A DNA stretch of 64,000 nucleotides. Source: Gammaproteobacteria bacterium (GTDB taxonomy: Bacteria > Pseudomonadota > Gammaproteobacteria > Pseudomonadales > Azotimanducaceae). The notes below the pieces were generated by a model, which was not told the DNA's origin, ran no database searches, and was given only the letters and a program-made list of their open reading frames with translations. A program made the position numbers and the translations under genes. The DNA lies in contig PBRQ01000017.1 of assembly GCA_002725995.1 (NCBI GenBank), positions 62,641 through 126,640 on the forward strand, given 5' to 3'. Below, piece after piece: positions 1-64,000 of this stretch (positions within the stretch are counted from its first letter, which is position 1; each line of letters starts with the position of its first letter).

Positions 1-53
1 CCGTGTCAGCCTTCGTCCAACTAGGAAATCCATCCCTTCATGGAACAAATAGT

Positions 54-164
54 ATGTCACCAAGACTTCTTATCAAACAAGCCATAATCGTATCAGTCGT
101 GCTGCTGCAGGCAGCCTGTGTAGTTTTAGTAGATAGCAATACGCTGGCCGTCCAACCGGTCTAA
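54..164 (+). CDS. Possible short lipoprotein-like peptide or truncated lipoprotein
   Basis: ATG at 54 gives MSPRLLIKQAIIVSVVLLQAACVVLVDSNTLAVQPV*; hydrophobic stretch followed by a lipobox-like LQAAC; only 36 aa. Confidence 0.25.
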   Translation: MSPRLLIKQAIIVSVVLLQAACVVLVDSNTLAVQPV

Positions 165-310
165 AGAGATACTAAGGTTCGCACCGAGTGCTTGCACAGA
201 ACATTTTCATTTTCCACAATGTCCACTACCATAGTGCCTTATTAAGCAATCCCAAAAATACCAAAAAGTATGAAACCAAACCGCGAAACTATAGTAAAAG
301 AGGGCGCCTA

Positions 311-1474
311 ATGTACCAATGGTTTCTTCCAGTATTGATACTGTTGCTCGGTTCATTCCAAGCACAATCGAGTCAGGAATTTCCCTGGGCAGAAATAGCC
401 ACTCTGAAAGTAAAGGGAACGGAGCTGCGTTTACGGGGAGACTTCGCCGGGGCGAACCGGGTATCCAGACAGCTGAAAGAAACCTATCCTGACCTGGGAA
501 TCGGGTATGCCTTCAACTTGAATACACTCGTAACGCAACTTTCCTGGGACGAGCAACAAACTCGCTTCGACAAGGATATCCTGCAGGATGCAGAGAAAAC
601 GCTTTCCATTTGCAGGAAACAGATTGACTCTGATCAAGGGGACTATCGCGCTCACTATCTGTGCGGGCAGGCTCATTTTGCACTTACTTATCTGCATGCA
701 CTTCGTGGTAACTACTATCGTGCCGGTACCAATGGTTCAAAGACCATTTCCAGCCTGGAGCAGGCTCTCAAAATCAATCCTGAGTTGACCGATGCAAAAA
801 TGCACCTGGGTGTCTCCTACTACTATGCTGACAATCTACCCTCATATATTAAGGTCTTCAGCAAGCTGCTCTGGTTTATCCCGACGGGCAATTCTGACAA
901 GAGCCTGCCGTACGTCAGGGAAGTAGCCAAAAAGGGGAAATATTTCAAAGACGTTGCCAAGTATCTCTATGCCAGCATCCTGATAGAAGGTGACGATGAG
1001 GAAAGGTTAGCTACCGGTACGACCCTATTGCAGGAGCTCGTTTCCTCATACCCTGAAAACAGCCGGTTCCAGCTGCGATATATTTCTCAGCTGGGAGCAA
1101 CCGGGAGACACGAACAATCATTGAATGCAGCGGATACATTTATCGCCACGGATGAACAATACAAACGGGATCCTGTAGATATCGACCTTGCGAGATTGTG
1201 GGTTACACGAGATCTCCTCAACCTGAAGCAGGTAAAGAAAGCCATAGTCACATTCAATGAAATTACGCGGCAGGTCTCATTTCCCGCCTGGGGGCGCGCC
1301 TGGTATCTGCTCACCCATGCCCAAATCAGCGACCTGCAAAAGCAAAGAAATATGGCAAAGAACCTCTACAACAGGGTCATCAAGCTGCACGAAAAGTACC
1401 CCAGCAGTACCATTCTTAGTTTGGCACGTGCTGGCTTGAATCAACCATTCACCCTCACCGAGCCACCACTATGA
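311..1474 (+). CDS. TPR-repeat secreted/periplasmic protein
   Basis: ORF 188..1474; better start at 311 (MYQWFLPVLILLLGSFQAQSS signal peptide); TPR-like helical repeats. Confidence 0.7.
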   Translation: MYQWFLPVLILLLGSFQAQSSQEFPWAEIATLKVKGTELRLRGDFAGANRVSRQLKETYPDLGIGYAFNLNTLVTQLSWDEQQTRFDKDILQDAEKTLSICRKQIDSDQGDYRAHYLCGQAHFALTYLHALRGNYYRAGTNGSKTISSLEQALKINPELTDAKMHLGVSYYYADNLPSYIKVFSKLLWFIPTGNSDKSLPYVREVAKKGKYFKDVAKYLYASILIEGDDEERLATGTTLLQELVSSYPENSRFQLRYISQLGATGRHEQSLNAADTFIATDEQYKRDPVDIDLARLWVTRDLLNLKQVKKAIVTFNEITRQVSFPAWGRAWYLLTHAQISDLQKQRNMAKNLYNRVIKLHEKYPSSTILSLARAGLNQPFTLTEPPL

Positions 1475-2557
1475 TTCCCTCTCTGCAGCATAAATTTCAC
1501 GCAGCAGACGCCGCCACTCTATATATTGCGCCCGAAGGGATCCATTTAACCTGACCACTGTCCCTTCAAGCTCCGTCACCGTTGGAGATATTTCCGCATC
1601 GAAGGAAGCTGCCATTTCCCTCAATGAATCCTCGTTCATTTTTGATTCTCTATAGGTCCTGTAGACTTTCTCCATCGATGTCCAACTACCTTTCTGGGAC
1701 CGGGCTCTTAGAGAGCCAGCCTGTTCAATCTTCTTGCTGTATTCGATCAGCTCAAAGCTATACCTCCGCCAATAGGCGTAGGCCAGTTGCATCTTTTTGT
1801 GGAAATTCTCGAACTGTTCATCAACTGTATCGATATAGGTGTACTCACTTTCCCGAATCTTCTTCGCTCGCGCATAGATAGCGTCATCGCGTGCTGGCAA
1901 CCCCGTCACCTGCGATACTCCACTACTAGTTTCTGCCAGATGCCCTGCAAATGCCTTTGGAGATAGAGCGATTGCATAGCGCAACATAGCAGTATCAAGA
2001 ATTTGAGCTAGTTCCATCTCTCCCAGACCCGAACGCACCACATACATATCGTTAGAAATCTTGTTAAAAATATCCTGGAAAGGTTCCACTAGATTCTTTA
2101 TATCAAAGTCGTAACCGTGATCTATAGCTGAATCCGTATATTCCTGATCCACCCATACTCGACCAGTACTATCGGATACACGCACATGTAGTTTCAATTC
2201 AACACCGTTGGACAATACTATTTCAGCAGTCACGAGGACTTCAGCCGTAGGGTCTTGTTCCGGGACGACACGTACGGCTCCCCAATGCCCCGATTCGACC
2301 AGTGTTTCCCTTAAGGCAAACGGCAAATAGTCTGCCTCCGCTGATCGAACTGGCGAAAACACTTTTTCTCCAAAGGCTTTTCCCCCGTCACTCACGCCCC
2401 TGGAAAAAACAATAACACTGACATTCAGCGGAGGGTTCTGAGCCACATTTGCCCGAATGAGCCCCACGGTTTCAGGCTGCAATTCCACAACGGGTGGTGA
2501 GGTACAGGAGACCATACTCAGCAGCCATACAATGAATAGTAATTTCAGGAGCATCAT
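1469..2557 (-). CDS. Hypothetical lipoprotein
   Basis: ORF 1469..2620; internal start MMLLKLLFIVWLLSMVSC gives signal peptide and lipobox. Confidence 0.6.
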   Translation of the reverse strand: MMLLKLLFIVWLLSMVSCTSPPVVELQPETVGLIRANVAQNPPLNVSVIVFSRGVSDGGKAFGEKVFSPVRSAEADYLPFALRETLVESGHWGAVRVVPEQDPTAEVLVTAEIVLSNGVELKLHVRVSDSTGRVWVDQEYTDSAIDHGYDFDIKNLVEPFQDIFNKISNDMYVVRSGLGEMELAQILDTAMLRYAIALSPKAFAGHLAETSSGVSQVTGLPARDDAIYARAKKIRESEYTYIDTVDEQFENFHKKMQLAYAYWRRYSFELIEYSKKIEQAGSLRARSQKGSWTSMEKVYRTYRESKMNEDSLREMAASFDAEISPTVTELEGTVVRLNGSLRAQYIEWRRLLREIYAAERES

Positions 2558-2561
2558 GGTC

Positions 2562-3293
2562 TTAATTGGATGTGCCCAGCCTGCAGGTTTTCTTCTTGGC
2601 AAGGCTGTACTCGCATTCATACATTCCCTTGCCTAGCTCGAACGGCATATACACTCGATTCAAAGTGAACAGCTGGTTTATCGCGGTAGAGCCAACTGTT
2701 GTAGCAACGTTTAGTCGCTTTCCATTCCCAGACAGGACAAGGCGGTGTTGAACCAAAAGTCCCTCGGGAAGAGAAACTTCAAATATGAGCTGATTGTCCT
2801 GCCAGCCACAGGATTCCCTACCGAGCAGGCTCTGGAATTGCTCATTTCCTAGAAAATCACATGTTAGCGCGAACTCCCCTTCCCGCTGTACAACGATGTT
2901 TTCAAGGGATTGCTCGATGGTTAGCACTGTCGGGCGCGATATTATTTCCGCCAGCCTGCCGAGATTTACCACCCCCTGCAATGCGTTTATTGTTGCCTCA
3001 CTTACGGGCGTGGAGGGTATCCTGCCGCTTCTTACCTGATCCCTTTGTACTGCTAATCGTTGCTGTATTTGGCTCCTCGTGACTTCGTAAAGAAAACGAA
3101 GTTTGTCGTTGGGGTTTTCACTCAACTCGTAATCAAGTTCCCAGGAACCCGAAAAGTCTGCCAGCCCGACGCTCTGCAGGTCAGTTTGCTTCTGGCTTGC
3201 ACATCCACTAAGGACAAGCGCAAGGCCTAACAGTATGGCAATATGTGTTCCTGTTACATACATCAGTAGCGAATCAGCACGATAATCCATCAT
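2562..3293 (-). CDS. Hypothetical lipoprotein
   Basis: LLGLALVLSGC lipobox; immediately upstream of the previous lipoprotein gene. Confidence 0.6.
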   Translation of the reverse strand: MMDYRADSLLMYVTGTHIAILLGLALVLSGCASQKQTDLQSVGLADFSGSWELDYELSENPNDKLRFLYEVTRSQIQQRLAVQRDQVRSGRIPSTPVSEATINALQGVVNLGRLAEIISRPTVLTIEQSLENIVVQREGEFALTCDFLGNEQFQSLLGRESCGWQDNQLIFEVSLPEGLLVQHRLVLSGNGKRLNVATTVGSTAINQLFTLNRVYMPFELGKGMYECEYSLAKKKTCRLGTSN

Positions 3294-3476
3294 ATATTAT
3301 ACGTTTTGATCGGGAAGAACCGTCGAGATGTTCTCAGAAGGCTATAAATGACAATGGACAGACATTTGTAGACCTCGAGAAAATCCCTTTTGGTCAGTGC
3401 CCCAACTAGGAACAAGTCACATGATGGAATGTCTCAGTATACTCATGTATAAATTGACTGTCTGGGAAGGAGGTCA

Positions 3477-4094
3477 GTGTTGAAACAGCTTTATTTTGTT
3501 CGTCATGGACAGACTGAGTGGAATGCAATTAGGAGAATGCAGGGGCATCAAAATTCAGACCTCAGTGATCTTGGAAAGCAGCAGGCAGATGTGAATGGTA
3601 AGCTCTTATCAGACTTCAATATCCAGACCTTGTACGTTTCTCCCCTGGGCCGTACCCGCCAGACAGCAGAAATCATCAACAATCACCTAAACCTGACGCC
3701 CTTTTTCGACGAGCGTATCAAGGAATGGGATTGTGGTGACTGGAGTGGTCACCACTATGATGATGTCACCAGCAACTGGGCCGAGGAGTGGCAGGCACTA
3801 ATGTCTGACAGGTTCAATTATCGGGGACCGAACTGTGAAAATTTCCCTGATATGCGCGGTCGTGTAATCCCATTTCTAGAAGAGCTGCAGGTACAGGATG
3901 AACAAAATATTACCATTATTTCCCACGGCATGATTGGCCGTGTCATGATGTCATACCTACTTGAATTTGATGAGCAGCAGTCCGTTAGCTTCCAGCAACC
4001 CAATGATGTGGTTTTTCGGGTTACTCTGGATGAGGACGCTAAGGAGCTTTGTCATTTTATCGGCGGCGATGGCCCCTACCCAGGAGCGACCTGA
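3477..4094 (+). CDS. Histidine phosphatase family protein (phosphoglycerate mutase-like)
   Basis: N-terminal LYFVRHGQTEWN RHG motif, ISHGMIGR near C-terminus. Confidence 0.9.
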   Translation: MLKQLYFVRHGQTEWNAIRRMQGHQNSDLSDLGKQQADVNGKLLSDFNIQTLYVSPLGRTRQTAEIINNHLNLTPFFDERIKEWDCGDWSGHHYDDVTSNWAEEWQALMSDRFNYRGPNCENFPDMRGRVIPFLEELQVQDEQNITIISHGMIGRVMMSYLLEFDEQQSVSFQQPNDVVFRVTLDEDAKELCHFIGGDGPYPGAT

Positions 4095-4162
4095 TTGTTT
4101 TAGCAGACATCTCCAAAAGGGTACACTCCGCGGCAGTAACTTCAACTTAGGAGACACCAACA

Positions 4163-5338
4163 ATGAACTATCCTCTTGAAGGATTGAAGGTCCTTGATTT
4201 CTCGAGAGTTCTAGCCGGCCCGTTCGCGGGCAGGATGCTCAGCGACCTTGGTGCAGATGTCATCAAAATTGAACCTCCTGATGGTGACATGACACGATTC
4301 TGGGGTCGTGAAATCGCCAATATCCCCGGCTACTTCCACCAGCAGAATGCGGGCAAACGGAATATCTGCATCGATCTGAAGGCGGATGGTGCCCTTGACC
4401 TAGTTAACCAGCTGGTTGCCAATACCGACATACTGATCGAGAACTACCGGCCAGATGTTATGCCACGCCTAGGTCTTGGGTATGATCAACTAAAAGAGAT
4501 CAATTCTCGACTGGTAATGTTATCAATCACAGGTTTTGGTCATAAGGGCCCCGAATCCCACCGTGCCGCATTCGCGCCCATAGTTCATGCCGAAGCAGGG
4601 CTGCTCCACCGCAATGCTCAAAGAACCCAGTTGCCCTATCACGACCTGCCCGTCTCAGTAGCAGATACCAACGCCTCTTTACACGGTCTGGTTGGGCTCC
4701 TGTCAGCAATCATCATGAGGGAAAAGACAGGTCTTGGTCAGCATATTGATATCGCCATGATTGATGCGACGGTGGCAACTGATGATCAACTGCAATACAA
4801 CCTTGAAGATGCCGAGGATACTGGGCCTCTGCCTAACTCTATCTGGGAAACCGGCTTTGGCCCGGTGCTCATATCAAATGATTTCAGGCTGCTTTTCCGC
4901 AACCTTACCGCGATACTCGGCATGCCCGATCCATCCAATTCAGAAATGGATCTCCCCGAGAAAATTCGAGTCAGACGTGAGACTACCGTCGAGTTCATCA
5001 AAAACTTCGATAGCCGAGACGAATTTGAGACTGCGATGAAACAGATCAATGCAGCCTGGGGAGAAGTGCGTGACCCTGCAACCCTGGCCGATCAAACAAC
5101 GATCGCAGCACGGGGAGCAATTATCGAGATTGATGACCGGGCAGGCGGCACACGCCCCATCACTCAATCTCCCTACCGGTTTTCAGATGCTAAAAGCGGC
5201 GTGCGTGGTCTTACGGCCCATCGGGGAGAACACAACCAGGAAGTCCTGAGCGAATGGCTTGGCACTACTCCGGCGGATACCGAGAAAATGCTAGCAGCAG
5301 GTGTTCTCCATTTTGATCCAGACTGGAAGCATCACTGA
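4163..5338 (+). CDS. CaiB/BaiF family III CoA-transferase
   Basis: LEGLKVLDFSRVLAGPFAGRMLSDLGADVIKIEPP and GFGHKGPES family motifs. Confidence 0.92.
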   Translation: MNYPLEGLKVLDFSRVLAGPFAGRMLSDLGADVIKIEPPDGDMTRFWGREIANIPGYFHQQNAGKRNICIDLKADGALDLVNQLVANTDILIENYRPDVMPRLGLGYDQLKEINSRLVMLSITGFGHKGPESHRAAFAPIVHAEAGLLHRNAQRTQLPYHDLPVSVADTNASLHGLVGLLSAIIMREKTGLGQHIDIAMIDATVATDDQLQYNLEDAEDTGPLPNSIWETGFGPVLISNDFRLLFRNLTAILGMPDPSNSEMDLPEKIRVRRETTVEFIKNFDSRDEFETAMKQINAAWGEVRDPATLADQTTIAARGAIIEIDDRAGGTRPITQSPYRFSDAKSGVRGLTAHRGEHNQEVLSEWLGTTPADTEKMLAAGVLHFDPDWKHH

Positions 5339-5371
5339 CGACCCCTCATTACTCGTGTTTCCCCGTATGAA

Positions 5372-6499
5372 CTACTTGCTTGGGTTGATCAGATATTTTT
5401 CACCTGTCGCCTGAAGGCCGTAAACAGCGATGGCTTCCCTGGAAAGTGCTTCTGCCAGGGATACCTCCCTGGTGTAGCTGCTGGCAAAAGTTGTTTTTAC
5501 TTCCGCCGCAACCCGCTGGCGAAGTTCCTCCGCAGCTTGAGGACCAATTTTCACCAGAAACGGCGTCAATAACCAGCCACCTATTCCCCAGGCCATGCCG
5601 AAGGAACGGTTGAAGGTCGTTGGTGAGCGGTCTAGGCCACCATAGATATATAACTGCTTGTGGACAGTTGAGCCATAGCGTGAAAATTCCTTTGCCGTCT
5701 TGTTAGCTGCAACCTCCATTGCAGTAAGAATCTGACCACCAAGTTTTCCGCCACCCGTAGCATCAAATGCCAATGTCGCACCAGTTGCCACCAGCGCCTC
5801 GACCAGGTCCTCCATAAAGGTTGGCTCAGAAGAATTACAGACATGCTTCGCGCCAATATCTCTTAGCAAACCAACATGTTCCGACTTGCGAACTATGTTG
5901 ACGAGTTCAACACCATCCTTGATACAGATCTTGTTCAACATCTGCCCAAGGTTGGAGGCAGCGGCGGTATGAACCAGTGCCGTGTACCCCTCAAGGCGCA
6001 TGGTTTCCACCATGCCAAGAGCTGTTAAAGGATTAACAAAACAGGAAGCACCCTCTGCAGGTGTTACGCCTTCGCGCATAAGCAGGCACTGTTTAGCCTT
6101 GATGCACCTGTACTGCGCATACATGGCTCCGCCAAGAATTGCGACCGTTTTACCCATCAACGCCTGGGCGATCTCTGAATTTCCCGCTTTAACGACAACA
6201 CCCGCACCTTCATTACCGGCGGGCAAGGATTGTCCAACCCTTGCAGCCAATGCACGCATTATATTGTCGGGGATATCGGCAGTCACCACGGGCCGACCTT
6301 CACTTCCGGATATCTTGGCCGACGCTATATCAGCCATGCCAAACAACATGCCAAGGTCGGACGGGTTAATTGGGGAGGCTTCTACCCGAACCAGGACCTC
6401 GTCCTTCTTCGGCTCGGGAATGGGCACATCCACGAGGCTGATTTCAAGCGTGCCTTCCTTCTTTATTTCAGAACGTAACTCCAATGCTGTTTCTGTCAT
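5372..6499 (-). CDS. Zinc-type alcohol dehydrogenase/quinone oxidoreductase family protein (MDR)
   Basis: VLVRVEASPINPSDLGMLFG, GNEGAGVVVKAG, ALVHTAAASNLGQML motifs. Confidence 0.85.
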   Translation of the reverse strand: MTETALELRSEIKKEGTLEISLVDVPIPEPKKDEVLVRVEASPINPSDLGMLFGMADIASAKISGSEGRPVVTADIPDNIMRALAARVGQSLPAGNEGAGVVVKAGNSEIAQALMGKTVAILGGAMYAQYRCIKAKQCLLMREGVTPAEGASCFVNPLTALGMVETMRLEGYTALVHTAAASNLGQMLNKICIKDGVELVNIVRKSEHVGLLRDIGAKHVCNSSEPTFMEDLVEALVATGATLAFDATGGGKLGGQILTAMEVAANKTAKEFSRYGSTVHKQLYIYGGLDRSPTTFNRSFGMAWGIGGWLLTPFLVKIGPQAAEELRQRVAAEVKTTFASSYTREVSLAEALSREAIAVYGLQATGEKYLINPSK

Positions 6500-6671
6500 T
6501 GTTCTCTCTCTTCCGATTATCCAGCCGGCATACTATGCCAAGGACAGGCGCATTGCCATAAGTCGCCACGAGTAATCAGCAAGATCTAATGCCCAGGCTG
6601 ATGGGCTAAAGAATTTTTGCAAATCGATCAAGGCTCGCTGATAATTCATACAAACCAATCAGGATCAGACC

Positions 6672-7016
6672 ATGGCCAAGATAATTGACTGGTACTATTT
6701 TCGAAAGGGATGAACCAGCTGCACTAAAGCATCCAAGTTTTTGGAAGCACGTAATATCGATATAAAGGAAACGGTGCCCGCCAGCCGAAAACTTCAGGCT
6801 GAGGATTCGAAGGAGCTGCTCTTGTCAGCCAGTAAGCTCATTACCATCAAGGGTAAGAAAGTCAGTTTTTTCAAGGGTGGCAGAGAGACGACAGAGGAAG
6901 CTGTTGCTTCGATGCTGGGTCCCACGGGTAACATGCGGGCGCCCACGATTCGAATGGGCAAGACCCTCATCGTCGGTTTTAACGAAGCGATTCTTGCAGA
7001 CCAGTTTGGAGCCTAG
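6672..7016 (+). CDS. Putative selenoprotein, ArsC/thioredoxin-fold family, with in-frame UGA (Sec14)
   Basis: ATG at 6672 preceded by AGGA (6661-6664); in frame through TGA 6711-6713 with ORF 6741..7016: MAKIIDWYYFRKG[U]TSCTKASKFLEARNIDIKETVPASRKLQAEDSKELLLSASKLITIKGKKVSFFKGGRETTEEAVASMLGPTGNMRAPTIRMGKTLIVGFNEAILADQFGA. Confidence 0.8.
6729..6748 (+). promoter_or_regulatory. Candidate bacterial SECIS stem-loop
   Basis: GC-A-TCCAA-[GTTT]-TTGGA-A-GC hairpin; apical loop begins 23 nt after the UGA and starts with G. Confidence 0.6.
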
Positions 7017-7046
7017 CAGGTTGCCGCTTGAGCAGCTTAGCCAGAT

Positions 7047-7562
7047 TCAGCTGTCGCTCAAACCCCCTTCACCGTATCGGTCGGCTGGTCCTGATCCTTC
7101 TGGGCCGAGTCGGCCACCATCACCGAGATGACCTCTCCCCGGTACGTGGTTTACCTCTACACGCGTGCCACCAGGATCTTCAAATAGTATGGAATAGTAT
7201 CCTGGAGCAAACTCTGAACCATCCTCCGGCCCATGAATGATTTTTGCTTCGAGCTCCCCATCGATGAAATCAAAAATCTCATCAACATCGGTTTTGGATC
7301 GAGCACGAAAACAAAAGTGATGCAGGCCTGGCCGGTCCTGGTTAAACGCCTCATTTGCATTTTCTTCCGGAACACCTCTGATCAGAATACCGGTGCGGCT
7401 GCCAATGCAGTAGAGAACGGGCAACACGCCGGGAGCACCCTCATTCTTGAGCAGGGTTTTCATTTCGAGGAAATGACACAGTCTTTCCCAGAACGGAAGG
7501 CACTGATCCGGGTTCCTTACCGTAAGCTGAATATGTGCAATACCATTAACTTCAACAGTCAT
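7047..7562 (-). CDS. VOC (glyoxalase/dioxygenase) family protein
   Basis: VNGIAHIQLTVRNPDQCLPFWERL ... GLHHFCFRARS ... YSILFEDPGGTRVEVNHVPGRG. Confidence 0.88.
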   Translation of the reverse strand: MTVEVNGIAHIQLTVRNPDQCLPFWERLCHFLEMKTLLKNEGAPGVLPVLYCIGSRTGILIRGVPEENANEAFNQDRPGLHHFCFRARSKTDVDEIFDFIDGELEAKIIHGPEDGSEFAPGYYSILFEDPGGTRVEVNHVPGRGHLGDGGRLGPEGSGPADRYGEGGLSDS

Positions 7563-7832
7563 CTCATTTCCTTTTTCTAAATTTCTGATCCAGACGTTCC
7601 TGGACTACCTCTTTCCATCCACTTTAATCACCACCTATCCAGACCTGAGAACCAGATGCTCTCCAGCTTCCAGGCAACACGTATTCTTTACCCAACCAAT
7701 AGGTGAAGTATTGGAATATATTAGTATCCAATTATTCCATTATCTTCTTCATTAAGCATTGGTAAATTTCGCTCCGAACTGAGGACAAGTGTCTTCTCGA
7801 TAAAACGAATTTACCAATAGTGAGAACATGAT

Positions 7833-9437
7833 ATGTCTGCTTACCTTAAAGAAGTCGCTAATCTAGATACGTTACGCGAATGCCACAAGGAAACCTGGAA
7901 GGGAATAAATGCTGAATATGCAGCCCGAATGCGATTGCAGAACAGGTTTACAACGGGCCTTGAGATAGCGCAGTACACCGCAGATATCGTGCGCAAGGAT
8001 ATGGCCGACTATGATCTTGATTCCGGCAACTACACTCAATCGCTTGGTTGCTGGCATGGATTTACGGCGCAACAGCTGGCAGTGTCAGTAAAGAAACACC
8101 GCGGTACCATGGATAAGAGTTATATCTACTTGAGTGGCTGGATGGTCGCCGCGCTTCGTTCACAATTCGGACCGCTTCCTGACCAGAGCATGCACGAAAA
8201 AACGGCCGTTCCTAGCCTTATCGAAGAAATATATACGTTCCTCAAACAATCTGATGCAAGGGAACTCCGGCATGTCTTTACCAAACTCGATGAAGCCAGA
8301 ACGAATGGTGGTGATGTAGACGGCATCATAGACCGTATTGACAATTTTCAGACTCACGTCGTACCCATTATCGCGGATATTGATGCTGGTTTCGGAAACG
8401 AAGAAGCGACCTACCTGCTGGCGAAGAGGATGATCGAAGCGGGCGCCTGCGCGATACAGGTAGAAAACCAGGTATCCGATGCCAAGCAGTGTGGACACCA
8501 GGCCGGTAAGGTCACGGTTCCCCATGAGGATTTCCTGTCAAAGATCAACGCCATCCGCTACGCATTCCTGGAACTGGGTATTAACAATGGCATCATCGTC
8601 GCCCGAACCGACTCTTTAGGTGCAAGCCTCACGCAAAAAGTCCCTGTCTCACAGGAGCCGGGTGATCTAGCCAGCCAATACAACGATTTTCTTGAAACTG
8701 AAGAGATTCACGACCTGAACGAGCTTCGTGAAAATGATATTACTATTCACCAGGGAGGCAGACTGGTGAAACCGGTACGTCTCGACAATGGTCTCTATTC
8801 CTTTCAGGATGGAACCGGTTTTGATCGAGTGGTTCTCGATTGTGTTACCAGCCTTAACCATGGTGCCGACCTGCTTTGGATCGAAACTGCAAAGCCAAAT
8901 GTTGCCCAGATTGCCGAAATGGTAAATGCGGTACGAAAACACGTCCCGGATGCCAAACTTGTCTACAACAATTCTCCTTCCTTCAACTGGACGCTCGCTT
9001 TTCGCGAACAGGTCTACGGGGAATGGGTTGAAGCGGGTAAGGATGTATCCGGTTACCCCGACCCGGCTGTTGAAGCGAAGGGGCTCATGAGTGAGGAATT
9101 CGATCAATCAGAACTAGCCGCTGAGGCGGACGCACTGGTACAAAGATTCCAGAAAGACGCTTCACACGAGGCTGGAATATTTCATCACCTGATAACCTTG
9201 CCAACCTACCACGAGACAGCTCTCGGTACAGACATTTTGTCTGAGGGGTACTTCGGCGAGCTTGGCATGTTAGCTTATGTACGAGATGTCCAACGTCAGG
9301 AAATCCGCAGGGATATGGCGTCGGTTAAACACCAGGACATGGCGGGTTCCAGTATCGGGGATGACCACAAGGAATATTTTTCTGGTGAGAAAGCACTTCT
9401 TGCCGGCGGTAAAGACAATACGATGAACCAGTTCTAA
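7833..9437 (+). CDS. aceA: Isocitrate lyase (long, Pseudomonas-type)
   Basis: Full-length 534 aa; CIQVENQVSDAKQCGHQAGKVTVPHEDF; IVARTDSLGA. Confidence 0.92.
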   Translation: MSAYLKEVANLDTLRECHKETWKGINAEYAARMRLQNRFTTGLEIAQYTADIVRKDMADYDLDSGNYTQSLGCWHGFTAQQLAVSVKKHRGTMDKSYIYLSGWMVAALRSQFGPLPDQSMHEKTAVPSLIEEIYTFLKQSDARELRHVFTKLDEARTNGGDVDGIIDRIDNFQTHVVPIIADIDAGFGNEEATYLLAKRMIEAGACAIQVENQVSDAKQCGHQAGKVTVPHEDFLSKINAIRYAFLELGINNGIIVARTDSLGASLTQKVPVSQEPGDLASQYNDFLETEEIHDLNELRENDITIHQGGRLVKPVRLDNGLYSFQDGTGFDRVVLDCVTSLNHGADLLWIETAKPNVAQIAEMVNAVRKHVPDAKLVYNNSPSFNWTLAFREQVYGEWVEAGKDVSGYPDPAVEAKGLMSEEFDQSELAAEADALVQRFQKDASHEAGIFHHLITLPTYHETALGTDILSEGYFGELGMLAYVRDVQRQEIRRDMASVKHQDMAGSSIGDDHKEYFSGEKALLAGGKDNTMNQF

Positions 9438-9557
9438 AGTCTGGTGCAAGTGGCGGCCTGGTGATGTTGCACAGATATCCCAAACCTCCCTTTTTCCCGG
9501 CTCAACCCTCTGTCGGTGACTGCTGAAATCGCATTCGCCAATGTGATAGCATTTCAC

Positions 9558-11747
9558 ATGGATTTTGCTGTAAGAAACTACATGGTCAGAGGTATATTTT
9601 TACTCTACTGCCTAGTGTTCATAATAATGAACTCCCAGGCAGAAGTAAGTCACGAACGGCTCATAAATGCTGATGAGGAACCGGGCAGTTGGCTAACTCA
9701 CGGCCGGAACTACGCCGAGGACAGACAAAGCCCACTCACCTCAATTAACAAAGAAAATATCAGTAAGCTGGGTCTTGCCTGGTACTTTGATACCGGAACG
9801 ACAAGAGGCCTAGAAGCATCCCCACTCATCATTGACGGTGTGATCTACAGTACCGGCTCCTGGAGCAAAGTGTTCGCCAATGATGCGGTGAGCGGGCAAC
9901 CCCTCTGGAACTACGACCCGCAGGTACCACGAGCCTGGGGTGTCAATGCCTGCTGCGATGTTGTCAATCGCGGGGTCGCTGCCTGGGGCGACAGCATTTA
10001 CTTTGGCTCCCTTGATGGCAGACTGATTGCCCTGGATAGTGCAACAGGAAACCTTCGATGGGAGACCCTTACCATTGATCCGGCACGACCCTACACCATT
10101 ACCGGTGCCCCCAGAATCATCAATGGAAAGGTCATTATCGGCAACGGTGGTGCCGAATACGGCGTGCGCGGCTATGTTTCAGCATACGATGCCGAATCAG
10201 GGGAACTGCTTTGGCGTTTCTATACGGTACCTGGAGATCCGAGCAAGCCCTTTGAATCAGAAGCAATGCGCATGGCTGCCAAGACCTGGACAGGCGATGT
10301 CTATTACGAGGTGGGTGGTGGTGGCACAGTCTGGGATTCCATGGCCTACGATCCTGAGCTCAACTTGCTCTATTTTGGCGTTGGCAACGGCTCTCCATGG
10401 AACCGGCATATAAGGTCTCCCGAGGGTGGTGACAACCTGTTTCTTTCTTCCATAATCGCCGTCAATCCAGATACGGGTGAGTACGTTTGGCATTATCAAA
10501 CCACGCCGGCAGACTCCTGGGACTACACGGCCACACAACATATCATCCTTGCTGATCTTACAATCGCCAACAAAACTAGAAAGGTGCTGATGCAGGCGCC
10601 AAAAAACGGATTCTTCTACGTCATTGACAGGCAGACAGGCGAATTAATCTCTGCGGAGAAATACACCCCCGTCTCCTGGGCAAGCCATGTTGATCTCAAG
10701 ACGGGCAGACCTGTGGAAACAGCCAATGCCAATCACCTGCTCAAGGAACAGATATCCGGACCAATGGGTCTCGGAGGACATAACTGGCACCCCATGGCAT
10801 TCAACAAGCAAACCGGCCTTGTATACATACCCGCCATGGAGAACAGCTGGGTCTACAACACTATTGAAGATTTCCAGTATTTCTCTGGAGGAAACTGGAA
10901 TCTTGGTCAGAAAGTAGAAGCAAAATACGCGAGACTGCAGAGCACATTGCCACCACTACTCACGCAGGCAACCATGAAGGGTCTGTTGAAAGGCAGACTC
11001 ATCGCCTGGGACCCAGTCACCCAAAAGGAACGCTGGCGAGTAGATCATGTAACCATGTGGAATGGTGGCCTACTAACAACTCAATCCGGGCTTGTATTTC
11101 AAGGTACCGGGGATGGCCGCTTCGTTGCTTATGATGCAGAATCCGGCCAGAGACTCTGGCAAACCAATACCGTAACAGGCGTTATCGCGGCTCCGGTTAG
11201 CTATGAAATCGATGGAGACCAGTATGTCGCGGTCATGGCCGGCTGGGGGGGAGGCGCTCCGGTAGCCCTAAAAATGCCCGGCAGTGCCTCCGCCAAAAAC
11301 GGAAGACTGCTGGTCTACAAGCTGGGCGGCAAGGAGTCGCTTCCTGATGTTTCAGTAGAACATACAATGCCTCGACCACCAAAAAATCGGGATATCGATG
11401 ATTCTGTCAACGATGGAGCGAACCTGTACAACATCCACTGCATGCGATGTCACGGTAGCAATGCCCTGAGCGGAGGCATTATTGCTGACCTTCGATACAT
11501 GAATGAGGATAGCCACAGGCTGTTCAATGAGATTGTATTAGGCGGCATTCTCAGTGGTGCCGGTATGGTAAGTTTCAAGGAAGTTCTGAGTCAGGCAGAT
11601 GCTGACGCAATACATGACTACATAATTTACGCTGCCAATCTCAAATGGGAAGAAGATCACTCCTCCGATTGGTGGGCTAGCTTCCGCGGCTGGTTTTATG
11701 AGAAATTGGTTCCCATACTCGTCATGCTCAATTCACCGCCTGAATAG
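9558..11747 (+). CDS. PQQ-dependent quinohemoprotein dehydrogenase (methanol/ethanol family) with C-terminal cytochrome c
   Basis: ORF 9516..11747; WLTHGRNYAEDRQSPL, vicinal Cys in GVNACCDVVNRG, beta-propeller repeats, C-terminal CMRCH heme motif. Confidence 0.9.
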   Translation: MDFAVRNYMVRGIFLLYCLVFIIMNSQAEVSHERLINADEEPGSWLTHGRNYAEDRQSPLTSINKENISKLGLAWYFDTGTTRGLEASPLIIDGVIYSTGSWSKVFANDAVSGQPLWNYDPQVPRAWGVNACCDVVNRGVAAWGDSIYFGSLDGRLIALDSATGNLRWETLTIDPARPYTITGAPRIINGKVIIGNGGAEYGVRGYVSAYDAESGELLWRFYTVPGDPSKPFESEAMRMAAKTWTGDVYYEVGGGGTVWDSMAYDPELNLLYFGVGNGSPWNRHIRSPEGGDNLFLSSIIAVNPDTGEYVWHYQTTPADSWDYTATQHIILADLTIANKTRKVLMQAPKNGFFYVIDRQTGELISAEKYTPVSWASHVDLKTGRPVETANANHLLKEQISGPMGLGGHNWHPMAFNKQTGLVYIPAMENSWVYNTIEDFQYFSGGNWNLGQKVEAKYARLQSTLPPLLTQATMKGLLKGRLIAWDPVTQKERWRVDHVTMWNGGLLTTQSGLVFQGTGDGRFVAYDAESGQRLWQTNTVTGVIAAPVSYEIDGDQYVAVMAGWGGGAPVALKMPGSASAKNGRLLVYKLGGKESLPDVSVEHTMPRPPKNRDIDDSVNDGANLYNIHCMRCHGSNALSGGIIADLRYMNEDSHRLFNEIVLGGILSGAGMVSFKEVLSQADADAIHDYIIYAANLKWEEDHSSDWWASFRGWFYEKLVPILVMLNSPPE

Positions 11748-11764
11748 GCTACACGTCCCAAACA

Positions 11765-12532
11765 CTACTCCGCCAACGGATTGACTATGCGGCGTTGTAT
11801 TGTTCCATTGATATGCCCGTTAACAAATTCAAAGGCAAAATCAATTTCCTCGCCAGGTATTTCCGGATGCGGACCTGGGTTGGCATGGAGACGTTTATCA
11901 ACAGATGCAAAAGTATCGAAGACCTCCAGGTATCCATCTCGGACAAACAGTTCGTCCTCCAGTTGCATTAGAAACAGCAGCGGGCAGTCTATTTTTGCTG
12001 CAGCTTCGAGTAGTTCCTGATCATGGGGGAAATTCGATTTGACACCAACCAGCCCCAATGCAGCGACGGTTACATCGTCCCTTGAAGCGATAAACGGGAT
12101 ACCGAACAGGGAGCCCATGGAAAGGCCAAAGTAGGCCAGCTTTCCTACGCCTACCGCCGCCAGGGCCTGGGTCTCGGAAACGGCACATGTCCATTCATCG
12201 GTCATGTCTTCCATGCACCCATCTCGCTCAAATTCCGGGAAAAAGGCAGTGCGGCCACCATCGCCCACTTGACGTAATCCGTGAACAGGTCCATCAAGGG
12301 ACAAAACGGGAAATTTCGCTTCCTTGACAAATCGAGCCGCCAGCGAACATATTGGCGGCTGATATCTGTCACCGGATGCACCATGTCCCAAGCAAATCAG
12401 GGTGCACCCGGCTGACATTGAGTCAGGCAGCCACAGGGCACCCGTTATGTCTCGTTTCCCCTCACGGGTAATTCTGAACTCACGGGTCGGTACACCTTCT
12501 TTATCGGTCGCATCACTCCACTCAACTGACAT
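11765..12532 (-). CDS. Alpha/beta hydrolase (dienelactone hydrolase-like)
   Basis: LGHGASGD oxyanion region, nucleophile elbow YFGLSMGS. Confidence 0.8.
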   Translation of the reverse strand: MSVEWSDATDKEGVPTREFRITREGKRDITGALWLPDSMSAGCTLICLGHGASGDRYQPPICSLAARFVKEAKFPVLSLDGPVHGLRQVGDGGRTAFFPEFERDGCMEDMTDEWTCAVSETQALAAVGVGKLAYFGLSMGSLFGIPFIASRDDVTVAALGLVGVKSNFPHDQELLEAAAKIDCPLLFLMQLEDELFVRDGYLEVFDTFASVDKRLHANPGPHPEIPGEEIDFAFEFVNGHINGTIQRRIVNPLAE

Positions 12533-12546
12533 ACCAGTGCTTTTTA

Positions 12547-13761
12547 TCAGGAATTTGCGGTCGGTATTTCACTAAAGGGTATGCCCTTATCAACACGAAT
12601 ATCCTGTGGCATACCAAGCACACGTTCAGCGACAATATTGGCCATAATTTCATCCGTACCGCCAGCGATTCTCCCACCGGGCGCCGCCATGTAAGTCGCC
12701 TGGAACAATCCTGCTTCCGCCGACAGTTCCGGGTCCCAAATGGCACCGCTGGACTCAAGCAGATCCAGGGCAAACGAAGCCATGTCCTGCTGTTTGGGCG
12801 CACCAACCAATTTTCCTATGGAGTTTTCCGGACCTGGAATTTCACCCCTGGACAGGGCTGACAAGGAACGATAACCCGTATATTTCAAACCAGATTCAGT
12901 TACATACCAATCCGCCAGTTTTCTTCTAACCGTTTTGTCACTAATCGCCGGCTCATCATCGATATTGATGTTCTGTGCCAGCTTAAATACTGATTTGAAA
13001 TTGACACCACCACCGCCAGAGCCGATGGCAGCCCGTTCGTTCATCAAGGTGGTCAGGGCAACCTGCCAGCCCTGGCCGACCTCACCTAGGCGCTGCGAAT
13101 CTGAAACACGTACATCGGTAAAATATATTTCATTAAAGTTGGCACCACCCGAAATCTGCTTGATAGGTTTGATCTCAATACCCGGTGATTTCATGTCGAG
13201 GAAAAAGTAGGTCAACCCCTGGTGTTTGGGTGCACTGGGGTCTGTTCTTAGAACGATGACGCCCCAATCCGCGTAATGCGCACCCGAGGTCCAGATCTTC
13301 TGCCCATTGATAATCCATTCATCACCATCTTTCTCACCGCGGGTTCGAAGTGCCGCCAGATCAGAACCACCGGCCGGTTCACTGAACATTTGGCACCAGA
13401 TCTCTTCACCACTGGCGAGCTTAGGTATGAAGCGCTTGTTCTGCTCTTCGGTAGCCCAGGCCATCATGGTTGGCGCACACATACCGTGACCTATGGCAAA
13501 GACACCAAGCTCCACCATCTGATACTTAGATTCCTCCTGGCCAAAAATAACCGCCTCGATCGCCGTGGCGCCTCTTCCGCCATGTTCTTTCGGCCAACGC
13601 AGCGCTGCCCACCCGGCGTCGTACTTGCGTTTCTGCCACAACTTGGCGGCTGCGAGGAAATCTAGGCCTTCTTTTTCTTCTTTAGTTGGCACATTGGCTG
13701 CAAGCCAGTCTCTGGCCTCCTTCCTGAATGCTGCTTCTTCTGCTGTGTCTTCAAAATCCAT
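12547..13761 (-). CDS. Acyl-CoA dehydrogenase, long subunit (pair A)
   Basis: ORF 12547..13875; start MDFEDTAEEAAFRKEARDWLA; CQMFSEPAGGSDLAAL; IAGGTDEIMANIVAERVLGMPQ. Confidence 0.92.
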   Translation of the reverse strand: MDFEDTAEEAAFRKEARDWLAANVPTKEEKEGLDFLAAAKLWQKRKYDAGWAALRWPKEHGGRGATAIEAVIFGQEESKYQMVELGVFAIGHGMCAPTMMAWATEEQNKRFIPKLASGEEIWCQMFSEPAGGSDLAALRTRGEKDGDEWIINGQKIWTSGAHYADWGVIVLRTDPSAPKHQGLTYFFLDMKSPGIEIKPIKQISGGANFNEIYFTDVRVSDSQRLGEVGQGWQVALTTLMNERAAIGSGGGGVNFKSVFKLAQNINIDDEPAISDKTVRRKLADWYVTESGLKYTGYRSLSALSRGEIPGPENSIGKLVGAPKQQDMASFALDLLESSGAIWDPELSAEAGLFQATYMAAPGGRIAGGTDEIMANIVAERVLGMPQDIRVDKGIPFSEIPTANS

Positions 13762-13826
13762 AACTTCTCTCCTGAATCTGTGCGGCATATGCCATGTGGG
13801 TTGCCTAGGACAACCCGGCCCGACCT

Positions 13827-14945
13827 CTACGCGGCTCGACCTGTTTCTATTGCCTTGATTAGCTTTTCCTGCCAAACGGGTTCACTGCCTATATTGATCG
13901 ACAACAGTTTGGATCGTCGGTATGGAAACTGGCAGTCAAACTCCCAGGTGAATCCCATCCCGCCGTGTGTCTGGATATTTTCCTTAGAGGCAAAATAGTA
14001 GGCCTGAATAGCACCCACTCGTGCTGTAGCGGCAGCGATCGGTAATTCAGGTGCATTGGTAGACAGGGCCCAGGCCCCATAATAACAGTTGGACTTCGCC
14101 AGCGTATTTTTTACATACATATTGGCAAGCTTATGCTTGATTGCCTGATAGGTAGCAATTGGACGGCCGAAGGCAAATCTTCCCATTGCGTAATCCTTGG
14201 CCATTTCAAGCGCGGTTTCCGCTCCGCCTACCTGTTCCCAGGCAAACAAGACTGCCGCCCGATCATAGATATTGTTCAGCAGTGCCCAGCCTTCTCCTTC
14301 CTTGCCCAGCAGTTCGGCGCTGGCGCCAGCGAAATCAATCTTTGCATGGGAACGACTTGGATCAATAGTATCTAGCTTCTGTCTTGAAACTGAGGACTGA
14401 TTCAAATCAACGAGATAGGTACTGGCGCCATCACCGCTATCACATGCCGCAAAGACTACGGCAAAATCAGCAATATCCCCATCGGCAACCGGTAATTTAC
14501 TACCACTTAAGCTGCTGGCATCGGCAGAAGTCGTGAGAGATTTTGGCGTCACCTGCCCCTTACCTTCACCCGCAGCAAGACAACCAATAATGGAACCGGA
14601 TGCCAACTTCGGCAACCATTCCTCTTTTTGCTCTTTTGAGCCGGCTACCAGCAAAGCCTCCGTGGCAAGATAAACGGAGGAAGAAAAGGGCAGCGGCGCT
14701 AGGGAGCGACCCAGCTCTTCTGCAATTACGCACAGTTCAAGATAGGACATGCCAAGCCCATCATATTCCTCGGGTATTACCGTCGCGGTCCAGCCCATCT
14801 CCACAACCTTGGTCCACAATTCCTGATCGTATGATTCGTCACCATCCAGAATCTTACGCACTACCTTGGTTGAACAATGATCCTTTAGGAAACCAGATGC
14901 CTGCTCTCGCAGCAGATTCTGTTCCTCAGAAAATTCGAAGTTCAT
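13827..14945 (-). CDS. Acyl-CoA dehydrogenase, short subunit (pair A)
   Basis: MNFEFSEEQNLLREQASGFLKD; ENIQTHGGMGFTWEFDCQFPYRR. Confidence 0.92.
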   Translation of the reverse strand: MNFEFSEEQNLLREQASGFLKDHCSTKVVRKILDGDESYDQELWTKVVEMGWTATVIPEEYDGLGMSYLELCVIAEELGRSLAPLPFSSSVYLATEALLVAGSKEQKEEWLPKLASGSIIGCLAAGEGKGQVTPKSLTTSADASSLSGSKLPVADGDIADFAVVFAACDSGDGASTYLVDLNQSSVSRQKLDTIDPSRSHAKIDFAGASAELLGKEGEGWALLNNIYDRAAVLFAWEQVGGAETALEMAKDYAMGRFAFGRPIATYQAIKHKLANMYVKNTLAKSNCYYGAWALSTNAPELPIAAATARVGAIQAYYFASKENIQTHGGMGFTWEFDCQFPYRRSKLLSINIGSEPVWQEKLIKAIETGRAA

Positions 14946-15068
14946 CTATTACTCCTCTAATCAGCCCTAAATCCTGATGTCACACCGAGTCGTCACCAGG
15001 AGTAAATAAGTCGCACCGGAAAACTACCACGATGCTCGATCGAACACCATTGTCACTGCTCGGCGGGT

Positions 15069-15102
15069 TACTGAAAAAGTGCTTTCCCGCACTTTTTCAG
15101 TA
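15069..15102. terminator. Strong hairpin between the two ACAD gene pairs, probable terminator
   Basis: Perfect 14-bp inverted repeat TACTGAAAAAGTGC-TTTCCC-GCACTTTTTCAGTA, followed by a smaller hairpin CGGGCA-TC-TGCCCG. Confidence 0.6.
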
Positions 15103-15119
15103 TCACGGGCATCTGCCCG

Positions 15120-16370
15120 CTAGACAACGTTTCTTGGTACATCCTTGAAAGGTCCCGAATCAAACCTGGGCTCTTTCTCCATGCCCAGAACCCGTTCAGC
15201 AATTATATTGCGCTGAATTTCGTCGGTGCCTCCAGCAATGGATACTGCCGGGACAGAAACCAGGACCTCTGCAATAAGACCATCCATGGCGCCATCACTC
15301 CCGGTGAGCAAAGCATCAGCTCCTGAAATCAGTGTATGTACCCCGGAAGCCTGCTTAGCTACATTGCTGGCCGCGAGCTTGCCCAGTGAACCCTCCGGGC
15401 CCTGTGGCATTCCGAGCTCCTGCGCTGCCCGCGCTCTTCTTGCAGTCCACTCAGCGGATTTCGACATAATGAGTAGCTTGGCAATTTCCTGGCGAACACT
15501 AGCATTCTCGATTCTGCCAGTCTGTTTTGCCCTTTGCATGACAAGGTCGACTCGCCCAGCCCGCTGTGGGTACCACTTGTAGGGCTCCATAACCGTAGCG
15601 ACTTCCTTTCGCTCTTCTTCATAGATCGCACCGGGTAATCCTGAATCACGGTTCAGTCGATTCATTCCATCCGCATTTCGTCGTTCATGGGCAAGGGTTG
15701 TCATGGCAACCCGCCAGCCTGCACCTTCCTCGTCTACCCTATACTGCGGCGCTACCGTCGCGTCTGTAATAAACACCTGATTGAAGGAAGCATGCCCATT
15801 CATTTGTTTCACCTGATGTACATCGACGCCGGGCTGAGTCATGTCCAGAATGAAATAGGTCAATCCCTGGTGCTTGGGCACATCCCAGTCGGTTCTCGCC
15901 AATAGCAAACCATAGTCAGCATGATGTGCGCTGGTGGTCCAGAGTTTCTGGCCATTCACGATCCAGTTTTCCCCATCGAAATCAGCGCGAGTTGTCGCAC
16001 CGGCCAGATCACTGCCACTACCCGGCTCACTGAACAATTGACACCAGGTATCTTCCCCGGTGAGAATTCGGCGCAGGAACTCCTTTTTATGCAAATCGTT
16101 GCCATGTTCAAGGATAGTCGCTGCCGCCAGCATCCTGATGCCGCTACGGGCAACACCTACGGCATTAACCTCCGCAAATTCTTCTTCAATTTCCGGCAGC
16201 ATGGCAACGGGTAAATCACGTCCATACCATTGCCCAGGCCAATCTGGAACGCCCCAGCCGGAATCCGCTAATTTGTTTCGCCACTCAACCAATGATAAGC
16301 CAGCATCCCAGTTTTCCTGTAGCCATGCTCTGACTTCCTCCTTTACCGCGTTGACCGTTAGATTGCTCAT
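15120..16370 (-). CDS. Acyl-CoA dehydrogenase, long subunit (pair B)
   Basis: CQLFSEPGSGSDLAGATTRA; IAGGTDEIQRNIIAERVLGMEKEPRFD; start MSNLTVNAV overlaps stop of upstream gene. Confidence 0.92.
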   Translation of the reverse strand: MSNLTVNAVKEEVRAWLQENWDAGLSLVEWRNKLADSGWGVPDWPGQWYGRDLPVAMLPEIEEEFAEVNAVGVARSGIRMLAAATILEHGNDLHKKEFLRRILTGEDTWCQLFSEPGSGSDLAGATTRADFDGENWIVNGQKLWTTSAHHADYGLLLARTDWDVPKHQGLTYFILDMTQPGVDVHQVKQMNGHASFNQVFITDATVAPQYRVDEEGAGWRVAMTTLAHERRNADGMNRLNRDSGLPGAIYEEERKEVATVMEPYKWYPQRAGRVDLVMQRAKQTGRIENASVRQEIAKLLIMSKSAEWTARRARAAQELGMPQGPEGSLGKLAASNVAKQASGVHTLISGADALLTGSDGAMDGLIAEVLVSVPAVSIAGGTDEIQRNIIAERVLGMEKEPRFDSGPFKDVPRNVV

Positions 16371-17503
16371 ATCCCTTCCCCCCATCTCTGCATCATCAGT
16401 TCCCGGTGGTAGGCCGGGTCCCCAAGGAAAACCTCAGAACTTTTAGCCCTCTTAAACCATAAATGCGTATCCTGGTCCCAGGTGAATCCAATTCCTCCGT
16501 GGATCTGTATGCTGTCCGCCGCTATCTGAATGTAGGCATCCGACGCAGCACTTTTCGCCATGTTCGCAAGCACCGGGACGCTTTCATCCCCTTCGTCCAA
16601 TGCCGCCGCCGCACGGTAGGCAGCCGATTTGGCCAGTTCAAGGAGTAGCAACATATCTGCACACCTGTGCTTAATCGCCTGAAAGGATCCGATCACTCGC
16701 CCGAACTGCATACGAACTTTCGAGTACTCTACGGTTGAATCCATCAAATACTGCGCTCCACCTATCATTTCATTGGATAGAGCAATTGCAGCCTGATCTA
16801 ACGTTTTAGTTAAGGCGCCCATCCCTGCACCCGGCTCTCCCAAAGGCTCGGCCTGCACGCTATTGAACTCAAGGCGGGCAAGTTTTCTCGTTGGATCAAC
16901 GGTCTTCAACAAGCTTTTTGTCAAACCGGGTGCATCACCATCCACGACAAAAAAGGATATGCCATCATCACCTTCGCTGCCTTCTAGTCTTGCGACTACA
17001 ACAATTTTTCCAGCCGTATGTCCATCTACCACGAAGCACTTTTCGCCTTGAAGAGTAAATTCATCGCCATCAGTTTCCGCTACAAGCTCGACTGCCGCTG
17101 CATTCCACCGCCCACTGGACTCTGTCACCGCCAGGGTGGCTCTAATACTACCGGAGGCAATCTGTGGCAGCAGATCTAGCTTTTGCTTTTCAGTTCCAAC
17201 GTTCAAAATAGCGTTGGCAGCCAGCACAACACTCGAGAAGTAGGGTGCACATAAAAGCGAATGCCCCATCTCCTCCATTACGATCGATAGCTCTACAAAG
17301 CCAAAGCCTGCACCGCCATAATTCTCTGGTACGATCAAGGAAGGAAGCGCCAGTTCATCGCTTAGCTGTTTCCAGACGACGGGGTCAAATCCGTCATCAG
17401 TTTCCATCAGCCTGCGTACTTCTGTGGTAGGTGATTTCTCTCTGAGGAATCGCTTTACCACATCCTTGAATTGATGCTGCTCCTCAGTAAATGCAAATTG
17501 CAT
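16367..17503 (-). CDS. Acyl-CoA dehydrogenase, short subunit (pair B)
   Basis: ORF 16367..17557; start MQFAFTEEQHQFKDVVKRFL; DSIQIHGGIGFTWDQDTHLWFKRAK. Confidence 0.92.
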   Translation of the reverse strand: MQFAFTEEQHQFKDVVKRFLREKSPTTEVRRLMETDDGFDPVVWKQLSDELALPSLIVPENYGGAGFGFVELSIVMEEMGHSLLCAPYFSSVVLAANAILNVGTEKQKLDLLPQIASGSIRATLAVTESSGRWNAAAVELVAETDGDEFTLQGEKCFVVDGHTAGKIVVVARLEGSEGDDGISFFVVDGDAPGLTKSLLKTVDPTRKLARLEFNSVQAEPLGEPGAGMGALTKTLDQAAIALSNEMIGGAQYLMDSTVEYSKVRMQFGRVIGSFQAIKHRCADMLLLLELAKSAAYRAAAALDEGDESVPVLANMAKSAASDAYIQIAADSIQIHGGIGFTWDQDTHLWFKRAKSSEVFLGDPAYHRELMMQRWGEGI

Positions 17504-17667
17504 GCTTATCCCTTTCGCAAAAGGTCGAGCATACATTGGTAAAACCACTAATCGCAAACAGCTAAGCGGCTGCGTGAAAAGAAAGGATACACAAAGAACT
17601 GACCCGGGGGGCTTCCCGGTCAGATTATTAGATTAGGGAGGCGGGGAGAGCTGCGGATACCCGAGGG

Positions 17668-18120
17668 CTAGCTGCCAATTCCCGCAGTTTCGCCCTTAAT
17701 GTACCGCTCCAACTGATCGATCACATGGGACTGCTCATCAATAATGGATTTGACCAGATCGCCCATCGATATCATGCCGCAAAGTTTTTCATCAATGATG
17801 ACCGGCAGATGACGAATCCGTTTGGCGGTCATCAATGCCATCGCTTCATCGACCGCATGCGTCGGCTCAATACAAACCACATTGCTGGTCATGATTTCTG
17901 AAATTAGCGTATCTTTCGAGGATTTACCCTGAAGGATAACGCTCCGGGCATAATCCCTTTCTGAAATGATCCCCACCAGTTGACCATCATCAGACATAAC
18001 GGTGAGGGCTCCAACACCTTTCAACGACATCATTTCAATGGCCTGGTAGACGGATTGGGCGGGTCCAATAGACCATACATCACTCCCCTTGACCACCAGC
18101 AGATCCTTTATCTTGGACAT
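17668..18120 (-). CDS. CBS-domain pair protein
   Basis: GVGALTVMSDDGQLVGIISERDYAR and RIRHLPVIIDEKLCGMISMGDLVK. Confidence 0.92.
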   Translation of the reverse strand: MSKIKDLLVVKGSDVWSIGPAQSVYQAIEMMSLKGVGALTVMSDDGQLVGIISERDYARSVILQGKSSKDTLISEIMTSNVVCIEPTHAVDEAMALMTAKRIRHLPVIIDEKLCGMISMGDLVKSIIDEQSHVIDQLERYIKGETAGIGS

Positions 18121-18357
18121 TTGGCACCTCGGCTGTTGTACCATCCAGTTTCCTCCTAGCCAAAAAATCCGTAAAGGACTTTATTGCACTAAAAACCCTG
18201 GGTTGCTTATTTCGAAATGATCTAAAAACTACTCAAAACCCCTGGCGCTGGGATCAGAGTAAGGAACAAAAGTAAGCTGGTGCAGGCTTTTTCCGGGCAC
18301 CTCAAGTTCGCCCAGGCCACTTACTCTCAGCGGAAAAGACCCACCCATTCACAACCC

Positions 18358-19428
18358 CTATAGAGAAGTGGCAAACCCATAAATGGACCTGATGGTTTCC
18401 TGATAAACCTCGGGAATGATGTCGGGAAAAATTTGATCGCCTGCATGTGGTGTGCCATTTACCGTCCTTGCCACAGTGGGCACACCAGCACCAAGCAGTT
18501 TTCTGTAGTAGCCAAGACCTTCATCCCGCAGCGGGTCAAGTTCATTTACCGAGATTACATGAGGCGGCAGGCCCGCCAGGTCTTCTAGTTTGGCATGATA
18601 GGGCCAGGCCAGTGGATTAGAGCTGTTGTTGTTACTTGGATCATAAACTTTCACCAGTGCAGCCATCATTGCACAGTCCATCATGTATCCATTATTTTCA
18701 TACAGTGAGAGTAGCTGCTCGGATGGATTTGCATAGCATCCAGAGATGTATGGGCACATTGCATATACTCCATCTATCTGATTCAGCCATCCTTCCTGTT
18801 TAGCTTTCAAAGTGGTCGCCAAAGACAGGTTTCCACCACCGGATTCACCAGAAATCACAATTGAAGAAATACCCAGGCGCTCCCTATTGGTATAGGTCCA
18901 CTGTAAGGCTTCTGCGCAATCGTTTAACCCTGCAGGGAATGGATGATTACCCAGGCGCCCGCCGCCATTTCGAAACTCCACGCCAATAACAACCATGCCC
19001 ATATCGGCAAGACTATCTCGCCAGCGAACAAATGGTGGATCCTCTGCGGTCATTAGTACCATACCGCCACCATGCGTATGAACAATACAAGGCAATCGCC
19101 CATCACTAGATTTTGGTCGATGGATATGGAGGTTTATCTCATTGTCATCGACGCCTGTAATAGTCTCCGTGGAAGAAGTGATGGAATCCAATATTGGCAT
19201 GGCAGCACGAAGAATAGGATTTGCCAGTGCGGCAGTTTCTTCAAATGCCATGCAGTAGGCAAGGCAATCCTCATAGGCGGCATCTGAACCTATTGGTTCT
19301 ACAGCATCAGCAAACCCACCCACAGCTGCAAGCGCCTGGATGATCCTCGGATCAGTGCGACTATCTTCATCAAGGCTGGCATTGGGATTTCCCAGCCTGC
19401 CTGGCAAATTCACATTACTATTTGTCAT
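18358..19428 (-). CDS. Alpha/beta hydrolase fold esterase (HSL-like)
   Basis: HTHGGGMVL oxyanion motif, ISGESGGGNLSLA nucleophile elbow. Confidence 0.87.
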   Translation of the reverse strand: MTNSNVNLPGRLGNPNASLDEDSRTDPRIIQALAAVGGFADAVEPIGSDAAYEDCLAYCMAFEETAALANPILRAAMPILDSITSSTETITGVDDNEINLHIHRPKSSDGRLPCIVHTHGGGMVLMTAEDPPFVRWRDSLADMGMVVIGVEFRNGGGRLGNHPFPAGLNDCAEALQWTYTNRERLGISSIVISGESGGGNLSLATTLKAKQEGWLNQIDGVYAMCPYISGCYANPSEQLLSLYENNGYMMDCAMMAALVKVYDPSNNNSSNPLAWPYHAKLEDLAGLPPHVISVNELDPLRDEGLGYYRKLLGAGVPTVARTVNGTPHAGDQIFPDIIPEVYQETIRSIYGFATSL

Positions 19429-19645
19429 AGTTTTTCGGATCCCTTTGATACTGGAAACTAGCCCGCAACTATCCACTACTAGGAAAGAGCAATTTCAAAA
19501 TGGCCTTTGCAGAAAATATACCGAAATGTGATTTGAAAGTATCCGCAAATATTAGGACTCTAATTGATGTTACTCTCCGAAGGTATGTGGTGGATTAAAA
19601 CTATAGATCCCAAATCTTAAAGTTTCGTTTCAACCGGTGATAGCG

Positions 19646-19786
19646 ATGAGAAATGCAGCCCTATTCCTTTTTTTGGCAGCCACCCTGCTTGCTGCCGAGA
19701 AGAGCCCTCCATCCGCCAGCGATCTGAAACTAATGTTGTCATCACGAAGCATAGCTCCGACCCTGATGCTGCAAGCCAGCGTATAG
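19646..19786 (+). CDS. Short exported peptide or gene remnant
   Basis: MRNAALFLFLAATLLAAEKSPPSASDLKLMLSSRSIAPTLMLQASV*; signal-peptide-like N-terminus only. Confidence 0.2.
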   Translation: MRNAALFLFLAATLLAAEKSPPSASDLKLMLSSRSIAPTLMLQASV

Positions 19787-19863
19787 ACAGCGAAACAGCC
19801 TTCATCATGCCCCAGATTGCCGCCCATCTATCTCGTTAGGGAAAATAGTTTTGTACGGCAGGG

Positions 19864-20715
19864 TCAGCTAAACCCCATCTGCTCACCAAGATTGCCAGGC
19901 TGCCGGCCATCAACATCCGTGAAACCATATTCGCGCGCCAGATCCACTATCGGGATTACCCGTCCGGTCTGTTCATGCAATTTTGGATCTGCTGCCAGCG
20001 AGACGACTCCTCGCCCAGTGAAACGCGGAGACTCGCCCTTTTCGATATCGAAAGGTACCGTGCCATCCTTGTGTGCCTGGAGCATGTGCTCAGTGCGAAC
20101 AATCCCGGGCCACAGTGAGACCGCAGTTATGTCAAACTCGCGCAACTCTTCCGCCATGTCTTTCGCCATTCTATCCACCGCCGCCTTACCCACACCATAA
20201 GCAACATTGAAGATATAGGAAGCACCTGCGAACGATGAGATGTTCACTATCAGACCCGTGCGGCGCTCGACCATCTTTGAGGCTGCCGCACAGCTCGCCA
20301 CATAATGGCCTCGACAGCCTACACGATGAAGCTGATCCCAGATGCCAACAGGCATCTCCCAGAACTTGGTCGAAAAAATCGGCTCATCCGGTACAGTGAA
20401 AGCATTGTTTACAAGTATATCAATTCCGCTCTGCTCATCTTCAACCCGTTTTATCAGGGCGGCAATCTGATCGTCATCGGAATGATCGCACTGCACTGCA
20501 ATCCCCTGCCCACCAAGACCCGTTAGCTCTTCAGCGGTCGCACCGATGGTACCAGGAAGTGCGGCAGCACCTTCTGTCACAGTACGACCGGTAACATAAA
20601 CAGTGGCTCCAGCTGCTCCCAGTTCCAGCGCAATGCCTTTGCCGATACCTCGACTCGCCCCGGTCACGACTGCAACTTTGCCCTTCAAACTATCATCACT
20701 ATTCCACTCGGTCAT
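19864..20715 (-). CDS. SDR family oxidoreductase
   Basis: VTGASRGIGKGIALELG, NNAF, YGVGKAAVD. Confidence 0.92.
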   Translation of the reverse strand: MTEWNSDDSLKGKVAVVTGASRGIGKGIALELGAAGATVYVTGRTVTEGAAALPGTIGATAEELTGLGGQGIAVQCDHSDDDQIAALIKRVEDEQSGIDILVNNAFTVPDEPIFSTKFWEMPVGIWDQLHRVGCRGHYVASCAAASKMVERRTGLIVNISSFAGASYIFNVAYGVGKAAVDRMAKDMAEELREFDITAVSLWPGIVRTEHMLQAHKDGTVPFDIEKGESPRFTGRGVVSLAADPKLHEQTGRVIPIVDLAREYGFTDVDGRQPGNLGEQMGFS

Positions 20716-20805
20716 AATTCTACTCCTGAAGATAAGACAGACTAGTATGTATTTTTACAAGCATGGCTAGTTCTTACTTCACCGCCAGTGATTCCCCCAC
20801 CGAAA

Positions 20806-23544
20806 TCACTCGTCCTCATGTATCAGCACTCTCCCGTTGCTGCCATCGACCGTAATCATCTGGCCATCAGGTATGAGATCACAGGCCTGGCTCAGGTTTG
20901 CAACGCAGGGCAGGCCATACTCTCGGGATATCATGATAGCGTGTGAAGTTACACCACCCGTTTCGACGACGACGCCACTAATAATGGAGTACACGGTCGT
21001 CCAGGCAGGGTCGGTCGCAACGGTAATCAAGATATCACCCTTCTCAACCTTGCTCACTTCATCCAGGCTTCTGCATACTCGCGCACGACCCGTGACCACC
21101 CCGCTGCTCGCTGCGATGCCGCGCAGACCCTGGCCATCATCCGCCTGACCATCATCGAACGCTTCCCAGCCTCGAATGTACTTTGGCGGTGTTCTGTGGG
21201 TATATCTTTCATACACTCGCCGGCGTGCTCTTACTCTGATTTCAATTTCCTTCACACTCATCTTGCCGCCATCGGCCGCGAACACCTCGTGAATGCTGAG
21301 GAAAAAGATATCTTCCTCATCTGTTATCAGGCCACGCTGAATAAACTTGGCGGCAACCGCCATCAACATTGCCCTCGGACGCAAAGCGTTCTTGTCATTG
21401 TGAAAACGTTCCCAGTCCCTGTAGTAGCAGTAGTCCTGAGTCAGTTCAAGGTACCACTTAAAAAAGGCAGCCTTCAAAGAACCGAATGATTGTTTGCGAA
21501 TCTTTCGCAAGCATTCCCCTTTGGTTTTGAGCATACGCTCATGGAGACGCTGCTCGATTACTGCCGGGCTATCTTCTTCACCCAGCGGCAACAGCGCCTT
21601 GATCGCAGGGAAGATCCTGGCCGGTTTCTGGCTCCAGCGGAAGTGGATCGGGTCCCGCTCATCCGCCCCGCGATGGCCATACGCCTTCAGGAATACATCC
21701 AGATCCGCTTTGAATTGCCGCCCGTCTTCGGAATCCACAAGCGAAGCCAATATTTCCTCGGGGTCATCTATCTCTATTAGCTCCAACAAAACAGGCGAAT
21801 CTTTTATTTTTCGGGAGAGCTCCCATACGGCAATGTTCTGTTCGCCCGTTGGAGTCTGCAGGCCAGCAATCAGATGACTGTATATCTGGGCATTTTCATC
21901 ATCGCACCATAGCTCACACAACTTTGCCAAACCCTGAGGTACGACATAGAGGTAGACATTGAAAGCCAGAGCAGTGTTGTCCTCATGTATGCTCCCTTCG
22001 TTCGCCCGCGCTGCGGTGGTGAAGATCTCTTTTACACTCGCTGATTCCATATCGAAGTCGGCCCATACTGCATCAGCGCGACGAACACAGTTCTCCATCT
22101 CTTCATAATAATGGTGTGTACTCCCAAGCAGCGAATACTTCGGATGAGTTAGTTCAAGCCTCAATAGTATGCGAAAGAAGCGAAACCAGTCGAAGGGCAT
22201 GTTTCTGATCTCTTCCCACTCGTCCTCCGGGAATGGGCTGAGGGCAACGTCATCCCGCGCAAAAGGCGGGATAAAGATACGCATCCACTCGATTTCAAAA
22301 AAAGTATTGTAGTAGGCGCGCGCGCCATACCAGCGAGTGGTTGGCATATCCAGGTAGTGCTCGGATGTGTAACCAGCAAATTCCGTTATGCCCGTCTGCT
22401 CTAGCGCGATGATCTTCAAGCGAGCCAAAAGCGGTCCCACGCCACTGTAAAAATAGGGAGTCGAAGGACCCGTGAACCACTCATCTGACAGGCCGCGTGA
22501 CCAGACCCAGCGCTCATCAGTTAGCTCCGCCATCGCTTCGGGTGTTTGCCAGGCTTCAAGGCCTTCACGAAAATCAATATCTGCTGCGGTAACTTCACGA
22601 GACTGCAAAACAGCGAATCGTCCATCAGAATAGCCCCACTCTATGTCCTGCGGAAAGCCATAGTGCTCCTCTATTCGCAACCCGATCTCGGCCAGTTCCT
22701 TTATCTTCGCGTCTGGTAACGTTTCGATTGAGCGCAGTTCCTCTGGAACCTCAACATCCTTGCTTCCCTGCTCCTTCTCCTGCCGGACGGTCATGACCAG
22801 CTTTTCATTAACTTGCTTGTCTCTTATCGCGAAGGAGTCTTTGTCAATCATGTACTGATCCGGGTTGACCTTTCCGGCAACAATGGCCTCACCCAGACCC
22901 CAACTGGTATTCAGAAACATCTCGCCAGTATTCGAAGTGACTGGATTTACGGTAAACATGACTCCTGCCACTTCAGACGGGAACATCTCCTGAACGACCA
23001 CGGCGAGGAACACACCCTCATGCTCGAATCCTTGCTTGTGCCGATAGGAAATAGCGCGGTCGGTCCATAATGATGCCCAGCAGGCTTTGACATGATGTAA
23101 AACCTTGTCCGCTCCAAAGATGTTTAGATAGGTATCCTGTTGCCCGGCGAACGACATACCCGGTAAATCTTCAGCAGTAGCCGAAGAACGCACGGACACC
23201 AATACGTCGTTTCCCAACTCTGACTCAAGTTGTCGGTAGGCACCACGAATGGCGCTGTCGATGTCAGCAGGCGTATCCGCGGCGATGATCATCTCTCTGA
23301 TCTTTGTCGCACGCCGCGTGATTTCCGCCGGGTCATCATAGTCAAGCCCCTCAAGCACACCGAGAATGGGGGTATGGAGCGAGTTCAACTCGATAAGTCG
23401 CTGATAGGCCAGGGTATTGATGCAGAAGGCTCGGGGTACCGGCAACTTGGCTCGTGTCAACTCTCCAAGATTTGCCCCCTTCCCTCCAACAAGCGGGATG
23501 CTCCCGGAATCAATCTCCTCCAAACTGCTGGTGTATTCACTCAT
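20806..23544 (-). CDS. PEP/pyruvate-binding phosphotransferase (PEP synthase / rifampin phosphotransferase-like)
   Basis: LVGGKGANLGELTRAKLPVPRAFCI N-terminal domain; GGVTSHAIMISREYGLPCVANL swivelling His domain. Confidence 0.85.
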   Translation of the reverse strand: MSEYTSSLEEIDSGSIPLVGGKGANLGELTRAKLPVPRAFCINTLAYQRLIELNSLHTPILGVLEGLDYDDPAEITRRATKIREMIIAADTPADIDSAIRGAYRQLESELGNDVLVSVRSSATAEDLPGMSFAGQQDTYLNIFGADKVLHHVKACWASLWTDRAISYRHKQGFEHEGVFLAVVVQEMFPSEVAGVMFTVNPVTSNTGEMFLNTSWGLGEAIVAGKVNPDQYMIDKDSFAIRDKQVNEKLVMTVRQEKEQGSKDVEVPEELRSIETLPDAKIKELAEIGLRIEEHYGFPQDIEWGYSDGRFAVLQSREVTAADIDFREGLEAWQTPEAMAELTDERWVWSRGLSDEWFTGPSTPYFYSGVGPLLARLKIIALEQTGITEFAGYTSEHYLDMPTTRWYGARAYYNTFFEIEWMRIFIPPFARDDVALSPFPEDEWEEIRNMPFDWFRFFRILLRLELTHPKYSLLGSTHHYYEEMENCVRRADAVWADFDMESASVKEIFTTAARANEGSIHEDNTALAFNVYLYVVPQGLAKLCELWCDDENAQIYSHLIAGLQTPTGEQNIAVWELSRKIKDSPVLLELIEIDDPEEILASLVDSEDGRQFKADLDVFLKAYGHRGADERDPIHFRWSQKPARIFPAIKALLPLGEEDSPAVIEQRLHERMLKTKGECLRKIRKQSFGSLKAAFFKWYLELTQDYCYYRDWERFHNDKNALRPRAMLMAVAAKFIQRGLITDEEDIFFLSIHEVFAADGGKMSVKEIEIRVRARRRVYERYTHRTPPKYIRGWEAFDDGQADDGQGLRGIAASSGVVTGRARVCRSLDEVSKVEKGDILITVATDPAWTTVYSIISGVVVETGGVTSHAIMISREYGLPCVANLSQACDLIPDGQMITVDGSNGRVLIHEDE

Positions 23545-23725
23545 AAGCTTTCACTCCGCCTGACCAAGATCAAAAGCGAAATATTTCGCCCTTTCTGGAT
23601 AGGGACGCCCGCCATGGTGGCAACCATATCGTTCAATCTTTTCATGACATCTTTCTCTTTGCGTTAAAAAATATGCCACCGCTGTGGAGTAACTGGAGAA
23701 TGGGAGGCCCAGAAACTCAGCAAAA

Positions 23726-24469
23726 TTAGTACTCAACTGCAGAATGCTCAAATACAAACCCGCCGGGTTTCATCAGCAGCCTGTGTCTCGGTCCCTCAAT
23801 CCCGGCATCCCACACCCCGTAGCCAGCGTCTTCCTTCCACATGGCAATCCTAATGCCCTCTTGTTCAACCACTCGGGTTTCGTAGACTCGCGGCTCTTCT
23901 GAATTGAAGTGTTCAAGAATACGATCGATCGACTCATAGCGAGCCAGGTGGTATAGGCTGACCCAGGTGGGAGGGGCAAGATCAATGTCACCAACCGCAT
24001 GTTTCTCGAGAGCTGCCGCCGGATTTATCCATTCAAAATCCCGAATCTCGCCGCCATCAACACTGATAGGTCCGTCAACCAATACCGGTGCAGCAAAAAA
24101 CCAGGTAGCAAAGCGCTTTGCCTGTCCAGCGGGGGGTGGTGACCAGTGGGCAAACCAGACAAAGTCATTCTGGTCAATATCAATATCAGCCTCTTCCTTG
24201 GCTTCGCGCACTGCAGCATTCGCGGCGGCCTTGTTTGTATCGCCATTCTCAGGGAAGTCTGCCTGATCTATTTTGCCACCCGGGAATACCCACATGCCGC
24301 CAAAGGCCATTTTTGAATTCTTGTGCAACATCAACACATCGGCCCCATTCGAACCTTCTTTCAAAAGAAGCACTGTGGCTGCAGGAATGGCGGGTACGGT
24401 TTCTGACGCATCAGGACCTTTCAGATCCCCATAGATATCATTGCGATGACGGTTACTTGTGCTGCTCAA
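23726..24469 (-). CDS. NUDIX hydrolase
   Basis: GGKIDQADFPENGDTNKAAANAAVREAKEEADI (Nudix box with insertion). Confidence 0.88.
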   Translation of the reverse strand: MSSTSNRHRNDIYGDLKGPDASETVPAIPAATVLLLKEGSNGADVLMLHKNSKMAFGGMWVFPGGKIDQADFPENGDTNKAAANAAVREAKEEADIDIDQNDFVWFAHWSPPPAGQAKRFATWFFAAPVLVDGPISVDGGEIRDFEWINPAAALEKHAVGDIDLAPPTWVSLYHLARYESIDRILEHFNSEEPRVYETRVVEQEGIRIAMWKEDAGYGVWDAGIEGPRHRLLMKPGGFVFEHSAVEY

Positions 24470-24724
24470 TGGTCTGGTTCCTGTTTTCTTGATTCACTAT
24501 GGACATGACAGCAACCATACCACTATTTAGTACCGACAGAGTTGTGCGATATGTTGGCACGAATTGGTAAGGCAACCTTGATGGTGTTGGTTGGTACAAA
24601 GTATCGCTTTGTGTAGTAACCTGTCTGATCAGATTATTGCTGGCAACCAACTAAAGGTGCGGACCTTCGAGATTGTATTCCAGCAGTATGGATTTACTCT
24701 GACCGCAATAATGGTGGCGTTTGC

Positions 24725-26272
24725 ATGAGACGATGTTCTGAGATTGACGCTGTGGAAGCACAAGGATTCGACCCACAAAAACCAGCCTGGGTCATGGCTT
24801 CATCCGGGGAGACGGTCACCTGGGGTGACCTGGAACGTGGGTCCAACCAGTTGGCACACCTGTTCCGTAACCACGGGCTGCAACGAGGGGATCATATTGC
24901 GATCTGCCTGGAGAACCACCGGCTGTTTCTCACCATCTGCTGGGCTGCGTTCCGATCAGGGCTGTATTTCACTGCAATCAGCTATCGCCTGCAACCCGCT
25001 GAAGTCGAGTACATAGTCAACGACTGCAGGGCGAAACTGCTTGTGACCTCGGCTCTCCTGACCGACACTTTCCTGGGATTCGCTGACAAGCTAGAAAATG
25101 ACCCCATCTGCTATATGCTGGACGGTGTTTGCAAGGGTGCGACCTCCCTGGAGAAAGCCATCAAGGGACTACCCGAAACACCGATCATTGATCAGAGCTA
25201 TGGTCAGAGCATGCTCTACTCATCCGGTACAACGGGCCGGCCAAAAGGTGTAAAGAAGCCGATGATCGAGCTACAGTGGGGAGAGGAGAGCCCTCTTCTG
25301 AAGGCAGCGGAATCCAGATACGAATACAACCGAAATACCATCTACCTTTCCCCCGCACCTCTCTATCATGCTGCTCCGCTTGGCTTCAACATGATGGTCC
25401 TTAGGGCGGGTGGAACCTGCATCATCATGGAGCATTTTGACTCCGAAGAGGCCCTCTCGCTCATCCAGCAATATAGAGCGACCCATAGTCAGTGGGTACC
25501 CACCATGTTCGTCCGTATGCTCAAGCTACCGGAAGAAGTCAGATCCCGATATGACCTCTCCTCGTTGGCCTACGCAGTCCATGCCGCCGCCCCCTGTCCA
25601 GTCGCAGTTAAGGAACAAATGATCGACTGGTGGGGTCCGGTGCTTTATGAGTACTACGCAGGCACAGAGGGCAATGGTTCAACCTTCATAACATCACAAG
25701 AGTGGTTACAGCATAGGGGATCCGTTGGGAAAGCAACCGACGGCTGTCGCGTACACATAGTGGATGACGCAGGGTCAGAATTACCAACAGGTGAAATGGG
25801 TGGCGTCTACTTTGAGGGAGGAGGAAAGTTCGAATACTTGAACGATATAAACAAAACGGCTTCTGTTTACACCAGCAAGGGGTGGTCCACCTTGGGTGAC
25901 GTCGGTTATATTGACGAAGAGGGCTACCTCTACCTCACCGACCGGAAGTCTTTTATGATCATATCCGGTGGTGTCAATATCTATCCACAGGAAGCAGAAA
26001 ATGCCCTCATTACTCACCCCAAGGTAACTGATGTAGCCGTATTCGGTGTTCCCAACGAAGAGTTTGGGGAGGAGGTGAAGGCCGTCGTTCAACCCTCCAA
26101 CATGTCTGAAGCCAGCCCCGCACTCGAAGCTGAATTAATAGCTTATGTAAGAGACCAGATTTCACACATCAAGAGTCCACGTTCAATCGATTTCATGGAA
26201 GAACTACCACGACATCCGACCGGCAAGCTATACAAGCGCTTGTTAAAGGACAAATACTGGGGGCAGGTCTGA
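24725..26272 (+). CDS. AMP-dependent acyl-CoA synthetase/ligase
   Basis: YSSGTTGRPKGVKKP, GDVGYIDEEGYLYLTDR, ISGGVNIYPQE, PTGKLYKRLLKDKYW. Confidence 0.93.
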   Translation: MRRCSEIDAVEAQGFDPQKPAWVMASSGETVTWGDLERGSNQLAHLFRNHGLQRGDHIAICLENHRLFLTICWAAFRSGLYFTAISYRLQPAEVEYIVNDCRAKLLVTSALLTDTFLGFADKLENDPICYMLDGVCKGATSLEKAIKGLPETPIIDQSYGQSMLYSSGTTGRPKGVKKPMIELQWGEESPLLKAAESRYEYNRNTIYLSPAPLYHAAPLGFNMMVLRAGGTCIIMEHFDSEEALSLIQQYRATHSQWVPTMFVRMLKLPEEVRSRYDLSSLAYAVHAAAPCPVAVKEQMIDWWGPVLYEYYAGTEGNGSTFITSQEWLQHRGSVGKATDGCRVHIVDDAGSELPTGEMGGVYFEGGGKFEYLNDINKTASVYTSKGWSTLGDVGYIDEEGYLYLTDRKSFMIISGGVNIYPQEAENALITHPKVTDVAVFGVPNEEFGEEVKAVVQPSNMSEASPALEAELIAYVRDQISHIKSPRSIDFMEELPRHPTGKLYKRLLKDKYWGQV

Positions 26273-26305
26273 CCGCCTCTTGTTCTTCAGGAAGGTTCGA
26301 ACCTG

Positions 26306-26457
26306 ATGGAAACGGTCTATGTAGGGCAATTGGGCAAGCTTGAACTGGCGGCAGTCAGTTTCACATTCCCCATAGCGATGATTCTGCAGGGGGCTCAGCG
26401 TTGGCGCCGCATCAGTTGTTGCCCGGAGTATTGGCCTCGAGGACAAAACTCATCAGC
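26306..26457 (+). pseudogene. MATE-family transporter fragment with frameshift
   Basis: METVYVGQLGKLELAAVSFTFPIAMILQG then, in another frame after a G-run, GLSVGAASVVARSIGLEDKTHQ. Confidence 0.5.
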
Positions 26458-27586
26458 CATCAACAAAAGCATTCAGACGCTCGTTAGCTTCAAGAAATTC
26501 TTCCATAAAATCATAGACTACCTGACGGGTCGACAGTGACTGGCTCATCATCCCGACTCCCTGGCCAACCCAGTAGGTCGCAAGCTGCTTTGCCCCCTTG
26601 TGGCCCGAATCGGCTAGTTTCTCGATATGACGAAGTGCCGGCTCACTAACGAGAGATTGAAGGGGCATCGGCAACGGTTCTGGTGCCTCTTCTCCTTCCC
26701 AGGCATCCGTCCATGGTGACCTAATCTGCCGCGAGTATTTCCCTGTTCGGCTCCTAGACCGGACAGTTTGATTCGATGCCGCTGATAGCAGTTTTTCCTT
26801 AATGGCTGGCGACGTATTGGCCTCAGTAGTCGTTAACCAAACGGATCCGGTCCATACCCCGTCAGCCCCCATAGCCATCGATGCCGCCATTTGTTTTCCA
26901 GTGACAATACCGCCTGCCGCCAGAACCGTGACATTTTCATATCCCTTCACCGCTTCGCTGACTTCCGGCACAAGAACCATGGTGGAGACCTCTCCGCAGT
27001 GTCCTCCCGCTTCGGTTCCAGCAACCACGAGGATGTCCACGCCTGCTTCTGCCTGTTTTATCGCATGGTGTTTAGCACCAACCAGGGCGGCAACCGGCAC
27101 ATTGTGCTGCTTGCCGAGCTCGAGCATATACTTTGGCGGCACCCCAAGTGCATTAGCGATAAGCCTTATGGGGTGGGAAAATGCTATATCCATAATGTCA
27201 GCCGCGCGGCCTTCACCAAGAAATCCTCCACCACCAGCCAAATTAAGGCCTTCCATGGTGCGAGTGTCGACATCGTGCTGCGCAAGGATGCCGGCTGCAA
27301 ACTGTTTGTGTTCCTCCGGGACCATGGCGCGCACCTCTTCCACGCTCGCTGATTCATCCTTGTTAGCCATGGAGGTTGGGACAATCAAGTCAACACCATA
27401 GGGCTTTCCTTCGATATGTTCATCAAGCCAGGCAAGCTCAATTTCTAATTGCTCGGGACCAAACCCTGCTACACCTAGTACTCCCATGCCTCCCGCTTTT
27501 GAAACCTCACAAACCACATCACGGCAGTGGGTAAAAGCAACTAGCGGAAACTCAATTCCCAATTGGTCACAAATTGGTGATTTCAT
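26453..27586 (-). CDS. Nitronate monooxygenase family protein
   Basis: ICDQLGIEFPLV, GVDILVVAGTEAGGHCGEV, VLAAGGIVTGKQMAASMAMGADGVWTGS. Confidence 0.9.
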   Translation of the reverse strand: MKSPICDQLGIEFPLVAFTHCRDVVCEVSKAGGMGVLGVAGFGPEQLEIELAWLDEHIEGKPYGVDLIVPTSMANKDESASVEEVRAMVPEEHKQFAAGILAQHDVDTRTMEGLNLAGGGGFLGEGRAADIMDIAFSHPIRLIANALGVPPKYMLELGKQHNVPVAALVGAKHHAIKQAEAGVDILVVAGTEAGGHCGEVSTMVLVPEVSEAVKGYENVTVLAAGGIVTGKQMAASMAMGADGVWTGSVWLTTTEANTSPAIKEKLLSAASNQTVRSRSRTGKYSRQIRSPWTDAWEGEEAPEPLPMPLQSLVSEPALRHIEKLADSGHKGAKQLATYWVGQGVGMMSQSLSTRQVVYDFMEEFLEANERLNAFVDG

Positions 27587-27723
27587 TTTCTATCCTCAAT
27601 ATTTGAGCGTTTATAGTCTCATTATCCGAACCGGGATTCGAGACCATTTATCATGCCCCGTCCCGCGTTTTCTAGCAGCCAGCAAAAGCGATTGGGGGCA
27701 GGCCCAGAGATATATCTGCAGCA

Positions 27724-28677
27724 CTATCTAAGCTCCAGCTTAACCAGTCCCTTGTCAATATTTCCGCCCGTAAAAATAATGCCGGCCTTTTGGGCCTAAT
27801 TGACTTCCTTTTCCTTCAATAAGGCTGCTAGTCCTACCGCACCAGCGCCTTCAACCAGGTTGTGAGTATCAGTGAAACAGTGAACAATGGCATCCAGTAT
27901 TTCCTGCTCACTAACGTCGATTATTCGCTCCACCTGGCCCCGCATTAGGTCGAGGGCTTTTTGGTTGGGATTTCTGACCGCAAAACCATCGGCAATCGTG
28001 TCAGCAGTGCTGGTGCTGATGCACTTGCCGGCTGCCAGGGACAACTGGTAGCAATTCGCCTTTTCCGATACGGCCCCAATGACCTCTGTATCCAAACCCA
28101 GTGCATTCCTTGCACATATCACACCCGATATACCGGACCCCAGACCAATAGGCACATAGATGCGATCAAGGTTGGAAACAGCACGAAATAGCTCAAGTGC
28201 GTAAGTACTCACACCCCCTACCAGATCCATGTGGTATGAAGGCAGCAGATGCAGCCCCTTTTCCTGCGCCAGATCCCTTGCACAATCCACCGACTCATCA
28301 AAGTCTCTACCGCTGATTACCAGCTCCGCTCCAAGTGCGACCATGGAAGTATTCTTTTCAGGATTGTTCCCTTCAGGAACTACAATCACAGGATGAAGAT
28401 TATTTCGAGAAGCCGCAAATGCAACACTCTAACCATGATTGCCCCGCGTCGCGGAACAGACGCCTTCTATACTGGCTTCACGCTACTTCAGATTACCCAG
28501 ATAAATTAATCCACCGCGTACTTTGAACGCTCCGGTCGGATTGTGGTTTTCGTGTTTTACCCAAACCTCGCAGTTGCAGCGCTGATTCAACAGCGGCCAG
28601 GATATTTGAGACGTCGGCTGGATCACCTCGTATACCCTCAGGGCTGCTTTTTCAATTTCCTGAAGTGTGGGGAACAC
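27724..28677 (-). pseudogene. Threonine/serine dehydratase (PLP) interrupted by three in-frame TAG codons
   Basis: ORFs 28483..28677 and 27796..28389 are in the same frame, bridged by 31 codons; internal TAGs at 28483-28485, 28429-28431 and 27796-27798; continues to AQKAGIIFTGGNIDKGLVKLELR and terminal TAG at 27724-27726; PLP-Lys motif NPTGAFKVRGG. Confidence 0.8.
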
Positions 28678-28761
28678 ATCGGCTCCAAAATTGCCTGATT
28701 ACAAGGAAACCTTTTTGTGCTCTAGTAGCTCTAAGTTGTGTTTGTGATGAGGGGTAATTCA

Positions 28762-29622
28762 ATGTCCAGGTCTTTGTTTTTTGTACTGCTACTTAGCTGG
28801 CAAGCGATGGTATCAGGTGATGATCTCACTGGTGCAATCGCAGATTTCGACAATCGCGACTACCAAAGCGCGGCCAGTAAATTTGAAAAACTTCGCAGTA
28901 AGAATAGCAAAGATGCCGATATATTGTTTTACCTTGCCAAAAGCCAGTACAAAACGAACAACTATAGGGAGGCAAATGCAACTATCGAATATCTGACAGA
29001 CCTGCACCCAGATTACAAGGAGGCCTACAACCTTGCTGGTATGGTCTACATGGCTTTGCTTGCCGAGGTTAACATTTTCAAAAAAATGGGCATGGCCCGG
29101 TCAGCCATTGATTCGTGGCAGCGAGTTCTTGATCTGGATGCAAATCACGTGATGGGCAACTATGCCTTCTTCAGCTACTACCTAAACGCACCTGGCTTGG
29201 CCGGTGGTGATATCGAAAAGGCGAGGGAGGTGCTTGCAAGGCTCGAGAAGATTAGCCCTCCCTACGCTGAATTGGCCAAAGGCCTTCTCAATTCAAAACT
29301 GGATAATACTGTTGAGGCTGAAAAGCACTATCTTAGAGCGACGCAATTGATCGAAGATCATGCTGGCCCACACCTTGCTATCGCGCAATTCTATTTCAAA
29401 AACGACGAGTTCAAAAAATCTCTGGCTTCATTTGAACGCTACCAGCAGGGAAACAAGGTCTGGCAGGATCCGAGCGATGCGATTGCCTTCTACTTTCTGG
29501 GAAACATTCATGCCAAGCTCGGAAACATAGAGCTTGCCAGGAAGAATTTCACCAGCGCACTGTCTGCCTTCCCCAACAAACAAATTCAGGGGCTAGTCAA
29601 AGATGCGTTGGGCGATCTATGA
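28762..29622 (+). CDS. TPR-repeat protein with signal peptide
   Basis: ORF 28738..29622; MSRSLFFVLLLSWQAMVSG; multiple TPR-like helices. Confidence 0.8.
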   Translation: MSRSLFFVLLLSWQAMVSGDDLTGAIADFDNRDYQSAASKFEKLRSKNSKDADILFYLAKSQYKTNNYREANATIEYLTDLHPDYKEAYNLAGMVYMALLAEVNIFKKMGMARSAIDSWQRVLDLDANHVMGNYAFFSYYLNAPGLAGGDIEKAREVLARLEKISPPYAELAKGLLNSKLDNTVEAEKHYLRATQLIEDHAGPHLAIAQFYFKNDEFKKSLASFERYQQGNKVWQDPSDAIAFYFLGNIHAKLGNIELARKNFTSALSAFPNKQIQGLVKDALGDL

Positions 29623-29656
29623 AATTGATCCACCCCATTTAAGGCCAAAACTCTGA

Positions 29657-30607
29657 TCACTCGATATTAAATGACCAAAAGTTTGGCTCATAAGCCATCT
29701 CCGGTTGAGCCCTGACTTTTTCATCGAGACCGTGAGCATCTGCTCCAACCAGGATCCTCCACCTATTACTGCGAACTCCATCGAGAATTACAGCCGAGGC
29801 CTCGGACGCCGTCATCGGGGCATTGTCTCGAAACCCGATAGCCCGGTCATGCATCGCCTGCTTAATTTGCTCATCACTCATGTTGATGATTGCTTCAGCC
29901 TCTGGAGCACTGCTTTGCATAATACGTTCTCGCAGCGTTCGGACCTCCTGCTCACTCAGCTCAAGGACCGGTGTTTTGCCTAGCACAGCTCCAGAATTCA
30001 GCGCAATGGACGTTCCTATATGCCCTGGCATCACGACTGATACGCCCACATGTGGCGCGTTGTCACGCAGATCAGCGATTAGTGCTTCCGAAAAGCCTTT
30101 CACCGCAAACTTGGCAGCGCTATATGCAGTGTGTGGCGTGTTTGGCAACGTAGCCCAGAATCCGTTGACACTACTGGTATTGACTATATGTCCCTCTTCA
30201 CCGGCAACCAGCATAGGGACAAAAGTACGACAACCGTAATAGACGCCATACCAGCAGACAGCAAACGTCTTTTCCCATTCTTCACGCTCATCAGTAAGGA
30301 AACTTCCGCCACCGCTAATTCCGGCATTATTGAAGAGGAGGTTAACGACGGGGCCGTGGCTGTTTTCCACTTCATCACGAAAATGCTGCATATCTCTTTC
30401 TACAGAAACATCACATTTATGTGTTGTAATCCTGGTACCCGGGGGAGCTTCAGCTTCACATAGTGATTTTGTTTCAGCCATATTCTCAACCAGCATGTCA
30501 CACATTGCTACATGACAGGCTTCCCGGCTAAGCTGTCGACACAGCTCCCTGCCCATGCCAGTGCCACCACCCGTAACGACAGCAATCTTGCCCTTGAAGT
30601 CCTCCAT
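29657..30607 (-). CDS. SDR family oxidoreductase
   Basis: VTGGGTGMGRELCRQLS, NNAGISGGG, YSAAKFAVKG. Confidence 0.92.
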   Translation of the reverse strand: MEDFKGKIAVVTGGGTGMGRELCRQLSREACHVAMCDMLVENMAETKSLCEAEAPPGTRITTHKCDVSVERDMQHFRDEVENSHGPVVNLLFNNAGISGGGSFLTDEREEWEKTFAVCWYGVYYGCRTFVPMLVAGEEGHIVNTSSVNGFWATLPNTPHTAYSAAKFAVKGFSEALIADLRDNAPHVGVSVVMPGHIGTSIALNSGAVLGKTPVLELSEQEVRTLRERIMQSSAPEAEAIINMSDEQIKQAMHDRAIGFRDNAPMTASEASAVILDGVRSNRWRILVGADAHGLDEKVRAQPEMAYEPNFWSFNIE

Positions 30608-30637
30608 TGCCTTGCCTCCTCTTCTTGTTACTTCAAC

Positions 30638-31087
30638 CTACGGTTCACCGCCATCAGCATCCACCTGCTCTTCACCATCCCTTTCTCCAAACTTATCCTT
30701 TGCCATGAACAAGGCAATTGACAGTGCGACGAAGGGCGAGGCAACCACCAGACCAGCCAGAATACCGGGACCATTTTCACTCAACAATGTCCAGACAAGC
30801 ATCGCAATGGCCACCTGTACTACATACAACCCAGCCCATGGCCACATCCAGGACTTCATTTTCAGAAAACCAAACAGGCCAAATCCATAAATAAGCCAGT
30901 GAATTGGTTCGGTTGCCTTAGCAGACCAACCTGTCAACATAAATCCAAACCAGACTTCCTGATCCTCCTCCACTGGCTTAATAAACATGTCAAAGGGCAT
31001 ATAGATGAACGTCATGTATGCACAAAACAGCATCATTGCATTCATCCACAAGGGTCGACCAGTGAATATATGTCTTAGTTTTTCCAT
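30638..31087 (-). CDS. Hypothetical membrane protein
   Basis: 149 aa with several hydrophobic helices. Confidence 0.6.
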   Translation of the reverse strand: MEKLRHIFTGRPLWMNAMMLFCAYMTFIYMPFDMFIKPVEEDQEVWFGFMLTGWSAKATEPIHWLIYGFGLFGFLKMKSWMWPWAGLYVVQVAIAMLVWTLLSENGPGILAGLVVASPFVALSIALFMAKDKFGERDGEEQVDADGGEP

Positions 31088-31146
31088 ATCGCCGTCTGCC
31101 TTTTCTTCGCAAAGTCCTATTAGGATCCTACTTTTATGAGTGCCAA

Positions 31147-32367
31147 CTAGTAGGAAAAATAGCTATTCCATCTTTTGTCCAATAATTCACATGCCGCATC
31201 AATATCAACTGCATCACCAGCATCGCCTACCAGTTCGAGGGTAAGCAGTTTGTCCAGCGCATCTTCCACCTCAAAATCAATCTCACAATTCCATTTCTCG
31301 GACAACCAGTCTTCTATTGCCTCATCCAGTTGAGCCGCTGTATTGAGCAGGGGTCTTACAAGCAAAAAATAGTAGCCGAGTATTGCTTCTTTACACTCTT
31401 CCTCCTCCGCGTCATCGATCAGTCGATAAAAAACACCCGCATTGTTGTCAAGGTTCTTGAAATAGAGGCTTTCGGTTAGTGACTGCATGAAGGTCAATTT
31501 CCGGTTTTTAAAATTGATGAACTGTTTCCAGATGTAACTACCCAGTCCACCAACCCCGGCGATCAAAGCAAAGATGGTAGCCTTATCGAGCTCAACGGGC
31601 TCAGCAGAAATGCCCATCCAGAAACCAACCAGTGCACCAAGGAGAATCATCGAAGTTCCGATCTTGGTCATCAGGATAGCCCCTCCACCAATCAATGCCG
31701 GAACACCTATTAGCAATTTATCCATCAATCGCATACCGAGGCGGGTATTGGGAAGCAGCATTTCGATGTCGGCCCGGGGCACATCCTGAAACATCTTCAA
31801 CATTGTTGATCCAGGTTTTTCCTGAGGGTGCCGGGAAACTATCCTGGTGCTGAACTTGATGTAGATAACAACTCGATCGAAATTTACAAACTCTATCTGA
31901 TGCTTGCGCAATCCATAGAGACTTTTGACTTCTTCCGTGCGGGTACTTTCACCTCTGCTGAACAGCAATATTTCTTCAAAGTCATCGATGTCAATGTGAA
32001 GACGGAGTTTGAACAAGGAGATCTCCGTCATTGCCATCTCTATTTCTTCTTCAGAAAGCTTTTCGTAGTTGGCTTTGTTGAGAATTTCATCAAGCCCATC
32101 GACAAAATCTTCTTCTTCCCCAACCAGGCTGACTTGTCTAGTATCGCGGTCAGGATTCAAAGATGCATAGCTGTCTTTCAGGGCTTCAAGTTTTTCATGG
32201 TACTGAAAGTGAATAACGCTCTGCAGCAGCCTGCACATTTCTCGAAACTTTGCCTGATCTGCAGCCGACAGCTCGCCACCGGCGAGACACATGTCGACGA
32301 TATCTCGTTTACGAAATGGAATAAATCTAAGGCGTGATCGGGCTCGCTGTTTCGAATCCATAGGCAA
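31147..32367 (-). CDS. DUF3754/TMEM143-like membrane protein
   Basis: RFIPFRKRDIVDMCL N-terminus; two central TM helices (LIGVPALIGGGAILM..., ATIFALIAGVGGLGSYIW). Confidence 0.65.
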   Translation of the reverse strand: MPMDSKQRARSRLRFIPFRKRDIVDMCLAGGELSAADQAKFREMCRLLQSVIHFQYHEKLEALKDSYASLNPDRDTRQVSLVGEEEDFVDGLDEILNKANYEKLSEEEIEMAMTEISLFKLRLHIDIDDFEEILLFSRGESTRTEEVKSLYGLRKHQIEFVNFDRVVIYIKFSTRIVSRHPQEKPGSTMLKMFQDVPRADIEMLLPNTRLGMRLMDKLLIGVPALIGGGAILMTKIGTSMILLGALVGFWMGISAEPVELDKATIFALIAGVGGLGSYIWKQFINFKNRKLTFMQSLTESLYFKNLDNNAGVFYRLIDDAEEEECKEAILGYYFLLVRPLLNTAAQLDEAIEDWLSEKWNCEIDFEVEDALDKLLTLELVGDAGDAVDIDAACELLDKRWNSYFSY

Positions 32368-32462
32368 AAAGAGGGGTCAATGACTCTTTTCAGGCACTGT
32401 TCTGACCAGATACTGTTCTCACCAGACACTTGTCTAACCAAATACTGGTCTTGTCGGTTTGC

Positions 32463-34385
32463 TCAGCTGTCAATAAAGCTTCTCAATTGTTCTGAACGAG
32501 CAGGATGGCGTAACTTGCGAAGGGCCTTCGCCTCAATCTGTCTGATGCGTTCACGTGTCACGGAAAATTGACGACCGACCTCTTCCAATGTGTGATCAGT
32601 ATTCATATCAATGCCAAAACGCATCCGCAAGACTTTCTCCTCCCTATCCGTAAGCGCGGTCAGTACATTTGTCGTGGTTTCCCTGAGGCCTTCGTCAGTC
32701 GCGTGGTCCACGGGGGACTCTACCGAGGTATCGCTCACCAAATTCCACATGGTCGAATCATCATCATCTCCCACTGGAGTCTCGAGTGAAATCGGCTGTT
32801 TTGCAACATCAAGGGCCTTGAGCACCTTGTCTTCCGGTAAATCCATCTTCTTGCTTAACTCTTCGATGGTTGGTGCTCTACCCAATTCCTGGATCAACTG
32901 CCTGGTGAGTCGATTCAATTTGTTTACCGTCTCCATCATGTGAACCGGCACGCGGATGGTCCTGGCAAGGTCAGAAATCGATCGTGTAATCGCCTGTCGT
33001 ATCCACCAGGTGGCATAGGTGGAAAATTTGAACCCTCGACGATACTCAAACTTGTCCACGGCTTTCATTAAACCGATATTTCCTTCCTGAATCAGGTCGA
33101 GGAAATGCAGGCCCCGGTTCGTATATTTCTTTGCAATGGAGATGACCAACCTGAGGTTAGCTTCGATCATGTCCCTCTTTGCGGCCCTGGTTTTGCCCAT
33201 GGCGAGAAACATACGACGATTAACGTCCTTGATTTCCGGAATACTCATACCTGTACGATTGGAAATTCGCCTGACAATTTTTAGTGCATGGCGGATGGAA
33301 ATCCGGTACTGCTGCAAGCTTTCCGAATAGGGAGAATCAGCGGCGATAAGCTCATCAATCCAGTCCACATTTGTTTCGTTACCGGTATAGGCTTCAATGA
33401 ACTTGTCCCTGGGCATCTTTGATTTATCCACACATAGATCTCGAATCAGCTTTTCCTGATCACGAATTTTTTGTGTATCGGACTTGACGATATCCATGAT
33501 TGGATCCATCTGCGCTGGTACGAGTTTCAACAGCCCAAATGCACCCCCCAGTTCATCCAACGCCTTCGCGGTCTTCTCGGAATCACGCCCGTATTTACTG
33601 ATTGCCTTTTGTGCGGCTAGATGTGTTTTGCGGATATCCTTGAATCGACTGCGGGTCAACTCAAGATCGGGGCCTTTGGACTCTTCGTGCTCACCCGCCT
33701 GATAGTTGCCACTGGATTTCGCTTCCGCGACTTTGGACATGTCCGGGATGATATCCTCTGGATCAAGAAAGCCACTGATGATGGCACGTATATCACCTTC
33801 TTCGACTTCGATGTCATCGTGTTGCTGTAGCACCCTCTCTACGGTACCGGGATAACGAGCTATATTGCTCATCGTCTCCCTGATACCTTCCTCAATTCGC
33901 TTCGCGATTACTATCTCTCCATCGCGTGTAAGCAGTGGCACAGTTCCCATTTCCCGCATGTACATTCGAACGGGATCAATCGTTTTTCCCGCTACGGAAT
34001 CCAAAGCCGCGAGGGCCGCTGAATCCGCGTTGACCTGTTCTTCAACGGAGTCGTCTTTCAGCTGCTGGTTCTGAGGTGCAATTTCATAAACTGAAATGCC
34101 CATTTCTTCAAAAACCTGCACGACATTCTCAAAGTCATCAGACTCTTCAATTCTTTCAGGCAGGGTTTCAGTCAATTGCTCATAGGTAAGATAGCCCTGC
34201 TCTTTACCCCTGGCGATCAATTTCTTTAGCTTGGACTCTTCAGACTCTACTTCATCGCTGTCTTCTTCCGATGAAACTTCACGATTGGACAGGACATCGA
34301 GTGCATCGAGATCATCCGCCACATTCTCAAGGGAATCATCTTCGATAATAGATTCGAAATCTCCTTCGTCTTCGTGGCTAGTCAT
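32463..34385 (-). CDS. rpoD: RNA polymerase sigma-70 factor RpoD
   Basis: [40 protein letters not shown]-terminal [31 protein letters not shown]. Confidence 0.98.
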
Positions 34386-35003
34386 AGGTGGCGGGCTCCA
34401 TATTCATGCTTGTTGTCAGGGACAGCTGTAACAAAATTTGTTACCAAATAGGGAAAGGGACCTCCTTCGCAAAACTCTATATGGTGACAAACACCAGAAA
34501 ATAAAGAGTCGAATGGACTGTTTTGTGGCTTCCTTTGCACTTCAACTGTTACTTCTAAACGATCTTTTATTGTGAACAGTTCTAATCGGTAACCTCACTA
34601 ATCCGATTCTGTATTATCCGGTTCCTGGCCCGCAATTGTCTATAACTATTTCGTCAAAAAAAGAATATCCTCTCATTCCGTACTACTTTGTCGACCACCT
34701 GTCTGAAAACTTATTTTGACAACCCTAGGGTTGCTAATGGGAGTTCAACTCCGGGCAAGATCGGCGGATTCGATCAGCAAAATGTACCCGGTGGACAAGG
34801 CTGTGGAAAAGTTGTGGACTGATTTTCTCTAAAAACGGCTTTTCAAGTCTTGCTCAATATTTCCCATTACCTTTTCTTTCATGAATTCAGCGTGTTAGCT
34901 TCATTTCCTATATGTCAAGCACAAAGCAAAGAAGGAATCTCCATTTTTCATTTCTTTTCTTTGGCCTTACTAGCGGGTATATTGTAATCCTCGCTAGCCA
35001 AAG

Positions 35004-35019
35004 CTGTATGAATATACAG
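35004..35019. promoter_or_regulatory. LexA (SOS) box-like operator
   Basis: CTGTATGAATATACAG (CTGT-N8-ACAG), extended context AGCTGTATGAATATACAGTA. Confidence 0.6.
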
Positions 35020-35112
35020 TATTCTCCTCGGCAGGATGGATGCGCGTACAGCTTGGCTAGCCGAGACCAACCCCTCTTTTTTCTCCCTCTTTTTTCAACA
35101 GCTTTAGCAAGC

Positions 35113-35178
35113 AATCTTAACCAACATTTCTTAGCGAGCATTCTCGGCCAACAATCTCAGCTGACAACCTTAGCCAAC
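35113..35178. repeat. Five imperfect tandem copies of a ~13-bp unit (A-ATCTYAGCCAAC-like)
   Basis: AATCTTAACCAAC / ATTTCTTAGCGAGC / ATTCTCGGCCAAC / AATCTCAGCTGAC / AACCTTAGCCAAC. Confidence 0.5.
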
Positions 35179-36009
35179 GACGTCCACATCCTTTAGCACA
35201 TCGTTCCAGTCAAAAGAGCTGTCACCTATGACGTAAAAAAATGGGTTAAGGATACTTTCCTTACCGTTGTATTGAAGCGGTTTGAGGTTTGTATCCACGA
35301 CGGTACCACCTGCTGCTTCAACAATTGCCTGTGCTGCAGCTGTATCCCATTCGCTGGTTGGTGCAAGCCTCGGATACAAATCTGCTTGCCCTTCCGCGAT
35401 CAGACAAAGCTTGAGCGAGCTACCCATATTGGTTGACTCAATCTTCGGAAACCTCTTCTGCAATACACCAAGGCACGCCTCTAGAGCAGCCCCGCCATGT
35501 CGCCTGCTGGCAACAACCGTTAGTGCTTCTTTCCCATTGAGACGCGATGCAAGATTTCTGGTTGCAATGTCCCTGCGGGAACCAGCCCGCTCTACAAATA
35601 CTGTTCGCCCTTCGAGTTGCTGCCCTGCATAGATAACATCCTTTACGGGTACATAGACAACACCTAGTACCGGAACACCTTCTTTAATCAAGGCTATATT
35701 GACTGTAAATTCACCATTTCGATTAATAAATTCCTTGGTGCCATCAAGTGGATCAATTAGGAAATAGCGCTGCCATCCGCGGCGCACGCTATAGGGGATA
35801 TCATCTGACTCTTCAGACAAAATTGGGATATCCAATTTCAAAGCTTGTAAGCCAGCTACTATAATTTCGTGAGCAGCAAGGTCAGCTTTTGTCAGCGGAG
35901 AATTGTCTGCCTTGGTCTCGACACCAAAATCATCCAGGTCATAGACATCAAGAATCCCGACCCCAGCGCGCCTCGCTATGCCGATAACGTCTTCCAGTAG
36001 TTTCTTCAT
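35170..36009 (-). CDS. cysQ: 3'(2'),5'-bisphosphate nucleotidase CysQ / inositol monophosphatase family
   Basis: ORF 35170..36129; start MKKLLEDVIGIARRAG; IDPLDGTKEFINRNGEFTVNIALI; SEWDTAAAQAIVEAAGG. Confidence 0.93.
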   Translation of the reverse strand: MKKLLEDVIGIARRAGVGILDVYDLDDFGVETKADNSPLTKADLAAHEIIVAGLQALKLDIPILSEESDDIPYSVRRGWQRYFLIDPLDGTKEFINRNGEFTVNIALIKEGVPVLGVVYVPVKDVIYAGQQLEGRTVFVERAGSRRDIATRNLASRLNGKEALTVVASRRHGGAALEACLGVLQKRFPKIESTNMGSSLKLCLIAEGQADLYPRLAPTSEWDTAAAQAIVEAAGGTVVDTNLKPLQYNGKESILNPFFYVIGDSSFDWNDVLKDVDVVG

Positions 36010-36156
36010 TGCACTCTCGCAAAGTAAAACGGCATTGAACAACATGACATTCGCTTGAACAACCGCTGGTAATATAAATGTTTTAATACGCAAGCAGTTA
36101 AACTGCCGCAGCGAGTCTGCTACTATCATTTACTCCTCAACCCAGGCCTTCGATCT

Positions 36157-36534
36157 ATGCCAAAAGTAAGGGTCGACAAGTGGCTTTGGGCCGCCCGCTT
36201 TTTCAAGACACGAGTCAAATCCCGACAGGCGATAGATGGAGGAAAAGTTCATGTCAATGGTCAACGCATCAAACCCAGTAAGGAACTGATGCTGGAAGAT
36301 CAGCTTAAGATTCGCCAGGGGTGGGATGAGAAGATCATCATTGTCAAGGGACTATCTGATCAGCGCAAAGGCACACCCGAAGCTCAACAACTCTACGAAG
36401 AAACCGCTGAAAGTATAGCTAAGCGAGAAATGACCGCTGTACAGCGGCGTGCGGCAGGCCAACACATAGCCTCCAAGGGTCGGCTGGATAAGCGCGACCG
36501 GAGGCGAATACACGATTTTCTTAACAAGAGCTGA
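36157..36534 (+). CDS. hslR: Ribosome-associated heat shock protein Hsp15 (S4 domain)
   Basis: VRVDKWLWAARFFKTRVKSRQAIDGGKVHVNGQRIKPSK. Confidence 0.93.
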   Translation: MPKVRVDKWLWAARFFKTRVKSRQAIDGGKVHVNGQRIKPSKELMLEDQLKIRQGWDEKIIIVKGLSDQRKGTPEAQQLYEETAESIAKREMTAVQRRAAGQHIASKGRLDKRDRRRIHDFLNKS

Positions 36535-36635
36535 ACCATTCCATGACGACACAATTGTCATTCCACCCGCCACCCCTTTTACATTCCACTCGAAACTACT
36601 TCTTTGGCATAATGCTGGATGATTGATCAACACCA

Positions 36636-38210
36636 GTGGAAGCTAGAATCGATACCAAGCTCAAACACCTGATCAACTCTCCTCAAGTACTGGCATTTAG
36701 AAGAGGCATTGAGAGAGAGGCACTACGAGTTGATATGAAAGGGAATCTGGCGCAGACACCGCACCCGGAATTCCTTGGCTCCAAATTGTGCCACCCAATG
36801 ATCACCACCGACTTCTCTGAAGCCCAGCTTGAGCTGATAACCCCCGTGTCCAGCTCTATATCAGATACTCTTTCAACCCTGGACCGTATCCATCGATTCG
36901 TATACTCCGGCCTGGACGAAGAGTTGCTGTGGTCAAGCAGCATGCCCTGCGTGATACCAGCTAATGAGGATATTCCACTCGCCCAGTATGGTCCTTCAAA
37001 TCTCGGCAGACTAAAAGCGACCTACCGTAGTGGACTCGGTCATCGCTATGGCCGAGCAATGCAGACTATCTGCGCCATCCACTACAATTTTTCATTTACA
37101 GACGAGTTTTGGTTGACCCTGTCTGAAGTGGAAAATTCTCAACTGCCGCTTAAAACGTACCGGTCAGGTCGATACTTCGATCTCATGAGAAACTTCCGCA
37201 GATATTCATGGTTGCTCGTCTACCTGTTTGGGGCTTCCCCAGTTGTATGCAATTCACACATTACCGGTAGGAAACACAATCTGCAGGAATTTGATCACGG
37301 CAGCGCCTACCTTCCTGATGCTACTTCTCTTCGAAATGGCAATCTTGGTTACCAAAGTGATACCCAATCGGGGCTTCTGGACATTTGTTACAACAGTCTG
37401 GAACATTATGTTGAGACGTTGCGAACAGCAATTTGTACGCCTCACCCGGTCTTTCATGAACTGCAGTCTCCTAGTGAGACGCATCCTCAGGTGAATGGTA
37501 ATATTCTGCAGTCAGAAGCAGAGTTTTATACGACGATCAGGGCAAAATGTGTGCCCCCGAAGGGGGAAAATTTCCTCAACTGTCTATCCAGAGAAGGCGT
37601 GGAGTATATAGAGGTACGTCTGTTAGATATTAATCCGTACTTGCCGCTGGGTATTGACGCGACCCAAATTCATTTTCTCGATACTTTTCTTCTATTTTGT
37701 CTGCTCGCCGATAGCCCATCTCATAACGCAGGATTGTGCGCAGCCGTAAGTGAAAATGTTTTCAAAACAGTACACAGGGGAAGACAGGATGGCATCCTGC
37801 TAAAAGATAATAGAAAGGAAAAAACTTTGGGCAGTTGGGGAGATGAGATCCTTACTGCAATATCTCCCGTTGCAGAAATTCTCGACAAGGCATCATCAAC
37901 TAAAGATCACACTAAGAGCCTTGCGACTCAAAGGAACAAACTCGACGACTCGAACAATACACCGAGCGCACGCATCCTGAATGACATGCGGGAACAGGCG
38001 ATTCCATTTTTTCGGTTCACTATGGACAAGACGACTTCTCACCGGAAATCATTCTTGTCGTCACCTCTGTCTAGGGAGGAACTGGATGAGTTCGCCGCCA
38101 TAAGTGAACAATCAACCGCGAACCAAACAGCCATTGAAGAAGAGGACGCCATACCTTTCGAGGGCTATCTCTCCGAACTACAAGAACAGTATGAAAAGCT
38201 GGGTTCATGA
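36636..38210 (+). CDS. gshA: Glutamate-cysteine ligase
   Basis: GIEREALRVD, TTDFSEAQLELITPV, EYIEVRLLDINPYLPLGID; GTG start. Confidence 0.95.
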   Translation: MEARIDTKLKHLINSPQVLAFRRGIEREALRVDMKGNLAQTPHPEFLGSKLCHPMITTDFSEAQLELITPVSSSISDTLSTLDRIHRFVYSGLDEELLWSSSMPCVIPANEDIPLAQYGPSNLGRLKATYRSGLGHRYGRAMQTICAIHYNFSFTDEFWLTLSEVENSQLPLKTYRSGRYFDLMRNFRRYSWLLVYLFGASPVVCNSHITGRKHNLQEFDHGSAYLPDATSLRNGNLGYQSDTQSGLLDICYNSLEHYVETLRTAICTPHPVFHELQSPSETHPQVNGNILQSEAEFYTTIRAKCVPPKGENFLNCLSREGVEYIEVRLLDINPYLPLGIDATQIHFLDTFLLFCLLADSPSHNAGLCAAVSENVFKTVHRGRQDGILLKDNRKEKTLGSWGDEILTAISPVAEILDKASSTKDHTKSLATQRNKLDDSNNTPSARILNDMREQAIPFFRFTMDKTTSHRKSFLSSPLSREELDEFAAISEQSTANQTAIEEEDAIPFEGYLSELQEQYEKLGS

Positions 38211-38800
38211 ATCACCTGGCACACTTCTTCCTGGCTGCGGAAAGTGGAGAACTGCTCGTTGGCGGTTTTCTTGGCGACTTTGTAAAAGGCCAACTGAAAG
38301 GGGAGCGATGCACCGCCATTGAAAATGGTATCAGACTACATCGGGCAATTGACGCCTACACGGACAAGCATGAAATTACTCGGATAAGCCAAAAACGGTA
38401 CGGAAAAAGATTTCGCCGTTTCTCTAGCATCATGACCGACGTCATATTTGACCATTTCCTCGCTGTACGCTGGCGGGAGTATCATTCTGATGAGCTGTAC
38501 ACATTTTCGAACAATACCTTCAGTACCCTGTCTCAAAACAGGGAACATTTGCCACCCAATGCAATCAAAGCTTTTGAACGTATGCAATGCTCGAATGTGC
38601 TCTTAAAGTATCGTGATCCCGAATTCGTTGACCGAACCTTTCGCTATTTATCGGGGCGACTACGCCGTGACAACCCGCTTGCCGAGGCCTATGAACAATT
38701 CCTGGTAAATAGGGACAAACTTGATTCGGATTTCATCGAATTTTTCCCGGAGCTAACGCATTTCACCAACGAATGGATCGCAAATTCTAACGGGCATTAA
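38207..38800 (+). CDS. acpH: ACP phosphodiesterase
   Basis: MNHLAHFFLAAESGELLVGGFLGDFVKG; RLHRAIDAYTDKH; DVIFDHFLAVRW. Confidence 0.9.
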   Translation: MNHLAHFFLAAESGELLVGGFLGDFVKGQLKGERCTAIENGIRLHRAIDAYTDKHEITRISQKRYGKRFRRFSSIMTDVIFDHFLAVRWREYHSDELYTFSNNTFSTLSQNREHLPPNAIKAFERMQCSNVLLKYRDPEFVDRTFRYLSGRLRRDNPLAEAYEQFLVNRDKLDSDFIEFFPELTHFTNEWIANSNGH

Positions 38801-38953
38801 ACAGTTCCGCCCGTAAATGGAATAATTTTACTAAATGTCACTACACAGCAATAACGTTAAGTATATGAATCAATCAAGTATAAGGGACTGTCGAGCTAGC
38901 GCACGAGCCCGCTCGATGTTATAAAACGGACAAAAACCAGCCAAGGAAAGTAA

Positions 38954-39454
38954 ATGACGATTCCCAGTTCACGGTTCATATTCGGACTAGCCTTTTTCGG
39001 CTGCATCTTCCTCATGGCGGTCGCTTTGTTTATCGAGCACACAATGCTCCTCGAACCCTGTTCTCTTTGCATCCTGCAGCGGATCATGGTCATAACGACA
39101 GGGATCATCGCGCTGATTGCAGCTATTCATCATCCCCGTGAACTGGGCATTAGGATTTACGGAGGCCTTGTCATTGCTTCTGCCGCAACAGGTGGAGGTA
39201 TCTCGGCACGCCAGCTTTGGCTGCAAAGTCTACCAGCTGATGAGGTCCCTGCCTGTGGTGCGAGCCTTGACTACCTGCTCGATGTCTTTCCTCTGGATGA
39301 AGTACTCAGCATTGTACTCACGGGTGATGGAAGCTGCGCTGAGGTTCTTTGGACTTTTCTTGGGGTCAGTGTTCCAGGGTGGGTCCTGATAGGGTTCATA
39401 GGACTGATCACAATCGGTATTTTCCAGATCATCAGACCCCTTCGACATGCATGA
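38954..39454 (+). CDS. dsbB: Disulfide bond formation protein B
   Basis: Four TM helices; LEPCSLCILQRIM (CxxC) and VPACGASLDYLL / GDGSCAEVLW cysteine pair. Confidence 0.93.
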   Translation: MTIPSSRFIFGLAFFGCIFLMAVALFIEHTMLLEPCSLCILQRIMVITTGIIALIAAIHHPRELGIRIYGGLVIASAATGGGISARQLWLQSLPADEVPACGASLDYLLDVFPLDEVLSIVLTGDGSCAEVLWTFLGVSVPGWVLIGFIGLITIGIFQIIRPLRHA

Positions 39455-39476
39455 TCCAAGCATTCCGGGCTAACCG

Positions 39477-39941
39477 CTAGTTGCCGCTCGTGTTGTCCAT
39501 ATCAGATTTTCGCTGGTCGATTGTTTCCTGAAGATTTTTTACCGTATCCATCAGGCCACCCGCTTGCTGTGGCGAAACTGTTGATACTCCGGGAATCACT
39601 GCCGGCTTTTTTTTCTTTTCTTCTTGCACCGGAGCGACAAAGGCCTGCACCGTATTGATCTGACCATCGAGCTCCAGGACTTCTGCGCCAGACTCATCGA
39701 CTGGCGAGTTGGAAAACTGCCAGACCCCGTTCTCATCTTTCCACTTGTAAATTTTCGTGACCAATGGCTCCTCCGGCAGCTCCAATTCTTTTGGAAGAAG
39801 GTCAGACGGAGAGCTGGGCAAGTCCTCAAGTAACTTATCCACGGTCAGCAGCGGTGTGCCGTCGGGTCCCTTTATAACGAAAAGACCCGCGCAAGCCAAA
39901 AACACAGCAAGAATTACCAACTTCATCATCATGAGGTTCAT
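39477..39941 (-). CDS. DUF4124 domain protein
   Basis: TKIYKWKDENGVWQFSNSPVDESGAEVLELD. Confidence 0.8.
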   Translation of the reverse strand: MNLMMMKLVILAVFLACAGLFVIKGPDGTPLLTVDKLLEDLPSSPSDLLPKELELPEEPLVTKIYKWKDENGVWQFSNSPVDESGAEVLELDGQINTVQAFVAPVQEEKKKKPAVIPGVSTVSPQQAGGLMDTVKNLQETIDQRKSDMDNTSGN

Positions 39942-40041
39942 CCGTCACGTTTCCCGATATTTCCAGTTAACCCGCCACACAGGCAAAAAGTCAAGTGCCA
40001 CCCTTTGTTACAATATCTGTTTGTTCGCCACGTGTAATTCA

Positions 40042-41913
40042 ATGCTGTCACTTACGAATCTAGGCCTGAGACGCGGCGCCCTGCTGTTGTTTGAGGAAGT
40101 TACCTTCACCATCCATCAGGGTAAGCGGGTAGGGTTGATTGGTGCTAACGGCACCGGGAAAACGAGTCTGTTTCAGCTGATAACCGGTGATCTCGAAGCG
40201 GACCTTGGCAGTCTCGACTATGGTTCTCAACTTCGTATTGCTCACATGAAACAGGAAGTCGCTACGACGAAAGAGGCCGCAGTGGACTACATTCTCGCCG
40301 GTGATACCGCGCTTACAAGAATTAGCAATCAAATTAGGAAAGTCGAGCTAGAAGAAAACTACCATCAGCTGGCCGAGCTGCACGAACAACTTGATTCTAT
40401 TGACGGTTACTCAGCCCGGGCCCGGGCAGAACAACTTATGATAGGACTGGGCTTTAGCCAGGATGATTTCGACAAGCCGGTAACAATGTTTTCCGGCGGC
40501 TGGCGCATACGCCTGAATCTTGGACGCACCCTGATGCAGCCGTCGGACCTACTCTTACTTGATGAGCCTACTAACCATCTGGATCTGGATGCCATCCTAT
40601 GGCTTGCGAACTGGATCAAGCAATACAAGGGTGCACTGTTGTTGATTTCACATGACCGTGAATTTCTTGATGAATGTGTTGAGGGTATAGCCTACCTGCA
40701 CAACAAAAATATTGAGCTGTTCAAAGGAAACTACTCCCAGTTTGAAAGGGTCAAGGCTGCACGGCTTGCCGAGCAGCAGAGTAGCTATCTGAAACAGCAG
40801 CGAGAAATCGAGCACATGAAGGATTTTGTGCGACGATTTCGCGCCAAAGCGACAAAGGCCAGACAAGCACAAAGCCGCCTAAAAGCTTTGGAGCGCCTGG
40901 AGATAATTTCAGCTGCACACGTCGATTCTCCTTTTCACTTCACCATTCCACGTGCTGAGAAAACCTCTGACCCACTCCTCACGCTGGAGATGGCCGACCT
41001 TGGTTATGATGACCCGGTGCTAAGACAGGTTCGTCTGAGCCTGCATCCAGGAGATAGATTCGGTTTGCTGGGGCACAATGGAGCCGGCAAATCCACCCTG
41101 GTCAAAAGCCTCAGCGGCGAAATCCCTCTAATCGCTGGCGTCAGATCCGAGGGCACAAACCTGAAGCCGGGCTACTTTTCGCAGCACCAGGTCGACGATC
41201 TAAACCTCAATCAATCAGCTTTCGATCATATTCAGTCGTTGGACAAGCTGTACAGAGAGCAGGAAATTCGCCGCTTCCTCGGTAGCTTCAATTTCCATGG
41301 AGACAAGGTTAAGGAACCCGTAGAAACTTTTTCCGGTGGTGAAAAGGCGCGCCTGGCACTGGCCATTATTGCCTCTAGCAAACCCAACCTGCTGCTCATG
41401 GACGAGCCTACCAACCACCTGGACATGGACATGCGGCAGGCCCTGACCGTTGCGCTGCAATCCTTCACCGGTGCCATCCTGCTGATTTCCCATGATCGTC
41501 ACCTTCTGACAAATACAATAAATCAATTCCTTCTTGTGGACAGTGGGACGGTCAAATTTTTTGATGGTGATCTGAATGACTACAGAACGAAGGTACTGGC
41601 GCAGGGCACCATGCCGCAGGTGGTAGAAAGCGGAAAGGCGCAGGTACAAGAACCGAAAGCCCAACGTCCCAGGCATAGCCATAAGGTGGCCAGACAACTA
41701 CGCACCAAAATCGGCACCCTCGAGAAACGCCTGGAAAGACTACAGCGCAAATTGTCTGAAGTAGAAGACAAACTCGCCAAATCTGACATTTATGTGGTCC
41801 ACGACAATCCTGACCTGCAAAATTTGATTCGTGACCAGATCTCACTGCAGCAGCAAATTCAGGACGTCGAAGTACAATGGATGACCCTGAATACAGACCT
41901 GGAAGCAATCTAG
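40042..41913 (+). CDS. ABC-F family ATPase (YheS/Uup-type)
   Basis: ORF 39757..41913, start MLSLTNLGLRRGALLLFEEV; two Walker A (GANGTGKTSL, GHNGAGKSTL) and two LLLDEPTNHLD-type motifs. Confidence 0.95.
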   Translation: MLSLTNLGLRRGALLLFEEVTFTIHQGKRVGLIGANGTGKTSLFQLITGDLEADLGSLDYGSQLRIAHMKQEVATTKEAAVDYILAGDTALTRISNQIRKVELEENYHQLAELHEQLDSIDGYSARARAEQLMIGLGFSQDDFDKPVTMFSGGWRIRLNLGRTLMQPSDLLLLDEPTNHLDLDAILWLANWIKQYKGALLLISHDREFLDECVEGIAYLHNKNIELFKGNYSQFERVKAARLAEQQSSYLKQQREIEHMKDFVRRFRAKATKARQAQSRLKALERLEIISAAHVDSPFHFTIPRAEKTSDPLLTLEMADLGYDDPVLRQVRLSLHPGDRFGLLGHNGAGKSTLVKSLSGEIPLIAGVRSEGTNLKPGYFSQHQVDDLNLNQSAFDHIQSLDKLYREQEIRRFLGSFNFHGDKVKEPVETFSGGEKARLALAIIASSKPNLLLMDEPTNHLDMDMRQALTVALQSFTGAILLISHDRHLLTNTINQFLLVDSGTVKFFDGDLNDYRTKVLAQGTMPQVVESGKAQVQEPKAQRPRHSHKVARQLRTKIGTLEKRLERLQRKLSEVEDKLAKSDIYVVHDNPDLQNLIRDQISLQQQIQDVEVQWMTLNTDLEAI

Positions 41914-41995
41914 CCCGTATAATTCATGAAGGGATCGATGTGAGAGCTGATATAACAAAACAAGCAAAGCAATGTCGGGTTTTCGTGCTTGAATC

Positions 41996-42017
41996 ATAGC
42001 TATAGCTATAGCTATAG
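41996..42017. repeat. Hexanucleotide tandem repeat (ATAGCT)x3.7
   Basis: atagctatagctatagctatag. Confidence 0.8.
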
Positions 42018-42191
42018 TGAAAGCGGGAAAATTCGAGAAGTGAAGGCAGATTAGCTCTCACATTGATCAGGTGCAGCGCGTAAAACTGAGAAAAACATTC
42101 GTTAACCATTGTTTTGCATAATCCTAACGATAGAACATAACCGCCTTCATGAATTCTGCAGGTTAGCCTTCTAGCGGGCCCGAGTTGCTAA

Positions 42192-43232
<1,041 letters not shown>

Positions 43233-43303
43233 TTGTGAATTCTTTCTTCCAGGCTTAGGATAGCTACCTTCTTTAGCCGTAGATTTCCCGGAGAGTTTGT
43301 AAA

Positions 43304-43627
43304 ATGACAGCCATTAGTCATGTGTCTGACGACACGTTCGAAAATGACGTACTTAATTCAGATGTTCCTGTTTTGGTCGACTACTGGGCAGAATGGTGTG
43401 GTCCCTGCAAGGTCATTGCACCAGTGCTCGAAGAAATAGCATCCGAATACGATGGCAAAATGAGAATTTGCAAACTTGATATCGATGAAAACGAAGCTAC
43501 ACCACCAAAGTATGGAATTCGTGGTATCCCAACTCTGATGTTGTTCAAGAATGGTCAGGTCGAAGCGACAAAAGTGGGTGCTCTGTCCAAATCACAATTA
43601 ACAGCCTTTCTGGATAGCAACATCTAA
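43304..43627 (+). CDS. trxA: Thioredoxin
   Basis: [38 protein letters not shown]. Confidence 0.97.
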
Positions 43628-43986
43628 CAAAACAGCAATTTGGCGATTTGGAGCCATCATTTCTTAGCTGAAATCGCCGATACAGTCAAAGGAAATGTTA
43701 CTCCAAAGAGCAAGAACTTAAAAAAATGGTTGACAATTAGCACTAAAAATATCATTTTTGCACTACCTAGCGACATGGAGATAGAAGAATCGACAATATT
43801 CACTGATAACTAACCCTTGTTGACAGCTCGATTCTGCTTTACACCACTAGCCCAAACAGCACACAAATAGTCCAAACAACACAAACAATCTAACCCAACC
43901 CTCTTTCCAAAGATTGACCCCAACAAATCTCAACAAAACTTAGATGCTTCGGCATTACTTCTTTCTGAAATCAACAAGTGACTTAA

Positions 43987-45246
43987 ATGAACCTAACTGA
44001 CCTAAAAGCCAAACCCATACCAGAACTCCTGGAAATAGCCCATGAGATGGGTATGGACAACCTGGGCCGTTCCCGTAAACAGGAAATCATCGCCAACGTG
44101 CTGCGCAAGCACGCCAAAGGTGGTGAATCAATTTTCGGCGATGGCACCCTGGAAATTCTACAGGATGGGTTTGGTTTTCTGCGTTCTCCCGACAGCTCGT
44201 ACCTTGCGGGCCCGGATGATATCTATGTTTCTCCCAGCCAGATAAGGCGATTTAACCTGCGTACCGGAGACAGTGTTTCCGGCAAAATCAGGCCACCGAA
44301 GGATAGCGAGAGATATTTCGCACTGCTGAAAGTAGACCAGATCAACTTTACCGATCCATCTGAATCGAAAAAGAAAATACTGTTTGAAAACCTCACACCC
44401 CTTTTCCCGGATGAACCACTGGCGCTGGAAGCCGGGAACGGCAGCACCGAAGATCTTACCGCCCGAATTATCGATCTCACTGCGCCGATCGGTAAGGGTC
44501 AAAGAGGTCTGATTGTGTCGCCACCTAAAGCTGGTAAGACACTGATCCTTCAGAACGTTGCCCAATCGATCGTACGAAACAATCCTGAAGTTCATTTGAT
44601 CGTACTACTCATTGATGAACGCCCGGAAGAAGTCACGGAGATGCAACGCTCCGTCAGGGGTGAAGTTGTAGCCAGCACCTTCGATGAACCACCATCTCGC
44701 CACGTCCAGGTGAGTGAAATGGTAATAGAGAAAGCAAAACGGCTCGTAGAGCACAAAGCCAATGTCGTCATCCTTCTGGACTCCATCACCAGGCTTGCCC
44801 GTGCCTACAATACTGTCATCCCCGCCTCTGGTAAGGTTCTGACGGGTGGTGTCGATGCGCATGCACTTGAGCGACCCAAGCGTTTCTTCGGAGCTGCAAG
44901 GAACATAGAAGAAGGTGGCAGCCTGACCATTATCGCAACCTGCCTTATTGATACCGGCTCCAAGATGGATGAAGTGATCTACGAAGAGTTCAAAGGTACC
45001 GGCAACCTGGAACTTCATCTTGAACGGAAAATTGCAGAGAAACGAGTCTATCCGGCCATCAACATCAGGCGCTCCGGCACACGGCGAGAAGATTTGTTGA
45101 TGTCTGAAGAAGAATTGAAGAAAGTCTGGATTCTACGCAAAATCCTTCATGAAATGGACGACCTTGCTGCTATAGAGTTTATGCTTGACCGTATGAAGAA
45201 AACCAAATCGAACGAAGAATTTTTTGCGTCGATGAAACGAAACTAG
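43987..45246 (+). CDS. rho: Transcription termination factor Rho
   Basis: [59 protein letters not shown]. Confidence 0.98.
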
Positions 45247-45393
45247 ACAACACCGCTACACGCAGGTTATCTGACTAATTTTTTCATTTGGTGCGCTGGC
45301 GCAGTCTAGGACCTCACAATCCGTTGCCTTTGGTTTGGCAGTAAGGAATGATTTTAGCAGCCCGTAATCGTTCAAGGGCAAGATCACCACTTT

Positions 45394-46542
45394 TTACTTT
45401 TTGAATTGCAACGCGGTTTTGAAATGATCGCTACTTTTCGCATATTCCCCATCAAAGGCAAGCAAACCACCTAGCTGTTCATTCGCTTCTCTTGAGCTTT
45501 CTAGATTAATGCTCCTTTGATAGGCCTCACGCGCCTTAATGACATCTCCCTTCGCCTCATATATTTTCCCAAGACAAAGCTGTAGAGAGGCATCGTCAGC
45601 ATGACTTTTCTGCCAGCCTTCAGCCTGTTTAAGACGCTTTGGCAATGTTTCGCTTCCAAGGTTGCCATAGCACTCAAGCAGTTCCGGTTGCCAGTTTTCC
45701 TTTATTGCCCAACGCAGTATTGATTCCGCCTGATTGTCATTTTCGACTGTCTGACAGTAGGCCAGAACAACGGATGGATCTCTTTTAAGGCTTGCCGGCA
45801 AGTTCTTGAATATCGCCTGCAAACCTTCTTCCTGTATTCCTGGTTCAGAAATCCTTGTAAGCACTACACCTCTTTCAAATTCAAGGAAAGATTCCTTGTC
45901 CATACCCTTCCTTAGGGTTGGCATCAGAGATTGCAGACCCTGCCAGTCTTTTTGCTCAACCAATGCTCGCCTTCTTAGTGACAACACGACATCACTTGAT
46001 TTCAAGGACGAAAGGGCCTGCAGGCAGTTATCCCACTCTCCTCTTGCGGCACTCATTTCGGCTGACACGAGTGCAATGGCTTTCCCACAACTCGGGTCTT
46101 CTTCTGCAGCCCTGCGCAGATGAGCATCCCTTTTTTCAGTGTCATTCAATTTATCAGCAGCCCTGGCCGCTTCAAGAAAATTGATCGCTGGCGAACTGCT
46201 ATTCTGTGCGCCGCTGATCAGGAACCGCTCGGCACGCAGATAGTCACCCTCCAGCATGAGTTGTAACCCCTTAGCCGTCAGTTCCTGTGCTCGTGACTTC
46301 TTTTTCTCTTCTCGCCAACTGCTCAGGTATCCACTGCTATTAAGAAGAAATCGCAGTAACTGTGATCCGTAGTAAATGGCTAAACCCAGAACCGCGAGAA
46401 GTCCAAGCGCGACCCACAAACTTGTCCGCAAACTGGAGCCATCATAAGACACCAGTACATAGCCCGGATCTCTGGCAATGAGCGTACCAAGCCAGCCTGC
46501 GACAACTATCACAACCAGGATACCCAACATAGAACTTTTCAC
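45394..46542 (-). CDS. hemY: HemY-like TPR membrane protein
   Basis: N-terminal TM, GDYLRAERFLISGA; position next to hemX-hemD-hemC. Confidence 0.88.
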   Translation of the reverse strand: MKSSMLGILVVIVVAGWLGTLIARDPGYVLVSYDGSSLRTSLWVALGLLAVLGLAIYYGSQLLRFLLNSSGYLSSWREEKKKSRAQELTAKGLQLMLEGDYLRAERFLISGAQNSSSPAINFLEAARAADKLNDTEKRDAHLRRAAEEDPSCGKAIALVSAEMSAARGEWDNCLQALSSLKSSDVVLSLRRRALVEQKDWQGLQSLMPTLRKGMDKESFLEFERGVVLTRISEPGIQEEGLQAIFKNLPASLKRDPSVVLAYCQTVENDNQAESILRWAIKENWQPELLECYGNLGSETLPKRLKQAEGWQKSHADDASLQLCLGKIYEAKGDVIKAREAYQRSINLESSREANEQLGGLLAFDGEYAKSSDHFKTALQFKK

Positions 46543-46559
46543 TGACTGTCTTCCATTGG

Positions 46560-47690
46560 CTACAAATCTCCGAAGAGGTGTCTAACTTCCCGCAGTGATG
46601 CGGCAACATCCGGCATCGGCTGTTGCACATTGACTACTTTGAGTTCTTCCAGGCCAGCACGCATTGATAGTGTCACGGTATCTGTTGGGTCAAAATAGTT
46701 GTCTATCCAGTGAATCGCTTCCGTAAGGCTTACCCTGAATATTTCACTATTTCCTTCCAGCAGCACCATCTGCGCCATTTGTAGTTTCATTACCAGGTTT
46801 TGTCTCAAATAGTATTCTTCCTCCGGTGGTAGAATCGGGGTGATTTCAACTTCATTGCGACGGTAATCCACCAAAGTGGTGATTCTTTTTCCTACCTTGG
46901 AAGTGATGTCAACGGCCTGTTCAATAAACGTTTTCTCATCTACACCTACGAGAGACTCTTGCTCCTGAATCGTGGGCGTATAAAGGGGCTCTTGTTGCTT
47001 GAGCTCACCCGCCTGACTAACAAATGCTGACAATCGCAAATAGAGTCCCTCTCTATCCAGGACCTCTACCGCTTCCAGTTTGGCAATGTCACTAGCCACC
47101 GCTTCCCGCAATGCAAATGCAGTCAATTCCTGAGAGTCGGCAAGGATAGTATCGGCCGCTTTGAACAGGGCCAGGGCACCCATTGGATCCTGCTCCATCA
47201 ACACCCTTTGATTCCCCATGCGAAGCAGATACTCAATTTCGGCAATTATCCAGTCCTGGCTTGATGTTCCCGCTGCCGATTCGATATCTGCTAATCGTGA
47301 TTTCAGTTGAGATTCGAGCAAACCCATCGCCAGGGACTGTTCTTTAAGCACCCCTCTAAGCTGATTTGAAATCGTATCTAAACCACTAGTCGTACCTTGT
47401 ACTTCCTGCTTGATCTGTGTCAGCTGAGCCGCGAGTTCCCCTGTCCTATCAGAACGCTTAAGATCATAAAACATGAAGGCCGCATAGCTGCCAATACCAA
47501 TGGCAACTAGCGCAAGGAATACAGCAAGGATACCGACCGCTGACGATGCCCGCGGCTGCCTCTCAGGCGGGTTTTGTTCGCTTGATTCATTTTCCAGCTG
47601 ATCAAGAGCACTCCCAAGCCGCTTTTCCTGCTCATCAGCTGTATCATCTATTTCTTGATCACTCATCTCAATTATCACCTTCTTCGCCAA
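46560..47690 (-). CDS. hemX: HemX-like protein (uroporphyrinogen III methyltransferase-like, no catalytic domain)
   Basis: EIEYLLRMGNQRVLMEQDPMGALALFKAADTIL; single TM; operon position. Confidence 0.9.
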   Translation of the reverse strand: MAKKVIIEMSDQEIDDTADEQEKRLGSALDQLENESSEQNPPERQPRASSAVGILAVFLALVAIGIGSYAAFMFYDLKRSDRTGELAAQLTQIKQEVQGTTSGLDTISNQLRGVLKEQSLAMGLLESQLKSRLADIESAAGTSSQDWIIAEIEYLLRMGNQRVLMEQDPMGALALFKAADTILADSQELTAFALREAVASDIAKLEAVEVLDREGLYLRLSAFVSQAGELKQQEPLYTPTIQEQESLVGVDEKTFIEQAVDITSKVGKRITTLVDYRRNEVEITPILPPEEEYYLRQNLVMKLQMAQMVLLEGNSEIFRVSLTEAIHWIDNYFDPTDTVTLSMRAGLEELKVVNVQQPMPDVAASLREVRHLFGDL

Positions 47691-48438
47691 CCTGCATCAG
47701 CAGGGTGGCTCTTAGAATCGATTGCAGCAAAGAATCGTCATCGGCTCCATCCGCCTCGTGTATATGAACACAACCCATTTCACCAGCAAGCTTGCCAATT
47801 CGCTTCGAGGGAACCACCAGGTGAAGTTTAGCAACATCTTGGGCTCCTATAGAGCTGAGAAGATGTTGCATACCCTGTGCACTGGTGGCAACGGCTATAT
47901 CAACTCCATGCGCAAACATATCTGATATCAGGTCTTCGCGATATTCCAACTCAATTCTCTGATAAATTTCAAGATAGCTAACTTTCGCGCCCCTGGACGA
48001 CAGCTCTGTCGCTAGCAGTTCCCGGCCGCCACAACCACGCACGATCATCACTGTGCTATTCGTAAGCTCCTGTAGCTGTTCAACATCCAATAGCCCTTCG
48101 CTGCCGGCCTCGTCTGGATACGCTGCCTTAATCCCGTACGCTTCAAGCGCTAGTGCCGTCGCCTTGCCCACCGCCAACCATTCAATCTGTGGCCATTGTG
48201 GCCAATATTGTTCGAGGAACTCCATGCCATAATGAACTGCGTTCACGCTGACAAATATGACACAGCAGCATTGATCGAGATTCAACGCCAGCGTCTTTTG
48301 CCGGCTTGCTTCTGGAGCAGGCCAAATCTCCAACATGGGCCGTTCGAGGCTTTTGATACCACGTTGCTTTAGTAAGCGGGACAACTCGCCATTGGACCCA
48401 CGAGGTCTTGTTAGCAGTACACAATGATTCATCATCAA
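47668..48438 (-). CDS. hemD: Uroporphyrinogen-III synthase
   Basis: VLLTRPRGSNGELSRLLKQRG; MIVRGCGGRELLATELSSRGAKVSYLEIYQR. Confidence 0.9.
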   Translation of the reverse strand: MMMNHCVLLTRPRGSNGELSRLLKQRGIKSLERPMLEIWPAPEASRQKTLALNLDQCCCVIFVSVNAVHYGMEFLEQYWPQWPQIEWLAVGKATALALEAYGIKAAYPDEAGSEGLLDVEQLQELTNSTVMIVRGCGGRELLATELSSRGAKVSYLEIYQRIELEYREDLISDMFAHGVDIAVATSAQGMQHLLSSIGAQDVAKLHLVVPSKRIGKLAGEMGCVHIHEADGADDDSLLQSILRATLLMQVGEEGDN

Positions 48439-49364
48439 CTCACAGGAGGAATACCCTGAATTAGATCACGTGCTCCCTGTTCAAGGAGCGTCCCCGCCAT
48501 CTGTTCAGCTAGTTGTGCGCCCTGCTCAAGGGGACCAGAAAGATCCGCTTTCAGTACTCGCCCGCCATCATTGTCGCTGACAAATGAACTCAGAAATATT
48601 TTACCTTCACGAATTTCCGCAAATGCGGCAATCGGAAGATTGCAGGTAGCAGCCAGACCACTAGTAATAAGCCGCTCGCATGAAACACAAAGTTCAGTTT
48701 CGGTGTGGCTGATAGCACGAAGTAAATCATTGGTCACCGAATCTCCACTAACACTCTCTATTCCCACCGCGCCTTGACCCGCCGACGGGATGCACTGTTC
48801 GACGGGAATGAACTCGCTTATTCGGTCTGAAAATCCAAGCCTGACGAGGCCGGCCACCGCCAGGATAATGCCATCAAAATCTCCCGCATCAAGTTTAGAC
48901 AGGCGGGTGCCAACATTCCCACGGAGTTCCCGATAGTCCAGGTAGGGATAGCTAGCTTTTAACTGCAACCTTCGCCTCAAGCTCGAGGAACCTATCCGGC
49001 CACCGGGCGGAACATCTTCGACGCGTTCATATTTGTTGGAAACAAAGGCATCCCGAGGATCCGCTCTCTCACAGACTGCATTTATCGACAAGCCAGCGGG
49101 CAGTTCCGCGGGAACATCCTTCATCGAATGAACTGCTGCATCAGCATCACCATTGATCAGGGCCAGCTCCAGCTCCTTGACAAAAACACCTTTCCCGCCA
49201 ATCTGACTAAGGGGTGACTTCTTGTTTCGATCCCCTTCAGTCGTCATACCGATGATTTCTACATCTACACCTGGGTTCGTCTCAAGCAGGCGGTCGCGAA
49301 CATAATGCGCCTGCCATAGTGCAAGCGTACTTTCCCGTGTGGCGATCCTAATTCTACGGCTCAT
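48435..49364 (-). CDS. hemC: Porphobilinogen deaminase
   Basis: ORF 48435..49436; MSRRIRIATRESTLALWQAHYVRD; VHSMKDVPAELP; GSSSLRRRLQL. Confidence 0.96.
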   Translation of the reverse strand: MSRRIRIATRESTLALWQAHYVRDRLLETNPGVDVEIIGMTTEGDRNKKSPLSQIGGKGVFVKELELALINGDADAAVHSMKDVPAELPAGLSINAVCERADPRDAFVSNKYERVEDVPPGGRIGSSSLRRRLQLKASYPYLDYRELRGNVGTRLSKLDAGDFDGIILAVAGLVRLGFSDRISEFIPVEQCIPSAGQGAVGIESVSGDSVTNDLLRAISHTETELCVSCERLITSGLAATCNLPIAAFAEIREGKIFLSSFVSDNDGGRVLKADLSGPLEQGAQLAEQMAGTLLEQGARDLIQGIPPVS

Positions 49365-49516
49365 TTTTCCAGGGGGTCCCCGATCAAATAGCCAACAGTA
49401 CCGATTGGATTTGGTTGAGTAAACTAATGATGGCAATCAATTCAAGATATAGTTTGATAACTCACAAGAACCGTCATCGCTAGAGCTAAAATCAGCACCA
49501 GGAAAGCCATGGCGGC

Positions 49517-50269
49517 TTACAGGGCTTGTACCAACCTTCTTAGGCCCGATACGTGCCTGCGGCTGACATCCAACTTTTCATCAACACCACGTATACGCAC
49601 CTGATAGTGGCCGGTTGTATCTCTATCAAGGCCGTCTAGATGATCTGTCATCACCAGCGCATTTCGATGTATACGAACCAGTTTGTCTCCAAATTCTGTC
49701 TCGAGGTCACGCAGGGTATCGTCAATCAGCACTTCACCTTTATCATGCCGAACAGTCACATACTTATGGTCAGCCTGGAAGAATCTCACTTCTGACAAGG
49801 GGATAAGTTCAATACCACGCCTGGTCTTAGCGCTGATGTGGGTTCGAATCTTAAAGGGGTCAGCTTCGTGACCCTGCCCCGCAATTGCCCGTTTTTGAAC
49901 GGCATTAAAACGACTGATCTGAGAAAGAGCATCAGACAGCGCTTCTCTTCGAACCGGTTTTAGTAAATACCCAGCTGCATTGACCTTGATTGCCTCGATC
50001 GCATGCTCACCAAATACTGTACAAAAAATGACTGCCGGTGGTGAAGCCAGCCTGACCAACTCGGCACCTGCTTCAATGCCATCTGAACCCGGCATGCGGA
50101 TGTCTAGAAGTACAATATCCGGCTCGTACTCTACCGCCTTCTGAACAGCTTCATGACCATTTGCAGCTTCTGCGATAACCCCATATCCCTCAAGGGTGGA
50201 AACCATCCTGGCCAGGCGTTCCCTTGCCAGCTTTTCATCATCTACAACTAGTACTTTCATTTGAGACAA
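49517..50269 (-). CDS. algR: LytTR-type response regulator, AlgR-like
   Basis: VLVVDDEKLARERLARM; VLLDIRMPGSDGIE; C-terminal LytTR domain; position next to hemC and argH. Confidence 0.9.
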   Translation of the reverse strand: MSQMKVLVVDDEKLARERLARMVSTLEGYGVIAEAANGHEAVQKAVEYEPDIVLLDIRMPGSDGIEAGAELVRLASPPAVIFCTVFGEHAIEAIKVNAAGYLLKPVRREALSDALSQISRFNAVQKRAIAGQGHEADPFKIRTHISAKTRRGIELIPLSEVRFFQADHKYVTVRHDKGEVLIDDTLRDLETEFGDKLVRIHRNALVMTDHLDGLDRDTTGHYQVRIRGVDEKLDVSRRHVSGLRRLVQAL

Positions 50270-50461
50270 CCTCTCGTCAAGTTCCGCCTGCTTATCAAAT
50301 ATTCCCAGAAAACTGGCGACGTTAGTAAGTCCGTAGAAGACTAAATTACTCCTTTCCTGCTACAAAACTGAGACCTACTGCACAGTTTTGAACAATTCTC
50401 GCCCAAAACTTCTAAATTTTGTGATTTCTGTCACAAAATCAAACGGTTGCTAAAACCGCGA

Positions 50462-51514
50462 TCAGGCCAGTACCAGTGGATATCGAATTTTAATCGTAAA
50501 CGTCTGCTTGTCCTGATGTGTAACCACCGAAGCATCCGGACCATAGACAACCTCCAGACGCCGCCTGGTATTCTCTAGAGACATCTTGTTGCCATGCTCA
50601 TGGGTGGAATTATCATGAGCCACGGGATTAGAGATCGCCAGGTTTAACATACCCATATCACTACTAATATCGACAACCACAACGCCACCTTTAGGAAGTG
50701 GTTGAATTCCGTGATATATGGCGTTTTCAAGCATTGGCTGCAAAGTAAGCATGGGAATACGAACACTTGAGGTATCAACATTGATTTGCCATTCAACCTC
50801 CAGCCTGTCGTCCAGGCGAAGAGACTCTATATGCACATACTTCCTGCAGAGATCGAGCTCTTCTTCCAGGGGAACCGGCAGGGCATTTGCATCACTTAAG
50901 CTGGCTCGAAACAGTACCGACAGATCTTCAACGACTTCTTCGGCAAGATCAGGGTCAATGCTGATCAGGCTGGCGATAATATTCATACTGTTGAACAGGA
51001 AATGGGGGCGGATTCGAGATTGCAAAGCCTGGATTCTGGATTTCAGTTCCGCCTACTGCTGCCGAAGCTGGTTCTGGAGGAAAAAGTAGCAAAAGGCGAT
51101 GCCTGTCATCACCGCAGCAATAATGAGGTTTCTGGCAACATTGCCACTCTGGCTGATGCCCCACGACTCCTTCAGCAGCAGCCACTCCGCCAGGACACTA
51201 AATATCAGCGTCAGCAGAAGAATGACCCCGTAGCCGATGAAAGTTGCGAGGCCGGTGACCAGACCCGCCAGATAGGGTCTCAGGTTGCAAAGCACTACCG
51301 CAGACAGCAGAACAATCCACTGTACAAATAGAGAGACGAGACCCAGGTCTGACCAGCTGAAGTCTACTGTGCTGGAATTCGCCAGAATCACCACAAATAC
51401 CAATAACTCTGCAACCAGTACCAGGAACAGGAACAGGAACAGGAACAGGAACAGGATATTTTGCGCATCACAAAGATCCGGGAGGAAAAAATCTTCTTCC
51501 GATTCTTCTGCCAA
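50462..51514 (-). pseudogene. AlgZ/FimS-like sensor histidine kinase split by an in-frame TAG
   Basis: TM half (51053..51652) ends NQLRQQ*, then in the same frame AELKSRIQALQSRIRPHFLFNSMNIIASLI...; His-kinase motif RPHFLFN; start approximate. Confidence 0.65.
51423..51455. repeat. Hexanucleotide tandem repeat (AGGAAC)n inside a TM helix of the sensor kinase
   Basis: Five exact AGGAAC units plus partial; on the coding strand gives (Phe-Leu)n. Confidence 0.85.
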
Positions 51515-51611
51515 AAAGAGTCTCCGAGATTGTTTCGTGAATAATGTGATTATGCCTGTTGCCAGGGGGATACTGCTATAATCTCGCTCTTTTTCACCAG
51601 GATTAACTAGA

Positions 51612-53006
51612 GTGGCGGACAATTCAAAAAAAATGTGGGGCGGCCGATACACGGAAGCAACCGATGCCTTCGTTGAAGCTTTTACCGCTTCAGTGGAATT
51701 TGACCATATCCTCGCTGCCTATGACATAGCTGGCTCTATTGCCCATGCCACTATGCTGGAGAAGTCTGCGATCATCAGCAGTGAAGAGCTTGAGCAGATT
51801 AAGTCGGGCCTGGCAGAAGTATTGGCGGATATTGAGTCTGGAAATTTTAGCTGGTCAGTTGCGCTGGAAGACGTGCACATGAATATCGAACGAGCATTGA
51901 CGGAGCGAATAGGAGAGACAGGGAAAAAGTTACACACGGGCCGATCCCGCAATGATCAGATAGCTACTGATATTCGCCTGTATCTTCGAGACCAGATTGA
52001 CCGCATTTCCTCCACCATCAGGAAACTGCAGTCAGGGATACTGGATCTTGCAGCGGATCATACGGAAACGATCATGCCGGGTTTGACCCATCTACAGGTA
52101 GCTCAACCTGTTGTTTTTGGCCACCACCTAATGGCCTGGTTTGAGATGATCGAGAGGGACCATCAGCGACTGGCTGACTGCAGAAAGCGAGTCAACATTA
52201 TGCCATTGGGTGCCGCAGCGCTGGCGGGAACAGGCTTTCCCATTGACCGACAGCTTACCGCTGAACTACTGGGGTTTGACGACATTGCAGAAAATTCGCT
52301 GGATGCTGTCAGTGACAGAGATTTCGCTATTGAATTTGCCTCCGTCGCCAGCCTGCTGATGATGCACCTGTCACGCTGGTCGGAGGAGCTCATTCTCTGG
52401 GCTTCTCCACAATTTGACTATATCGAGCTACCAGACCGTTTTTGTACTGGCTCTTCGATCATGCCACAGAAGAAAAACCCGGATGTACCAGAGTTGATAC
52501 GTGGCAAGACAGGCAGGGTATTTGGATCACTCACTGCGCTGCTCACCCTTATGAAGGGACAACCTCTGGCCTATAACAAGGACAACCAGGAAGATAAGGA
52601 GCCCCTTTTTGATACGGTCGATACGCTATTGGGCAGCCTGACGGCGTTTGCCGATCTGATCCCGGCAATAGCCGCCAATAGGGACAATATGAGAAATGCT
52701 GCCCTACGCGGTTATGCTACCGCTACAGACCTTGCTGACTACTTGGTGATGAAGGGCCTGCCATTTCGTGATGCTCATGAGGTTGTCGGCAGGCTGGTGG
52801 CCGATGGAATCAGCGCTGGCAAGGATCTATCGGAACTGTCGCTGGAAACGATGCAAGCGCAATCCAATCTCATCGAAGGCGATATATTCACCGTCCTGAC
52901 CCTGGAAGGCTCTGTGAATGCCAGGAATCATCCAGGGGGTACCGCACCAAGCCAGGTTACACGGGCCATCCAAAGAGCAAGAGAGGCGATTGCTGGCAAT
53001 AACTAG
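51612..53006 (+). CDS. argH: Argininosuccinate lyase
   Basis: [61 protein letters not shown] start. Confidence 0.97.
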
Positions 53007-53034
53007 CCTTGTATGTCAATTGTAGAACGACCCT

Positions 53035-53185
53035 CATCGATACATTTAGAACTCTATTCGCCAATGATTTCGAATTTGAAGGTAATAGGGCGATCGTCTT
53101 TCCTGCAGTCGGAGAATTGCCGGAACAAGAACTAAGATCGTGTATACAAATGGCGCTTAGGTATCACCTTGACAAAAACAACTAG
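53035..53185 (+). pseudogene. Start-less C-terminal gene remnant
   Basis: Frame reads ...TFRTLFANDFEFEGNRAIVFPAVGELPEQELRSCIQMALRYHLDKNN* with no upstream start; family not assigned with confidence. Confidence 0.35.
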
Positions 53186-53218
53186 GAATAGGGACATGCC
53201 GAAATATGGTGAACGCAG

Positions 53219-53764
53219 ATGCACGGTAAACGGACAGTGACAATTGACGCAGCAACCGAGATGTCAGTCAAGATCAGAAAGGAGAGGACAGAAGATGTCA
53301 ACGCCATTTACCGGGTTGTTGAAGAGGCTTTTGACAGTAAACTTGAAGCCGAGCTGGTGTCTTTGATTCGCTCGCGTGAACAATCTCTACTCTCATTCGT
53401 AGCAACCCTGGGTGGGCAAGTCATTGGTCATGTCCTGGTGTCGCCAATTACTATCACATCAAGCAGTCGGGGGAACTTTGGCGGGATCGCACCCCTGTCA
53501 GTTTGTCCGGCACATCAAGGTAAAGGGATTGGCAGCGCACTGATGTTTGCAGCCATCGAGGAATGCAGAAAACTCGGGCTCGCAGCATTGTTTTTGTTAG
53601 GCCACCCTGAATATTACCCGCGTTTTGGTTTCACCGTATCACACCTGGGCAATGAGTACGGGGCTACCGATACGTTTATGCAGCTTGAACTTGTGCCTGC
53701 TTGCCTCAAGTCCGTTCGAGGCAAAGCCATGTATGTACCCGCCTTCGGTGAAATAGGTACCTAG
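53219..53764 (+). CDS. GNAT N-acetyltransferase
   Basis: IRKERTEDVNAIYRVVEEAF; IAPLSVCPAHQGKGIGSALMFAAIEECRKLG; start may be downstream (MSVKIRKE). Confidence 0.9.
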   Translation: MHGKRTVTIDAATEMSVKIRKERTEDVNAIYRVVEEAFDSKLEAELVSLIRSREQSLLSFVATLGGQVIGHVLVSPITITSSSRGNFGGIAPLSVCPAHQGKGIGSALMFAAIEECRKLGLAALFLLGHPEYYPRFGFTVSHLGNEYGATDTFMQLELVPACLKSVRGKAMYVPAFGEIGT

Positions 53765-53850
53765 TATGTCTGACGTAAATCAGCCAGCTGGTATCCGGCG
53801 ACACAAAGGTGACACCCCAATCGGCTGGTCCGTACATCGGGCGACGCATT

Positions 53851-54024
53851 ACTGCTTCCTGATTCGAACGGCATTTTGAGTTCTGAAGACCTTCAAGTTA
53901 CTGGAACGAAAGGCTCATTGCAGAACTGGACATCTCTGAGAGAAATGTTTGAAAGGCAGAAGACCACTCACTTAAGAGAGGATTTTGTAAAATTCGTCGA
54001 AACACAAATTCTAGGTGGAGCATA
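53851..54024 (+). pseudogene. Truncated ORF ending in the R'' box of attC-like site 1
   Basis: Frame reads ALLLPDSNGILSSEDLQVTGTKGSLQNWTSLREMFERQKTTHLREDFVKFVETQILGGA* with TAA inside GCATAAC; no start codon seen; left edge approximate. Confidence 0.35.
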
Positions 54025-54097
54025 ACATGAAATTTAAGGCACTCCTTTCTATTGCTCGGACCGCAGTAAACTGCGGCCGCTTAACTAAGTGTTATTT
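54020..54097 (+). other. attC-like site 1 (78 bp)
   Basis: R'' GCATAAC ... L'' TTTAAG ... L' CTTAACT ... R' GTTATTT; 5 of 7 R-box positions complementary, L boxes pair with one extra base. Confidence 0.5.
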
Positions 54098-54103
54098 GAC
54101 CGA

Positions 54104-54400
54104 ATGAGTGGGCTTGTGTCCAAGGCAATCCTACAAGGATATATCGTCGTACCAGACGAAGATTTGGACGAGATCCTCAATGAATTACCGATCCATATAA
54201 AACTGACTCGAGAAGAAAATGGCTGTACTAATTTTCAGGTAGACCAGTCACCCAGCGCTGTGAGGAGATTTGATGTCTATGAAGAGTTCATAGACCAAGA
54301 CTCCTTTGAAACGCATCAAGAAAGGGTTAGTGGCTCAAGGTGGGGTATGATCACGAAAAATGTGTCGCGCCACTACAAAGTGGAAACAGTTAACCAGTAG
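54104..54400 (+). CDS. Antibiotic biosynthesis monooxygenase (ABM) domain protein, cassette-like
   Basis: MSGLVSKAILQGYIVVPDEDLDEILNELPIHIKLTREENGCTNFQVDQ...; starts 6 nt after R' of attC-like site 1. Confidence 0.75.
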   Translation: MSGLVSKAILQGYIVVPDEDLDEILNELPIHIKLTREENGCTNFQVDQSPSAVRRFDVYEEFIDQDSFETHQERVSGSRWGMITKNVSRHYKVETVNQ

Positions 54401-54511
54401 GGTGTGCCAAGTGACGCGGAACATGAAGTCCGAGCCACACTGTCGTGCTCGACACCGGTCGGTCGCGGGGACATATTGTTTAGCGACTTGCAGCGCAAAT
54501 AGGCGTTAGAT
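54388..54511 (+). other. attC-like site 2 (124 bp)
   Basis: R'' AGTTAAC ... R' GTTAGAT (fits GTTRRRY); long imperfect inverted repeat (CAAGT/ACTTG, CGC/GCG, AACATGAAGTCC/GGACATATTGTT, TGTCG/CGACA core). Confidence 0.6.
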
Positions 54512-54516
54512 TGATT

Positions 54517-55005
54517 GTGTCAAAAGCAGTCGTTATTTCCGGGCCTCCCAGTGCGGGTAAAACGACACTGGCCAACCATTTATCAAAAAGACGCCAACTC
54601 CCGATCCTCGCAAAAAATGCGCTCAAGGAATCTCTTGCGGACAATGTCGGATACTCAGATCACAAGCGATCTGTTGAATTGGGGTAGGCAGCTTTTCAGA
54701 TTCATTTACAACTCGCCAAAGAGTTGGCGTCCAAGAATGTAGGTTTCATTTATGAAACTGCTTTCTACAAACAATCCATTAGCGATTTCGCCGCCGTTCT
54801 GGCCGGTTGCGAGATCATCCAGGCTTGATTGCGGATAGTGACGTAATGCGTAGATTCAGAACTAGAGTGCAGGGAAAAGCTAGCACCCGGTGTCTATGAA
54901 GCCCTTTATATCGGGGGAGCTCTCATTAAGGTAGATACCAACGATTTTGAATCAAAAAAATATACTGATGCCATCGAAAGTCTGGTTCGCAAATATGCAG
55001 CCTGA
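54517..55005 (+). pseudogene. P-loop kinase/ATPase cassette-like gene with three in-frame stops
   Basis: VSKAVVISGPPSAGKTTLANHLSKRRQ...VELG[TAG]AAFQIHLQLAKELASKNVGFIYETAFYKQSISDFAAVLAGCEIIQA[TGA]LRIVT[TAA]CVDSELECREKLAPGVYEALYIGGALIKVDTNDFESKKYTDAIESLVRKYAA*, all one frame. Confidence 0.65.
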
Positions 55006-55061
55006 ACTGAGTTCAAATACTTTCCGTTCCGACACAAATTCGATCATCGGCACATGTGCTA

Positions 55062-55385
55062 TTAGCGTAAGTTAAACACAGACACAACGACGCCAAGCTG
55101 TTCTGTGAATACTCGATTCAGTAGTAGCGACAAACTTTCACTACTGGTACTGCAATACCAATCGTCATCATCAAGAGCGAGATGGTATCCACCGGACCTG
55201 GCAGCAACCCACACTTCGTGGTTTACGATTTGTCGACTCAATATGACACGACTTGTGTCCGGGAATTCGATCGTCAGGATACCGGCTGACGCATCCACAT
55301 CAATATCTGCGTCCAACTCATCAATTTCATCTTCAATCGCATTGAACAGCTGATCCACACATTCTTCGTACTCGGCGTCTTGCAT
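55062..55385 (-). CDS. cyaY: Iron donor protein CyaY (frataxin)
   Basis: ORF 55062..55433; LTIEFPDTSRVILSRQIVNHEVWVAARSGGYHL. Confidence 0.93.
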   Translation of the reverse strand: MQDAEYEECVDQLFNAIEDEIDELDADIDVDASAGILTIEFPDTSRVILSRQIVNHEVWVAARSGGYHLALDDDDWYCSTSSESLSLLLNRVFTEQLGVVVSVFNLR

Positions 55386-55472
55386 GATTATCCACCAGGG
55401 GTTTTTACCCGATAAGTATCGAGTATACTGCACTGCTTCATTCCTGCTTCATCAGAGTCAGAAAGAACGGCC

Positions 55473-55592
55473 ATGCGAATTCTCATATTGCTACTAATTG
55501 TTTGTACACTTACTGCCTGTGGCCAGAAAGGACGCCTGTATTTACCTGCACCGGACGAAAGCCCGGTCGAGCAGGGGTCCTCTAATGAGTGA
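55473..55592 (+). CDS. lptM: LptM/YifL-type small lipoprotein
   Basis: MRILILLLIVCTLTACGQKGRLYLPAPDESPVEQGSSNE*; overlaps lysA start; missed by the ORF track. Confidence 0.9.
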   Translation: MRILILLLIVCTLTACGQKGRLYLPAPDESPVEQGSSNE

Positions 55593-56835
55593 ATTTCAGT
55601 TTCTGGATGGTCAGCTCCACGCAGAAGACGTACCAGCCAGCAAAATCGCTGAGGAATACGGCACACCGACGTTCATCTATTCCAAAGCAGCTATCGTCAC
55701 CGCCTATGAGAATTTTCAGGCCGCTTTCAGCGAACACGATCACCAGATCTGCTACGCCGTAAAAGCCAATTCCAATCTGGGTATTCTCAGTTTGTTGGCA
55801 TCGATGGGCTCCGGCTTTGACATAGTCTCTGGCGGAGAATTGAAGCGGGTCATTGAAGCTGGAGGCGATGCAGAAAAAGTCGTATTTTCAGGTGCTGGAA
55901 AGCTGGCGTGGGAAATTGAGCTGGCACTTGAACAGGGGATCAGTTGTTTCAATCTCGAATCAGACTCTGAACTGAATTTAGTCAACAAAATTGCACTAAA
56001 ACTTGGCAAGGTTGCTGCAATTTCGGTTCGTGTTAACCCAGACGTTGATGCCAAGACCCACCCCTATACGGCAACTGGCCTGAAGGAAAACAAGTTTGGC
56101 GTCTCCTCAAGGGATGCGGTGACCATTTACCAGCGCGCGCAACAGCTGCCTAATGTAGAAATCAAGGGTATCGACTGCCACATTGGCTCACAGATAACCG
56201 AGATATCACCCCTGGTTGATTCGCTGGTTCTCCTACTTGAGCTAGTAGATGAACTTGAAGCGATAGGTATCAGTCTTTCTCATATCGATCTTGGTGGCGG
56301 CATCGGCATTAAATACCAGGATGAGGAGCCAATCGATATTGATCTGTATGCGAGTGCGATCCAGCAAACTCTGGGCAACCGCTCGCTAAAACTTTTTTTT
56401 GAGCCTGGTCGTTACATCATCGGCAACGCGGGAATCCTATTGTCCCGGATTGTCACGATCAAACAAAATGAAAACAAGAAGTTTGCAGTTGTCGATGCGG
56501 CAATGAATGACCTGATTAGACCAGCCCTTTACCAGTCCTGGCAGCGGATCGAAAACATCAAGCAATCCAGTGCACCCAGGGACAGTTATGATGTTGTTGG
56601 CCCCATCTGTGAGTCAGCTGACTTCCTCGGTAAAAACCGCGAATTGTCCTTGTGTGAGGGAGATCTGATCGCCGTTTTTTCATCTGGCGCATACGGGTTT
56701 GCCATGAGTTCCAATTACAACAGCAGAAACCGTGCTGCTGAGCTGCTTGTTTCCGGAAAGAGCATCCATTGCATCAGGCAGCGGGAATCCTTTGCTGATC
56801 AAATCAGGCTGGAAAGTATCCCAGGCAACGACTAA
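55585..56835 (+). CDS. lysA: Diaminopimelate decarboxylase
   Basis: ORF 55498..56835, start MSEFQFLDGQLHAEDVPASKIAEEYGTPTFIYSKAAI; CYAVKANSNLGILSLLASMGSGFDIVSGGEL. Confidence 0.96.
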   Translation: MSEFQFLDGQLHAEDVPASKIAEEYGTPTFIYSKAAIVTAYENFQAAFSEHDHQICYAVKANSNLGILSLLASMGSGFDIVSGGELKRVIEAGGDAEKVVFSGAGKLAWEIELALEQGISCFNLESDSELNLVNKIALKLGKVAAISVRVNPDVDAKTHPYTATGLKENKFGVSSRDAVTIYQRAQQLPNVEIKGIDCHIGSQITEISPLVDSLVLLLELVDELEAIGISLSHIDLGGGIGIKYQDEEPIDIDLYASAIQQTLGNRSLKLFFEPGRYIIGNAGILLSRIVTIKQNENKKFAVVDAAMNDLIRPALYQSWQRIENIKQSSAPRDSYDVVGPICESADFLGKNRELSLCEGDLIAVFSSGAYGFAMSSNYNSRNRAAELLVSGKSIHCIRQRESFADQIRLESIPGND

Positions 56836-56876
56836 TCGCTTGCATTAACATCACCCACCGGTAATCTAGGATCATT

Positions 56877-57740
56877 ATGTTATTAAGATTCACAAAAATG
56901 CACGGTCTGGGAAATGATTTCGTACTATTGGATCTTATCTCGCAGAATATTCACATTCGGGAAGATCAAATCAGGGAGTTAGCGGATCGGCGCACTGGTA
57001 TCGGATTTGATCAGTTGCTGTTGGCAGAACCTCCACAGGATCCTGATGCAGATTTTCGCTATAGCATTTTCAATGCTGATGGCGCCCCGGCAGAACAATG
57101 CGGGAATGGTGCTCGGTGCTTTATGCGTTTCGTCCGTGATAGAGGCCTGACTACCAAAACCAGAATTGTTTTGGAGACCAGCACTGGAAAAATTGAGTCC
57201 AAGTTAGAGAAAGACGGAAGTATTACCGTCAATATGGGGCCGCCAGCGCTTTCACCAGAGCAGATCCCTTTTTTGGCTGACTGCTCAAGCGTTCAATATG
57301 ACCTGAAGCTATGCTCTCCCCTGCCAGTTCCCAATGGCTGTCACTCAACAGAAGAAGTTCGTGTTACAGCCGTCGGCATTGGCAACCCACATGCCGTGCT
57401 AAATGTTGATAACGTTGATGAGGCACCCGTAAATCAGTTAGGACCCCTGATCGAAAATCATAAGCGGTTTCCCCAGCGGGTGAATGTCGGATTTATGCAA
57501 GTCACATCTCGGAACGAAATCAAGCTTCGGGTATTTGAGCGAGGAGTCGGTGAAACACGATCCTGTGGGAGCGGAGCCTGTGCGGCCGTTGTGGCCGGTC
57601 GACTACAGGGCTTGCTGGATGATCAGGTAAGTGTCGCCTTGCCCGGCGGGACCCTAAAGATAACCTGGAGCGGGGACAATTCCGACATACTGCTATCCGG
57701 GCCGGCATGCCGTGTATATGAGGGTCGACTACAAATATGA
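56877..57740 (+). CDS. dapF: Diaminopimelate epimerase
   Basis: FTKMHGLGNDFVLLD; AEQCGNGARCFMRFV; RSCGSGACAAVVAG. Confidence 0.97.
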   Translation: MLLRFTKMHGLGNDFVLLDLISQNIHIREDQIRELADRRTGIGFDQLLLAEPPQDPDADFRYSIFNADGAPAEQCGNGARCFMRFVRDRGLTTKTRIVLETSTGKIESKLEKDGSITVNMGPPALSPEQIPFLADCSSVQYDLKLCSPLPVPNGCHSTEEVRVTAVGIGNPHAVLNVDNVDEAPVNQLGPLIENHKRFPQRVNVGFMQVTSRNEIKLRVFERGVGETRSCGSGACAAVVAGRLQGLLDDQVSVALPGGTLKITWSGDNSDILLSGPACRVYEGRLQI

Positions 57741-58459
57741 ATGAACCTGATTCAAAGATGATGGGTGCGCATGTCAAAAGGGAACAGCAAATTACCGATG
57801 CACAGGTGGCAGAGTATCTGCACAGACATCTGGAATACTTCGAAGGCCAGCCTGACCTGCTTGCAGAGCTGGAACTGCCCCAACAGAATGGCAAAGCCGT
57901 CTCTCTTACGGAACGTCAGGTATCTCTGCTTCGTGAGAAAAATGACAGCATTAGAAGCAAGCTCAATGAGTTTGTTGAGTCTGCTCAACGAAACAGCGAA
58001 ATATTCGACAAATGCAGACGCCTGATACTTGACCTCATTGATGCCGAGAACCCAGATCAATTTTTTACAGCTCTGGAGAACAGCTTCAAGGAGGACTTCA
58101 AGTGTCATGCCTATAGCCTGATCATTTTTAGCGATACACCACACCAGATAAATCACTTCACCACGAGCGTCTCTGAGATGGCAGCCAAGGACTACATCGG
58201 TGCTTTGATTCGGGCTAAGCAGCCGACACTCGGTGTGTTACGACCATCAGAGCAGGGCTTCCTCTTTCGCCACCAAGGTGACAAAGTAAAATCAGCCGCG
58301 GTTTTATCAGTGCGCAAGAATCGCCAAATCGCCCTGCTGGCTATCGGCAGCGAAGATGCCAACTATTTCAAGCCAGCCATGGGAACTGAATTCATTGAAT
58401 TTATCGCTGATACCCTCGCTAAATTGCTACCCAAACACATCTACCTGAAACACCAGTAA
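57737..58459 (+). CDS. DUF484 family protein
   Basis: VAEYLHRHLEYFEGQPDLLAELELPQQNGKAVSLTERQVSLLREKN; between dapF and xerC. Confidence 0.93.
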   Translation: MNEPDSKMMGAHVKREQQITDAQVAEYLHRHLEYFEGQPDLLAELELPQQNGKAVSLTERQVSLLREKNDSIRSKLNEFVESAQRNSEIFDKCRRLILDLIDAENPDQFFTALENSFKEDFKCHAYSLIIFSDTPHQINHFTTSVSEMAAKDYIGALIRAKQPTLGVLRPSEQGFLFRHQGDKVKSAAVLSVRKNRQIALLAIGSEDANYFKPAMGTEFIEFIADTLAKLLPKHIYLKHQ

Positions 58460-58478
58460 TGGTGTCGGCAAAGCAGCG

Positions 58479-59420
58479 GTGAATCAAAAATCGTTGCATA
58501 GTTTCATAGATGTCTTCGTTGTCCATCTCCGTGATGAGCGTCGCCTCTCAGAAAATACGATCCAGGGCTATCAAAGGGATCTAAAACTGCTGGAAGGATT
58601 TTGTCAGCAGCATGAAATCGATCAGTGGCACCATCTGGCTGACCATCAATTGCGGCAATTTGTGGCTGATTCACACCGTCAAGGTATCTCGGGTAAAACC
58701 CTGCAGCGCAGATTGTCGTCCGTGCGAACCTTTTTCAATTATCTGGTCAGGGAAGGGCAGGTAAAACAAAACCCGGCCCTGGCTATCACGCCACCAAAAA
58801 CTGCCCAGAAGTTACCAAAGACACTCGATGCGGATCAGGTATCACAGCTACTCAACGTACAGGGTTCAAAATGGCATACCACCAGGGACCTGGCGATTCT
58901 GGAACTCTTCTATTCGTCAGGCCTTCGATTGACGGAACTGACCAATGCCAATATCGTCGATATCGACTGGGATGATGCGACCATCAGGGTCACTGGCAAA
59001 GGATCAAAAGAACGCCTGCTTCCAGTAGGTTCACACGCACTACTTGCAATCAAAAAGTGGCTCAAGATTCGCGCCCAACTGCCGCGGAAAAATCAGTCCA
59101 TAGGTGATGAATCACCCTTATTCATCAGTGAGCAAGGTCGGCGGATAAGTCCGCGTAATGTTCAATCCCGGGTGAAGCGCTGGACCCGCAGTCAGAATAT
59201 TCGAGGCAATGTGCACCCGCACATGTTGCGCCACTCTTTTGCCAGCCACATGCTTGAATCAAGCGGCGATCTACGCGCTGTTCAGGAACTACTGGGTCAT
59301 GCAGATATTTCAACGACACAAATTTATACCCATCTCGATTTTCAACACCTGGCAGAAGTTTATGACAAGGCACACCCAAGAGCTCAGCGCAAATCTCAGC
59401 CAGATGACCCGGAGATCTGA
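58479..59420 (+). CDS. xerC: Tyrosine recombinase XerC
   Basis: Catalytic R..K..HxLRH..H/W..Y pattern: GLRLTEL, GKGSKER, HPHMLRHSFASHML, LGHADISTTQIYTH. Confidence 0.96.
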   Translation: MNQKSLHSFIDVFVVHLRDERRLSENTIQGYQRDLKLLEGFCQQHEIDQWHHLADHQLRQFVADSHRQGISGKTLQRRLSSVRTFFNYLVREGQVKQNPALAITPPKTAQKLPKTLDADQVSQLLNVQGSKWHTTRDLAILELFYSSGLRLTELTNANIVDIDWDDATIRVTGKGSKERLLPVGSHALLAIKKWLKIRAQLPRKNQSIGDESPLFISEQGRRISPRNVQSRVKRWTRSQNIRGNVHPHMLRHSFASHMLESSGDLRAVQELLGHADISTTQIYTHLDFQHLAEVYDKAHPRAQRKSQPDDPEI

Positions 59421-59435
59421 TTCGGGAGGCAGGAA

Positions 59436-60155
59436 TTGATTCAAGTTATCGCCTTTGACCTGGACGACACGCTCTGGTCGGTGGGACCAATCATCTTCAA
59501 GGCAGAGAGAAGGCTCAACGACTGGCTGCAACAGGAAGTTCCTCAGATCCTCTATGACGTTGACAGTATGCGTTCGTTGCACCACGAATTGCTCGAACTG
59601 GAACCAGACCTTGGCAACAAAATTACCGAATCCAGACGCCGGCTGATTGAGCGCGCGCTGCTGCTCAGCAAAATCAATATCGACGAGGCGACTGAACTGT
59701 CACATCAGGCCATGGATGTTTTTTTGGAAGCACGAAATGAGATTGTGTTTTTTGAGGGTGCGCTCGAAGCCATATCACTGCTGGCGAATCAGTTCACACT
59801 GGGCGCCTTGACCAATGGCAACGCCGATATCAAAAAAATTGGGCTCGACAGCTACTTCAGCTTTGCATTTTCAGCAGAGGAAGTTGGAGCACCAAAACCA
59901 GCAGAGAATCTATTTCGACAGGCACTGGCTCATACGAATACGAGGCCTCAGCAAATGCTCTACGTAGGCGACAACCCTGTGCTCGATATTGATGTGGCCA
60001 ATAACATTGGCATGCATACGGTCTGGATAAAACACCCGGGACAGGAAAATACGGGGGAGACATCAGCCGATGAGGCAATTGAACACATTAGCGATCTACC
60101 GCAGGCGGTAAATCGAATATTAAGTAGATTCAACGCAGACCATGTTGGCGAATAA
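59436..60155 (+). CDS. HAD family hydrolase
   Basis: IAFDLDDTLW; ALTNGNADI; APKPAENLF; YVGDNPVLDIDVANN. Confidence 0.93.
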   Translation: MIQVIAFDLDDTLWSVGPIIFKAERRLNDWLQQEVPQILYDVDSMRSLHHELLELEPDLGNKITESRRRLIERALLLSKINIDEATELSHQAMDVFLEARNEIVFFEGALEAISLLANQFTLGALTNGNADIKKIGLDSYFSFAFSAEEVGAPKPAENLFRQALAHTNTRPQQMLYVGDNPVLDIDVANNIGMHTVWIKHPGQENTGETSADEAIEHISDLPQAVNRILSRFNADHVGE

Positions 60156-61506
60156 AGGCCTGTATCTGTCCCACTTCTGCACCCATTCTTTTCTTTCGCT
60201 TCGGCAATCCCTCCAGCGCTTCCAGGGACTCATGACTTGTTATATGCCCAGGAATCGCCTTGCTGATAGCGCCTTCAAATTTAGCAGGATGCGCTGTTGA
60301 AAGACTCAGCAGCGGTACATCTGGTGTACGAAGTCTATTGCCGACACTAATTCCGACGGCGGTATGTGGATCAACCAGATAGTTATGCTGCTCGTAGAGG
60401 CTACGAATAGTTTTGAGTGTCTCAGTATCATCTACCGACCCGGCCAGAAAGGAATCATCAAACTCACTGGTATTGAAGTCCAGCCGCGCAACACCCTCGC
60501 CCAGGAAGTCAGCCATAAATTCACTGACTTCTTCACATGACCCATCGAGAGCATAGTAGAGGTACCGCTCAAAATTGCTGGAAACCTGGATATCCATTGC
60601 AGGGCTTTCACTGAAATGTACATCTCCCCGCTTGTACACACCGGTTTGGAAGAAGCGAGCAAGAATGTCATTTTGGTTAGTTGCCAGAATCAACTTCCTA
60701 ATCGGCAGTCCCATCCGTTTGGCAAGATAACCGGCAAAAATATCACCGAAGTTACCCGTTGGGACGGATACATCAAATGTCTTGGGTTTGTCGAGCTCAT
60801 ACCAGGCAAAAAAGTAGTAGACGATCTGGGCCAGTACCCTCGCCCAGTTTACTGAGTTAACTGCCCCAAGCTGGTATTCCTGCTTGAATGGCATATCACT
60901 AAAGATAGCCTTTATCAATGACTGACAATCATCAAAGCTGCCATCCACCGCAATGTTGAAAACATTGGCATCCGGAACGGTCGTCATCTGAGCTTCCTGT
61001 ACCGGACTGGTTCTACCTTCAGGGAAAAGAATGAAGATATTGATATTGGATTTACCGCGAACACCTTCTATTGCAGCGCTACCAGTATCACCACTGGTTG
61101 CCCCAAGAATATTTAGACAGCTCTGCTGATCATCAAGAATATATTCAAATACATTGCCCAGGAACTGCAATGCAATGTCCTTGAAGGCTAGTGTCGGGCC
61201 ATGGTACAACTCGAGCAGGTGAAAATCGCCCACCTGCACTACCGGTGTTACTTTCTCATGATTGAAACGGGCGTAGCTCCTATTTACCAGCAGCGTCAGA
61301 TCTTCGAAGGGAATATCATCGATGAACTCCGCCATGATATTGATGGCCAATTCCTGGAAGGTAAGGGAAGACCAACTGGCAAGTTTGTCTGTTACATCGG
61401 GAATATCATGCGGAATAAGCAAACCACCATCAGTTGCCAACCCCATCATCACCGCATCCCTGAATCCAAGACCGGATACACCGCCGCGTGAACTTCGATA
61501 TTTCAT
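60130..61506 (-). CDS. thrC: Threonine synthase
   Basis: MKYRSSRGGVSGLGFRDAVMMGLATDGGLLIP; HGPTLAFKDIALQFLGN; GATSGDTGSAAIEG. Confidence 0.96.
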   Translation of the reverse strand: MKYRSSRGGVSGLGFRDAVMMGLATDGGLLIPHDIPDVTDKLASWSSLTFQELAINIMAEFIDDIPFEDLTLLVNRSYARFNHEKVTPVVQVGDFHLLELYHGPTLAFKDIALQFLGNVFEYILDDQQSCLNILGATSGDTGSAAIEGVRGKSNINIFILFPEGRTSPVQEAQMTTVPDANVFNIAVDGSFDDCQSLIKAIFSDMPFKQEYQLGAVNSVNWARVLAQIVYYFFAWYELDKPKTFDVSVPTGNFGDIFAGYLAKRMGLPIRKLILATNQNDILARFFQTGVYKRGDVHFSESPAMDIQVSSNFERYLYYALDGSCEEVSEFMADFLGEGVARLDFNTSEFDDSFLAGSVDDTETLKTIRSLYEQHNYLVDPHTAVGISVGNRLRTPDVPLLSLSTAHPAKFEGAISKAIPGHITSHESLEALEGLPKRKKRMGAEVGQIQAFIRQHGLR

Positions 61507-61566
61507 CTAGAGATCGCTAGATTTGCAAAAAGCTGGGCTATAGAAGCTGGCCTTCTACTAGCTCTT

Positions 61567-61905
<339 letters not shown>

Positions 61906-61953
61906 CTATCTTCTCCCATATTCACACTCACACCACATCTAAATGTAACCAAA

Positions 61954-62697
61954 TTACAGGCTCTTTGATAGCCCAAATACTACTCGTGATTTACAATAGT
62001 CTGTCCCACTAAAGCAGTCAATTGTGGACAGGTCCGTATCGTGCCACGTAAGGGACAAATCAATATCTGCCACGGTCCTGTTTATGCTAATGGAATATTC
62101 TGCATAATCTGCCGATTTTTCCGTAGTTTCTATGCCAAAGGTGGCGCCTTTATCAACGGACTGATTGGCGTAATGAAAATCAAGGCCAAAACTATTCGGC
62201 AGGGGTAGAGAATAGTCAATGTAGACGTATGTCGCGTTACCGGTTTCAAAAAAGAAATCATTGGAATAGGCAAGACCAATGGTCAGATCACGGTAACTTA
62301 TGCTGCCGTATATTTCATCAAAACTACTATCATTGGGTCCCGTATTATTTGGGTAATCGTAGTGCAAAAGACCTATATCAAAACCAAGGTCTTCGTTTAT
62401 CTCGCCCGCATAGCCTGCATATATATCTATTTCAATGTGTCCATCAAACGCTATATTTGATGCCCATACACCGGCATAAAGACCCGATTCACCTTCAACA
62501 TCAAATCCGCCTTGAATGGTGGCCTCCTCTTCGGTCTGGGATATGCCCCGATATATATAGTCAGTGGCCAGTGTCACATTCCCAGAAACCTCCGCTGCTC
62601 CAACACTAGTGGACGCGAGTATCAGGCTACTGCTGATGAGGGCTAGTTTTACGTTCTTCATTCCTTCTCTCCTTTCTAATCTCAATATGGTCATCAA
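61954..62697 (-). CDS. TorF-family putative porin
   Basis: AEVSGNVTLATDYIYRGISQTEEEATIQGGFDVEGESGLYAGVWASNI. Confidence 0.9.
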   Translation of the reverse strand: MMTILRLERREGMKNVKLALISSSLILASTSVGAAEVSGNVTLATDYIYRGISQTEEEATIQGGFDVEGESGLYAGVWASNIAFDGHIEIDIYAGYAGEINEDLGFDIGLLHYDYPNNTGPNDSSFDEIYGSISYRDLTIGLAYSNDFFFETGNATYVYIDYSLPLPNSFGLDFHYANQSVDKGATFGIETTEKSADYAEYSISINRTVADIDLSLTWHDTDLSTIDCFSGTDYCKSRVVFGLSKSL

Positions 62698-63046
62698 TCC
62701 ACTCTTCCAACTATGGAGTATTGACCTCTACAGATTGGTCACGTCGGCAGCTCTGTTTCGCCTACAGTACCGTTTGCATTGATCATATAGCATTGATCGT
62801 GCCAGCTCGGAAACAGCCCAGTAGCCCGATGCGGTCTCGGCCTCGATGAAACTGAATAAAAGTGCTGTTGGCGGTCTACTTTAGTCTTCTAAATCAATTG
62901 CTTATAAGAAAAGCCGTGTCGGCAGCATCTGTTTATAAACGGCAGCGAGTCAATACAGTGTCCTTTGCGACCTGCCATCTCTGGCTCTTCAGGCGCCATC
63001 ATAGTGCACTGCCGACAATAACACCCTCATTTTTCGCACTAATATA

Positions 63047-63349
63047 GTGCAGCAGAATCTCACACCAAGGGAGGATATTCACCGAATGATGCAGCGATCA
63101 AATACGCTGAACGCGCACATGTCAGCAGCACTTGTCGAAAAGGCCTGCAAGTTGACCCGCGCTGATGCGAGCCTGCTGGATAACGCCATGACAAAACTGG
63201 GACTTTCCGCTCGTGGATACTTCAAGATACCCAAGGTAACCCGAACGATTGCAGACTTGGAGGGTGCGGAGTGTATCGGCACCGTGCACCTGACGGAAGC
63301 TCTGGGCTTCCACCGACTGGATCGAGCAGGATATCCATCCGGGATATGA
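63047..63349 (+). pseudogene. C-terminal remnant of a ComM/YifB-type Mg-chelatase-like ATPase
   Basis: NAHMSAALVEKACKLTRADASLLDNAMTKLGLSARGYFKIPKVTRTIADLEGAECIGTVHLTEALGFHRLDR; AAA+ core absent upstream. Confidence 0.7.
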
Positions 63350-63390
63350 GCGCATGGCAGATTGCTCGGCACTGATCTCCCCAAATACTG

Positions 63391-64000
63391 CTATCCGGCG
63401 TTGCCCCAATCAGATTCCTCAAAATCACGGTTTCTGGAAAATTGGAAGACGTTGCTTGTTCCTGCTTCAATTACTGATTGCTCGGAAACCCTTGTCAGAA
63501 TTGCGCCCTCACGAAACTCTGCCAGTGTATTTGCGCCTATATTGGTCATAGTGCTTCGCATCTTAAACAAGGTCGTTTCCAACACCTCCGCCAAAGACCC
63601 AACAAGTGGAACATAGGCATCAACACCTTCCTCGAACATCATCTTCCTGGAACTCATTCCATCGCTATATCGCTGCCAGTTTTGAGCCCGATGGGTGCCT
63701 TCGCCCCAATATGGTTTGTACATCTGACCGTTGATGGAGGTCTTGGGCGTAGGACTTTCCTCAGTCATGGCAAAGTATCGGCCCATCATCACAAAATCAG
63801 CACCCATGGCCAGTGCGATCACAATCTGCGTGTCATTGGCCAGTCCCCCATCTGAGCACAAAGGAATGTATCGACCCGTTTCAGCAAAATATTCATCCCT
63901 CTTCCGGGCCACATCAAGCAATGCGGATGCCTGCCCGCGGCCTACCCCTTTCTGTTCACGGGTAATGCAAATTGAACCACCGCCCATTCCAACTTTTATG
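63391..64000 (-). CDS. IMP dehydrogenase/GMP reductase family protein (partial, runs off window)
   Basis: [60 protein letters not shown]. Confidence 0.88.

Follow-up and report, generated by a model that had tools for sequence, protein, structure and literature searches.

The 64-kb stretch of DNA analysed here (the window) comes from an uncultured gammaproteobacterial (Pseudomonadales-type) MAG and carries, close to one end, a reading frame interrupted by a single TGA. From the ATG at 6672 the frame comprises 13 sense codons, one TGA and then open sequence to a TAG. With the TGA translated as selenocysteine (Sec), the product is MAKIIDWYYFRKG-U-TSC... and spans 114 residues. An earlier reading, made from the sequence without database searches (the sequence-only reading), had proposed this ATG, an AGGA upstream of it, 13 codons and an in-frame TGA, and our translation from 6672 matches that proposal exactly. 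The features of the locus are as follows.

6661..6664, + strand: Shine-Dalgarno-like AGGA, 7 bases 5′ of the ATG, read in the sequence
6672..7016, + strand: putative selenoprotein CDS, 114 residues including Sec14; ATG start, TAG stop at 7014-7016
6711..6713, + strand: in-frame UGA, read as Sec14 (codon 14); TGA in all Sec-type relatives read
6720..6722, + strand: TGC, Cys17, the predicted resolving Cys of UxxC; invariant in alignment A1
6729..6748, + strand: SECIS-like stem-loop GC-A-UCCAA-GUUU-UUGGA-A-GC, with loop guanosine 6737
6915..6947, + strand: conserved LGPTGNMRAPT motif with predicted cis-Pro Pro91, from alignment A1 and the predicted thioredoxin fold

Apart from the ATG at 6672, no ATG, GTG, TTG or CTG codon lies between the TGA and the upstream in-frame TAA at 6642. 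The table-11 ORF list contains at this locus only a 91-aa ORF with a TTG start (6741-7016), in agreement with the ORF track described in the sequence-only reading. That ORF begins downstream of the UGA, as expected from the same reading's claim that standard callers would shorten the gene; table-11 calling truncates it past the active site, so that the redox pair is lost. The 64-kb window was also screened for other UGA candidates by their U/C/S/T spacing, keeping those that hardly overlap larger ORFs; this returned three frames, none of them in a redox-like context.

Membership in a catalogued family

The readthrough product matches NCBIfam NF041106, ‘ArsC family (seleno)protein’ (ArsC_rel_Se_1), with 110.2 bits over residues 5-106, above the curated cut-off of 85 bits. 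All 24 aligned sequences (the product and 23 relatives from other genomes) match this model, and the UxxC/CxxC motif with Sec or Cys in first place is present in the product and its relatives. We found no difference between the locus and NF041106, UxxC being common to both. Other profile matches of the product (Spx, YruB glutaredoxin and Pfam ArsC) were all weak.

A 2026 review of prokaryotic selenoproteins lists an ‘Arsenate reductase-like protein, NF041106, UxxC’ (PMC13188914), and a 2022 review includes an ArsC UxxC selenoprotein (PMC9312934). The 2008 Global Ocean Sampling (GOS) survey reported a UxxC ‘Arsenate reductase 2’, cd03032, which is probably the same family; like the locus it is an ArsC-type UxxC selenoprotein of marine bacteria, represented in that paper by metagenomic sequences only (PMC2398784). 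The UxxS ArsC selenoprotein (TIGR00014; Sargasso Sea, GOS ‘Arsenate reductase 1’) shares with the locus an ArsC-type fold and an N-terminal Sec, but the locus differs from it in having UxxC and leaves its model unmatched. A literature search found no biochemical study of the NF041106 family. The original observation is confirmed, and the locus adds one more member to a known family; as that family is already catalogued, it is an overlooked gene of a known sort and not a novel one.

Conservation around the UGA codon

Of the 51 rows recovered, 50 have TGA in the Sec column and one, L043, has TGT (Cys); the rows count the window twice and include some near-identical genomes. L043, from genome G034, is the stop-free member and carries the Cys motif GKGCPAC. 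The sequence-only reading had placed the UGA at a redox Cys/Sec site (UxxC), had proposed looking for Cys homologues there, and had held that homologs lacking a conserved Cys/Sec column would speak against a selenoprotein. The column is conserved, being TGA in the Sec-type relatives and Cys in L043, the one Cys homologue seen. Every sequence in alignment A1 has W7, R11, G13, Sec/Cys14, Cys17 and GPTGNMR. Conservation extends to the codons before the UGA, where changes among the 24 retrieved relatives are mostly silent. Comparison of L021 with the window finds 34 of 39 bases identical from ATG to UGA (codon differences: 4 silent, 1 replacement); immediately 5′ of the ATG, 18 of 60 bases are identical. 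Beyond the gene, conservation falls in L021; in L020 it falls on the downstream side.

The loop of the stem-loop that follows the UGA starts 23 bases 3′ of it, and its first base is G. Across the family a mean of 6.9 of the 8 pairs are formed, versus 5.2 under synonymous recoding. The window sequence alone has little excess stability in a synonymous-recoding test (z about 0), so the case for a SECIS element rests on the family. Compensatory cells number 10 among 41 distinct sequences versus 2.5 in shuffles, with 0 of 500 shuffles as high, although relatedness of the sequences weakens these counts. Pairing is destroyed when the partner strand of the stem is slid. The clearest compensation, found in four sequences, changes the A-U pair at the top of the stem to G-C, with Lys AAG/Leu TTG becoming Arg AGG/Leu CTG. 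A G occupies loop position 1 or 2 in 49 of 50 Sec rows, and RNAalifold recovers the inner four pairs of the stem only. These comparisons support a small stem-loop with an apical-loop G after the UGA as a SECIS-like element, weak in the single sequence.

Selenocysteine machinery and distribution

The source MAG (3.24 Mb, 102 contigs, 87% complete) contains adjacent selA and selB genes on contig C11 and a tRNA-Sec with anticodon TCA at the very end of C28 (1-78), where it is cut in the T arm. This tRNA is identical at 75 of 78 bases to selC of two same-genus genomes, and its truncation at the contig end explains why ARAGORN did not report it. The search for sel genes suggested by the sequence-only reading, which would have taken their absence as a refutation, therefore succeeded for selA, selB and a truncated tRNA-Sec, all in the same MAG, and failed for SelD in an assembly that is 87% complete: a profile search of this assembly gave no match (one weak hit), and the same-genus NADH-dehydrogenase-SelD fusion used as query found no SelD fragment in it. 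The weak hit, on C78, was identified as ThiL, within a rib-nusB-thiL operon. In the window's GTDB family, 51 of the 61 genomes, both same-genus ones included, have SelD above cut-off; the simplest account of its absence here is an assembly gap. In most of the family the SelD frame is free of stops and about 730-770 codons long; L087, the only such frame whose sequence was read, encodes an NADH-dehydrogenase-like fusion, a type described previously (PMC2398784).

SelD contains one internal TGA in four genomes of the same family (L079-L082, from G049, G019, G012 and G002), and so appears to be a selenoprotein itself in those genomes. A second selA above cut-off is located on C49 (5000-10000, L048), between ribonuclease E/G-like and nuoB-like genes. 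C49 is a 10.5-kb contig with a GC content of 0.54, versus 0.49-0.51 elsewhere, and has no selB beside its selA; the contig could be a contaminant, or its selA a second copy.

The ArsC-like gene is above cut-off in 35 of the 61 genomes of the GTDB family; 34 of these carry a single internal TGA, and the remaining one has no stop. In a 398-genome sample of the phylum, the sole genome to score above cut-off was the one that the window comes from; relatives beyond the gammaproteobacteria come from one Polyangiaceae and one Phycisphaerae MAG. The gene goes with SelB (33 of 51 SelB-positive versus 2 of 10 SelB-negative genomes; Fisher p = 0.014, with genome incompleteness and relatedness as caveats). 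An all-against-all ORF comparison of about 50 loci revealed no neighbour gene shared with the window, so that gene context offers no pointer to a substrate, and the second-largest neighbour cluster was rejected as an antisense shadow ORF. In the window, an isocitrate lyase family gene (7833-9437) and then a PQQ-dependent dehydrogenase (9516-11747) with a cytochrome c-type domain at its C-terminus follow the locus.

The NF041106 match, the Sec/Cys column, the SECIS-like stem with its compensatory changes, and the presence of selA, selB and tRNA-Sec in the genome together support, at the level of sequence, the reading of the UGA as Sec and of the product as a selenoprotein with an ArsC/thioredoxin fold.

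Predicted fold and function

The AlphaFold2 model of the product is confident, with a mean pLDDT of 90.7. Spx heads the solved structures in the sequence-profile and the fold comparison alike (TM-scores about 0.55), and the two Cys of its CxxC motif correspond to Sec14 and Cys17, respectively. We read the product as one thioredoxin-fold domain belonging to the Spx/YffB-like ArsC group, with Sec14 and Cys17 forming a Sec-x-x-Cys pair; Pro91 of GPTGNMR(A/S)P is expected to be the cis-Pro. SelB and tRNA-Sec, directed by the stem-loop after the UGA, would insert Sec at codon 14; the Sec selenolate would then attack an oxidised substrate, Cys17 would resolve the intermediate to a selenenylsulfide, and a cellular thiol system would re-reduce it. 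A stand-alone Sec/Cys thiol oxidoreductase is the most likely role, and arsenate is not favoured as its substrate.

We consider it very likely that the locus is a UGA-encoded selenoprotein gene of the NF041106 family, decoded by SelB and tRNA-Sec, whose product is probably a stand-alone thiol oxidoreductase. We give almost no credence to the UGA being an error of sequencing or an actual stop codon, in a pseudogene or a gene that starts at the TTG at 6741: the table-11 ORF does start downstream of the UGA, but dozens of genomes carry this TGA at the same place, along with conserved upstream codons, and such a product would lose the active-site UxxC. In R773 ArsC, the residue before the cis-Pro is a catalytic Arg, one of a triad. 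Alignment A1 has Ala or Ser, not Arg, before the predicted cis-Pro. It is improbable that the product is a genuine R773-type ArsC arsenate reductase with Sec replacing Cys12, despite the naming in published surveys and a weak similarity to Pfam ArsC (14.9 bits, below the 24-bit cut-off). No NCBIfam arsenate reductase model is matched even at E = 1, and the motif is UxxC, versus UxxS in the listed arsenate reductase selenoproteins. The ArsC-like selenoprotein family named in the sequence-only reading is hence retained in the sense of NF041106, above cut-off, and dropped in the sense of an arsenate reductase. With no such model matched and Spx proteins closest among solved structures, ‘ArsC’ serves here as the name of a fold only.

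Spx being the best match by sequence and fold among solved structures would fit a redox regulator of Spx type, binding to the alpha subunit of RNA polymerase, and Spx (PDB 1z3e, 6gho) has a CTSC-type motif at the same position. The product differs from Spx in having Sec for the first Cys and in falling far under the Spx model cut-offs (29.7 bits versus 75.05 for the Spx/MgsR model), and TM-scores of about 0.55 also count against a regulator of this type, which we think quite unlikely. Equally unlikely, in our view, is a Sec-based Spx-like redox switch with which uncultured gammaproteobacteria would regulate RNA polymerase or some particular partner, as opposed to a simple reductase.

The locus is a gene that ordinary ORF calling has apparently missed and is likely to mis-annotate, with the active-site pair gone, in a family that is widespread within one GTDB family. 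The natural Cys form in L043 offers a built-in comparison for what Sec adds in a Spx/ArsC-type fold.
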